From Branchiostoma floridae (Eukaryota; Chordata; Leptocardii; Amphioxiformes; Branchiostomatidae), in contig NC_049983.1 in the NCBI RefSeq assembly GCF_000003815.2, positions 4,813,817-4,877,816 of the forward strand: a DNA stretch of 64,000 nucleotides, given 5' to 3'. The first letter of the stretch is position 1. Each line of letters opens with the position of its first letter. Under the pieces are notes generated by a model. That model searched no databases. It worked only from the letters and a program-made list of their open reading frames with translations, and was not told the origin of the DNA. This document shows positions 1 through 64,000 of this stretch, piece after piece. The translations under genes were made by a program, and so were the position numbers.

Positions 1-424
1 ACACCGGTACAGAAAATTCAGGTCCAGGTCCGGTTCAGGTCCAGAGGATCAGGTCCAGGTCCGGACCTGAACCTGGACCTGATTCAGTATGACTCATACT
101 AATGGTCCATTTCACTACAAAGAAATCTGTTTGGTGGAGTATTAGACTTACACTGGCTTTTTAAAATCCTACAACGCTAACTGCACCTGTACGATTGGCT
201 GTAAAACTTGGTAAAAATTACTATAAACTCTACTGTACTTCACTCTTGTTATCCTCTTCCACCTGCAAGCGCCAAAACGTGTGAATGCCTGATGAAATAA
301 TCTGTTGATTTTCTAATAGGTCCAACATCCGGTCCACCTAATTTTTTCAGGTCCGGTTTTTCTGGACCGGTCCAATAAGAAAAACCGGTTTTGTACCGGT
401 ACGCTGTACCGATACCCAGCTCTA
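1..424 (+). mobile_element. Non-autonomous hAT-like MITE, copy A (left end cut by window)
   Basis: Almost identical to the complete copy at 51839-52269, including the internal hexamer-like GGTCCAGGTCCGG blocks near the left end and the right end reading GTACCGATACCCAGCTCTA. The window starts about ten bases inside the element. It has no coding potential; its superfamily is inferred from the 8-bp target duplications around the other copies. Confidence 0.75.
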
Positions 425-654
425 GTTGCGCACATACTGTTACTCTAGCGGTTGAGAACTCCAATCCGTATCGTTCTTTGAGCCTGAAAAAAACACCAGT
501 TCCTTGTTAACATTTATGAATAAAGTTAACAACTATGTGTACATTATGTGTGGCTGCTTTCTTTTTGCCAATGAATGTCAAATTTGTATTATACTACCTC
601 CCACACCACCTCTCGGCCCCTCCTCCCGTGGTGGTGCGGTCCAAATGACCAACT

Positions 655-730
655 CCGAATTATCGCACACGCCGGATAATTGCACGAAATTCGCTGGCAA
701 ATCAGGTGTGCAATTAAGCGGCTTACACTG
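655..730 (+). mobile_element. Fragment of pogo/Tigger-like MITE
   Basis: About 75 bp ending GCGGCTTACACTG followed by TA. It resembles the right end of the copy at 54265-54722, sharing AATTGCACGAAAT and GGTGTGCAAT. Truncated and old. Confidence 0.5.
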
Positions 731-1154
731 TACATACAGAACAGCTTTACGTTTGAACAAGGTTGTCTGGCACATCTCTTTATGACATGAGTTCAGACAT
801 GGACGCATACTGGTATAACAGCAGCTTTTTCCAAGATGAGCCAAGAAAATGCCATTTGTATCAAATACAGGTTAATTTCTTAATGGAATGAACTTGTTAA
901 AAGTTGTTACAAAGGTAATTATAAAGGATCTTCCTGTGACTTAAACATCTTGAAGTTGAAGTTCTTGAACATCTTTCTGCCTGTGGTTTGAGCACTTGTC
1001 ATACAAAGAGCTGATCTTTTGCCTACCGTGGGTATGAGTCCTCCAGAAACAGGAGTAACGTTAGTGTGTTAACTTTGATTTATGTGACTTTGCATAGATG
1101 ACTTGAAATTTAGGATTCATAAATGGCAGTCCAACATGAACATATTCCTGACTA

Positions 1155-1497
1155 GTCTGTGTAACACAAACTCTGCTGTCAAAGGCTGTAACTGAACCCA
1201 CCCTGCAAAGGAGGCCAACCAGATGTTGATGGGCTGTTATAAGTGAGATTTAATCAGGCTAATTCCTGACAAAATAATTTAGATTTGTGTATCACAGACT
1301 CGTCCAGAGTGAGCTGTAATTACTCTGCATACTGCCGATGACATGCTGATGAATATTGTTCCTTGACCGTTATGAACATGTTTGACTGTATTTTAGCCTG
1401 ATTTAATCTCGCTTATAGCAGCCTGCCCAACATCCGCCGGCCCCCGCGGGGAGGGGCCAGTTACAGCCCTGGACAGCAGAGTTTGTGTTACACAGAC
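1155..1497. mobile_element. 343-bp MITE with ~110-bp terminal inverted repeats and TA target duplication
   Basis: The left arm starts GTCTGTGTAACACAAACTC and the right arm is its reverse complement (...GTTTGTGTTACACAGAC). The inverted similarity continues for roughly 110 bp on each side (CTGCTGTC, GGCTGTAACTG, GATGTTG, AGATT-AATCAGGCT). TA sits on both sides (1153-1154 and 1498-1499), as expected for a Tc1/mariner-type target. No ORF is visible. It lies upstream of the first HAUS7 exon seen here, probably in an intron of that gene. Confidence 0.75.
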
Positions 1498-2194
1498 TAA
1501 CTGTATTTCTTCTCAATTGAAACCACTTATAACTAGTACATGTATACCCGCTACCTCCAGTGGCTATTTCTCTGGTCTGCTCCTGTTCCTCAATCCTGAC
1601 ATGTGCTGGCCATGAATGCTGAGTTCAATATTAGATATTGACTCTGTACTAGTAAATGGCTCTCAATCTCCTTCTTAATATCAAGCACAGGTTTAGTAAT
1701 GTCATCAGTAACACAATGCTTGTTGCAAATAGAAAAAATGTAAACTGCAGGACAACGAAAGAAGTCAGGTTCTCCCTCCATTTTAAATTGGCTCACAAGA
1801 GGTCACCATGCCGGTGTGTCTGTAATACAATCCTGCACTGAAGGTGTATCTAGACATAACCATCTCTCACAACAATAATCACAGCACTCTCACAATAGTC
1901 ACAATAGTCACAGGACTATGAGTATACTGTTGTCAGATGAAAGTGGTTCTCACAGTCAGTCACTCTTACAACTTAGAACAATTAGATATTCAGTCTCGAA
2001 AAGAAATTTTGCCTTTGCCTTTGTGCTATCTCATTCCATAGGAAAATGAACCTGCTGTGATGAAAATTGCATGTCTTGACTCACCCTCATACATGTTATT
2101 TTTGTGGTCCAGCATATCTGCATTTTAGAATGTTAAATGAATCTTATCTTGCTAATGATGGTAATGATGTTCAGATAATAATTTTTTTCTGTAG

Positions 2195-5100
2195 GGCACT
2201 TGCTCTTTTCCGGGACAAGCATCGTTCATGGACCAGTTGATAGACATGGTGTGTATCATCAACAGTTCTCAGGATGCCACCCAGAGAGCCATGTCCAGCC
2301 CTGGGCACATCAGGTCAGTCGCATCAAGTAGACAGATTACCTGTTCAGCCACATCAGGTCAGTTGCTTCAAGTAGACAGATTATCTGTCAAGCCACATCA
2401 GGTCAGTTGCATCAGGTAGACAGATTACCTGTTCAGCCACGTCAGGTCAGTCACATCAAATAGACAGATAACCTGTCCAGCCACATCAGGTCAGTCACAT
2501 CAAGTAGACAGATAACCTGTCCAGCCACATCAGGTCAGTCACATCAAATAGACAGATAACCTGTCCAGCCACATCAGGTCAGTCACATTAAGTAGACAGA
2601 TTACTGTACAGTACCTGTCCAGCCACATCAAGTCAGTCACATCAGCATCAGTTCTATAGCTTCTTTTTTTATTAATCAGCCATAGGGGCGGCAATTTTTT
2701 ACTCAACAGGTACTAGTAGTTATTCCCTGGCGGCGCCTATCTCCTCTCCAGGCCATGGTGAGTGATTGATGTAGATGTAAGTCACCCGTATGGCTGATAC
2801 GAGACAGAGGTTTGCCAGGCCTCCATCCAGGTGATTTGTACAAAATGTAGTGAATCACCAACTTCAGACAGAGTAGTTTGCACCATCCCACACCAGGGTA
2901 TCCCTACCCTAAGATATACATGCAAAATTATGTACAGTCAGTACTGTAGTAAACACAAATGCTTGGTAATCGAATCATGAACACTCAGTGTCTGCGACCA
3001 GGATGGTACATTTCTTGTTAGTATGGCTGTTTTTATTTATTTATTGATCTTCAGACAGGTGGGTAGCCCCTTCAACTTGCTGGAAGTTTTGGTCTAAAAT
3101 TACAATATTGAAGATACTGAACAGTTATATTAATTAACATTTATTTATCAGGGTTCACGACATGCTCTTAATGGAGGATTCTGATCCTGTTTTATCCTGT
3201 TTCTTTAGACCTGTACAACATGTGACAGCTCTGGTTGGAAACCGGGTCAGGAATGACCGCTCGCTAGCCGGCCTCCAGCCGGTCTGTTATCAATTAGTAC
3301 TGCCCGTCCCTCTGCATCTGAGGGACCATTCGCTAAGACTACTGCTAGGACTAAAAGACAAATAAACCTCTTTATTTACGTCAAATACTTTTTCTACAAG
3401 CAATCATAAAGCTCAGCAAAATTCTTTAAATATATCCTGTAGTGAGTCCAGACCCTTGGTGGAGCAGGCAGAGGCTGACTCCCACCTAATGGACAGATTG
3501 AGCAGACAGTACACCTTCCAGTCCATGTTCTCTCACAAACTGGCCCTCCTGCCACCAGACATCAAACATAGTGTGGAGAAAGGATGGATGGATGCTGGCA
3601 ACCAGAAGGGATCAGGGTGAGTTAGATAGTGGAAACAAATGAATGAAATGAATGGTTCTTAATACATGTAGTACATTGTTCAGACACAACATGCAATAGC
3701 AGTTGTCATTGGCGTAAATGGATGTTTTACAGTTGAAAATAATCGAAAAGCAATAAATATATATAAATTTATTCATACATTTAACATTACAACTTAAAGG
3801 CCAAACAAAGCACATTTTTTACATGACTGTATATGCAAGTTATAAGTCAGGCACTTAGAGTCTAGGTCGACCAGGTAAGGCAGTGTACCCGATATCTAGC
3901 AGTTCTACGTTTGAATTGCATTATTTACATAGTATTTAGACATAAGAGTTTTGCCATGGAGACTCACAGGGTTTGGCAGTAGCCATTTCGAGAAAGTCGT
4001 GGAGATCAATAAGGTCAGGTAGCAAACTTAGCACATAGTTCACATTGCTTTTAAAAGCTGTCCATGCAACCATTGGTGGGAATGAAATATTATGGTGGAA
4101 GTATGAAGTATAGTTTGTCAAATGAGTGCAAGTGCAGTAAGTCTGCACCGGAACAGTTACACTACAGGGCACTACGGGGACACCACACTACAGGGACACT
4201 ACACTACAGGGACACTACACTACAGGGACAGTATACACTACAGGGACATTACACTACAGTGCACTAGGGGGACACTACACTACAGTGACATTACACTACA
4301 GGGCACTTCGGGGACACTACACTACGGGGACACTACACTACAGGGACACTACACTACAGGGACACTACACTACAGGGACATTACACTACAGGGCACTAGG
4401 GAGACACTACACTACGGGGACACTACACTACAGTGACATTACACTACAGGGACATTGCACTACGGGGACACTACACTACAGTGTCATTACACTACAGGGA
4501 CATTACACTACAGGGCACTACGGGGACACTACACTACGGGGACACTACACTACAGGGACACTACACTACAGGGACATTTCACTACAGGGACATTACACTA
4601 CAGGGCACTAGGGGGACACTACACTACGGGGACACTACACTACAGTGACATTACACTACAGGGCACTACGGGGACACTACACTACAGGGACATTACACTA
4701 CAGGGACATTACACTACAGGGACATTACACTACAGGGGGTACAGACACTGTAGTGCATATGTGTCACGGTGGCATGGTAGTGAGTCAAGTAGAATCAGGA
4801 CAGAGGCATAATGTTGCGGAGATGATAACTTTATTCAGAGATCAAGTGGACACGTCCTTTCCCTGCCACGTCTCTCCGTGGAATCCCCTACCCTCATACG
4901 TGTCCCTTCTCAAACCCCTGTACATCTGCTCCCAATTACTCGGGTGACATTCCCCACACCAGGGGTGATCACAGAGTGATCACGATATCACCTCGTGACA
5001 TATGGACACTACATGGGGTACAGACACTACAGAGGGTATGGAGACTGCAGGGAGTACAGACACTACACACTGTGGGTACAGCCACTACAGTGGGTACAGA

Positions 5101-8075
5101 CACTATAGACACAACAGTGGATACAGCCGCTATAGAAGGTATAGACAGATTACAATAATAGGAATAATTCTCTATATACATGTCTTGATTCTCAGTTTTA
5201 TTGTGTTAAAACTGTATAATTCTGCTGCTGCAAAAATTTGGTAAAAACTGATTGTCCTATCTGGTAATGAGTCTACAGTTTGATCATTTAACCAGGGAGC
5301 TGGAATGGCACTGGTTTAAAGTAGCGATTAGTCCCAGTATAATGTTAGAAGTGCAAAGAGTTGCCTGTCATGTTGTTTCCATGGTTACCATGTATGATTT
5401 ATCCTGCCCTTCCTCCAGCCCTGACCCCCCTGATGTTGGTACCTTACTGGAAGCAGCAGCAGGGTTGAGCCGACAGCTGGAGATCAGCACAGCTCAGCTG
5501 CACCACCTACAGGTGAAGGTGAGTCATGGTCTAAATCCATTTAACTTAAGTCTTCCAACTAGGAGTGGGCAATGTTACCGATACAAAACATTAAGGGACT
5601 GTGAAAACTAATTGAATACCTGATACTCAAGGCAATGGTTCTTTTCACAACAAATTAAAGGAATCTGTTAGGTGGGGTATCTGACTCCCACTAGTGTTTT
5701 AAAAATCCTATCTTCATGTAATATTACGTTATGCTATTTTTTCTGTGTTCTATGCAACAAATCAGAGCAAAAGTGACATGATTCCTTAAAAACTATATTA
5801 CGCTAGTACCATTCAAAAACTATGATATCATGTCTCAAAGTTAATCTTTTGTTGTTGCAGCATACGTATGGAGAGCCCGACCATTTGTCTGTCAGTAGAG
5901 TGAGTCAGACACTTGGGTTGGTTTTGTCGGAGTTGGAACAGCTACTTACTGGATTCTCCTACTGCTACGAGCAGGAACTGCGCTCATGGTGTAACCGCAC
6001 CCCTCCAACTCTAAGTGAGCTGGGCCCTGCCTTCAAGAGAGTCCACAGTCTCCTCACTAACTTCACCCAGGTAGGGCAGACTTGAGTGTTTGCATCACAG
6101 AGAGTCCACAGTCTCCTCACAAACTTCACCCAGGTAGGGCAGACTTGAGTGTTTGCATCACAGAGAGTCCACAGTCTCCTCACTAACTTCACCCAGGTAG
6201 GGCAGACTTGAGTGTTTGCATCACAGAGAGTCCACAGTCTCCTCACTAACTTCACCCAGGTAGGGCAGACTTGAGTGTTTGCATCACATAACTGGAAAGT
6301 GTCCTCGAGCTGTGGTTCTCCTAAAACAGCAGTTTTACATCCTATCTAAGAGGATGATGTTCCTCTTCCTCTTCCGGTTGAACCCAGACTGGAACCCAGA
6401 ACATCTTTATTCCTCCCTATGGCCTAGGTGTTTCTGTTTGCCTGACTCACCCTTGCCAAAACCTGCTGACCCTAGTTTTCCAACATGTTCTCCTCATTTC
6501 TGTTTAATAGAAAGGGGATATAAACAGACCCACTGAATACAAGTCCCCAATATGTTGACATCATATGTATACATGAATTTTTTTTAATCCAGTGCTGAGA
6601 GGGTTAAATGCATTTACAGTATCTTTACTGTTTCTGTAGAGATTGTGAACAAAATCTACCCTTTATTGCTTTTTATGACCTAATGATCAATAGAATAGGT
6701 TATAACAACTTAATAGTACAAGAATGGTGATTATACTCCATTCAGCTCCGAGGAAATGTCCAATCATTAACTCACCTGTAGCAATACCTGTTTCCTCAGG
6801 AACTTTGTACAGATGTCAAAAGTTTTTTTTACTGGTGCTGTAGAGATAATTGTGAAAGATTGTGGACTAATCTACTTTTTATTGGTTTTTATGATTTTAG
6901 AATCAATAGAATAGGTGCAGATAACTAGACTCTGAAGCAAAGTAGAGACTGTAAGCTTTGATTGATGATACAGAATGCTTTATCATAAATGTATTCCCTT
7001 TGCCAGACACTGTCAGAATAAGGTTTATTCAACACTAAAGGAATAGTGAAACCAACAAAGATTTAGATTTGATATTGGAAGTAAAAGCTCTTACCAGTGT
7101 AGTGTCATAATGACCTGTTTCCTTCCCCCCAAGGAAGTGAAGTTGTTCTTGGTTTGTCTTTGTTTCCGCTGTTATCATTATACACAATACAGTGTGATAC
7201 TGTGAGGATATTTTAAGGGGTTTAAGTGTGTCATGTCTATATTTATGCTGCACTGTGCTCCTCCCAGCTCCTGACCAGTCTGGACACACTGAAGACCTCC
7301 TACAGCAGTATCTGCCAAGGGACTAACCCACAGCAAGACCAGGTGTCAGACAGACACAATGGCGTATTCAACAGTCTTGGTGAGTAAACCCGTCCTCTGT
7401 GACGGACAGCAGTCGATATGTAAAGATATAAAAAACTGTCTCCGTTTTGTAAGTCTTCACCAAAAGTGGCCGTTGAACAGCTTAGTCTACCAGCAAATTT
7501 ACAACTCAAAATGCTGGAAATAGTGTTTCAGTGGGTCTAGATTCAAAAATTTAGACCGGACCCCCATAGGAACGACTTCTGTGCTCGGTAGGATTCAAAA
7601 TGGAGGGGAGAGAAATGATTTCAGGCTGGCTACTAACCTGGTATATACTATGTACTATGTAGAAAAAAACAATCTGGAAAAGCAGAGTTTAGACCCATTG
7701 CTCCTCTCACACTACCACAAGCATGCATATTCTGAGCAATTAGGTCCTCAGCAAAGAAGAGTCCTTGAGACTTACTTTGGAAATGAATGACCACCAAAAA
7801 TACAATGGATTGGTGGAAAATTTGGTAGTTATTCTCTTCAACAAAGTTTAATCCTTCTCCTTAATGTTGAGTAACAACACACAACATTTCAAGCAGAAAA
7901 AAGACATCGCCATCATGGAAGACAACTTTGATCATCTCCATTTCTCTCCTCAGCATTATTAGGCCAGTCAGCAGCCTTGAAGATGCAGGACTGCATCAGT
8001 GTTCTGGACCAGTCTGTTCATCGCACCAGTGCACTCCAGGACTCCACTTTACTGGCCTCAACAGCCTTGTCATGA
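2195..8075 (+). CDS. HAUS7: HAUS augmin-like complex subunit 7, C-terminal exons (5' part outside window)
   Basis: Six coding exons joined by GT-AG introns: 2195-2313, 3443-3616, 5419-5518, 5861-6070, 7268-7379, 7954-8075 (TGA 8073-8075). They sum to 837 nt, 278 residues plus stop, and all phases agree. The product resembles the second half of vertebrate HAUS7 (~368 aa in human): FMDQLIDMV matches human FMDQLLDTI, then GLSRQLEISTAQLHHL, then SELEQLLTGFSYCYEQEL and the C-terminal LLTSLDTL region. HAUS7 is one of eight augmin subunits; augmin recruits gamma-tubulin to spindle microtubules so that new ones branch off. The end of exon 3 could also be 5512, since both donors are in frame. The N-terminal ~130 residues must lie left of the window. 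Exon calls and the family assignment come from my own reading and recall of the human protein, not a search. Confidence 0.85.
2308..2650 (+). repeat. 44-bp tandem array carrying repeated 5' splice sites
   Basis: Units start at 2308, 2352, 2396, 2440, 2484, 2528, 2572 and 2626. The spacing is exactly 44 bp except for the last full unit, which has a 10-bp insertion. Each begins CATCAGGTCAGT, which in the first unit is the HAUS7 exon end and donor (CATCAG|GTCAGT, donor at 2314). Near-identical donors recur at 2358, 2402, 2446, 2490, 2534 and 2578; the last unit has lost it (CATCAAGTCAG). Confidence 0.85.
4155..4740 (+). repeat. 16-bp minisatellite (ACACTACAGGGACATT type)
   Basis: About 585 bp of head-to-tail units of 16 bp (ACACTACAGGGACATT or ...GACACT), with shorter 12-bp variants (ACACTACAGGGC) and a C/T exchange in the G-run segment (CTACGGGG). 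It sits in a HAUS7 intron. The apparent ORFs of 60-118 codons across it arise only from the repeat. Confidence 0.85.
4762..5000 (-). mobile_element. Solo LTR, probably of a Ty3/Gypsy-type element, inserted in the minisatellite
   Basis: A 239-bp segment beginning TGTCACGG and ending CGTGACA (TG...CA ends), flanked by the 4-bp direct repeat TATG (4758-4761 and 5001-5004). Read on the minus strand it carries a polyadenylation signal, GAATAAAGTTATC, about 65 bp before its end, as in the R region of an LTR. The flanking sequence on both sides is of minisatellite type, so the insertion split the array. No internal region remains; recombination between two LTRs is the likely history. Confidence 0.65.
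5001..5155 (+). repeat. Degenerate 18-bp tandem array (GGGTACAGACACTACAG type)
   Basis: Repeated GGGTACAGACACTACAG, GGTATGGAGACTGCAG, GGGTACAGCCACTACAG and similar units continue on the far side of the solo LTR. They look like a derived form of the 16-bp array to the left. Confidence 0.65.
5560..5715 (+). mobile_element. Decayed copy of the hAT-like MITE family
   Basis: Starts TAGGAGTGGGCAATG and ACCGATACAAAAC, then CAATGG-TC-TTTCAC, AATCTGTTAGGTGGGGTA and TTTTAAAAATCCTA, all colinear with copies A and B but diverged and with the middle deleted. It is in the HAUS7 intron after 5518. Confidence 0.55.
5861..6070 (+). CDS. HAUS7: HAUS7 exon whose 3' end and donor site are tandemly repeated
   Basis: A 70-codon exon in phase 0 at both ends, with acceptor TTGTTGTTGCAG before 5861 and donor CAG|GTAGGG at 6071. 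It encodes the segment corresponding to human HAUS7 residues around the DFHQLILAFLQVYDDEL helix. Its last 33 nt (11 codons, RVHSLLTNFTQ) plus 30 nt of intron form a 63-bp unit that occurs four times in a row. The next real exon (7268) starts in phase 0, so splicing from the first copy gives a continuous protein. Confidence 0.8.
6038..6289 (+). repeat. Four 63-bp tandem units spanning an exon end, donor and acceptor-like AG
   Basis: Units start at 6038, 6101, 6164 and 6227 and are nearly identical. Each holds 33 nt of exon-type sequence ending ACCCAG, a donor (GTAGGG at 6071, 6134, 6197, 6260) and a short tail, GTTTGCATCACAG. That tail places an AG directly before the exon-type sequence of the next unit. 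Confidence 0.9.
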
Positions 8076-8512
8076 TGCAAATCATGAAATCATCTTAACT
8101 TGCATTCAACAAATTCTTCAGTTGACTGAAGGTTTCACCTGGGGTTTAGATTTTGTCCAAATGGTGGCAGAAAAAGTTGTGTAGAAAATGTGAAGAATGT
8201 TTCCTTTGAAGTTTGATACAGCAATTCATTGAGTTTTGTGTATTAACTAAGCAAAATTTGAATCCACCCTGACCAGCAAGGAAAAGGGGCGGACAAACAA
8301 AAACTGGATCTTGTCTATGGGCTAATGTTACAATGCAGGCTCAAAATACATTTTTGGTTGAACTTGTAATGGTGCATTTTGCATATTGTAAACCTGGATG
8401 TCTAACTTGCATAAACAAATTTAAGCTTATTGTTCTTTGATTCGGGTTATTTCCTTCTACCTTTCATTGCAAGATAACTTTCGATGATGATGACTGGTTT
8501 ATTTATTCAAAC

Positions 8513-8962
8513 AATTAAAAAGTACACATGCCCCTGATGGCATACTACTTACAAATGTACTAGATGTGGTTCTGTTGAACAAGAACTTGTAATTTGTATA
8601 AGACTTGCTCATAGCTTGTGCAGAAAACTTTTGTTCTTCCAGTCCATTGCTATGCTGTGAGTACCTTCCTGAATACTGTTATATTAATGAGGTCAGTTTT
8701 TGCCCGTCTTCGGTTTTTGTGCAAGCTAGTTATGTACATTACTGGATGATATGAGATGATGTTGAAAAGTCTTGACATTTACATGATAATGATACCCCGC
8801 TCCTCTTCAATGAAAGCTGTGCATCACTTTATCCATCCAGACATCCTTTAATGACGTTTCGTTCAGTAATTAAAATAGGCAATAATGAACGAATCATATC
8901 ACATCTGCTACATCTATCATTTCATCATATTTTACTCTCATGGGCTGCCAGCCACAAATAAA
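8513..8962 (+). terminator. Candidate polyadenylation signals of HAUS7
   Basis: ATTAAA near 8513 and AATAAA at 8957-8962 follow the HAUS7 stop. The second is followed within 30 bases by T/G-rich sequence (TTTGTCATGTTTGTTGTT), as expected of a cleavage region. The choice between them is a guess. Confidence 0.35.
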
Positions 8963-10464
8963 CTCACCACTCAGCTCTGTTTGTCATGTTTGTTGTTATT
9001 GGTAGTAAAGGAAAGGAGGGGTCAGACATTCACCATATCTGGTACATCCTTAGACTCCGTTGCAGTCTTCGAACGGGGCTGGTTTTTATTGGGGGGGGGG
9101 GGTCGCAATTTTCAGTGTTGGCTGGGTTCTCTTGTGCCGGGAAAGGGAGTTTGCCGAGGAAGGGAGTATGCTGTGATAGCAACTTTGCCCTGTCCTGTCA
9201 AACTTGAATGTCGTGCATAAGTTATATTTATTTCTCATTAGATAGGAATAGGACAAGCAGTGTTTTTACTTCAATAGGAAGCAAGATAAATACAAATTAA
9301 CCGGGAGCTATGTGACTTCACTGCCCACCCCCAAAAAAAGTTTAGGGTCCGCAGGTTTTTCTAGGGTAGGTAGGGAAACAGGAAACAACAAAACCTTAGG
9401 CCTTACTACATTTTTACTTTGCTCTGCATATGAGCTTTTACATAATTTGTAAGCTTGACTTGATAACTCCATTCTGTAAATTGATCCAATATCCTCTACA
9501 TAAAATTATTCCTTTTTTATCCCACGACAGTAGAACAATGAAAGCATAGCCTGGGACAAATGAAGTATACAGAAGAGTCGTTTTATTTATGTAGTCCTTC
9601 ATGTCACCACTTGATACAGTAATCAATTAAATACAGTAACAATTCAGTTTTAGACTACAGTATTTTAGCTACTGGTTGTCAGATATAAAATACCCTTTAG
9701 TATTAACACAGACATTACATAGTATCAACATGAAGTTTGTAGCTTTAGTACACAGTTTCAGGGAGTGCATACAGTCAGATTCTAGCTTCTCCTAGCCCTA
9801 TTTTACTCTTGTGGAATTTTCAAAACAAACTGTTGGCGATCAAATTCATGAAAATAAGTAACAGTGACAAGGAATTCTGTTGAACAGATACCAGTGTGAT
9901 CAGCATACTTACTGCCTCCATAAGCCCCTTAAAAAAGAAGAAAACGTGTGCTTCTAAGTCAGCGAGGCAAGCTCATGTCTTCCAGAACATACTGATACAG
10001 TATCTATACAACAGACAAGTCTATATTTTGCCACAACACATGTGTTATGTGTAATATCTTTCAGACAAATGCTTACATGAGATTAAAATGTTTTGATAAG
10101 TTGAACATGATGCCAGTATAGCACATACAAATGAACCTTTAACTTAAGTTCACTACAAAAACATGCTGTTATTTAAAAATGTCCTTGGTTTTCATGACAA
10201 GAATCAGAATGTGTAATGTCGATAGACTGGTAGGAGTGGTACATGTACCTGTCAGTCAGCCAATTGTGAAGTCCCATTGTCTGAAAGGGGAGTAAGAACT
10301 ACACAATTAGCATAATAGAGAGCACAGGTAAATGGCAAGATGTCATATTATGTAGTGTGGCTTTTATATTCAAATCCTTACAAAAGGCAGCATACCAATA
10401 GTCAACTTTGCATACATATACATGAAATTTCCAACCAGACCACCAGTTACTGTCTGATATTTAC

Positions 10465-10558
10465 CTGAGACTAGCCTAGGTGGGGTTGGATGGGCAAACC
10501 AGGGCATGATCTGGTCACCATGGCAACCATGTCTGTCCCAGTGCTGGCCTCAGAGTAC
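10465..10558 (-). other. Possible noncoding or 3' exon of the minus-strand transcript
   Basis: Read on the minus strand it is bounded by a good acceptor (TTGTCTTCCTACAG) and donor (CTCAG|GTAAAT). A further segment, 10249-10280, has acceptor TTACTCCCCTTTCAG and donor ACAG|GTACAT. All frames of the first segment hit stops, so they would be 3' UTR exons of the HEXIM-like gene or exons of a noncoding RNA. Confidence 0.25.
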
Positions 10559-10699
10559 CTGTAGGAAGACAAAACAGACCCGAGAGTGAGAGCAAGGGTA
10601 TGTACTAGATAGATCTGAGAAAAACAACAGGACTCGCACACTCGTCACATCTAGCTACATGTCACATTTATGTCTCTCCTCCCAAAAATGGTGTGACTG

Positions 10700-10898
10700 T
10701 AATCTCCAAGCAGATCCTACGGTGCCATAAGGTAGTATCAAAGCTGGCCAAGTAGTATAGCCAGCAAATGGAGTAAAACGGACCTCCGGCTTCACTTCTC
10801 TGCCAACTTTTGATACCATACACACTGTTAGGCCGGCTTCACTCCTCTGCCAACTTTTGATACTATCTTATGCTACCGTTGGATCTGCTTGGAGATTA
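10700..10898. mobile_element. 199-bp foldback MITE
   Basis: Ends TAATCTCCAAGCAGATCC and, in inverse, GGATCTGCTTGGAGATTA. The inverted match runs about 45 bp, through GGTAGTATCAAAG / CTTTTGATACTATC. Inside, GGCTTCACT(T/C)CTCTGCCAAC is present twice as a direct repeat. Confidence 0.7.
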
Positions 10899-11009
10899 GT
10901 GTGGCCGGTGGTTCGCCTTTGCATTTTCCAGCATGTCTCTAAGCCTGCTCCAAACTGCGGGATTTCATCATCAAATTTCCCTCAACGTGGCTGATCAGGA
11001 GAAAACTTT

Positions 11010-11636
11010 TCACGCGCAGGTTACCGGATATAACGTTATATCCTCATACATGTCTTCAAAGTTCTTCTCCATGAAATCTACATAAAATTCCTTATCTTCA
11101 GCTGTCGGACAGTAGCTATCATCCTCGTCGTTTCTTCTTGGCGATGGGGTGTGGGACAGATGCCCACCGAAGGCTTCAAGCTCCTCGGCAAATTCTGTTT
11201 GGGAGAAACTACACAGAAAAGTCTCGTATACCTCGGTGAAGTCTTGTTCCATGAAGGTTTCTCTTAGCCTGTTGTCTTCGTCCTGTGACTGGTAGACGTA
11301 GTCGATGTGGAACGGGTTTCTGGCAGGACTGGGAATTCTCTGGTTGAGCGCGTGTGGTGGGGAGCATGGCTCGGCACATCTCGACATGGAATCGGTTGAG
11401 TAACAGAAACGGTCGTCCATCAGAAACTGGGTGGTGTTAGCCGGGGCACAAATGGTCTGACGCGGTCGGAGGCACGGCTGCCGGTTGACGCGATGAAGGG
11501 TTGTGTTCGCACAACACTGTGGCGATCCTAAAGTTTTCCGCCGAGCCAGACTGGCCTTCTTCTTTCCTCTTCGGACACATCTTCTTCTCCGTAACGTTAA
11601 TGTTGGCTGCATCCTACAGATCCTACTGCCGCACAT
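11010..11636 (-). CDS. HEXIM-like protein, short and divergent, single exon as read
   Basis: A 208-residue ORF with ATG at 11634-11636 and TGA at 11010-11012. Residues 15-34 are an arginine/lysine-rich arm (RRRRCVRRGKKK). Residues 64-75 read APANTTQFLMDD, nearly the signature APYNTTQFLMDD of HEXIM1/2, with Tyr replaced by Ala. Residues 128-138 (FMEQDFTEVYE) match the HEXIM FLQRDFSETYE segment, and a second similar stretch follows at 188-198 (FMEKNFEDMYE). The order basic arm, PYNT box, acidic FxxxDFxExYE is that of HEXIM, which with 7SK RNA inhibits P-TEFb (CDK9/cyclin T). Missing: the long C-terminal coiled coil that dimerises and binds cyclin T. A further exon could supply it, or the protein may be a reduced paralogue. 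Human HEXIM1 is also intronless in its coding part. The family assignment rests on motif recall, not a search. Confidence 0.65.
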   Translation of the reverse strand: MCGSRICRMQPTLTLRRRRCVRRGKKKASLARRKTLGSPQCCANTTLHRVNRQPCLRPRQTICAPANTTQFLMDDRFCYSTDSMSRCAEPCSPPHALNQRIPSPARNPFHIDYVYQSQDEDNRLRETFMEQDFTEVYETFLCSFSQTEFAEELEAFGGHLSHTPSPRRNDEDDSYCPTAEDKEFYVDFMEKNFEDMYEDITLYPVTCA

Positions 11637-11639
11637 TTG

Positions 11640-11850
11640 TTGAAAACGTTGGTTAGTGAACAGGAAAACCTTTTTCCGTCGTGCCGCTGTGGCGTCCTCA
11701 CGTTGTGCACACTGTTATGGAAATCGCCGACAAACAAACGCGTCTCGACGTTTGCGCAACGTCGGGAGGACGTTACAACATCGTCATAGCCCAAAATAGC
11801 AACCAATCACCGCGCAGTTACGCGCGATGAAATAGAAACAAAGGGAAGCA
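11640..11850 (-). promoter_or_regulatory. Probable promoter/5' UTR of the HEXIM-like gene
   Basis: Immediately upstream of the minus-strand ATG the sequence becomes rich in CG dinucleotides (ACGCGTCTCGACG, CGCGCAGTTACGCGCG), with a CCAAT box (AACCAATCACCG, around 11799) and repeated AACGTT. No TATA box is evident. Confidence 0.4.
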
Positions 11851-12627
11851 CCCATATCATGGTACAACACCATGCCCATATTATAACGGCGCATTATAAC
11901 GAAACATAAAAGAAAATACTTCAATGGGGTAACGTCATATTTATCAGTTTTCTAATCATCACTAAAGTCTAAAGGAATTTCAAACATTTCCTGCAACAAT
12001 AACCTATCATCTCGCGAGAGAAAACGAGCACCGACGAGTCCATATAGGAAATAGTGAGTGTTTTGAATATTTACCTGAATGGCAGCCTAATATGAAATTA
12101 AATAGCAGATTCGCACTTATCATCACAAAAATTAACCACTATAAGGGTGTATTTATTTCATAGTATTGTATTTCGAATGAAAGTAACGTTATATACTGGT
12201 AAGCTGCTTATTCAATTTATCCTATAAGAAATAGAATAGTCCGTGCACTTTGACCCACAGATAGCCTACGCCGGACACATGTGGCAAGGTTTTGTGCAGT
12301 TCCTTTGGAAATTTGGCCAAGATTGAACTTACACGTCTTGAACTTGGCTGACAACTTCTAAATACGAAGGTACAAACGTTTTGAAAGCTTCTTTCGTAGT
12401 GCATGTTCACGTCAGCAGTAAAATGATGCGGTGGGCCGTTACAAAAACACAAACGTGGAGGGGGGGTTGGAGAGGTTGGATTTTGCAAATTATTGCATCA
12501 ACCGCATTTTGGATTACCCGATTTTTGAGGGACATTTTAGTAACATAATGTAGTAACGTGTTAACTTGGTAAAATCTTTAAAAAGAAGGGTTGTTCTTTT
12601 GATTTTAGATTTTTAAAGGGGTATTCC
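11851..12627. other. Intergenic, nothing recognised
   Basis: AT-rich sequence with no supported exon, RNA gene or clear repeat structure. The ORFs present are short and without recognisable motifs. Confidence 0.5.
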
Positions 12628-14859
12628 CACTACACGAAAAAGCGAATATCTGGGTCGAATACTCCTGTATATAAACCCGGATATTCAAAATATGTGGCCG
12701 ATAACGGGTATATGCCGTCCGCACACTTGGTATAGACGGACCTGCATATGACCCGGAGATTCACAACTATTAGTGTGCGGGACATATGGAGGCCGATAAT
12801 GCCTGCATATGTGCCTGGCCATCCCAGTGCATGTCCCGCCCATGTCCGCTCATCCAACCCAAATTTCCTGCATATGCCTGCCTATTCGGGACATGCACCC
12901 TTGTTAGCACCTAATTATCACCTAATTATCTCACCCAGGCCTCGACTAGAGCGGCTTCATTATACCCTTTGTCATTGAAAGCAGCTTTGTTTTACTACCC
13001 TGCCCTACCTAGGATCCCCCCTCCCTGTAGTGTGTTTATTTTGCTTTTATTCTTTCTGAATGGTGAATGAATTTTCTTTATTTTTTCAAAGTATTTCTGG
13101 ACAGTAGACTGTCCTGACGATTTCCTCCATATGTGCTAGGAATGATGCTCCTTTTACGTCTTGTGAAGTTCTGCATTCCCGCTATCATACATTCTGTTGT
13201 CCACCCGTCTTCTGCACAGACTTTTATTAGTCAGGAGCACAGCTGCGGCAAAATTTCTAAACGTGGACGTGAAGATTTGTGGTAACCATTGATCCATCGC
13301 GACACGGGTGGGCAGCCTCCACTGTCCACGGGGCCGAAGCAGAAATCACCCGAGCCAACCACCGCCTCCGGCAGCAACTTTTAAGCCAGCCCTACATGGT
13401 GACGTGTGACGTAGTCTTAAACCGTCCGCAAAATCACAACCGGGCATGTCGGTCGTACCCCACCGTACTCTACAGAGCCTGCCCGCGCGCGAGGCTGGAT
13501 ACTAGCCATAAAATTACAGTTGTTTAACACTCCAAGCAGAATCCAATCCTTCAGCGTAGGCAGTTCAAATTCCACGCGGCAAGATGTTGTTTAGTGTCGA
13601 GGTCGTATCATTCTAAATCCCTCAGTACTCACTGACGTTGTCTGCCGTACATGCAGATATCCAGCTATCGGGATCCGTTGCGTAAAAGCGCAACCTCACA
13701 GAAAGAAGTCTAGCTCTGAAATGCCAACTGTAAAATTTGAAAATGTTGACATGTGTGTTGATTGGTCCTTATTTTCAAACACCTACATGCTGTGTGAAAT
13801 ACAATTGGCTAGTTCTGATGAGTATTTGCATACAGACAGACACAATAGGTCGGGAGGTCCACTGTAGCTAAATTCAGCTTTTTGTCACCTGGACTGAGTT
13901 CACAGTCAAACAATACCCACAAGGAACTAGGTGAAAATGTGTTCAACAGTTGTTAATGATTTCATACATCAGTCTGGTAACAAACATATTGTTTTTGCAA
14001 CAAGCATTATCCACAAGGATAAAAACGAATGAAGGCTTCCAATGCGAGCGTGGGTATATCATATACGCCATGTTTTCTTTTGTTTCAAAAGCACAACATT
14101 GGTCTTTAGACTGAAGCGGCCGTTTAATTGATAAGCTTAGGGCGTAAAATGACACACTACCCCACCATAGAATGGTGGACAATGTTATCATCAAACGTGT
14201 TAGATTTTACTTAGAATGTCCATTTCGTGTAGTTCAATCTAGGCAACAAAGTGCCGCAGCAAAAGAAAAAAAAAAGAATATTTAAATTGAGCGTGGGTAA
14301 GCCATGTTTTCTTTCGTGTCAAAAGTTTAAAAAAAAGTAAAATTAGTTGATTAGCTAAAAACGTAAAACCGAAGCTTAAGAATGTAATGATACCAAACGC
14401 TGGTATATGACGCGCTCAAAGTTATTTTTAGTGTTCGTTCTAGGTAACAATTCATTGGAAAACGATGATACGCGCCATTCGTGCGTAGGCCTTTCTTTGT
14501 TCTTGTAAAACAATGCATTCGTTTATATCAGGCGTTTGTGAGTTTTGTTGACTGAAAATGCCAGACAAGTCAATACACATCCGCTTGGAGAGTACTTTTA
14601 TGTAAAGCGGAAGTATCATTACGCCTATCAATTCACACACAAGATGGTCTCTTGTTTGGCATTACTCAAGACACAAGACGTGAGCAGGGGCCGCATATCC
14701 CCATACATGTCTAATTACCGGATGTGCAGGCATAAGCGGTAATATGCAGGACCCGCGCTTGTCATGACAGGATATGACTGCACATGCCCCGGATACACCG
14801 GGTTTCACGGGACATATGCAACCCCAAAAACGACCGGATATTCAAGTTTTCGTGTAGTG
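12628..14859. mobile_element. Non-autonomous CACTA (EnSpm)-type DNA transposon
   Basis: The left end reads CACTACACGAAAA-AGC-GAATATC-TGG. The right end, read inversely, is CACTACACGAAAA-CTT-GAATATC-CGG. The trinucleotide TCC is present on both sides (12625-12627 and 14860-14862), as expected for this superfamily's 3-bp target duplication. Sub-terminal regions (12640-12900, 14690-14830) are crowded with CATATG/GCATATG and CCGGATAT-type motifs in both orientations, typical transposase-binding clusters. The 2232-bp body has no ORF above about 83 codons, so it depends on a transposase elsewhere. Confidence 0.7.
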
Positions 14860-14918
14860 TCCACTGTACAATAGAAGGGATTATTATTTTCCAATAGACA
14901 AATTATGTATCGCTGTGG

Positions 14919-14985
14919 CTATTGACACACTCAGTGTGCCAATAGCCAAACAGGCTATTGACACACCGAGATGCCAGTCAGCCAA
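14919..14985. repeat. Hairpin repeat GGCTATTGACACAC, left cluster
   Basis: GGCTATTGACACACTCAG, then GTGCCAATAGCC, AACAGGCTATTGACACAC: inverted and direct copies of one 14-bp word within 65 bp. The same words recur at 15783-15894 in inverted order, so the two clusters bracket 0.8 kb. Confidence 0.6.
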
Positions 14986-15149
14986 TCAGAGCTTGTAACA
15001 TGCCTTTCCGGCAATATTTTACACAAGCAATAGTTGATTAGACATTGTTCGGAAGATTAGACATTGGAATCTTTGAATCTTGGAATGAACGGACGTATTC
15101 AAGTTATGCCCTACATCTGGATACCTAATAATACAGCCTTCATCGTGCA

Positions 15150-15260
15150 TGTATGACGTAGCGTAGTGGAATGAGCGTTGACCCGGGAATTCATGATACC
15201 AGCTCCGACCCGGTTCGAGTCCGCGCCGGAGTTTTTTTAATTTTTTTTTTTTTCAATTTT
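15150..15260 (+). repeat. tRNA-like (SINE head) sequence with Pol III boxes and T-run
   Basis: A box-like TAGTGGAATGAGCG is followed about 45 bp later by a perfect B box, GGTTCGAGTCC, and then TTTTTTT, a Pol III terminator. A proper acceptor stem cannot be formed and the T stem has a mismatch, so this is a tRNA-derived SINE or tRNA relic rather than a functional tRNA gene. Confidence 0.5.
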
Positions 15261-15301
15261 TCTTGTCCCTTTTTAAACATCCATTTGATATAAGAATATT
15301 T

Positions 15302-15525
15302 TATATATAAACAACTTTTAAAGTTTCTGTTAACAATATAAACCAAAAATAACACTGACCACAAAACATGTCATAATTTTCGGCCGTGTGGTTCCGGCGC
15401 TATCGGCAGCGACTCGGAAGAATATTTATTTCACATTAAAAATAATGGAGGTAAAACAACAACTATAACTTCGCTTCCTTAGTCAGTTAGTGATATAAGT
15501 TTTGAGGCCGAAAATTCTCCAATAT
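15302..15525 (+). repeat. Dispersed repeat, copy 1 (partner at 63265-63500)
   Basis: Shares, in order, TATATAAACAA, ATAAACCAAAA, AAAACATGTCATA, GTGGTTCC, ACAA-AACTATAACTT, GATAT-AGTTTTGAGGCC and AAATTCTCCAA with the segment near the right edge, same orientation, with insertions and deletions between. Function unknown. Confidence 0.65.
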
Positions 15526-15782
15526 GGCAGGAATTCGTCGGTAAACACAGCTAAAAACGTGTTCCTAACCGATCCAACATGGCTGCCATGATCACATGCG
15601 GTGACAGTAAAAATAGCACCCTATATGATATCAGATTCCGATGTTTAAAATTGTGCCGTAAACACGTGAAAAAGATCGTATTTTGGGTTGATAATGGACA
15701 CAGGATGCCATTTGTATTTTTCAGAGTGTTGCATGTCAAATATAATCGTAAGATTTCCTCATTTTAGTGGTTTCTATCACTG

Positions 15783-15894
15783 GGTGTGTCAATAGCCTAA
15801 CAGGCTATCGACACACTCAGAGTGCCACTAGCCAACACAGGCGAACGACACACTGAGTGTGTCAATAGCCTGTGAGGCTATTGACACACGGGGT
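15783..15894. repeat. Hairpin repeat GTGTGTCAATAGCC, right cluster, running into the gap
   Basis: GTGTGTCAATAGCC-TAACA-GGCTATCGACACAC, then GTGTGTCAATAGCC-TGTGA-GGCTATTGACACAC: near-perfect hairpins with 14-bp arms and 5-base loops. The last one abuts the N run, suggesting that the assembly broke in this repeat. Confidence 0.65.
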
Positions 15895-16325
15895 NNNNNN
15901 NNNNNNNNNNNNNNNNNNNNNNNNNNNNNNNNNNNNNNNNNNNNNNNNNNNNNNNNNNNNNNNNNNNNNNNNNNNNNNNNNNNNNNNNNNNNNNNNNNNN
16001 NNNNNNNNNNNNNNNNNNNNNNNNNNNNNNNNNNNNNNNNNNNNNNNNNNNNNNNNNNNNNNNNNNNNNNNNNNNNNNNNNNNNNNNNNNNNNNNNNNNN
16101 NNNNNNNNNNNNNNNNNNNNNNNNNNNNNNNNNNNNNNNNNNNNNNNNNNNNNNNNNNNNNNNNNNNNNNNNNNNNNNNNNNNNNNNNNNNNNNNNNNNN
16201 NNNNNNNNNNNNNNNNNNNNNNNNNNNNNNNNNNNNNNNNNNNNNNNNNNNNNNNNNNNNNNNNNNNNNNNNNNNNNNNNNNNNNNNNNNNNNNNNNNNN
16301 NNNNNNNNNNNNNNNNNNNNNNNNN
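15895..16325. other. Assembly gap (431 N)
   Basis: Unsequenced. A 5' noncoding exon or the promoter of IARS1 could lie here. ORFs that cross the run are artefacts. Confidence 0.99.
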
Positions 16326-16994
16326 CTCGCTCATTATGTATTAATAAATATATAATCAGCCGATCTTTGGTGGAATTCCACTTGTGGTGAAATACGCAAT
16401 GCGTGCTTGTAAAACAATGTGACACTCACTAAACCCATGCAGACCCTACGCTTGCATTTGCTATGCTTGTAGACACTTTCTTTGTCATGAATATTTCCGG
16501 CATAAATAAGGGACGCTAAGCACACCAAGAAGGTCAATTGTTCATAAGATATCAAAGAACATATGGCAAGACATGTTTGTCTTAGCATCCCTAAAATTAG
16601 TTTTGTAACCTAGCTTACATCAGATGTTGTCAGGCATGTAATTTGTGTTCAGCTATAGGCTGAGATTTATTAATTTGAGGGTACTTGGGGAGTTTTGTAG
16701 AGGACTGAATTGTTATTTGTTTTTTTAATGCACTAGGGGCTAATAATGGGTACTTTATCATATAATGTTTATGCATTTGTCACTTCCTACAATTAATATC
16801 ATTCAGAAAATAACTCTCCCTTCTGGAATGAATTGCCCCTTTAAAAAAACATATACATTGGGTACTTTTATTCCAGGGCGTAGTTGGGAGATGAGAGTGA
16901 GTATTCTCCACACACTGAAAATATGTCTCCAGCCTGGGTTACAATCATGATAGTAACCTGACCTACCTTGTTCGTTCCTCCTTAGTAGACAAAC
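16326..16994 (+). other. Upstream region of IARS1 start codon
   Basis: No TATA box or CpG island stands out. An acceptor-like CCTCCTTAG at 16977-16985 just before the ATG suggests that the first coding exon may be preceded by a noncoding exon further left, possibly in the gap. Confidence 0.4.
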
Positions 16995-19900
16995 ATGGTG
17001 GAGCCGGTGCCTGAGAGGCTGGATTTTCCTCTTGCTGAAGAAGAAGTGCTGAAGCTCTGGAAACAACTGAATGCTTTTCAGACATCTCTCAAACAGTCCA
17101 AGGGAAAGACCAGGTACAAAAGTGTCCTAATATCCACCTGCAGTAGTCCTGCATTTGTATTCCTATATTACAGGTATATTATATGTACTGTTGTCCTTGC
17201 TTGATGTGTAATCTGTATAATGTTTATTTGTAGCTGATGATTACATTTTTCATTGAATACTAAGGAATTTTGGTAATTCCTACTTTATATTACTAGTACA
17301 TGTAGTAGAAAAACTAGTATCCACACCTCGACCAATCGAATGGGAACATTCCTCGGGAATGCGTACAGTCCTCTAAAAAAGCAACAGTCCTCAACTTTCA
17401 AGCGTACAGTCCTCTTGGAAAGCAGACAGCACTCTTTTTTATATAAGCGTACAGTCCTCAGGAATCAGTTCAGTTCTCAAGGAAACCCTGCCGGACACCC
17501 CCGCCGGCCCATGGCCGTTAACCGAACAAATCGCTTCCTAGTTCATCTAAATCATAATATCCTAAACTTTCACCCCACCAGTTCACTCGACAAACGTCTC
17601 AGCTTGCAAGGTAAGACTAGTTTTTGATTGAAATTTGAGGCTTGTTGGAAATGAAGCTGACCGCGCGGCAGACCATCACTTCTGTTGCACTCGCAGCAAG
17701 CACAACATGGAGTTTTAGCCTAAATATCCGTATGCTTGTTGCACACGTATATGAGAGAAGTTTGTAACACAATATTAGTCGCCATTATCGGCTATGGCCT
17801 GTCAAAAGGCTTTGATATACAGGAAATGCCCGCATTATGCCACCATTAAAACAATGAACAAAAGTGATAGTCTGCTATGTGGTTGGCTTCATTTTTAACA
17901 AAAACCAACTAAGAAACCCTTGTTATGCGTAGAAGTCTTAGCTGCCGTCTCTTCGCAGGTACTCCTTCTATGATGGGCCTCCGTTTGCAACTGGCCTGCC
18001 CCACTACGGCCACATCTTGGCAGGCACCATCAAGGACATCGTGACCAGATGGGCGCACCAGAGTGGCTTCCATGTGGAGAGGAGGTTTGGATGGGACACC
18101 CATGGCCTGCCAGTGGTGAGTCGGCATCATGGTGGAACTAGGGATACATACAATGTACCTACATGTAAACCCACGTTTAGGTTCAGGTGTGGATTAGAAT
18201 CTAGAGGTTCCGGTTCAGGTCCGGATCTAATAAATCCTTACCTAAACCCATGGCATATTTGAATAATGTTATAATGGCATGACATGAGCAACTTTGCTGA
18301 AGTAAGTTGCGATAACTTGCGACACTTTGGGAATACAGCAATGGCCGCCATAGATAGCAATGCATGTCGACATTATCGTCTTTTTCCAGCGCAAGTTGCT
18401 CAATTTTTGGAGGCTCCATTTTTTTTACCTGAACATAAGCGTTTTTGCAGGTCAGGATTCGGTTCAGCGTACCGGTACTCATCCCAATGTGGAACCATAC
18501 AATGGATGAAAGTCAACTACAAGGACTGTTTCTTAGTTTAATGCCTGCCTGCCTTAGTGTCCCATATTTAATTATAATTTGCAATAAATGAAGTGAAGTG
18601 AAGTAACAAGGAAAAAACTGCGTTGACTGCTGCAGTCCTGTTTTCCTGTTTATCATATTTTTTTGAAAGAAGAATATCTCTTTTACAACATTTTAACTTC
18701 AGTTTCTAAATTCTATCCTCCATCTGTTATAGGAATATGAAATTGACAAGACCCTGGGGATCAAGGGACCTGGAGATGTAGCCAGGATGGGCATTGACAA
18801 ATACAATGAGGCCTGCAGAGGTATTGTCATGAGATACGCTGGGGAATGGAAGGTGAGATGATTAACTGTGTACTAAATGTTTTTAAGAATATTCTTGTAA
18901 TAAGTTCCTTTGCCAAGGAGGTTTTGTCTTTTGTGGTCTTGTTATTTTATGGTTTAATTAAAATCATAATATGAGAAGGTATGGATGGATAACATTCAGT
19001 ATTATAAGAAATAGTTGGTACTGCAGTTTCATTTATATTGTTTTGGACATTTATGATTTTTAAGCTTAAGGGCTTGATAAGGACTTATAAGACATGGTGT
19101 AGGCTTGTCCCCTAGTGACATTTGCTTGAACTACAGGAAAATTTTTGTCGGAACTTTTAGATCCAATAATACATCAAGTAGGATTTTTTGGCGATGCTCA
19201 GGGACGAGCCAAATGGTTTTTATATAGTGTTCAGTCTGCAAGAATTCTAGGAATTGTGCAGGCATGTGTCCACAGGAATGCAGGTCCATAGGAATGTTTG
19301 GAATTCCAGTCAGGGAGCCAGCTGCTGGAATTCCAACCTGATAGAAAGTGGGTCATGCAGACTCCCTTTGGGACAATAGGCATTTGGCCTAGAAAACTGT
19401 GATAGTAGGCCACAGATTGATTGATAACATTTTGTATTGCCAGACTTGTTACCTCCATGAAATTTCATGGAGGTTATATTTTACCCCGCGTTTGTCTGTG
19501 TGTCTGTGTGTCTGTGTGTAAACAAGATAACTCAAGAACGGCTTGGTGGATTGGTTTGATACTTGGTGTGTTGGTAGGGTGTGATGAAAGCTGGAAATGA
19601 TTAGATTTTGGGCCCCCTAGCGACTCCCCTTGGTACTGCAGCGCAACTTCCGGTTTTGCTATCTTGGTGTTCTGAACATGCTATGGTCACGATTTTTGAG
19701 TATTAGATAGCTCTTGTGCTCAGGAAGAAGTGACATAAGTTTGGGCCCCCTAGCGTCTAGTTTTAGGATAGCAGGGGCATTTTTGTCAAAAACTTCTGAC
19801 GAGGATAACTCAAGAAGGGAACAACGGATTTTCATGATTTTTGGTATGTAGGTACCTTGGGCAATGTTGTACAAGATGAAATACTAATTATGCAAAATAG

Positions 19901-22900
19901 GAGCAAATTTGCATAATTAATGACAACATTCAATCATAGCAGTTTTTTCTATGTATCTCTTGTCTTGGACGTTATATGGTCTTGAAATTTGAGTGGTAGA
20001 TAGCTTTCAGTGTCATGACAAAGTGGAGCAAGTTTCAGCCCCCTAACATTCAATTTAGGAACTGCAGGGGCATTTTTGTCAAGACATTCCAAAGAGGATA
20101 ACTGCAGAAAGGATTAACGGATTGTCATCATATTAGGCATGCGGGTACCTTAGGCAAAGATGTTCATAATGATATACATGTTATGCAAATGAGGACTTAA
20201 TTTGCATAATTAATGAGGAAATTGTATAATTCCATTGTTTTCAATAACTGGACTTCTGATAAATGTAACACATGTTAATTATGATAGGTGGAATATAAGC
20301 AGATACTAAATATGGTAATGAGGAACTTATTTGCATAATTTATGTAAAAATTGCAAAACCACTTTATGATTAATAATGGGAATTTTATAATTGCGACATG
20401 TGTACGATTGTCAATGATGAACAACACCATGCATAAATTATGTTAATGTCTTAGTCATTTGCGTGAAATTTACAAAAGCTCTAAATTTTCATGGAGGTAT
20501 GAGGTCGCCGAACTCTAGTTGTATATGTGTTATGCTGCTCCTTCCCAGGATATTGTAACACGACTTGGCCGCTGGATTGACTTTGACCATGACTACAAAA
20601 CACTTTACCCATGGTTCATGGAGTCCATCTGGTGGGTGTTCCGTCAGCTGTATGACAAGGGTCTGGTGTACCGAGGCTTCAAGGTCATGCCCTACTCCAC
20701 GGCCTGCAGTACTCCACTGTCCAACTTTGAGTCCAACCAGAACTACAAGGACGTGCAGGACCCGGCTGGTAAGGAAAGCCACACTTTTCAATGAGAGTTT
20801 ATTTGCAAAATTTCAAATAAATTTAATTGTTAATAAACAATTTCTTTGAATAAGTGTCTTTTTTCTAGGTTTCAAAATATTTTTTCCAAACTATATTTTC
20901 CAGTAACAAAAAAAAAACTTGTAGGTTGCCTATCATCTTTGCCTGAGTATGGCTTGAAATACAGGCTACATTACACACTTTTCTGCCCACAAAATTGCAG
21001 CTGTGCATCTAATTTTTGACTGGAGCACATAGCTGTTGTGTAGTATTATGGTCTCATTGATGTATTACTCCAAGTGTATACTCTGAAAGAGATCTGAGCC
21101 AAGAAATAAACAGCTGCATGGACATGTGTTATTAGCGTTGAGACATTCCCTTTTAGCCAGCCGATTGATCTCAAAAGTTAGATTGTATAAAGTACCCTGT
21201 ATGATTGTTGTACAATAAAGTTTTATTAGGTTATGGTCTTTTTCTATGCTAGAAAATTAGTAGAATACAGCATATTCTTGATGTTGTCAGATTGTGTCAG
21301 AAAACATAGTAGAACCTTTCTGACTTGTTTAAACTTAACCATGCAAATGTAGAGTTGCTGTTAGTTGTTCAGTAGAGTGCCCCCTCCTCATAAACCACAT
21401 GGTACTGATACACCATTTTGCTGTTGACAACAGTGGACAGCTAATGGCTAAGGAGGTGATGTGAAGTCTGACATCTTTTTTTTTTCCACACTGTAAACTG
21501 CAGTGATTGTGAACTTCCCTCTGGATGAAGACCCAGGTGTGTCGATGATAGCCTGGACCACCACACCATGGACACTCCCCAGCAACATGGCGCTGTGTGT
21601 CAACCCACAGCTGGACTATGTCAAGGTCAAAGGTGCGTTAACTGTATGACCTGCCCAGGAGCAGGGACTGTGGGGTTTTTAAAGGTATCAAACTTTCTGT
21701 GGGGTTTTTAAAGGTATCAAACTTTCACTTGTTTGATGGTCAGATATGAAATATGTATGCATTAGGGGTGGGTACCGGTACAAAACTTGTTTTTCTTATT
21801 GGACCAGTCCAGAAAAACCGGACCTGAAAAAATTCGGTGGACCGGATGTTGGACCTATTGGAAAATTGACAGTTTATAAGATCAGGCATTCACACGTTTT
21901 AGGGCTTACCAGTCGAAGAAAATAACAAGAGCGAAGTAGCGTAGAGCCTATAGTCATTTTTACCAAGGTTTGTAGGATTGCAGTCAGCCTTGTAGGATTT
22001 TAAAACGCCAGTTGGAGTCGAATACTCTACAGGTCCGGACCTGGACCTGATACCCTGGACCTGAACCGGACCTGGACCTGAATTTTCTGTACCGGTACCC
22101 ACCCCTAGTATGCATGTATGTTAACTGACAGACTACAAAGTTTGTTTATACAGTCAACATGATACAGAAAATACAGCAAGTACCTTTATGTTCACTTGGA
22201 CTTACTTTTTTTGTAGTTTTACGTTGTTGAGCTTATCAGAAGTTCAGAGAGTTTTTGGCTGTAGCGCAAGATAATTGATTGTTTGTGAACAAGAAAAACT
22301 CTTTAAAAGTGTAAAATGTCAAACAATTCTGCCTGCTTGGTTTGAGTTCTTGACAGTTACATCTGTTGCCTGTTGTCTCTACTGTGTACTGGTACAAAAC
22401 TGGTTTTTTTTGGGCCAGGTCCAGAAAAAAGGGAGATGACAAAAATCGTATGTACCGGGAAGTATGTATGTATGTATGTATGTATATATGCATACATACA
22501 TACACTCATACATACATGTAACAACTTTGGACATGTTCCCACAGATAACACCACAGATAAGGTGTACATCATGATGGAAGCCAGGCTGGAGGCACTGTTC
22601 AAGAAACCTGAGGAGTACACTATTCTGGACAGGTGTGTCTTTAGGGCATTTTTAGAAACAGAACATGTGCAATGCTACTCCTAACAAGGGTTCAGAGACC
22701 TCATACCTTCATTTAATATTCTGATTATGCAAATGATTTTCACATCTGCATAATTTATGCTGGCTTATGTACAAATGTACACCTTTCACTAACTTACACA
22801 GGTTACAATGTTGTCAGCCCAATCATTTACTACCTGTACTAAGTAGATTTAGGACACTTTCCCATTAATTATGCACATTAGGGACTTATTTGCATAATTA

Positions 22901-25900
22901 GTATCTGCTTAATATATCTTCCACCTGCCACAAACTATATATGTTAAATGTATTTGGGTCCTGTATTGGAAAACACTAAATATAGATTTTCCTCATTTCC
23001 TCATCCAGTATGCAAATTAAGTCCAAATTTGCATAATTTGCACTTCATTATGTACATCTCTTACATGCTTTGATACTCTGTGTAATATGTTAATATCAAA
23101 GCATGTCTTACATGTATATATTTTTATACCTATTACAGGTTCAAAGGATCCAGCCTGTTTGGGAAGGGATACAAGCCATTATTCCCTTATTTCAGTGAGG
23201 TTTGTCAAATCATTTATGTACACTGTATGTAAATTCAGTGCTCACAAAATGGGCCATGTATTGAGAAAAAAGGTTGTAAACATGATTGTGTCTTACCTGG
23301 GCCACCATAAACGTTCAATACAGGTGTTCTGCACCAGGTGATAACTTGCTTTGTCATACATGTACCTGGGTCGCCATAACCTTCGATACGGGTGTTCCAG
23401 ACCAAGTAATAATCAGTATCACACAGGCTTCTTAGTTGTATCACACAGGCTTCACTCGATTATGATTAGAACGCACTCCATGCCGTTGCTATTTATGAAA
23501 TCATAATTGTTAGCCAACGGAGTTCTTTTGTTTGAAGTTTTCTCGAATTGATGTTCCTAAAGGGTGTGCGTAACTTAAGTATAAAATCTTCTGTTTATAT
23601 TCCACAACCAAGTTGGTATTATTCAACCAACGTACACGTTCGCATTTGCACCAAATATACACCATTTTCCTATTATAATTGGACATTGCACCATCAAAAA
23701 TCATTCTTCAGACTCGAGAATTGGTACCTCGGATGATAATATACTGAGTGGTGTTCCATATTAATTATCATTTAGTCAGATAGATCTAATGTTGACCAAT
23801 GAGGCTCCATTTTTTCATACCACTGGTTATTAAAGGAATCTATTGTAGTATCTAAGCTATCAAAACATGAAAGCAAAGTTACTGATTTTGGTATTTTTTT
23901 ACATTATAAGTTGAATCCACCTTATTACACTGGAGAGCAATATTGACAACACATATTAAATGCTTAATGAACTCGGCTATTTCCGATGGTTATAGAAACT
24001 GACTAGGCCTCATGACACCATATACATGTACACCTCAGTGCAGGTTGATTACCTTGTGATTTTTTGAAATGATAATAGCAACATTTCCACAGTTTTGCAA
24101 CATCTGGTTCAATGATGACATATAAATCCATTTTGCAATAAATTTTGTACTTTAATTTTGCAGCAAATCGACTCAAATATATGCCTAGTATATGTATATA
24201 GTTTCAAGTCAACAACTTCTGTGGTGGAATTCTGACTGCTGTATGGGGAAGTCTTATGAATTGTGTGTTTAACTTAGTAAATAATGCTTACATCACGATC
24301 TCTGTCCCAAAGCGCAAGAAGTCAGGAGCATTTCGCATCTTTGTTGATGGCTATGTTACCACGGAAACTGGAACTGGAGTGGTCCATCAGGCGCCATACT
24401 TTGGGGAGGTGAGGATGTGTTATTATGGCTGGTTTTCACTAGCATAAAGAATGACCATTTAATCCTGTTAATGTGTGGTGTATACGAAAAGAGCCTCAAC
24501 ACCATGTCACATTCAATAAAAAAGCTTGTCACATCCCAACGTGGAAACCGCTTCAAAAGCGGACGTCTTCCACGCGACACTTAATGAAGCCATCGAAACC
24601 CACTTCCCAACTAGAGTTATCACAATGCACAGTACTGATAAACCCTGGGTGACACCCCAGATTAAACACCTCATCAGTCTGCGACAGAAAGCCTTTCACA
24701 AACAAGGCAGCGTCACCTGGAAGTTTTACCGGAACCTTACTCAACGCGCACTGGCTCAAGCGAAAAAGAGTCACTACAGTGACCGGGTGGCCTCCCTCAA
24801 ACATGCTAATCCACGGCGCTGGCATCAGGAGGTAATGAACATGGCCAATGTGAGTAAAGGTAGTTCAGAGTTGAGAATCCCGGAACTGAACAACGAGGAC
24901 AACGCAGCCGTTGCAAACATCATCAATAGAAAGTTTGCTGAAGTCTCTAAAGCACTCCCGGCACTTGATCTCTGTCAACTGCCCACCTTCCTACCCGCTA
25001 CAAACAAGCTCCCCACCCTGCATGTTTGGGATGTGTATCAGCGGCTTCTGGCTGTCAAGACGTCAAAGGCACCGGGTCTAGACAATATTCCCCTGAAGCT
25101 ACTCCGTGAGTTTGCCTGCGAACTGTCTACACCGTTCTGCCACATCCTTAATACATCATTCCAGGAGGGAGTTGTACCGAACCAGTGGAAGCAGGCGGTC
25201 GTTGTACCCCTTCCTAAGACTCACCCTGTCAGTTTAGATCAGCTACGACCTATCTCCTTAACTTCTCAGTTTTCGAAGATAGCAGAGTACTTTGCATTGA
25301 AATGGATTCTACATGACATTAAGTTTGACAAGAGACAGTATGGCAGCCTTAAAGGCCGCTCAACCGTTCACGCCCTAGTCAGCTTAGTGGACAATCTATG
25401 CAAAGACACTGATGCTTCAAAATCCATCTGTACTTTGGTAGCTACCGACTTTTCTAAGGCCTTCGATCGAGTACACCACAACACTGTAATCCTAAAACTG
25501 TTAAACAAAGGTCTGAGGCGCGAGTTAATACCCTGGATTTGCGACTTCATTTCCGATAGGAAGCAGTGTGTTCGGTACCGTGGTGCGCTGTCCAGTTGGG
25601 AACATCTCTCCTGTGGTGTTGCTCAGGGCACCTTACTCGGTCCCATCCTGTTTCTGACTCTTATTGACGATGCCGCAGGTAACACCAACATTCCTACGTG
25701 GAAGTACGTGGATGACATGAATCTGCTGGAGTCTAGAGCCCTCCACCAGCCTTCCACCCTTCAACATGAGTTGGACGAGCTACACGCATGGTCTACCAGC
25801 AACCACATGCTGTTGAACAGTGGCAAGTGCCTCACCATGCATGTGACCTTCTGTCGTAACCCTCCACTGCTCCCACCACTCCAGATTCGTGACACACCGT

Positions 25901-28900
25901 TAGCCGTTGTTCCCAGTCTTAAAGTTCTTGGACTACATGTCCAAAAGGATCTGCGATGGGACAAACAGGTTGACCAAATGCAGAAGTCCTCGTCGAGGAA
26001 GCTCTACCTCCTCAAACGGCTAAGGAAGTTCGCGCTGTCATCAGCTGACTTGACAACTATTTACACAGGCTATATCAGGCCAATTCTTGAATATGCGGCC
26101 CCTGCATGGTCACCTGGGCTGACACGCATACAATCGGACAAGCTGGAGAGAATCCAGAAGCGAGCGTGCCGCATCATCTTAGGCAACGCCTACACAGGCT
26201 ACCTCCCTGCACTGCAAACCCTCGGACTTGTTACCCTAGCAGAAAGAAGGGAGCAGCTCTGTCTCAAGTTTGCACGGACATTGCTGAACTCGGAATACAG
26301 AGAATGGCTGCCTGCGACAAGATTCCAGATCTCTGGTCGGGCCACCAGAAATAGCCACAAATTGAACAGTCATATGTCCAGAACAAACCGATATAGCAAC
26401 TCACCGATTCCCTATATGAGCAACCTGCTCAATGCATACGGACCATAATTCCAGCATTAGTCATTACTATATCCACATCACCTAAATAATACTCCCCTGT
26501 TATCAGACAATCGTCCAAATGAAATTTCAACCTATGTATATATGTATATAGTACTTATTCCTAGCAGTAATATGTAATATTTGAATGTTTTTACTGTGTG
26601 TTTCGAATGTGAATTGAATTCAATTCAGTGGTCACACTGCGAATTTCAATAAAGTCATCATCATCATCATCATCATCAAACCATGTGGACGCCACGGAAT
26701 TTGTTACCTCCGGTCTCTTGTTGGTTTTTAATTTGTACATGCCATGGTCTTGACAGTAGCAGATTGCTTTGGGGGCCAGGAAGACATTGTATAGACTTTG
26801 GTTCTCAGTTGCTTTTATTCATATTGTACTTTGAATGCCTCTCATCTGATCATCATTATCATCTTTGAGTCCATCTAGCCTCTATTAGATAAAATTAAAC
26901 CAGACTAGAATCAATCAAACCACTTCCAACAAATCCCTCTGTTTTGCAGGATGATTACCGAGTTTGTCTGGCCAATGATGTCATTTCTCGAGATGGTGCA
27001 GTAGTCTGCCCTGTAGATGCCAGCGGCTGCTTTACAGAGGAAGTCACCGACTTCAAGGGACAGTATGTCAAGGTAAGAGTTGAAAAATGGAGTAGAATGG
27101 AAAGAAGAGGCACATGCATGTGTATGTAGTCAATGATGAAAATCAACATGCATAAATCATGTAAATATGTAAGCCATTTGCATTAAATTTTTAAAGCTCT
27201 AAATATGAGGTGGCTGAAGTCTAGTTCTGCACTTTGCTTTCCACCTTCAGGAAGCTGACAAGAACATCATCCAATGGCTAAAACAGCAGGGCCGACTTGT
27301 GAACCAGGGGACTTATGTGCATAGCTACCCTTTCTGTTGGCGTTCAGAAACCCCACTCATCTACAAGGCAGTGCCTGGTTGGTTTGTGCGTGTAGAGCCC
27401 CTCGTCGAGAAACTACTACACAACAACAGTCAGTGTTATTGGTAAGGTTTACTATTTAAGTTGTGTAAAACAGGGTTTGAAATAACGTACTCCTGAAGGC
27501 CAGGTTGCCCAATGTGTAATGTAATTGTGTATTGTGAGTGAGGATGACGATCGAATCTTAACTTTACGAATTACCAATGATTTGTGTGTACCTATCTGTA
27601 GAATCCATTGTAGTTTTTCCATTTTACGTTTCTGTTTTATGGACTTGTTTGCAACTTGCCTTGGAGAGAGGGTGGAGTTGGTCTGGGTAACTCCCCCGAA
27701 ATGATGATGATTATGTGACTTGCCCCAGATATTTTGATAAGTGTGTGTTCCTTTTTTTTCCTCTTGGTATTTTCTATATTTTAGCACAATTATCTGGGGA
27801 AAAGAGAATTAACACCATAAATTTGAATTCATCTGGTAGAAAATGTGTTGAAGGCCAGTGGAGAAGGGGTTGTACTTTATTAGTTAATAGGAAGCTCTTG
27901 AATCAGTTACACATATAAAAAAGACACGTACCTCTAAATGTTCAACGTCTTGCAGTATATCTTGCTCACGGAAAAGACTCTTACATGATCAAGATAAACT
28001 GCTAGACAGAAGAATTTCCTACTGACGTGACAGAAGAATCACTTAAATGATGAACTTCATTTAGTTTGATTTTTTCAGTTTACTTTTCAGCCCCCCAGAT
28101 TTGTCTTATACATTGTGTACTTGCCTTGACTTGAGGGTGTGTACCTTAATCGTGAAAATGCAGAAATAGTCTGGGGGCTGTCCTTGTTATTTTACTAGGG
28201 CACCCATACTCCATCTGATGAGGTATGGTTATTGGTAGTAAATCAAAAAGGATGCCACTGGACGTCAGCTATTTGATAATATGCTTTAGTAAACCATGTA
28301 TTGCCTGTTTGTGTCTCCAGGGTGCCAGCGTTTGTGAAGGAGAAGCGATTTGCCAACTGGCTCCGCGATGCTCATGACTGGGCAATCTCTCGCAACCGTT
28401 ACTGGGGAACACCCATCCCACTCTGGGTCAGCGAGGACTATGAAGAGGTCAGACAAAGAAATCAGAATTGTTTCAAATGGTGAAGGCTTTGTAAGAGGTA
28501 TGAAGGAGGCCGTCACTGAACAGAATATTGAACATTATCACAGATTTATTGCTTCCCGTAGGGAAAACATTATGAGGAAGGGTCAGGGTCAAGCCTATTT
28601 AAATTTATGGCAATGCCTCAGTAGTGAGCATGGTGGTTTAAGTACACAAATTGTTTTATATATTGTAGCTGGACAAAATGCAAATTCCTGGGAGGGAAAC
28701 ATCCTGCATTTTCTGGAAAACGTTGCCTTTCTAGTTGTTTTACTTTGGGAGAGTAGAGTCTGCATTATCAGTTGTTTAGCTCCATCTGTTGTAAGTGCTC
28801 TGATTATTGTTTTATTCAGGTTGTTGCTGTTGGATCTATTGAGGAACTGTACAAATTGTCTGGAGTCAGGGTCAAAGATCTCCACAGAGAAAGGTTGGCA

Positions 28901-31900
28901 GTTTACATTACCAACTTGAAGTCAATTTGTAGGTTTGACGGAAAAACACAAAGATAACTGATGATGATTGTTGATGTTAGCGGTGTTTGTTTATGATGTC
29001 CATTCAAAGAGCAGTCTGGTATCCTTCATCTGCATTATTACAATCTCATTCCTGTATAACTCCGAGCGGGCACTCCCAAAGAGTAGGTGCCCAAAAAATG
29101 ATTGGGTATCAAAACTTGTGTTTAGGTGGATGATAAATTCCCTTTCATCACCCCCAATTGATATGAAAAGGATTTTAGATTTAGCTTGTATATTACTGCT
29201 ACCATCATGCCGGAAAGTTTCGTCATGCCAGCGATTGGCGGACGTGTACGTTCCTTTGCTTTGAGTGGCTATCGGGTACTCGCAGTTTGAAATCCGATTA
29301 CTGTAGTTGATTGGGCTAGATTTAGGTGTCATTTTTTTATTACTTATTATGATCAAGTGTGCTTACGATAAAAAGAAAAACATCTTCAAATTCATTATAT
29401 CTTTCATGGATTTAGAAGGATGGTATTAAACCATTGTTTTCAATACAAGGCTGAAATGCAGGAATGCGACCTTAAATGAAATCTTGACTGACTATTCCTC
29501 AGTGTGGACCATATAACGATCCCCTCCACCCGTGGGAAAGGTGTGCTGAAGAGAGTGACTGAGGTGTTTGACTGCTGGTTTGAGAGTGGAAGGTGAGGTC
29601 ATATGCATACCAGTAGATTGCATTTATAACTTGAAGCAAAATGAGACAATATTTCTTGTGCATATCAGTTATTATACTGTTACCTTCTATTTATAATAGA
29701 CCAAATAGAGAAATGCACTGTGTCTATGTATTTCTCACTTGTGTGTCCATTTTTCAAGAAATGGTCATTTAAAAGAAAGAGCCCAGTCACACACATCCTA
29801 CAATTTACCATTTTGACAATTCCATGCCTGGTAATAAGGCCGTACATGCACGTTGTACATATAAGTAAAGTTTTTGATGGCTCCCCAAAAGATGATTTTA
29901 ATAGCAAGAGAATATTACAGCCTGGTATTCAACAGCTACATGTAGGTTAATATTTGGTCTGTTAAAGAAGCATAAAGGCATTTAGATGGCTATTTAGAAG
30001 AGACACAAGTGAAAAATCGTACAAGGCTGGTAAAATTTACCTGCAATTTCTCACAATCGTTGTACGATTTACAGGGTAAGCTATCATAGGTACATTGTAC
30101 GATGTATGAGAGCGGGGCTTTAAACATATTGTACATGTATTGTACAAGTAAAGTTGTGACAAGTGTTTCATGCACATTGTACCTGTTGTTATAAACACCA
30201 AAACCAGATATGTCATGAGATTAATATTAGCATACATGCGTTCCCTTGGGAAGAGTTACAGTATTAGTTGTCGGTCAAGGTCAAGGCAAACTATACTGTC
30301 ACTCAAGATAAGTTGAAGCTCAAGTTCAATATCAACTTTAATGTTACCTTTTTTCTCCTTGTCAGCATGCCCTATGCCCAAAACCACTACCCCTTCGAGA
30401 ATAAGAAAGAGTTTGAGGACAGTTTTCCTGCAGACTTCATTGCTGAGGGAATTGACCAGACAAGAGGATGGTATGTTAAACTCTGCCTAGAAAGTCATGG
30501 ATTTTGGATTGTTTCACAGAAGGAAGGTTGTGGCCCATTATGAAAGGGCCCGGTTAAGCTATGTAATGACGAAATAACGTAAACTGTGGTCTTTAGTATG
30601 CTACAGGCACTCGTGCAGCTCACATAGGTGATGGCCTGGCTGGGAAAGTTTGCCAAGGACAAGTTACTCAAATTATGTTCGAAATCTAGAATTATGTTCG
30701 AAACAGATAAGAAATTGAAATAAGACTAATATACAAATGTACATAAAGAAGTTAGCTTGAAGAACACTTAGCCCAGATTCTGAAGTAATGACAACACTGG
30801 GTTGCTATTCAGTGTGAGACATTGACTGGCAGTTATGCACAGTTCTACAGAGAACATACGTACAGGCATACAACATGTATAATGTTACTGGTTTCTTACT
30901 ATAAGTCAAGTATTACAAGTCATGTTTCTAGTAAATTCTACACACAAGATTGAGAGATAATTCAGCTGTGAGGAAGACATTTTCAAGTTGGAAATGTAGA
31001 TGCTAATAGATAGTACTTGTTTTTCCAAAACCGCAGATAGTATTGTCTTATCATCACATGATTGTATGTAGCAGTTACTCTGTTTACATTGTAGTTTCTC
31101 CACTGTTTTGCTAACAGGTTCTATACTCTACTAGTCCTGTCGACAGCCTTGTTTGGGAAGCCACCATTCAAGAACCTCATTGTTAATGGCCTGGTGCTGG
31201 CAGCGTGAGTCAAAGTTGCTCCTTTTTTTAACACTGATAGATTTTGAAAGGTTTATCTTTTGCAATTCATCATTAGTTTTCTTGGTTCTCGTATATTTTT
31301 CTTTGGTGAAGTTTTGTAAGATGTTATGATATCTTAATTAGGCCAATCTGAAATATCTCCATCTTGTAATATGATAGAATTATCACAACAATGATGAATT
31401 CTCAAAGGTGACTCAACTTCTTTGTGACATTGCGGCAATGTTGTTTTTCTTAATGACTGTCTCTTGGTTGTTTTAAGCTTTTCTGCCTGTCAGTAAGATT
31501 TTGTCTGTCAGTAAGTTAGATAAAACTTGAGTTGGTTTTTAACAGTTAGCACTGTGTTTACCCCTTTCCCAAAAATGTCCACCTTCCAGTTTATTTCAAT
31601 TATTGTTCATTAAGTCTTCTTGAAATTGGTCTTCGTACATGTCATTGTGGAAGTGTTGGTCAGTTATACTTGATTGCACAGACCTGTCCATCTGATAGTA
31701 TGTAGAAAGCTTGTTGTGTTTGACCAAAAAACTTTTTCACCTGCACAATTTGCTGCTGTTGCTCAGTAGACCATTGTGTCCATCATGGATATAAGATACA
31801 TCTTTTCTCCAATGCAGAGATGGACAGAAGATGAGTAAGCGTAAGAAGAACTACCCTGATCCCATGGATGTGGTCCATAAGTATGGAGCGGATGCCCTGC

Positions 31901-34900
31901 GACTGTACCTGATCAACTCTCCTGTGGTGCGTGCGGACAGCCTGAGGTTTAAGGAGGATGGGGTGCGAGATGTTCTGAAGGACGTGTTCCTCCCGTGGTA
32001 CAACGCCTACCGCTTCCTCATTCAAAATGTCATCAGGCTAGAGAAGGTCAGAGGTCAAGCTTACATGTACCTTTCCACAGGTTTTTGCAGTGTTTATGCA
32101 ATGTCATGGAAATTCTGGATTTGAGGATCAGTATTGCTTTGAATTTAAAGAAAAGAAAATGTGTGTCCCCTAAACTTTATGTGTGTATAATAAAGGCTTG
32201 ATCATTTGGAGACTACTTGGTTACATAACATCTTTGTGTTTTCACTAACCATTTCAACAGTTGACCTAAGCGGTATTATGCTTTCCATTTGTGAATCTGA
32301 GCACTGCACTTGAATACCCCTCTACCAAATTACAAGATTTTCATGTTTGATGTAATTTCACAGGAGGATGGTATGACATTCGTCTACAATGCAGACACTG
32401 TGGTGTCATCAGACAACATCATGGACCGCTGGATCTTATCCTTCACACAGTCCCTCATCCAGTTTGTCACACAAGAGATGGCAGGTCAGGATTTCAACAC
32501 ATACCCTTAAAATATGTGCATGCATTATCACATGTGACAGAATAATACAAAATGTAGTTTTGACTTCTTGTCTCTTTGTGCACGGAGGCCAAGTATGTGA
32601 GGAAAGTTTGTATCAAAAGTACATTAATTTTTGTATTACGGTACTGCAGGTGGGAGAATGTTCCTTATTTTGCATTCTGTGTAGAAAATACATCATTCTG
32701 TCTCTTTGAGTGAATAGTGCTGAACATATTCCAGGAGTGCGGATGTGTCTTCTGGATTCTATTATGCTGTTTATGAAAGCTGTTTTGTAAGCTTCTTTTT
32801 AAAACGTGACTCAACAGCCTACGATGTTGATGTCTTACAGCATATCGCCTGTATACTGTTGTTCCACGACTGGTCAAGTTTGTGGACATGCTGACCAACT
32901 GGTATGTGCGCTTCAACAGGAAGAGGCTCAAAGTGAGTACCTAAATAAATAAGATAGAGTAGTAAATGAAAATAGAATACCCATAGAAGCAGCTTCTGGA
33001 CATACATATAGTTTACTTGAAACTTATTACTTTGACCTGTTTAGAAAGAATATTGGTATACTAATCAATTTTAAGCAAAGCTGGTTTGTAATTTAGAACT
33101 AAACTTTTTACCTGACAGGATCTTAGGAAGCTTGTTTATATGTATATGTACATGTACATCAGCAAATAGTAGCGGGTTCCGCGCGGGTGTTCCACGGGTC
33201 AAATTGGCCTCAGCACTGGGCTCCCAGTGACTGGATTTCCAGTGCTGAACTTCTCCAAGCACTGGTTTTCCAGTACTGAACTGCTGTCAGTACTCAGTTA
33301 CCAGTGCTGAAGTCAGGGCGCAGCAATGGAAAGCCAGTTCAAAGGTCATTATATTGGTGACAATCCCCCGAAATCATGTGGGTTTTTTTTTTACTAAATC
33401 TGAAGTTCTACAACCTGCACTGTGTCACCAATCTAAGATTATCACCAACATTTACCCAGAGAAGGCCTACTACAAGTCATAAAGAGGCTAGAGGGGACTC
33501 AAAAGTGGACCCTTGGTGCAAGCCTATATTAGTGACCTTTGACCAGTAATTAATAGAAGAGCTTAAGTTGGCTTTGTTGTGCGATGAAGGTGGTATGATA
33601 TGATTTGACAGTGGTCCATGTATCTTGTTTCCAGGGAGATGGTGGCACAGAAGACTGTCTCCGAGCACTCGAGACTCTGTTCAGTGTGCTGTTTTCCATG
33701 ACCCAAGTTATGGTGAGTTTATCATTAACAGTCATGCTTGACCACAACCACCTTGATCTACAAGCTTGTATATCATTTTTTATGTAACAAACTGAATGTA
33801 TTTACCTCCATTAGGATGTAGCTAGATACTGTTTTACTCTGGTTGATGTATGTTGATAGATCTCAAGATCTGCTGGAGGTTGGTAGGTGGAGTGATCCCA
33901 ATGGAGAAGGTTGATTTTCAGCCTCCTGGTTGTTAACCTTGGTACTGCAGTGGCAATTTATTTTTATGTATCTTTTGACTTGCACAATTGCTGTGATGTT
34001 GGTTTTTAGTCGCTGTTTGTGAGGATTGTTTGGAGTTTGTATGAAGCTTTTTGCACACCAGATTATGGCAGTCAGCACCAGAGCATCCTGGCTTATCATG
34101 TCACCCAGGTAGCAAAATGTCAATTAGGATTCTGAACAACAAAAACATCATCATCGTGTCCAGTGTCCATACTACACAGTCTGGTCGACCTCAAGAAGAG
34201 AAAGACAAGTTTTATTTACTCACTCCTTAGCCTTGTTGCTGCTCGACAACCTGTATACAGGTTATCAGCTGTGTGTTGCTAGCTCCTGCATAATTTGTGT
34301 TTTGTTGATGTTGATGTTGTGATCATATTCTTCTACAGGCCCCGTTCATCCCCTTCCTAACAGAACAGATGTACCAAAATCTGCGTCACTTGCTGGACCC
34401 CAGCCTTACAAAGAAGCAGAATGTCGACAGTGTGCACTATCTGATGCTACCAAAGCCAAGGTGAAAACTTAACATTGTACGAGAGGCGTTCAAAAAGTAA
34501 TGCCACTGGTTTTATAACAGGCTTATTTTTCATCGCATGAGTTGAAATTTGGCACAAAGGTACAAGGATATACCCTCCTGAGATTGAAATATCTCAATTT
34601 GTTGTATAAATTTTCAAGATGACCAAACCCTTGTTACCCCATTAAGAAATTAGAGGGTCAATTAACGTGCAATTGATAATGTCCTTGAATCACTTAGCTT
34701 ATTGTAAGAAACTAAAACTGCACATGTATCAAGTTGCATTTCTCTGTAAACCACATGCCTATTTTCATCTTTTAAGTCCAATCATTTATTATTTTTTTGT
34801 TCCTGGGGTGAAGTGAGGTCGTCAGGGTTGTGGATTATGGGTGGGCTGCTTAGAGTTTCTGTAACAGACTTTTTTTAAAAACTTTTTTCTTAACTGAGAA

Positions 34901-37900
34901 AAATCAAACTGAGTACACTTCTTGATCTCGAAACAGTTAATAATTGTGCCAAGTTTTGCATCTTTTGGCTAATGAAAAATCAGTCTACAAAAACCTTTAT
35001 TCAACAAACACGTATTTGGCTGTCAGGCAAACTGCCTGTAATATAGCAACTATCTCCATTCCAATGGCTGTAAAAGATGTCAAGTGTTAAGTGTTTAGGC
35101 ATGAAATTTGGCATGTCATCTATAGAAACATTCGTTATAATACTGGTGAGGTTTCCTACAGAAGTTTTAAAATAGTCAGATCTGGAGGAACTGAGTTTTT
35201 ATGGTTTAGCGAGGATTGAGTTTTCTTGCTGTCCTTCTGCATTTTAAATACTAGACTAGTATGCTGTAGAGTATTGCATAGTCAGATCATAGAACAGTCA
35301 TTCGCATTTCATTTTGTATTTGAATTGTAGTATTATTATTAGACTGAGTTGTATCATATGATTATGACTCGGTAAGTACATCCATGAAACAAACCTCTGC
35401 TTGTAAATCTATGTGGTGCGTGATGGTGCAAATCCTTCTGTCAGGAGTTGGTGATTCACTACAAATCACCCAGGTAGCTTGTATTAGATAACAAAAGGGT
35501 ATGTCACCCCGTAAGGGTCTGTATTATAACCCTGATGCTATGTCGGCTGTGATGCTGATGTTGACGTAACTCTACTGACAGGGAGAAGCTGATTGATCAG
35601 CAGATAGAGAGGTCTGTGTCCAGGATGCAGTCTGTGATCGAAGTTTCCCGTGTCATCAGGGACAGGAAAACCATCCCAGTCAAGGTTTGCACTTCTTTTG
35701 ACTTCTAAATATACCTGTGTGTTAGGCTCAATCTAGACACAGTGTTCCCGACATCTGCGGAGATGTCAGAAGGGCTCTGGACCGTAGGGGGTGGGACACC
35801 CGTGGTGTTCGGATTGCAGTCATAATACATGGCGCAATTTTCAAAATGGCGCCAGAACAGTCAGCATTTCTGCTCATGACAAATAAGATGATGTTGTTGT
35901 CTGAGATACCACATTCCTCAGCCATCATGGCATAAGCAGTCAACTGACAACAGGTTTTCGTAATCGCAAAAATTGCCACAAATCTATTGTATTGAGTACA
36001 TGTACATGTTTAGTCGAGCATACTGACTCCAGAAATTGATATGGCTACTTCTCCCACCCCATGTGATCCTCAAAGAGTACGCAGCACATCTTCCCCATGA
36101 TGCTAATCAATCATAGTTAAGTCATTCATAGTTTGAACTGCTGGACAGTGAGGGACTGTCAGTATTGGTCTATTAGACTGATTATGGATAATGAAATAAC
36201 CCAGTCTACTGCTTCCTTCATTGAATGCCTAAAATCTTGGTATAAACATCATGACTAACAGTTGTGCTCCTCCTGTGTGTTTCAGTACCCTCTGAAGGAA
36301 CTGGTAGTTATCCACCAGGACCAGCAGTGTTTGGATGATGTCCAGTCACTGGAGAGCTACATCCTAGAGGTCAGGACTGATGCATTTGTACTCACATGTA
36401 CATGTATGTCTGTTGCAAGTGTTATAAAAGTCTTGGAATGTCAAGTTTTTTTGTAGATCTTTAAACCACTCATCACTCAATATCAATTTCTGCATACTGT
36501 TCTGTCCAACATTGTAACTAGAGTACAGCTGTTCTTGTATCTTGTTGACAGTCAGACACACAGACACAAACACAAAGTGAAAATATATGACTTTTGTATA
36601 ACCTCCATGAAATTTAATGGAGAATAAGCTTGATAATCGTTGTTTTTTATCCTTAGACATACGAAAGCAAGCCTCATTCCTAACCTAATTATACAGGCAA
36701 TACAGAAGGTTCTCAGCAGGGAAATATTTCTTATCCTGACTGTTGAGCTCATTTTTGGTGCCAACTTTTAGGCTGACAGCAGTGTCAAAATGTGATGGTG
36801 TGTTTTGTGGCAAACCTAATGCATACAAGTAGCTACTACTGTACAGTGTCTTGGGTATGTATGATGTTGTTTTACTTTATTTTGTTAGGAACTGAATGTT
36901 CGTACCCTGACCTCGTCCAGTGACAAACAGAAATACAGTGTAAAACTGGTGGCTGAACCAGACCACCGTGTGCTGGGTGCACGACTCAAACAGGCATACA
37001 AGTCAGTACAGAAGGCCATCAGAGAGCTGACGGATCAACAACTACAGGTAAACCTGATCATGGGTGCTAACTGACAAGCCTGGTGCAGGTTGTATGCTCC
37101 GATAAGATTCTCAAGTCTTACCATTTTCTATTATACTAGATGTTTCTTTTGAAATCTATTGTGTTTTGTTTACAGTAGCAAATTGTACCAAAAATTCAAA
37201 TAAAGCAACATTATAATTATGATTAAGTATGATAAACTAGCTTTGAAGACATCATTGACCAAATGTAAGCTAGATTATGTAAGCTTTTTTGATGAGTTTA
37301 TTCCTGACGACAGGGCACAGTTGTTCATGTCGAAAAGTAAGTTATACAGTTACCACATTCCTATCATGCTTACAGACAGCAACGCCAGCCCCAGGGTAGA
37401 CATACTAGTACATGTAACGTTATAGCTGTGTGCAGCTGCTGTCTTCATCCATGAATCACTTTATCTTAGTCTATTTTTGGGCCATACCAAAAGAGGATTG
37501 GGTCAGGGTTTATATCCACACAAAGTGAGCATTGTCTATGATGGGGAACTTAGCAACTTCCTCATCATGGTCAAGGTCAACATCATGGTGTCCAACATTG
37601 TCAAGTTCAGAAGCAGACCAGGTTACTCAAGCTTTTGTTTGAAATGTTGAACAAGTTGGTATTTTGACTGTTCTTGCATGAATGGATTTTTATAATTATT
37701 AACCTCTGTTCACAATACATTACTGGAAGTACATGTACTTTGGGCTTACCTTTTAACTTTGGGCACATACATGTATAACGTTACTTATTTATTTATTTTA
37801 TTTATTTGTTCAGCTGTTTACAAACAGCCAAGGCTGCCCAACTAGCCGTATACATGTATACATCCTAGGTTGTCTCAGAGTAGCAAAAGACAAGTTTAAA

Positions 37901-40900
37901 TGGACCACTGTATTAGGTTCTTTCCAATTGAATGATGCTGAGATGTGCATCATGCAGTGCACAATTCTTTATTCGCCACTGTCTTCAAGATCTTTTCAGT
38001 CCCTCTTCCCTCTGGACCTCCCGTCCAGACTGACTGTCTGACCTACTTACCCCCAGACTACACCCCTATCTGAACCGGGGCTGGTTCACTAACCTTTGGG
38101 GGGGATGCCTTACCAACTGCTTTTCTCATATATATTAGCACCACTCTAATCTAAACTTACAACACACTGAGAGACCAAGCTTTACCAGATATATAACATC
38201 TATTATCATAATACCGGTACGTTTACGACGATTTCTCTAGCCATACTGATTTGACAAATTGTCAACGCATCATTTTCTCCAGTTACATGTTGCTGTTATA
38301 GGTTACCCTTGCCACTTCTTCTGTGTAACTTTTCTGCCACTCTTGTCCTGCTAAAAGCGCAATATTGTAATTGTAACACGCCGCGGAATTACACGGCGAA
38401 CGGGCGCGTGGTTGGGAGGGGGTAAAAAATACCGGTAGGAAGAAACATGGCACAATTAACTGCCGCTATGTACATTTATACATCCTCTGATGTTCCTTCC
38501 TTTTCTGTCAGTAAATGCATAAAACATAAACCTGCATGAACATACAAAATGTCATGAGAAAATGGACGTATACTGTCAAGAATTTTCATTTAACTTCTGT
38601 CCGTCACAACCGCTGTGACGTAACACTTCACTGCTAGCGTAGATATAAAAATGGCGGGAAAATGGCTGCGTACGTTCAATTTTGCCCATTCAGTCGTAGA
38701 TTCGGGCTATTATGCAACGGTTCTTCACACTTTTACATGAGGTGTAGGTCACCAACAGAAATTCAAGATTGTTGTTGAATCATGTTCGTCTTGTGCCGTG
38801 AGGATGTGTAATTATGATCTATAAATTTGGCAATGAATGTGACAGTGTGTTCGTCCCACGACGAGCTGCCTACCCCGAAAAAGATACTGAAAACTTTTGG
38901 CCTTGTTGTCTTCGAATGCATTGTTATCGATGCTTTGTAAATGATGTATTGGACACCTAGATGTCTGAAGTGTGCACAGCTCAGAAATAACTATTGTTGC
39001 ATGAGTAGATCTCTTTAAGTTCCAGTATTTTTAATCTACCGGTATAAGTCTTACTACCGGTATTATGCCAATGCATGTTACTTATATTGTATAGCAACAG
39101 TTAAAAGATTCTTGAAAAATCATCAAAAGACTTTGGAAGTCTTTGAGCATTCACAGAAGGATGATGTATGGCTACAAACATTTCACATTTTGGCACGCAC
39201 CACTTTAAATGTAGCCCTATACAGGTTATACTGCTGCTAGGGTGGGTGGCATGCAGTCGGTTCCACCTCGCTTCCGAGTGGCCCAATCCTGCATGTTCAT
39301 GCTGGTTCCATTTTGGTATGCAGATTTGTTGGGATAGTACCTATAAGGACAGGAGTACTTAACATAGTCATTTTTGTATACAATAACAGAAAAGCACAAG
39401 AACCTCTAGTTGCCTTTACCCTTGATTTTTCTTCCATAGTTTTAATTCAGATTAGTTGGACAGTCCTGTATTGTATAGACTAAGTGTATACTATGTAGTC
39501 ATCTCTTGCACTTTATCCCTTCACTCAAGGGAGTACAGTATTGTCTTTAGCATGTCTTTGTGTCTGCCTTTCAGTGTGTGCAGGTATTTTTGGCGATGCC
39601 TCAGGGGCAAGCCTAATAGTATAGTTTGCAACCGTTTGATAAGAATTCCCAAAATCTTGCAGGCATGTCAGGAATTTCTCTACAGGCATGTGCAGTTGCA
39701 TCATCCCTTTAGAGGGGAATCACTTGGGAATGGGTTGACGGATCAAGACTTCATGATATTTGGAATGTAGATAGCTTCAGAGCTGCCTTACATGATTAAA
39801 TGCTAATCATGTAAATCAGGGGCTAATTAGCATAATAAATGAGGACAGTTTATAAATACACTTCATTTCATGTTAGAATGCTCAAAAATATATGTAACTC
39901 AAAAAGAGAGACATATTAGGCTTACTGTTGAGGATATATCCGATTGGCAAAAATTCCCGAAATTCCACAGCAATTCATTGGTGCGTGCGCAATTGCACAA
40001 TTCTTTTGAAAGGGAATAACTCAAGAAAGGGTTGATGGATCATCGTTCATATTAGATCATAGATAACTTCAGAGATGTCTTCCATAAACAAGGGCTAATT
40101 TGCATACTTAGTGAGCATAGTTTATCAAGCCACACTATTTACTTCTAGGGAACTTAAAACATGACATACATGTATGTATTACTAGAAAAGAGAGAAATAT
40201 CATTTTTGATAGACATCAAATTGTTACCTGATTTACATAATTAATGAGAAATTGTTATTATAGTATTACATGTAAATGACAAAAATTCCATTCTTGCGAC
40301 ATTTGGTAGCAACATGTACATCAAGTTGAACATGCGGATGGTCTCATTTGTATAATCAATGAGAAACATGATAGGTCACTCGTCATAAGAGATCACCTTT
40401 AATGTTAACTAACATCCATCGCATAAAGCAATCTTCATACATAAAGCTAGGCAAAGGATAGAACACAAAATACAACACACCTACAACAACAATCATGAAT
40501 ACTTATAAACAATGAAACCATCACCATGGCAATAGTTTTTATTACACACACTGTACCACACTTATTTTCAGTGATTCCCAATATACACGATGAAGCATTG
40601 TTGTAGTCATGTTTGATCCTGAAAAAAAAAAGCTTGACGTGTGATGAACAGGATTAAGTGTAGAGATTTGAAGAAAGACTGATTGCAGCTGCAGGGCATT
40701 CAGACCACTGCAGCACAGCAGCAGAACACAGCGGTGTACTGCAAGTGCGAAAAGGAGCGTTCGTTCCTTTTCGCACTTTCGGTACTTTCCTTTTTGTTCC
40801 CTTTCATTCCTTTTCGTTCCTTTTCGCACTTTCGATAGACCCGAACACAGTGGACTACTTATCCTGAAAAATTTTGTATAAAGTCAAGGCAAAGGCAACT

Positions 40901-43900
40901 GGAAGTTCTGGTGTTTGATTTCTGGATATAACGCTGAAACCATGACGATATAATAATTGTAAATGGGATGAAGTTTGCCGTCTCTGATAATGTGCTGTTT
41001 TTCTGTGGGACAGGGATTCCAAGAGAAAGGTGAAATCGATGTTGAGGGTCACACCTTGTCAGGAGATGATCTCAAGCTGGTGTACAAGTTTGATTCCAAG
41101 AGTGGAACGTCACTGTCTGAGTATGAGGCACATTCTGACAACCAGGTATGTTGACATTACATGTACATTATTATATTAATATTTAGTACTTCCGAAAATA
41201 GTTTCATCAGGTTGGTAGAATATAGGATATAGGAGAATTCTTTTTACACAACAGTAGGTTCTTACAGTGCCACCAGGGCTTGAAATTCATTTTTGGGATT
41301 AGGTGCACTGGTGCACCCAGCTTAAAAAATTGGGTGCACCAAAACATTTTTGGGTGCACCACTAAAATTTAAGTAATAACCTAATAATAAAACTTAGTTA
41401 CAGGCTATCAAATCCTAAACAAGTACCATGACAAACATTTCTATTATCTTTCTAACACTTAGATGTCAAGAATATGATGTATACTAGTATACTTTGATAT
41501 CTTTACATACATATGTCAAAAATATTTGGGTGCACCCACAGAAAATAATTGGGTGCACAGCTCCAATTTTGGGTGCACCTGGGTGCACATGCACCCAGTA
41601 TTTCGAGCCCTGACCACATTTGGGAATATTATCTTCCCGCAAAAGCGCCATCTACATCGGATACACATAGTGGTGAGAAGCAGAACTCGAGTTAGAAGCT
41701 CTGACGAAGGTGTCTGAGAGACATAGAAACTTGAGCAATGTACATTGTAAGTACCTGCTAGTTGTGTAAAAAGAGTTCTCCTATATCCGATATTAGCACT
41801 ATTACAATGTAGTACATACATGTACCTATAGCAGCTACAGTGTTTGGATGTTAGAAATCACAAGTTAACTTAAAATATAAGAGCTACAAGTAATTCTCTT
41901 GAATCAGTTAAAAACTGTATTCAACAAGATGTTGGGTTATGATAATTATGAGGATGTGAAGCTGGATACATTGGTTAATAGAATATAGAATACAACACGG
42001 TGTATTCCGTATCGCCCAAGGTATCAGCCCGACCGCGTTGTATTTTATTTATGTCATACTCACCTGAGAAAACCCATGTTTTGATGCAAAATGCGCCAGA
42101 AGTTGAACAAATTTGGTGCCCTCGAACAATAAGTATTGCAACAGTAATGTTCCAACGTCCGAATCAGGTATTCGAATTGCCAACTGTGCCGTATTCGGTC
42201 CACTCTAAACAGTTCGATTTATTTGAATGGAGCCTGTGTGATACGCCTTTCAAACCTGTACGATACGGAAACGTACGGCAGCGTCACAGGTATGACATAA
42301 ACACAAGTATATCATAAGGCCACACCGATTTAATTTCTTGGTTCACAGATTCGCTCGCTCCTATTTTTTTGGAAAAAAAAATAAAAATAAAAATTACTAC
42401 TCAGCAAATTTTCACCATTAATGAAACCATTCACCAACTTTCTGGTGTAGCAAATTGGCCTTTATATTATCAGCTCCTTAAAGTGTGGGTACAGGTGCTG
42501 TTACTGTACAAAAATGGTGTTTTTGTACTTTTTTCAAGCTGAAAACTTTTTTCTTTATGTTTTGGATTAGCCGTTACCTTTACCCCAACCATTTTACAAT
42601 TTTTATTTTTATTTTTATTTCGCCCTCTCGCTCCTTATTTTTTATGAAAAAATCCGTGAACCAAGAAATTAAATTGGTGTGGCCTAAGTGGACAATGATA
42701 GAATTGTGCTATGCTATAATCTATGAGCCAACAGCTTCCACGTTCTTATTGTACTGTCGTCTGTGAAGAAGGTATTGAGGACATAGACTGCCGCCCGTAA
42801 ATCTGGCAGGACACCTGCGGTGGAATGTAAGACCTTGGTGATAGTCTACCTCACTGCGTAAAGATCACGTTTTTGAGACAGCTGCACATTGTTATATTGA
42901 ACAAACTTTTAATTTTTGTTTGTTTGAAAGCTGAACGGGTGGAGGCAAAGCTGAAGGAGTTAGATGGTGTTAGATGTGCACACCATCCATATCATTGACA
43001 TGATGTTGTGCTGTAATCCTGTCTTACACTCACAGATTCTCGTCCTGCTGGATGTGACCCCAGATCAGTCCATGTTAGATGAAGGGGTGGCCAGGGAAGT
43101 CATCAATCGCATCCAGAAGCTGAGAAAGAAGGTATGTATCTTCCATGTTCAGGATCTAATCTGTACACCTCTTCAACCCTATTATAATGGCATGTGTCAA
43201 TAGTGGTGTGGCCTGCTCCTGTTGTTTGCTACCACTTCAAATAAAAGGATTGAGGATTGAATCCAACATACCATAGTGGGAGGTCTGAACCCTAATTATT
43301 GTGCGAGTGATGACTTTGTGATTGAAATACAGTAACAGTGATTGAAACTCTTTAATACTTATATAATATCGTGTGATGATAGAACCTGCATTCCTTTAAC
43401 TTGCCTATTGTTAAAGTTGCTTATATTTAACTTTGCCAAAAAAGCAAGTCGCTAGGGGGCTTATTATAGTTATAAAACTTGACCCTTGTTTTTCTGACGA
43501 CCCATACCCACCTACCAAATATCATCAGGCTTCATTCAACGCATCTCAAATTATGCTGTTAACACACAGACAGACAGACAGATGCACACTCTCAAAACAT
43601 AACCTTCTGCCATTCTGGTGAAGGTAATCATAACAATGGTTATCTCAATATCTGGCTGTGTCTGCAGTGTCTTGAATAGAATGTTATGCTAAAATTCCAA
43701 ACTTATGCTCTCAACAACTGAAGGCATTTAGACATACCAATATTTTGGACTGAACAGCACCTGTTATCTTCAGGGTATGATCCGCAATTCTAGAGACGTG
43801 CCCTGATGTAGATACGGAACTGTCTTGGATTTGCTCATGATATTTCTTCCAAATTGAATACAGATGAACATTCTTGCATTAAATCTTTGGAATGGATAAT

Positions 43901-46900
43901 TGATTGATGTTCCCTCTCCCCCTCTCCAGGCTGGTTTGGTTCCCACTGATGACATCACAGTGTACTATGATGTTAGCCCAGCATCTGACAACCTGGCCCG
44001 AGTCATCCAAACACACCATGGGTACATCCAGGACACACTCAAGAAAGGCCTTCAGCCCTTCCCTGTCCCAGCCTCAGGCGATGTCATCATTAAGGAGTCA
44101 GCGAAGGTAAGATTGTCTGACAGGAAGTTTGCCACTCCTCAAACATTTATGGAAGAATTAAAAGAAGGTTGGGTAACAAAGAAGTCTTTGTTCAAATGTT
44201 CCTTGATTTGTTAAGTTGCTCATTTGGGACTACAAATGTATAAGGTAATAAATACAATCTATCAAATCCTATAAACAGCAAGTTTTTTTTTCACTGATCC
44301 AGTTTGAGCTTTTGTCCTCTGTCATGCTTTGGAAACAAGCTCGGTGGATTGATCAGCAATATGCAAAAATACAAGGAAAAGGAAGATAAACCAGACTCAG
44401 TCTGATAGAAGTGGGGTGGGTCCAGACTGATTCATGCAGGAGAAATCGATGGGGCCAGGGCGATGCATTTTTGTTCTCAGGAGGAAAAGAGTGACGGAAA
44501 TTGCCAAGTGACAAAACACATCCTGCAGCTTCTCATGTATGATTGAAAATCTTTGTTTCTCCAGCTGAAGGATGCCACACTCCACATGGCCATAGTTCAG
44601 GGGGAGGGCAGTATGCCAACTGGTACGAATGGTCCATCCTGCAGGTATATCAACATACAACTACTGGGGCTGCAACCAAAAGGTGAGTTTTTCTGATTTG
44701 ACTTGTAACAATTTCTCACTATGCCGCCAAATAAATCAAATCACATCAAAACAATAGGTGATAGATTTCATGAAATCTCTCATGTAATGATGTACATTGT
44801 CTGGACATTGTTAAAAAACATTTTCTGTAAGTCTCACCTTGTACGAAAAAAATGATTTATTATGCAACAATTTATGAGTGCGGCATTGGTACATGTAACT
44901 AGTACATTTTGGTCAACTGTTGAGGGAAAAGGATGTCAGATTATGAATTTCAAATTAGAACAGTCACTGTAGCTTGTAAATTTGATGATTGTTTTTTTTT
45001 CTTAATCAAGAGTTGAATGAACAAAATTAATCAAGTTGGATATCATAATTTTGATTAGCAGGGCAATAAAGCCTGTATATGCAGGTATGCAAAATATGAT
45101 GACTTAAATAAACTGAACATATATGCAGTTGAGTACAAAAAATAGTCATAATGATTAAGAATAAACTGTACATAACTGAAAGGGGATCAGCAGCAACAAA
45201 ATGAATTATGACTAATGTAGTTACAAAAGAACAGAGTAATGCTACTTATGATAAGTATTAGTGATAGAAAAGAATGAGACCATCATCTTTCCTACAATGT
45301 ATACATAATATTATACATCAAAACTATTCAAAAGATCCATTTGCAACATTTGGCATAAGCCACTTCAAAATGATTTATTGGGGGATTTTTGTTGGGGATT
45401 TTTGGATTTGTAAGCTTAACAGATACTAATTATGTACTGATGTTAACATGAACATCACCATGTATATATTATGGCAATGTGAAAATGTTTTAGATAATTT
45501 TGCTTTAAAAATCTCTAAATATTTCATGGAAGTATGAAATATTGGAAACTCTCTGAACTCTTGTTATTATATATCTAATCTTGTTTGTGAAAGATTGTTT
45601 GATGACTAATGTGCATAGCCCATGATACATTTTAATTAATGTATTCATAGATTCCTTATGATTTATCTGTGATAATATAAGTTGACCAATTTTGCCTCGA
45701 TTGTATCATTTGTTAGTTGCCATGATGATGATTTTTCTCCCTAGTAGCTTCCCTCCCCGCTCCCCTCCATCTTCCTGCCTGTGATCCTAACTGGTTCTTC
45801 AGATGTCTGTTTTCTACCATCCTCAGGAGAGGCTACAGGTAGGAAGGGGACCATTTTGCTGGAGAATCCTAGTGGAGACTTCCCCCTGTCCTACTGGGAC
45901 CTTCTGCAGAGGGTGGCTATGATCTTTGGTCTGCAGGAGGCTGACATCAAACTTTATACACCACAGAAGGGAGGGGGTACGTACCTGTGCTGGGTGTTTG
46001 GATATTCTTAAGTTTGAAACTCGTCTACATCTACTAATGGTTCACTTGTTCTTGCCTACATTACTTTCAAACAAATTCATATAGTACATATTATGTAATA
46101 TATATGTCACAGGGGAATTTGGAATTCTCCTAGGAGAGATTGAAATTTCAATCTTCCACTCTCTCCTTGGGGAGTCTGGAATTCTCCTAGGAGAGATTGG
46201 AATTCCTATCTCCCCTAGGAGCAATTGGAATTCTACCAAAACAATCTTTGATTCTACCAGGAGATATTCGGATAAGGTAAAATTGTTGGGGAAAATAGCT
46301 AGTGACTAAATATCCTTAACTAATTCTTCTAGTTAAGTAAGGCCACCATTGTTTGGCCCTGTTTTTGTTTTTTTGACAGTTTGTTATTGTGAAATTGGCT
46401 AAATGTTAATTCATTTTGTCAAATGATTTTGTCTACTTTCCAAAACAATTTCATCTAATGTACAGCACATTAACTTAAGATTTCCCAACAAGTCCCTAGA
46501 GTCCAGAATTCTACCATGACAATCTTTAATTTCACCAGAAATTCAGATTACAAGACATTGTTTTGGAAAAAAGACTGAATCATTTGACAATTAACATTTT
46601 AGCCAATTTCACAAGACGAAACTGGCAACAACAAAAAACAATGGCTCAACAAGAAATGCAGCTTGATACATGTGCAGGTTCAGTTTCTTACAATAGCTAG
46701 TCAGTCAGGGATATTTTATTACATGTTAATGAGCATCTAATTTCCGACGGGCTACCAGGGGTGTGATCATCTTGAACTCAACTCAGTCACTCATAAAAAT
46801 TTAAACAACAAATTGAGATATTTCAATCTCAGGAGGGTATTATGCCTTTACCTTTGTGCCAAATTTCAACTCATTAGATGAATAAATGAGCTTGTTAAAA

Positions 46901-49900
46901 CACCAATGACATTACTTTCTGAAGCACCCACGTATATTGAAAATATCAGCTGTAAGACTTGTCAAAAGGGGAAAAGTGGAATCCCACACTTAAACTAAAA
47001 CATTACCATGATTGTTCAATGCTTTCTTTTTTTTACCTGCCCTGTAACCAATTAAAAAAATGGTAAGTTGCCATTTCAGGGGTATGGTTAAAAGAAGTAT
47101 TTTCCAAAACAACCAGGTGCGTTTGACCAAAAACTGCTATTTTGGTCATTTAAATGAGAAGGAGTATACATGAAAATTTATACCCAGTGTCAGCCAAAGC
47201 AGACTTTCATAATTTTCACCACGTCTAATGACGAGCAATTATACACTGTCACAAAGTAGCTCTTTCTTTCTTTCTTTCTTTCTTGACGATGAGACAAGTC
47301 ATTACAAGGGTCTGCCTAGGCAGCTTTGGGCTGGTAGCGGCAGAACCTACAAGGATGCGGACGAACATACAAAGAATTTAGTTCTATTGCATGTTACTGT
47401 TATTAGAATTTATACAGTAACGGTCAGATGATTATGTAGGATCTTAATAATAATAGTAATTACACAGATCATGTTTCTCAACTGTGCAAAAACTGTATTG
47501 AAAATATCCATTATCTACTTTTAAGAATGATAGAATAAATACCATTAGATAGAATATCAAATGTATCATATCTCTGGAAAAGTTGAACTGTAATTTTAAA
47601 CATGAAGCAGTAGATTGTTCATTCCTTGACAAAGACTGAGGCTGTTCAAGTTATAAGTCAAGTAAGTCAAGGACTTTTTCAGTTGAAAATTTGGGTAAGT
47701 CCAATTTTTGTGTTGGAAATTGCAGTTAAACTTTTCCAGTGAGAATGTCTTCTATATCAACAAAGATGAACTTTCAAGTATGTATTATATCTCAATCATA
47801 TTTGGAACAAAAGTATTCAATGTGTATTGTTGCAACAAAATGTGCTAATTGCTATTTTTCAGGTGTGACCCTGGTCACCCCTGAGATGCAGAATGGTTTG
47901 AAGCCACTTCATGGTACAACCATCTTTGTGTCATCCAAACAGGTAAGATACTTCATATGCAATGTATGATGTGTTGTACACAGCAAACTTCTATGTCACT
48001 CAATCTTTAAGTCATTGTGACAGCTTTTGTGGTAGGATTACACCTACGTTTGTGGGTGGTGCCATGTACATGCACATGTCGTACATGTGCCATCTGAAAA
48101 CCTACACTGTACATGTAGGTATGGCACTGTGACACTCTAAATTACTAAGTCTAAATAAAGATAATGAAATGATGACTCAGAGGTACAATTATAGTGAACA
48201 CAAAAACTGGGTCCTAAGAACCGAACAGATAATGCCGCACAGTCTAGAGTGCTGAGTGCTCTAGTACATGCTTGATATGTGTAGCTTGTACCAAATGTGA
48301 CCCAGGTAAATGTGTACAGGTCAACACACAAAAGCTTAGTGATCACTTTTTAGTGATGCCATCTGTATCAGATACTGTAACAAAACTTGATCAGTGACAT
48401 TTTACCCTGATTTTATTCACATCTAGCCATCTGCAGCAGATGTCTCCAGTGCATCTGTGACACCTGACCCCAGCTGCAAGTATGTCAACCTGCAGCTACA
48501 AGGAGTAAAGCCAGGTGAGACCATACCCCCTTATGTACAGTACTTTTTGCCAGACAGCATGATTGCAACTCCAGACTATGGATCGTCAGGTGGAGCTGGC
48601 TTGGCTGTGATGAAATTGCGATTGTTTGTCAACATACCGTTGTCATGTGTTTTGGTTAGGACCAGTATGTTGTGTTCACATTCTTGTCTTCACAGCCTGT
48701 ACCAATTGTCAGTTTGTATCTGCACGCACGGTAGGAGCCACTCCACGGCGAGAAGGTGAAGCCATGGTTAAGTTCAAGCCTATTTATTCTGACAAATAGT
48801 TGCCCCCAAGCATCAACTTTATCTGCATTGCTAGAAGGTTGCACTCAGTGATGGCATCGCCCACCTTCCAGGTTCAATAGTTACCATTATTCAAATGTTC
48901 TGGCACTGTCTGTCCCTGAGCACCCTCATCGAAATGCATTCACAGGGCATCAGGTTACATCAGAGCATGGGGGAATTTTAACAATTGTATCGATTCCTTT
49001 TACATACTTTAAATCTGATTTTTCCTGTCCACTATATTTTAGGCATGGCACTGTGACACGCAAAATGGAGATATTAAGTGGAACACAATATAATATATAT
49101 TGGACACAAAACTGGGTCTAAATATCCAACATGGCAATGCCATGCAGGTGCAGGTGTCCAGTACTGTGATACCAACTTTCAACTAAATAGTGTTGTCCAA
49201 CTCCCACCCAGTGTTACAAACATCTCCGAACGCTGACTCTGTGATTTTCTGGAGACAAAGTTTGATAGCTGTATGTGTGATGTTTGTTGTCCCAGGTTCT
49301 CTTCAGTGTGGAGTGAGAGGCAGAGCAGCCACCATACTGCTGGAGAACCCAGTGGGTGATTTCCACCTGACCACTCAGCAGCTGGTACAGGAGGCATGCA
49401 GAGTCTTTGGTCTCCACAACAAGGCTGTGCTCATCAAGGAGCATCCCACTGCTGCTCAAGGTTTGTATAACTCAGGAATCTATACTGTACTGTAAATGCA
49501 TTTGAGTTCGCAGGGATTTTAAATTTGTGGTAGCGGGCAAAGGACTGTTCGTGGTTGTGTCAAATTTGCGGTAGCACCATGCACTGTAGTCTCTTACTGC
49601 CATGGAAGAATATTCGTGCTGGTTTCAAGTTGGCGAAAACCGCAAACATAGAAACCACCGCAAAAATTTCTGCATTTCAGTATACAGTAGAAGCTGTTTA
49701 ATTGCACACCACTTTGCCAATGTATTTCGTGCAATTATCCGGTGTGTGCAATAATGCGAAGTTACCAAGATTGACCGATACGTTGAAGCGTACTGTGCAC
49801 TGTGACACGTCAATGATTACAGGTCAGCCCAGAGCAGTGTACTGTCTAATGCTGGGATAGGTTTGACTGCCAACACTATGTTATTTTTTAACAATATTAG

Positions 49901-52900
49901 ATCACTAACAGTTGTCAACACTGACAGTTGATGATCATGAAACCAACGCACCTTCAACAGCGACTCATATGTCCTTCTGTAGGACCCGAGTCACTGTGTG
50001 GTGTCTGGTTGGCTGCCAAGAACTTTCTTTTGTTCCTATTATAACAATTTCATACATGTTCATTTCATGCCAATTTTTAGCATGCATTTTCAGTCAATTT
50101 GTCAATGATGCTTGACAAATATCATGTAATTATCTGACATTATTGATTTTTCGCCGTGCTCAAAAGCAAAATTTCTAACAATGAAGTGAATGAGAGCCGG
50201 TTTGGGATTTCTGAATTCTGTGCAATTGACCAAAGTGTGCAGTTATCCGACATGCTATTAACTGGCTTCTACTGTATATGGAGTATATAGATTGGTATAG
50301 TATTTATGTTGTACTATGACATCAAGTCACAAAAATGGTACATTTTTTGTAATTGTAGCATGGATTTTAAAGCCCTCTATACACCTTTCTCACATTGACA
50401 GCCATGATAGATCAAAACTGAGGCCAATGAGGCAAGCAAAAACTGTCCATAATAATTAGCAGTTCAACCAATGATAGCATGGCAATTATGAAATTGACCA
50501 ATAAGAGAATGGCTGCATGTCCGTCAAATATTTCCATTGTTATGTTTTTATTTTGTATCTCGTAAGGGACTATGGGATCAGTCTACGCTATTCTAAATTG
50601 CTATATCTGTGGTGCATAACACTAGTTATATTCATTATTTTATCTTATATTATCATATAGCCAGGGGACGTGGGCCAATCAGAAGGCCCCATTTCATGCT
50701 GGTTATGACGCCGTAACAGCCGTGCATTAAATTTTTGATTATTGCACGTGTGCATCAATGACTTTTGAAAGTTTAAACCAATCAGAAGGACAGACAAACA
50801 GGACGCTGGCCAATCAGAATGAGATATCCAGGAATCGTCCATCTGCCAAGATAAGGGAATAAGTACAGGCATGGCAGGGGGGATGGCTCCCTCTACTAAC
50901 ATCGGTAGTGCGAGTTTCTTTGTTCAAAGAAAACATTTGCCGTCTTAAAACAACATTGAATTACCTATAATATTTAAGACAATAAAATCTATTTCAAGTC
51001 ATGTCCAATTTAAACTACAAATGGAAAATAAAATTATTTGCACCCCCACCCATTCAAGTTCAGACGACAATAACACCACGGTCCGCCATTGAGTAGCGGT
51101 CATGGCGCTGGAGGACCAAAATGCTACCTTTCTTCGGAGAAGACGTGTCTGAGTTCGTAGTGAACGAGATTCTCAAGAGCTGTGAAGCACAGGGATCCCG
51201 GAATGCCTCAGGAAAGCCGGCAGAGATTTAGCGCCTGATACGAACGAACTCGACAAACTGGAGAATGGGCGAGTGGAGAAATACGGAGCGTGCAACAGTT
51301 TGTAACATAATGAATCGACTTTGTTCTTATTTCAAGCCTTGGAACAGAAATACATTTCACGTACAAGTTTTATGTTGTTCAAATTCACTGTTCAAATTTA
51401 TGTACTGAATAAAAGATGTATGTTTTATTAAGGAATTTGTCGCTTCTACTCAACCGGAAACTCTACTCTACTCTATTCTACTCTTAAATGGGTCAGTGTG
51501 GGTAGGCTATATGATAATAGGGTTAATGACCCGCCTGTTCCTCGGTATATATGGTGTCATAACGCCTGGTCTTTTGCTATAACCACCTCATAAAACCACC
51601 TTGTTCGCTTCGCTCACTCGGTGGTTTTATTCGGTGGTTATAGCAAAGGACCAGGCGTTATGACATCATATACACCTCGGGGCGGGTCATTAACCCTTAA
51701 TTGTCAAAATTTGTGTGGTTTGGGGAAAATTAAACAGGGAGCTGATTTTAGAAACAAGTTTTGCCTCATTGACTTCATTTTCAGAAAGGTTCTGCAAAAA
51801 GTACTGCAGTGAAATTTACATCTTTTATTGTAAGTGTCTAGGGGTGGTTACCGGTACAGAAAATTCAGGTCCAGGTCCGGTTCAGGTCCAAAGGATCAGG
51901 TCCGGACCTGAACCTGGATCTGATGCAGTATGACTCATACCAATGGTCCACTTCACTACAAAGAGATCTGTTTGGTGGAGTATTAGACTTACATTCATTT
52001 GGCGTTTTAAAATCCTACAACGCTAACTGCACCTGTACGATAGGCTGCAAAACTTGGTAGAAATTACTATAAACTCTACTCTACTTCACTCGTTATTTTC
52101 TTCCACCTGCAAGCGCCAAAACTTGTGAATGCCTGATAAAATAATCTGTTAATTTTCTAATCGGTCCAACATCCGGTTCACCTAATTTTTTTCAGGTCCG
52201 GTTTTTCTGGACCGGTCCAATAAGAAAAACCAGTTTTGTACCGGTACGCTGTACCGATACCCAGCCCTATAAGTGTCCAATCATGGTCAAAATGTTAGTG
52301 GGGTAGATAGGCCTTTGGCATAAGGAAAGAAGTGACACATATTTTGTCAGTTATCTCTGAAATTGTCGGGGTGTTTTTGTTGGAGAGTATAATTACTGGC
52401 CCGGCCAGCCCTTTCAATGAACATGGGCTGCACTTGTTGCTACATGGTCATAGCACTTTAATTCCTGGCCGGATAAATCATTTTCTGTAATATAAATTTC
52501 AGGTCATTGAGTTTTGATACAAGGTCACAGAAGCTCATCTTTGGGACGGAAATAGCTGATGAAAATCCCCCAAGAAATAGTCTTGAGGTTGAAGTGGTAT
52601 GCACCAAATATGTTGCATTATGTTCTATAGGCATCAGCATCCAATTTGCTGCGCGTGATGAAAAATTTTCAAAACCAACCAGTCAACCTTGACCGGCAAA
52701 AATCGTGGGAAAAGATTTTTAAAAAACACTGAATTTGAATATCAAACCAACATCTCATAGAAGGAAATTTATTTTAAAAGTGTCGCCGTCTCAGTTCCTT
52801 AAGAAGTTCAAACGTTCTGTTTATTATGCCCAGGGGAAAGGGGGGGGGGGGGTCTCGACAACACTGTACACCAAATCAGAGATGGCCAGGCCTCATTACG

Positions 52901-55741
52901 CTCTGTGCTAGATTACAAAGTTCCCAAACACATGATGCAAATCTTAACCGTCTTTTGGCTAAACTTTTACATCAGTGCTGGTACCTTTATGAGGCCTGGA
53001 TTATGATAGCATTTTCAGGGGCCAGATTTTGGCTGTAGACTAGCTGGGTTTAATGGAATTCCCATTAGTGAAAAAATACACATTCAAGGTATGAATTACG
53101 TTTTATGGTAAAATATGGTTAGCTTCTACACAATACGTTAAATTGAAGGGGGACAATATCACTCAACGCAAAATGCACCGATTACGCTCTACGTTGAATT
53201 CGAGCAGTCCCGCTACAAATTACGTTGAATTAAAACCGCTGATTACACTCTATGGAGAAGGGCATGAGGGCCCCAATATGATTTATGCTGGGCATCAAAC
53301 TATATCACATCCCATTCATGTCCTATGGGAATATTGCTGAGGTTAAAGCAATCAACCCTGAAAATATGAGATCATGACAAAGAGGGTTTGCAAATTAAGA
53401 CTGAGTTAATTCCTAATTGAGTAACTGTCTAGTCTACTGAAGTGTAATGAATACAACAGCTGTAGGTCTGATACATTAACACTAGTTGACCTTTATTCCT
53501 GGGGTAATCAAGTTGGTTTGATCAACCATGATTTCAAATTGCACGTTATTTGTAAAAACAGGACATCAAGTTGATTTCAAATTGCAATATTTTCCAAATA
53601 TTGCAGTTTGAAACTGCCATCCTTCGACTTGATATCCCCCCAAAAAAGCATCTCTTTTTTAAACACAAATATATATATATATATATTAGGTGAATTAGCA
53701 TTAGGTCACCCTGCCCACCAGGGATGACAGATAATGATGATGAGGTCAGACCAAAGTATTAATAATTTCTGCTTCTCTGGTTTGTGTAGAAAAAAAGGAG
53801 CAATTTAGCAAATCAACAAACAGAAACTAGCCTCTTGTCATAGACCCAAATACATTGTACTACCACAAGGGGCACAAAGGGCTGGTTTAATCTAGCAAGC
53901 AATGCTGTTTCAAATGTCATAAGAATATTAAGTGTATTAGAATTTGATAATTAGAAAAGCTGCAACAAAAATTGAAAGACCTCATACCTCCATGAAAAAT
54001 TTAGAATTACCTTAGGCCAAACCAAATTCATAGTTGCCTTTCAGATTTTTCAGAAAAAAATTAGACCAAGAGGTCGAAAAAAGATTAAAAATTTTCTAAA
54101 GTTCTGGGGTGAAGATATATCGCTGAAATAAAACAACAGCCTGAGGAGTTTAATGGCACGTTTCATACGATACAAAACTGATATTGTGGGAGATCATGGG
54201 TGGGTCTTAGGTGTGTCAGCACCAAAAAGAGACACACGTCCACTAAAGGCCATCAAAGCCGGCATTACAATTTGGCAGACAACTTGTTGTGACTGTATTT
54301 TTGATTGGTACATTGTCTAATCACTGTAATTGCATTCAACGTTGTGGGGAAATATTTTGCGTTAAAGGAGAAAATAATAGCAGTGGCAGGCAGTCGGAAA
54401 CCACACAGCGACTTGGGTCCTGCAGGCGGACATAGCAGTGCGGTGCGGTACCTTCGTTGGTCATCAACTGTCAGTGTCACTGATATGACTGTATCTACCT
54501 CTGGATACGTACAACAGTACATTACAGTTGTACAATATGATTGTTGGCACTTAAACCTGTCGCAGCATTAGACAGGACACTGCTCTTGACTGACCTGTAA
54601 TCATTGACATATCACAGTGCACTGTACACTGTCAAACTGGGTGACTAAGCATTATTGCACAAGCTAAATAATTGCACGAAATACACTGGCAAGTTGGGTG
54701 TGCAATCAAACGGCTTCTACTGTATCATTTTTTTTATTTGTTCAGTTATCATCCTTGAAAGATTTTTTGTCTCTGCAGTTCCAGAGCAAGCTAGAAGTGG
54801 GACCAAACCTATACATCACCTCTTCCTTACATCATATCCGCCACACAAAAGCAAGACTGCAGGATGTCATAATTTAAAAAAAAAAAAGATTTGTACAGCT
54901 GCAGTAACAAGGTCAATGACCTGACAGCCCAAAATTGAGCTTGACATTTCCATAACACCCTCCTAAACAGGGTTATCTCTCATGGTAATGCCTTGTGATA
55001 TCAACCCTGCCTCTCCAGCCTCAGAAAAACGGTATTAGGCACACCTTGATAAAGTATGAATTTAAATGAGCTTGCCTGATTGAAAATTTTGAACAAACAG
55101 CAATGAGCGTGGCATGCGCAAAGATTGGTTTATTTTTGCGTGATGATTTATGGTTTCTTGGTGTGCTTGTTCAGTATTCAGTGGTACCGTGGTTGTGTTG
55201 TACCCACAGAAATGACAACAATGTTAAATTTGGTACCTGATGAATAAGTCTGGACACTGAAGCATTTTGCTGGTACTGTATTATAATCTTGCTGTTGAAT
55301 ATTATTAATTAGACGCCTTATATGGTCCCTTTGGACAACACAAACTCAATGCATTTCTCTAATTGACCCGGGTAAGTGGCCTCGCCCTTCCTCAGTTCCT
55401 GTCTTCTCAGGCTTTAAAGGCAGGGTTGATATTGTAAGGCATTGCCACGAGAGTCAACCCTGTGCAAGAGGGTGGTCCATAACAGCTACCCATATACCAA
55501 ATGTCATCACAATCACTTGAACATTAGAGATATTGCCCTGGAACTAGGAACATACAAACAGGCCCAAAACTATACCTGTGAAGGTTTCATCATTTGGTCA
55601 TTTTTGATTTTGCAAATTTTTTGTTCAGGTCGAAGCTTATCATGCCCTACATTTGCATCTGTGTCCTCTGCAGACTTGCAGCCCACCAGGGACATGCTGC
55701 CCCTGCACGGATCAACACTATATGTCAGCCAAGCCATGTAG
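16995..55741 (+). CDS. IARS1: Isoleucine--tRNA ligase, cytoplasmic (complete, 32 coding exons, 1282 aa)
   Basis: Exons: 16995-17113, 17959-18115, 18733-18852, 20549-20768, 21504-21632, 22545-22632, 23139-23199, 24313-24408, 26950-27072, 27251-27441, 28321-28447, 28820-28893, 29503-29592, 30366-30470, 31118-31204, 31818-32046, 32364-32484, 32841-32932, 33635-33712, 34339-34460, 35582-35684, 36286-36369, 36889-37047, 41014-41145, 43036-43131, 43930-44106, 44575-44692, 45827-45976, 47863-47942, 48427-48514, 49296-49460, 55674-55741. All use GT-AG and all phases agree; they total 3849 nt. The enzyme activates isoleucine with ATP and charges tRNA-Ile in the cytosol; in animals it is part of the multi-synthetase complex. 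Visible: HYGH (HIGH box) at 55-58, CP1 editing domain with WTTTPWT at 224-230 and [13 protein letters not shown] at 318-330, KMSKR at 600-604, tRNA-binding C-terminal domain and two C-terminal repeats with LLENPxGDF. Human IARS1 has 1262 residues, so the length fits. The start [19 protein letters not shown] aligns with the human start. Confidence 0.95.
17959..18115 (+). CDS. IARS1: IARS1 exon 2: HIGH signature of the class I active site
   Basis: Encodes [20 protein letters not shown], with HYGH at residues 55-58 for ATP binding, and ends in GWDTHGLPV, which shapes the isoleucine pocket. Human has Cys where this has Thr (GWDCHGLPV). Enters in phase 2 and leaves in phase 0. Confidence 0.92.
18170..18487 (+). 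mobile_element. Diverged hAT-like MITE copy in IARS1 intron 2
   Basis: CCGGTTCAGGTCCGGATCT near the left and CAGCGTACCGGTACTCATCCC at the right end resemble the termini of the complete copies; the interior differs, so this may be a subfamily. Confidence 0.4.
19184..20519 (+). repeat. Long copy of the CATGGAGGT-ended dispersed repeat
   Basis: A perfect 24-bp palindrome (19451-19474, half-site ACCTCCATGAAA) opens it, and TTTCATGGAGGTATGAGG near 20500 closes it. Inside are a GTCTGTGTGT run, GATAACTCAAGAA(G/C)GG motifs, GGGCCCCCTAGCG twice, and AT-rich TAATTATGCAAAT / TTTGCATAATTAATGAGG blocks several times. Related fragments occur in many IARS1 introns and beyond. Superfamily unknown. Confidence 0.6.
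21504..21632 (+). CDS. IARS1: IARS1 exon 5: Thr-rich editing motif
   Basis: Encodes [20 protein letters not shown] (residues 222-241), the threonine-rich wall of the CP1 editing pocket that hydrolyses mischarged Val-tRNA-Ile. Joins exon 4 at GCT G|TG and exon 6 at AAA G|AT. Confidence 0.92.
21763..22107 (-). mobile_element. Complete hAT-like MITE, copy C (345 bp) with 8-bp target duplication
   Basis: Ends TAGGGGTGGGTACCGGTAC and, inverted, GTACCGGTACCCACCCCTA. The 8-mer GTATGCAT flanks both sides exactly (21755-21762, 22108-22115). It lies in IARS1 intron 5 in the orientation opposite to copies A and B. Confidence 0.85.
22463..22516. repeat. (GTAT)n / (CATA)n microsatellite
   Basis: Six GTAT-type units, then TATATATGCATACATACATACA, forming an imperfect palindrome just before IARS1 exon 6. 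Confidence 0.85.
22690..23060. repeat. Fragment of the CATGGAGGT-ended repeat family
   Basis: GACCTCATACCTTCATTTAA, CTGCATAATTTATG, TTTGCATAATTAGTATCTGC and similar blocks match in inverse order those of 19451-20519. Confidence 0.5.
24313..24408 (+). CDS. IARS1: IARS1 exon 8: second half of the editing pocket
   Basis: Encodes [13 protein letters not shown] (318-330), continued in exon 9 by DDYRVC, whose Asp is the conserved editing-site acid in this family. The LINE insertion begins only about 100 bp beyond its donor. Confidence 0.9.
24508..26679 (+). mobile_element. 5'-truncated non-LTR retrotransposon (LINE) in IARS1 intron 8
   Basis: Carries one open frame of 640 codons (24526-26448, opening at TTG with an in-frame stop at 24517, no ATG) and a 3' end with AATAAAG followed by a (TCA)n tail to 26678. 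ACCATGT at 24501-24507 and again at 26680-26686 may be the target duplication. The same strand as the host gene is used. Endonuclease and any ORF1 are missing, as is usual after incomplete reverse transcription. Confidence 0.8.
24526..26448 (+). CDS. Reverse transcriptase of the LINE (partial, CR1/L2/Jockey-like group)
   Basis: Domain order of a non-[18 protein letters not shown] (palm block 1), [15 protein letters not shown] (block 2), [26 protein letters not shown] with the first catalytic Asp, [15 protein letters not shown], then KYVDDMNLL with the catalytic YVDD pair, and [13 protein letters not shown]; after that a thumb region with [18 protein letters not shown]. No apurinic endonuclease domain precedes it. 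The frame is uninterrupted over 1.9 kb, so the copy is rather young or the locus polymorphic. Clade assignment is tentative. Confidence 0.8.
   Translation: MSHPNVETASKADVFHATLNEAIETHFPTRVITMHSTDKPWVTPQIKHLISLRQKAFHKQGSVTWKFYRNLTQRALAQAKKSHYSDRVASLKHANPRRWHQEVMNMANVSKGSSELRIPELNNEDNAAVANIINRKFAEVSKALPALDLCQLPTFLPATNKLPTLHVWDVYQRLLAVKTSKAPGLDNIPLKLLREFACELSTPFCHILNTSFQEGVVPNQWKQAVVVPLPKTHPVSLDQLRPISLTSQFSKIAEYFALKWILHDIKFDKRQYGSLKGRSTVHALVSLVDNLCKDTDASKSICTLVATDFSKAFDRVHHNTVILKLLNKGLRRELIPWICDFISDRKQCVRYRGALSSWEHLSCGVAQGTLLGPILFLTLIDDAAGNTNIPTWKYVDDMNLLESRALHQPSTLQHELDELHAWSTSNHMLLNSGKCLTMHVTFCRNPPLLPPLQIRDTPLAVVPSLKVLGLHVQKDLRWDKQVDQMQKSSSRKLYLLKRLRKFALSSADLTTIYTGYIRPILEYAAPAWSPGLTRIQSDKLERIQKRACRIILGNAYTGYLPALQTLGLVTLAERREQLCLKFARTLLNSEYREWLPATRFQISGRATRNSHKLNSHMSRTNRYSNSPIPYMSNLLNAYGP
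27120..27235 (+). repeat. 3' fragment of the CATGGAGGT-ended repeat
   Basis: GTCAATGATGAA, CATGCATAAAT, TTTGCATTAAATTT, AAAGCTCTAAAT, TGAGGTGGCTGAAGTCTAGTT are colinear with 20410-20519. It fills most of the short intron between IARS1 exons 9 and 10. Confidence 0.6.
31818..32046 (+). CDS. IARS1: IARS1 exon 16: KMSKS loop
   Basis: Encodes [20 protein letters not shown] at 600-604 is the mobile loop that stabilises the adenylate transition state, and Arg at the fifth position is as in human IARS1. The rest ([19 protein letters not shown]) begins the anticodon-binding helical domain. Confidence 0.93.
33160..33340. repeat. Cluster of inverted AGCACTGG / CCAGTGCTGA words
   Basis: TCAGCACTGGGCTCC, CCAGTGCTGAACTT, AAGCACTGGTTTTCCAGTACTGAAC and CCAGTGCTGAAG lie within 130 bp in both orientations, giving several alternative hairpins in IARS1 intron 18. 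Confidence 0.5.
34474..35010 (+). mobile_element. Non-autonomous mariner-like element with long imperfect TIRs
   Basis: Begins after TA with CGAGAGGCGTTCAAAAAGTAATGCC, a mariner-type terminus. Sub-terminal GGCTTATTTTTCATC...TTGGCACAAAGG recurs inverted near 34960-35000 (TTGTGCCAAG...GGCTAATGAAAAATCAG). No transposase frame. It lies in IARS1 intron 20; a related copy lies inverted at 46655-46930. Confidence 0.5.
38360..38720. promoter_or_regulatory. Promoter-like CpG cluster inside IARS1 intron 23
   Basis: ACACGCCGCGG, CACGGCGAACGGGCGCG, CTGTGACGTAAC (CRE-like), and ATAAAAATGGCGGGAAAATGG, which combines a YY1-type AAAATGGCGG with an E2F-type GGCGGGAAA. The surrounding intron is CG-poor. Could be an internal promoter, an enhancer, or a transposon remnant. 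Confidence 0.35.
39590..40390 (+). repeat. Copy of the CATGGAGGT-ended repeat family
   Basis: TTTTGGCGATGC(C)TCAGGG, GAATTCCC, GGGAATAACTCAAGAAAGGGTTGATGG, TAATTTGCATAC and TAATGAGAAA blocks are colinear with 19184-20330. It accounts for most of the otherwise gene-free middle of IARS1 intron 23. Confidence 0.55.
40740..40840. repeat. Short tandem TTCCTTTTCGCACTTTCG units
   Basis: CGTTCCTTTTCGCACTTTCG occurs twice, with intervening TTCCTTTTTGTTCCCTTTC, in IARS1 intron 23. Confidence 0.6.
41219..41795. mobile_element. TIR element interrupted by a nested hAT-like element
   Basis: The outer ends read GGATATAGGAGAATTCTTTTT-ACACAAC and, inverted, GTTGTGTAAAAAGAG-TTCTCCTATATCC. Between them sits the separate element 41274-41612. 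It lies in IARS1 intron 24. Confidence 0.55.
41274..41612. mobile_element. hAT-like MITE with GGGTGCACC sub-terminal repeats
   Basis: Termini CAGGGCTTGAAATTC and, inverted, CAGGGCTCGAAATACTGG, as in many hAT elements. TTGGGTGCACC or its complement is repeated about eight times near both ends. A clean 8-bp duplication is not visible. Confidence 0.6.
42318..42684. mobile_element. PIF/Harbinger-type MITE (367 bp) with TAA target duplication
   Basis: Ends GGCCACACC-GATTTAATTTC and, inverted, GGCCACACC-AATTTAATTTC, then TTGGTTCAC on both. TAA flanks both sides (42315-42317, 42685-42687). It lies in IARS1 intron 24. Confidence 0.75.
45827..45976 (+). CDS. IARS1: IARS1 exon 28: C-terminal repeat 1
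   Basis: Contains [12 protein letters not shown] at residues 1107-1118, the first of two homologous C-terminal modules (human GVLLLENPKGD). In vertebrates this appended region holds the enzyme in the multi-synthetase complex. Donor G|GTACGT at 45977. Confidence 0.88.
46110..46265. repeat. Tandem/palindromic GGAATTCTCCTAGGAGAGATTG units
   Basis: GAATTCTCCTAGGAGAGATTG occurs twice, with degenerate further units (CTCCCCTAGGAGCAATTGG). The core CTCCTAGGAG is itself palindromic. IARS1 intron 28. Confidence 0.6.
46330..46655. mobile_element. TIR element inserted next to a mariner-like copy
   Basis: GCCATTGTTTT...GTGAAATTGGCTAAAATG at the right (inverted) matches CCATTGTTTGG...GTGAAATTGGCTAAATG at the left over about 85 bp. 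Confidence 0.5.
46655..46932 (-). mobile_element. Mariner-like element fragment, second copy
   Basis: The reverse complement shares AGTAATG-CA-TGGT, TGAGTTGAAATTTGGCACAA, CCTCCTGAGATTGAAATATC and GCACATGTATCAAG-TGCAT with 34478-34745. Confidence 0.6.
49296..49460 (+). CDS. IARS1: IARS1 exon 31: C-terminal repeat 2
   Basis: Contains [14 protein letters not shown] from residue 1217, the second copy of the module in exon 28, followed by EACRVFGL (human EAAKVFGL). Its intron, 49461-55673, is the longest of the gene (6.2 kb) and is full of repeats. Confidence 0.88.
49685..50274. mobile_element. pogo/Tigger-type MITE (590 bp) with TA target duplication
   Basis: Ends CAGTAGAAGCTGTTTAATTG and, inverted, CAGTAGAAGCCAGTTAATAG, flanked by TA on both sides (49683-49684, 50275-50276). 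No ORF of note. It lies in IARS1 intron 31; a truncated inverted relative lies at 54265-54722. Confidence 0.75.
51520..51696. repeat. 177-bp near-perfect palindrome (foldback element)
   Basis: Arms GGGTTAATGACCCGCC ... GGCGGGTCATTAACCC. The inverted match includes ATAACGCCTGGTC, TTTGCTATAACCACC and TAAAACCACC almost to a centre near 51608 that reads TTCGCTTCGCTCACTCGG. Confidence 0.8.
51839..52269 (+). mobile_element. Complete hAT-like MITE, copy B (431 bp) with 8-bp target duplication
   Basis: Starts TAGGGGTGGTTACCGGTAC and ends GTACCGATACCCAGCCCTA. The 8-mer TAAGTGTC flanks both sides exactly (51831-51838, 52270-52277). It is very similar to copy A at 1-424, so both moved recently or are conserved by chance of age. 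Confidence 0.85.
52270..54264. other. IARS1 intron 31, stretch without recognised genes
   Basis: Contains a G14 homopolymer near 52840, repeated TACGTTGAATT words at 53150-53240, a TA microsatellite near 53670 and a CCTCCATGAAAAATTT fragment near 53990. No exon supported. Confidence 0.5.
54265..54722 (-). mobile_element. Truncated pogo/Tigger-type MITE, inverted relative of 49685-50274
   Basis: Ends GGCTTCTACTG|TA at the right. Inside, ACCACACAG-GACT-GGGTCCT-CAG and ATCAACTGTCAGTGT match the reverse complement of the first copy. The other terminus is not recognisable. Confidence 0.6.
55674..55741 (+). CDS. IARS1: IARS1 exon 32: terminal coding exon
   Basis: Acceptor GTGTCCTCTGCAG; encodes [19 protein letters not shown] and ends QAM-TAG. 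It corresponds to the human ending EDIPVKTLNMKTVYVSV, and the phase (G|AC) fits exon 31. Confidence 0.85.
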
Positions 55742-58700
55742 AACAACTCCCAGCAGGACAAGAGCTTCTCAGGAATGGGCACAGCTGTAGAGGCAAAGAC
55801 GATCTTGCCTTTCTCAGTTTATCTAGGTACACGTACTACCAGCAGATACATGTTGGATTACAGGTACACTGAATGATTATGATGACATGTATCTGAGAGT
55901 TATTATGGAACACCGATGGCCAAAACAATCTCCTTGTATTTTGTGTGGTCAAGACTGTTTCTTCTATATATTTAGTGAGTTAGGCCATCTTTTTACAGCA
56001 ATGAAAGATGTTTTTTGACATAAGAAATAAGATGTGCTTCAGTTTTCTTTGTAATGTAATCATTATGGTAATTTTGCTTCAATGCCTCACACTTCCATGT
56101 ACATGTTGTAACCTCTTCATGGACCTTCGATCTGCAGATCCACCCATATGCATGTCATCCAGCAGTCCTCTAGTAATTAACTGTCATGTCATTTGTATTG
56201 ATTCCCTCGCTAATGAGTTGCAAAGTTACACAACCAGTGTTGCGTATATAGCATACAGTTCATCTTGCGAGATGTTGAGGTTCTAGTACTGTAAGTTTAC
56301 CTGTCCATGTATTAAGTACAATGCTAGTTAAGATACCCACATGTGAACTGTACACCGCTACTGGATGCCAAGGAGCCCCTACGACCACTGTGGTTACAGG
56401 CCATGAGTGAGTGAGTGAACTTTATATAGTGAGACAGAACTGTTTGTTTTTTCAGACATGCATATGATTGTTTTACATGTAAAATGTGGGTTGTGCATTG
56501 AAATGATGGAAGTAACTAGCATATTAATGCATCAGAGGTGGTGTTAAACAATGTTTATATTACGATGGTAATATTACTTTCACTTGTCAATTTTGGGTAT
56601 AGTTATACCAAAGAAACTTTTAGTGAATAGAATGGTACATTGATATCACATGGTAGGTTTGAGCTCAGTACAATTGTCAAAACTTTAATAGGGGAAACAC
56701 TGGAGAAACACACCCAGCAGAAGAGGTAATAAAAAAATTTAAAAAAAACATGTCTTGTATGAATCTTCCCTTCTTTCCCTAGTCAGAGGGTTCCTAATGT
56801 TTGCTTTGGAGGACATATGTCGGGAAGGTTTCCTTATCACCAATTAGAGACAGTCATTCTAATGTGTCTCTCATGAGTGTCATGGTAATGATAAATCAAT
56901 CACTCCTAGGAGAGCATAGCAGACAGCAGGCTGGCAGGTCCTTGTGTGTCTGTGGGTGGAGTAATTGGTCATGGATATTAGCTATGTTTTCCATTGGGTT
57001 TCACATAATATCATTCAGTCATACATTGGAATCACTATGGAAAAGTGTCCCAGTATGTGTTTGCTGTAATTTAGTTAAATATCTATTTCAAGAATAAACA
57101 AAACTCTGTAGGATACAAACCTCCATGATGAAGAAATTATTGTGTTAAACTTTTCCTCAAATGTGACCCTATTAGACTTCTGACATGCAAGTCCACCATG
57201 CAAAAGGATCCATATTTTAAGGTGTGAACAGTCATTCAATGTGTGAAACTCTTATCTCAGTAAGAAAGGGTATTGTAGCATTTCTTCATCAATTATGTAT
57301 ATGATTATGACGCCCATATGTGTGTGGTGAATATATCTAAATGTTAAACTTTGCCTAACTTCCAAATGAGTGAGCTTCCAAATGAACCACTAGTGTTTTC
57401 TCATCAATTATGCCAATTTGATTCATTTGCATAACATATCTATTTTGACAACTTAATGAGCATTCTGCAACTGGACTTTATAACTGGACGTCATAGAAAT
57501 TGTTGTCACTTACTCCATGCTTTGTCTTCACCTGTGTATGTCTTAAGTCCCGAGGAAACAAGATACCCAGAAACCAGGGAGTGATATGTTGGAAAGTGCT
57601 TTTTTCACTAAAGCTAAGCCCAGATTCATAACTGCTACCCACAGTAACAATAATCATGTTTGCAATAATTATTGCTGTTTAACAATTATAACGTCATGTT
57701 ACATTCAGCCTTTGCTGGCTGGGGTTTATGACCCCCTCCCCAAGAGGTGGCAACTGTAAGGCCAGCTGCTAGTGCGATTTTAGTCAGGCTACATGTAACA
57801 TAACCATTGAGAACTGGCACTATAGTTAGACTACGTTTGATATATAGTTCTGCCCAAATATTTTGCATTGTCAAGGAGGATTGAAGTACATACCAAACAA
57901 ATGCATTCAGTAATTGCAGGGCAAATCTCAGCACTAGACATGGCAGCTCATTTTGTACATGGACAGTGATGGATGTGATTTATTCTGGACTCTGATTGCT
58001 GTAGCCAGGAGATACAGCATTATTGGATTGTAGCGAAAATGATTTTGCGTAGAAAGTATGCTACCAGGTATCCTTCGATCTTACTAGTCCAGATTTATCT
58101 ATTTCTATCAATGTCCATTCCTGTTTCATTCAGAGCATGGCTTTTAAATACTTCTGTCTCTCTTTGGAAATTCACTATGAATCATGAATCAATCATCCAA
58201 TCAGTTAAATCAGGAAATCTTTTGCAGCCATCATTTATGTGTTACTGCTTGATAGCCTTGATGAATCTGTCCAATCAAACATTTTCTCCCGTTCATGGAG
58301 AGAATAACGTGAATGTTGGAGGAAACAATGTAATGCATGACATTGTGACTCTTCTAAGAAGTGGTGTAGGTCCCCCCCCCCCCGCCCCCAAGCAGCTTGT
58401 TTTGGAATTGCAGGGGCTTGAGACTATGAAGTAGAATAACTCAAGAAGGTGCCAATACATCATCATGAATTTCAGCTTAAATCTTGATTGACATAATCAG
58501 GTGCTAATTATGCATTAGCTGACTTGCGTAAGTGGTGAGGAAAGTTTTTAATCAAATCTGCTTCATTACATGATAGCACTGTCAAACATGTGATATATGT
58601 AACTGAAAAAGACAGGAACATCAATATACAATTTAAGCTATTCGGCAAGAAAACATAATTTAATTTAACAGTCACAACTTCCTGACAAGCTTAAAAAAAG

Positions 58701-59600
58701 CTAAACTGATCCTTTGAGCAAACAACAAATCAAGTCCATAGCCTGTCATGACCATTGCATCACAAAAATTCTGTTGTACCAAGGATATTATATTTGCATG
58801 GCGCACACCTATCTGCATGATAAGCATCATACAGATCCTTCGACAGCTTCTCCTGTTTTTCTTAAATACATGTAAATAGATTCTACATCCACTATAGAAA
58901 GTCCTATCTTGTCCTGTTTAACCATGATTGCCTAACAGGGCACAGGAACTTGTACCAGAACTTTAAACACAATACTATACAGCTCTCGAAGCACCATGAA
59001 GACTAATAAGCAAACACAAATTATACCTGACCAATACTGCAACAGAAAAGTCTGTTCCTTTGCCAGAATTCCATTTTATACTGAATTATACAAATGAGTA
59101 TCTCATTTACATCTTAAACTATGCATGGTTATGTACACCTTTAACTAACTAAGTCACATTGAAAGTATCATTTACCAAGGAACCATGGTATAGTCACATT
59201 AACTAAACAAATCCTAATTTGCATAGTTGGTACCTGTAAATGTACCTGCTATAAAGTACAAATGTTAGTCGTTTTTAAAAGTCGCATTATGGAAAACCTT
59301 GAAATTATAGGTAATAAACTCAATACAAATTCCAGAATATGCAACTTGAGGGCTAAAATTGACTTTGACCTTCATCTGCCCAAGCCTATCCACATATCCT
59401 ATGATCACAATCAATACAAAGGTTCTTAAGTTTCAATGACAAATATCCAGAAACACACTCAGACACACCCCTGTTGGTAAATGGCATGGCCCATAATGAC
59501 ATCAGTTAATATTTAAAACCAAGCAGAGGTGCAGAAATGCCCCCAAAGCACACAAAGTCACCCTGCAGTACCAAGTTCAAAGTTCAAAAGGCCCCAAATC
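55742..59600. other. 3' flank of IARS1 and repeat-rich intergenic DNA
   Basis: After the presumed 3' UTR, fragments of the CATGGAGGT-ended family (TAATTATGC, TTTGCATA, AATGAGGA words) appear near 57390-57520, 58430-58700 and 59090-59240. A C13 run lies near 58370. ORFs of 98-131 codons here show no family resemblance. Confidence 0.5.
57093..57098 (+). terminator. Candidate polyadenylation signal of IARS1
   Basis: AATAAA 1.35 kb after the stop. No better hexamer was noticed closer to 55741, but variants were not fully checked. Confidence 0.25.
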
Positions 59601-59900
59601 AAACCTGACTGATCGATAAGGTTTTTGATCAAGACCCCGGAGGTAATGGGTTCGAAACTGCTGATTTGTTCAATGTTGTGCCGATGGGAAAGGCAATTTA
59701 CACGACTTTTCTCACTTCACTCAGGTAAAAGTGAGTACATGTACCTAGCTTCGGTAAGGGCCATCCTTGGATAGGACATTAAATGGATGTCACGTGTTTG
59801 AGGAGAGCTTGAGCGCGTTAAAGAACCCATCGCTCTTATTGAAAAGAGTAGGGGTGAGGATGATGATGAGGGGTGAGGATCAAAACCTACACTGTCCTTT
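59600..59900 (+). repeat. tRNA-derived SINE
   Basis: An A box-like GATCGATAAGG and a B box GGGTTCGAAACTG about 40 bp later are followed by GGGAAAGGCAATTTACACGAC, TTCTCACTTCACTCAGG and GTACCTAGCTTCGG, a body that I recall from SINEs common in marine invertebrates. The 3' boundary is uncertain. Confidence 0.6.
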
Positions 59901-60232
59901 GGATGCACATGGGGCAATTAATATTGCTGTAACAGTTGTATTGAGGTCATCTGAGTTGGTGCCAAATGGCAGCCGCTCTATAGACCCTTGCAATTCAGCC
60001 CCGGCAATTGTAAACAGTCCTCACAATTAAGCCCCTGGGTGCGAAGAGAGAGTAGTCGGCTTACCCAATAACCGTACAATAACAACATAATTGGTAGGAT
60101 ACAGAATGGTCTCATACCCTCCTCTTTTCCATAAGGTGTAGGCAGGCCCTTTTAATTTCCCGTAATTCGTAGTGCCATCATGATAGGAAAATCAGATTGG
60201 AAAGAAAAACACACATTCAAGCTTTCTAGATG

Positions 60233-60246
60233 TTTATTTATTTATT
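60233..60246 (-). terminator. Cluster of polyadenylation signals on the minus strand
   Basis: Reads AATAAATAAATAAACATC on the minus strand. The 500 bp upstream of it on that strand look like unique UTR-type sequence, so a minus-strand transcript, perhaps noncoding, may end here. Confidence 0.25.
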
Positions 60247-61029
60247 CGGAAATGTGACAAATACATTACACAGACTCACAGGCAGCGTAACCCCAAAGGA
60301 TTCCACACAGTTCAGTCAATGAGCACTGTTGACTCTCATGTTCATCTTATCAGATCATTGCAGGGGAGCAAGTAAACCTAAGACAATGGTCTGACAGCAC
60401 ACTGACGTCACCACAAGAGCGGGTCCTCTCATCTGACGCTATTTATAGTACGTTACCTTTGTATTGTGTAATCGAGGGGCACAGTGCAGTGCAGCGATCA
60501 ACCTGTTAACATAGAGTAATTTACAACTTCCTGGCACATCTTATAGCTGATACAGTATTTCTACTCTCCTTAGACAATGCTTACAAATAAAATCAAGCAA
60601 ATGTTTGGATCCGGCGCTGTACTACAAAGTACAGACAGAAACGGAAGTAAGAACCCTGATTGAAACTTCGTTGTCGTTGGGTCAGCTCACAGTTTTCTCT
60701 GACCTGAAGTTACTGATAAAATTTTAACGTTACGTAAACATTTCAATATGATCATAAATAGTTAAATAAAATAAATCATATTTCGCCATTCGACGAGTGG
60801 CTGTCATGTCAAACCAGGCCGCCAGAAAAGACAGTAACGTTGCTTGGCGACAACGTATTCAATAAATAAAGCATCCATCCAATCTGACATTTTTGAATGC
60901 CGAATAAGGTGACCTTCCTCGGAAAGATTGTAAAAAATGTCCCTGATGCGGTGAGGGAGCTTGGAGGCTGCTAGTTATCTCACCTGTCGAGAACTTGTGC
61001 TTCCGGGTTAGGTTACTTGATGACGTCAG

Positions 61030-61180
61030 AGTTGCCCAGGGATACATGCAAATGAGATGAGAATTCATGCAAATGAGGACAATTGACCAATCAGGGCGCA
61101 GAAATATCCCCTATGACAACACAATACGTCACGTGGTGGAGCGTGGGGTCGGGCGTTCGAACATCGGAAAATTGACTAGG
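61030..61180 (+). promoter_or_regulatory. Promoter-like segment of a gene beginning near the right edge
   Basis: Two ATGCAAAT octamers 23 bp apart (61046 and 61069), then GACCAATCAGG (CCAAT box), GTCACGTGGT (E-box, USF type) and CG-rich GTCGGGCGTTCGAACATCGG. Direction is inferred from the exon-like sequence that follows. Confidence 0.4.
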
Positions 61181-61377
61181 AAATTTTATTGGCAGAAAAT
61201 CCTAGCGGTTTTCTCGCCTTTTCTGTGTAATTAGCTCGTGCAGGACTTTCTCGTAGACCCTGAACTGTTTTCGGCCCTTCCTCAATCGATACTGTGTCGA
61301 TCGAAGGCTCCAGGGCTGCTAAAAAGTGTTTGAACGGCGAGAGGTCGGCCGTGACCCCTACTCTCCCCATCGGCTGG
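61150..61377 (+). other. Possible noncoding first exon
   Basis: CG-rich sequence without ATG ending in a strong donor, CGGCTGG|GTAAGT. If real, it is the 5' UTR exon of a gene whose coding part lies right of 64000 or in exons that I could not identify. Confidence 0.35.
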
Positions 61378-62735
61378 GTAAGTTGATTTGAGAGAACATG
61401 ACTGGCTAATAATTTTGTTATATTCGTACATGTTCACCCAGGCTTGTGGCTTACAATATGGCATGTTTGTTGTGTGGGGTGATGTTTGTGTACATGCCTG
61501 TGCGTGCGTTAGTGTTGTAAGAACATGTGGTGGGTGCCCACCCCACCCTGCCCGTGCGAATCGTCTGTGCGCAACGCCCACCTTCAGCAACAAGACGTGA
61601 CCTTGGCGTGTTCTTGTCTCTGAAACAGGCTCTAAATACTTCTGTTTTCTGTAATGGGTGAGTCATACTACCAACCCTCCATTCGTCCACCCTGCCAAAT
61701 CTCAAGTTGTGTGCATTTTTCCTGATGTGTACTCCAGAAATTTGTTCTGCAAATTTAAGGTTTCATGTTGGGATTTATCAAGCCTATCGTAGAACTAGCC
61801 GGATGGGTGATAGCGAATTTTGGATAGGTGTTGTGATGAACTTGTGTCTACGCAATTCCCTTTCTAGTTATAGGCCTCCAGAAACAATTATATCTGATGA
61901 ATGGTTATTGGTGGTGCTTACAATTTATCCCCTTGGATTGGAATGTTTCCCTTGCTCCAGTCACACCTAAACCCAAATCTCTTGGATTGTAAGACTCAAC
62001 AAGGAATTGAAAAGAAAACCTCATGTTTAGACTTTTGAAACCAGACCCCCCCTACGTTTCCGCATGGAAAACAATTTACGGCGCATGTTTGGACATGTCT
62101 GAGAGGCAAAGTTTCGCCGAAATTTTGAATCGGCAAATCGAGCCGCCATTTTTCCAAATGCCGCACATGAGGCGTTTTGTCGTAAATGGACCAGACCAAA
62201 TTCTGACAGGTGTGTGCCCGTGGGGAATAGACACTCCCTTTTATCAGTCACCAGGGCTAGAAACCTTGGTTATCATTTTTATCATAGTGATTCATTCCAG
62301 AACCTTTCTTGAGTATCTTCCCATATGTGTGACATGGTCTCCAGCTGAACAGGTATAAAGATATTGATCCGAATTACTGTAATGTTTTGATTGTACAACA
62401 ATGATGAAATTTGACTTTGCATACAATTTTTGTATGACGCATCTGCACCTAGACCCCACAGTGAATATAATCAAAAACAAGGCTTTAATTAAACCCCCTG
62501 AGATAGTGGTACATCACCAGACACTGTAAATGCAGAAATTGTATCGATGGTTTTATGTTCGTGGTCTTCTGTCCCAAATAAACGTACCAGAGCGTTTATT
62601 TTTTCGGCTGCAAAATCCACCAGGTATGTTCTTATTTTGGAGGGTAGGTTTATTATTTCTTTTGAAAATTGGCGCTTTGCTAACCATGGACCTCCAAAAT
62701 ATTGAAAGTTTGGGGTTTTCTACCCATATTTCCAT
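61378..62735. other. Unassigned sequence, presumed intron
   Basis: Includes a CG-richer island at 62040-62210 with an open frame on both strands and, on the minus strand, GGAAAAATGGCGGCTCG, a YY1-type initiator at an ATG. I do not recognise either frame. Confidence 0.4.
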
Positions 62736-63123
62736 CAGGGTTCTCCTCAGAATTTTTTAGTATAGTGGAGGGACTGGCAAAAATAACCCGCACCAACGCG
62801 CTGCGCTTTCATGAAAATGGGTTCATTTTGCAATGACAGAGGGTGTCAAATACTACAAGTATAATATATTGTTGTGATTCCTTTGTTGTGAAGTGGCAAA
62901 ATGACTATTGTTTTGATCATTGCTCATTCACAAGTTTTTGCAGACAATGCTGACTGGAAAAGTGATGCCACTTGGCACAAAAATCTGTGAATTGTCATTA
63001 ATTTTAGCAAAACTAACAAAGAAAATAGGGAAGAAACACACTAAATTTGAAAAATAGTTTAGTGGAGCTGGCTGAGAGTATAGTGGAGGGCCTCCCTTAT
63101 TCCACCCTCTGGGGAGAACCCTG
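62736..63123. mobile_element. hAT-like MITE (388 bp)
   Basis: Ends CAGGGTTCTCCTCAGA and, inverted, CAGGGTTCTCCCCAGAG. Both arms carry TATAGTGGAGGG. TTTCCAT flanks both sides (62729-62735, 63124-63130), one base short of the expected 8. Confidence 0.75.
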
Positions 63124-63264
63124 TTTCCATGGTATTGTTGCTCGAAATTCCCCATTTTTCGGGCGAAGCCAAACATCCTAGCGGTTACGCAGTACCCGTA
63201 ACATATCGGTCGAAGTAAATGTTATTATTGGGAGAAAATAAGACACCACACTGACGTTTTGAAA

Positions 63265-63500
63265 CACAATTTGTATATAAACAAATTTTATAGTCAATGT
63301 TTACATCATAAACCAAAACAAACTGATCAGAAAACATGTCATACCAGCACCATGCACAGCATATTTTTGGCTGAGTGGTTCCACAAGGTAGGCATGAGGC
63401 GAAAGAATAATTCTTTCATATTAGAAATACTGGACGAAAACAAGAACTATAACTTTGCTTTCCTTGTGATATGAGTTTTGAGGCCACAAATTCTCCAAAA
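63265..63500 (+). repeat. Dispersed repeat, copy 2 (partner at 15302-15525)
   Basis: Colinear with the copy left of the gap, without the hairpin words and the tRNA-like head seen there. Confidence 0.65.
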
Positions 63501-63587
63501 CGTAAGTAAAAGTTAAAACAGGAACAAATTCTACACTACACACAGGTGTTAGAACTTATAGCAAATGTCACTTAGGATGTCTTGCCC

Positions 63588-63878
63588 TTCATTTCTGAGT
63601 TTGAGGTGCAAAATATGTGGCCTGAAAAAAAACACGTTTGTAATAGACAAAAACAACAAGCGGCAATATCTTTAATCGCCCAATAAGTCTAACGGGTTCT
63701 TACCAAATTGCAAAAATGGCAATATTAGCCAATCACATCGCACCAAAACTCCAAGCAACACCATCTAGCGACCATGATGACAATTCATCCAATTTGGGCG
63801 GTTTGTTGTTTTCTTCGGGCACTAAAGTTTCTTTCTTCAAGGCCACATAGATGGGCCTCAAACTCAGAAAAAAATGAA
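63588..63878. mobile_element. Foldback MITE (~290 bp)
   Basis: TTCATTTCTGAGTTTGAGG and TATGTGGCCTGAA on the left return inverted as TTCAAGGCCACATA and CCTCAAACTCAGAAA on the right. The interior has AT-rich, ATGGCAATATTAGCC-type sequence and no ORF. Confidence 0.65.
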
Positions 63879-64000
63879 TTGAATACACATTCACAAGAAA
63901 GAAGAAATGTTGTTTGCCCCCATGGTTATTTTTTCTGAGCGCTGAGTCTCCATTTAGAGTGAAAGTTTACGAGGATTATAATTTATATAGTTGAGGAACT

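Follow-up and report, generated by a model that had tools for sequence, protein, structure and literature searches.

A probable lancelet mirage at the 3' end of a HAUS7 exon in Branchiostoma floridae

Four nearly identical 63-bp units lie head to tail across the end of one exon in a 64,000-nucleotide stretch of Branchiostoma floridae DNA (the window). Does the spliceosome treat these units as alternative exons, or as one true exon end followed by copies that leave with the intron? The first-pass annotation favored the former, reading the units as four potential 33-nt mini-exons that could lengthen the protein by 0 to 3 repeats, perhaps with exon birth in progress. We find that the array is best explained as a lancelet mirage, with splicing from donor 1 to 7268 and removal of units 2-4 as intron, and we place the probability of this reading at about 0.88.

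The host gene had been named as HAUS7, and homology supports that name. Using phmmer with the joined exons 5419-5518, 5861-6070 and 7268 onward as query, we recovered 7sqk_G ('HAUS augmin-like complex subunit 7', E = 9.2e-11), 8at3_G ('HAUS augmin like complex subunit 7 S homeolog', E = 9.4e-6) and 9nba_G (AUGMIN subunit 7, E = 0.0012), followed by two unrelated chains at 0.11. We take 7sqk_G to be the human chain and 8at3_G the Xenopus chain. Pfam returns only Plant_NMP1 on this gene, at 24.1 and 18.9 bits, below the cut-off of 25. With exon edges inferred from frame, GT/AG and homology, the five exons below join into 715 stop-free nucleotides.

2195-2313, forward strand: upstream HAUS7 exon (FMDQLIDMV...), placed by alignment to 8at3_G, splice sites and frame.
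3443-3616, forward strand: HAUS7 exon, placed by frame, GT/AG and homology, with the least certain acceptor edge (score -0.94).
5419-5518, forward strand: HAUS7 exon, placed by frame, GT/AG and homology.
5861-6070, forward strand: HAUS7 exon ending in unit 1 (210 nt, 70 codons, phase 0 at both ends, last residues RVHSLLTNFTQ), placed by translation and phmmer.
7268-7379, forward strand: next HAUS7 exon, placed by splice sites and frame, the 6070|7268 junction being collinear with 7sqk_G.

The alignment to 7sqk_G, the closest HAUS7 chain in the PDB, runs gap-free across the 6070|7268 junction (Q|L) with no room taken by an extra unit, and we therefore take the form that lacks any extra unit as the probable ancestral one. 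The alignment to 8at3_G has a one-residue gap, five residues ahead of this junction.

The array itself is far beyond chance. Tandem Repeats Finder (TRF) places a single array at 6036-6288, with a score of 499 for 4.0 copies of period 63 and 98% matches, and both this call and the comparison of units bear out the proposed tandem duplication over an exon end and its donor. Every unit consists of 33 nt of HAUS7 coding sequence (RVHSLLTNFTQ), a CAG|GTAGGG donor and a 30-nt tail, and the units start at 6038, 6101, 6164 and 6227 in the register of the first-pass annotation. The parts of the array that matter for splicing are as follows.

6038-6289, forward strand: mirage array of four head-to-tail 63-bp units, defined by TRF and unit comparison.
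6071-6076, forward strand: donor 1 (GTAGGG), the site expected to be used, with identical copies at 6134, 6197 and 6260.
6101-6133, forward strand: exon-like piece of unit 2, beginning 30 nt past donor 1.
6164-6196, forward strand: exon-like piece of unit 3, whose branch candidates lie in unit 2.
6227-6259, forward strand: exon-like piece of unit 4, the most feasible single mini-exon.

Units 1 and 3 do not differ at any base. Unit 2 carries one T>A change at unit position 21, silent in a Thr codon, and the sole change in unit 4 is its last base (G>T), so that it ends in CACAT and not CACAG. The flanks match the unit at only 16 and 15 of 63 positions, which is chance level, and the array ends are thus clean. 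The left flank is TTCAAG and the right end CACAT, and these letters suggest that the CACAG at the inner unit borders is the product of the duplication joint alone. Because the copies are nearly identical, the expansion is probably recent or homogenised. Across the assembly (513,431,437 bases, 431 contigs), the array finds a single matching place, its own locus, among the best candidates scored. An open frame of 126 amino acids on the minus strand (5965-6345) crosses all four units, as expected from a period divisible by three and one stop-free frame.

The mini-exon proposal depends on geometry as well as on frame. Its in-frame arithmetic is sound. Neighboring units are separated by just 30 nt, from the donor to the following CACAG, and no yTnAy branch motif was found in 6071-6100. 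In a human study, 22 conserved ultra-short introns of 37-65 nt were screened and 15 had evidence of splicing, and the minimal productive donor-to-branch distance in human is given as 46 nt. These limits are human and carry over to lancelet by inference; on them, splices from donor 1 to unit 2, from donor 2 to unit 3 and from donor 3 to unit 4 would all be excluded. Given this gap and the lack of a yTnAy motif, two neighboring units could not both serve as exons, so the picture of four mini-exons fails and a unit spliced as its own exon beside a neighbor, as polymorphic exon repetition would have it, would not be possible under human limits. Starting at donor 1, the feasible targets would be limited to unit 3, across a 93-nt intron, and unit 4, across one of 156 nt, never both; this shrinks the range of extra units from 0-3 to 0-1. 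On the route to unit 3, the T>A change in unit 2 has abolished the CTAAC motif and left two loose branch matches. On the route to unit 4, a CTAAC motif places its A at 6186, 40 nt upstream of the AG, and both frame and donor are intact.

Site strength was scored with a hand-entered vertebrate matrix applied to lancelet sites. On this scale donors 1-4 all score 9.78; the sequence gives donor 1 no advantage, and competition is conceivable among these identical sites, which lie within 190 nt. The CACAG at the unit border, a pseudo-acceptor, scores 5.65 with the same matrix. Four of the five inferred HAUS7 acceptors are higher (8.68, 10.67, 9.71 and 9.22), and the one at 3443 is below it (-0.94). 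Seven of nine globin acceptors also exceed it while two, at 5.2 and 5.6, are no better, these having been chosen with some bias as the best-scoring AG near each match. In all, 11 of these 14 inferred real acceptors outscore it and three do not, and the doubt that had been raised about the acceptor is justified. Within the window, 6.8% of the 3,792 AG dinucleotides score at least as high as the pseudo-acceptor. It is thus weak but not impossible, within the range of real acceptors.

The mechanism that best fits these results would begin with tandem duplication of a 63-bp stretch straddling the 3' end of the HAUS7 exon and its donor, giving rise to the minisatellite. Unit 1 would retain the authentic exon end, splicing would join the donor at 6071 to the 7268 acceptor, and units 2-4 would leave with the intron. 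The border CACAG made by the duplication joint would most likely be no working acceptor. In agreement with this scheme, frame and the alignment at 6070|7268 place the authentic edge in the exon-side unit and the extra units on the intron side. We infer use of donor 1, a variable copy number and a neutral effect; alleles are expected to differ in their count of units, and the extra copies most likely remain intronic and leave the protein unaltered.

The equal donor scores raise the alternative that donors 2-4 are used part-time, so that a stop-bearing extended exon feeds mRNA decay and unit number tunes HAUS7 output. The stop four codons into the read-through (VGQT-stop), pointed out earlier for this array, is indeed seen in each unit, and direct use of donors 2-4 puts a stop at exon codon 75. 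Regular splicing is what published data on other lancelet mirages suggest, and we consider part-time use of the distal donors unlikely. RNA folding that might hide donors 2-4 gave no signal (z = 1.47, with 189 of 200 shuffles folding at least as well). It is less likely again that one extra unit, most plausibly unit 4, enters a small share of transcripts as an in-frame 33-nt mini-exon that adds RVHSLLTNFTQ once. The geometry of unit 4 permits this, three of the 14 inferred real acceptors are no better than the pseudo-acceptor, and the recruitment of mirage units has been proposed in general terms by Ebner et al.; against it stand the weak acceptor, the regular splicing described for published mirages and, for unit 3, the lost CTAAC. 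If true, inclusion of unit 4 would be a mirage turning into an alternative exon of an augmin subunit. Exon birth is not needed as an explanation for an array of a known kind whose splicing, on Adh3 data and globin RT-PCR, seems regular, although birth of one mini-exon keeps a low probability; as a reading it is a published general hypothesis, and nothing here supports it.

That the unit number is an assembly error, or the state of one haplotype only, seems slightly less probable than the mini-exon. A published globin mirage is stated to have appeared aberrantly assembled in the genome draft that its authors used, and PMC3902484 reports PGBD5 arrays whose unit number is unequal between two assemblies. 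However, units 2 and 4 each have a private base change, the 252-bp array is well inside the reach of one long read, and the PGBD5 arrays are backed, in the same paper, by re-sequencing data. Least probable of all is that CCCAG|GTAGGG in units 2-4 acts as a recursive splice point, a zero-length exon that leaves the mRNA unchanged: 13-14 of the 18 positions ahead of the AG are pyrimidines, but the acceptor scores just 5.48 in units 1, 3 and 4 and 3.19 in unit 2 on the same vertebrate matrix, and the hypothesis is not needed. We therefore retain the mirage reading, in which the HAUS7 array is real, recent and ordinary of its kind.

We further note that the array is not alone. HAUS7 carries another donor array, the globin genes carry one of the acceptor type, and a sample of the genome adds at least three more of mirage-like form.

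2306-2611, forward strand: second HAUS7 donor mirage, 44 bp x 7.0 with 90% matches and CAG|GTCAGT in seven units, from TRF and aligned units.
L011, 954-1601: acceptor mirage in a globin gene, 158 bp x 4.2, which repeats an intron end with its acceptor and the first part of the globin exon that follows.
L024, 6030-6461: acceptor mirage, 52 bp, with eight copies of the acceptor edge (seven CAG, one AAG).
L024, 8526-8864: donor mirage, 49 bp, with seven donor copies, on an exon that has no Pfam match and is called coding by its open frame alone.
L014, 9762-10000: donor mirage, 86 bp, with three donor copies, on an exon without a Pfam match.

The second HAUS7 array is more diverged than the 63-bp array (90% against 98% matches) and has an eighth, altered copy, CAA|GTCAGT, at about 2632. 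Between two HAUS7 exons, distant from exon edges, there is also a dense 16-bp-based minisatellite (CACTACAGGGACACTA) at 4170-4737. The genome globin search gave nine matches, and one of the nine loci, L011, has a boundary array no more than about 1.5 kb from its match when periods of 20 and more are considered. It corresponds to the published BflGb6 mirage in unit length and position, with a unit number of its own.

Two contigs supplied the sample, 20 segments of 10 kb at even spacing with 187,624 unmasked bases in total, in which TRF found 21 arrays of period 20-400. Five of these, picked for splice-like motifs, were read by eye; three of the five are mirage-like, making at least three in 188 kb, and the arrays at L014 7525-7794 and L031 4675-4812 gave no clear assignment. 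The last copy of the L024 acceptor array opens an exon coding a homeodomain piece (Pfam E = 6.2e-6), in a homeobox gene region, presumably Pax6-like, to which the L024 donor array belongs as well. In that donor array, the donors at 8543-8558 and its copies lie, as judged by eye, inside a short perfect inverted repeat (GGTAAC-CATA-GTTACC) that could mask the splice site. Three mirages per 188 kb would mean thousands genome-wide, a figure with wide error because the count is small, comes from two contigs and includes two mirages within 3 kb of each other. Donors of at least 7 bits are found for 6 of the 21 arrays, where 20 random draws average 2.7 and reach 6 at most; at 8, 9 and 9.7 bits the counts are 3, 2 and 0 and the random means 1.75, 0.5 and 0.3, so that donor enrichment among the sampled arrays is suggestive at best. 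No genome-wide mirage count was seen in the largely open-access literature searched.

Taken with the HAUS7 arrays, the three or more mirages in the 188 kb sampled suggest that boundary arrays are common in the lancelet genome. If so, lancelet genomes would be a natural experiment in how the spliceosome chooses among identical neighboring sites, and would offer a way to test the published idea that such arrays give rise to new introns or exons.

Two further features of the window lie apart from HAUS7. An open frame of 642 amino acids at 24520-26448 holds a reverse transcriptase domain (RVT_1, E = 7.1e-19) and is flanked on both sides by matches to class I tRNA synthetase exons. On the minus strand at 11010-11714, an open frame of 234 amino acids matches HEXIM (Pfam E = 1.9e-8).

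Mirages were defined as lancelet minisatellites that span exon/intron boundaries (Ebner et al.), and the array at 6038-6289 has both properties: its units span such a boundary and it lies in a cephalochordate genome, whose assembly also contains the globin array of BflGb6 type. The hosts named in the available texts are Adh3, BflGb6, BflGb9, troponin C and PGBD5; PMC3902484 adds troponin C and describes, in lancelet PGBD5, arrays with units of 60 bp and 108 bp that cover splice sites. HAUS7, with two arrays, joins this short list. According to Ebner et al., results on Adh3 and RT-PCR of globins suggest that regular splicing goes undisturbed; the paper also puts length or copy-number and somatic instability on record and proposes that a mirage unit could become a recruited exon. 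The accessible portion of the huntingtin paper mentions tandem repeats and no boundary arrays.

Published mirages share with HAUS7 the minisatellite-like duplication across a boundary, on the donor or acceptor side, and the splice signals within units. The 63-bp unit falls inside their spread (10-72 bp in Adh3, 60 and 108 bp in PGBD5, 150-160 bp in globins). HAUS7 differs in that it is not among the host genes named in the available texts and has two donor arrays in one gene; its unit length is also divisible by three, and every tail contains a stop. The Rogers model of intron gain, cited by Ebner et al., likewise duplicates an AG|GT proto-splice segment, whereas the HAUS7 array duplicates the donor of an existing intron, with no new intron or exon shown. 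Introns of amphioxus VCBP3 hold complete or partial exons, a number of which have canonical splice sites, that resemble the coding exons beside them; the available part of that description includes no tandem boundary array. A close parallel is offered by the 3 x 108-bp array of PGBD5, another gene with imperfect units, where a gene prediction built an extra exon 5 from most of two units and the authors of PMC3902484 excluded it.
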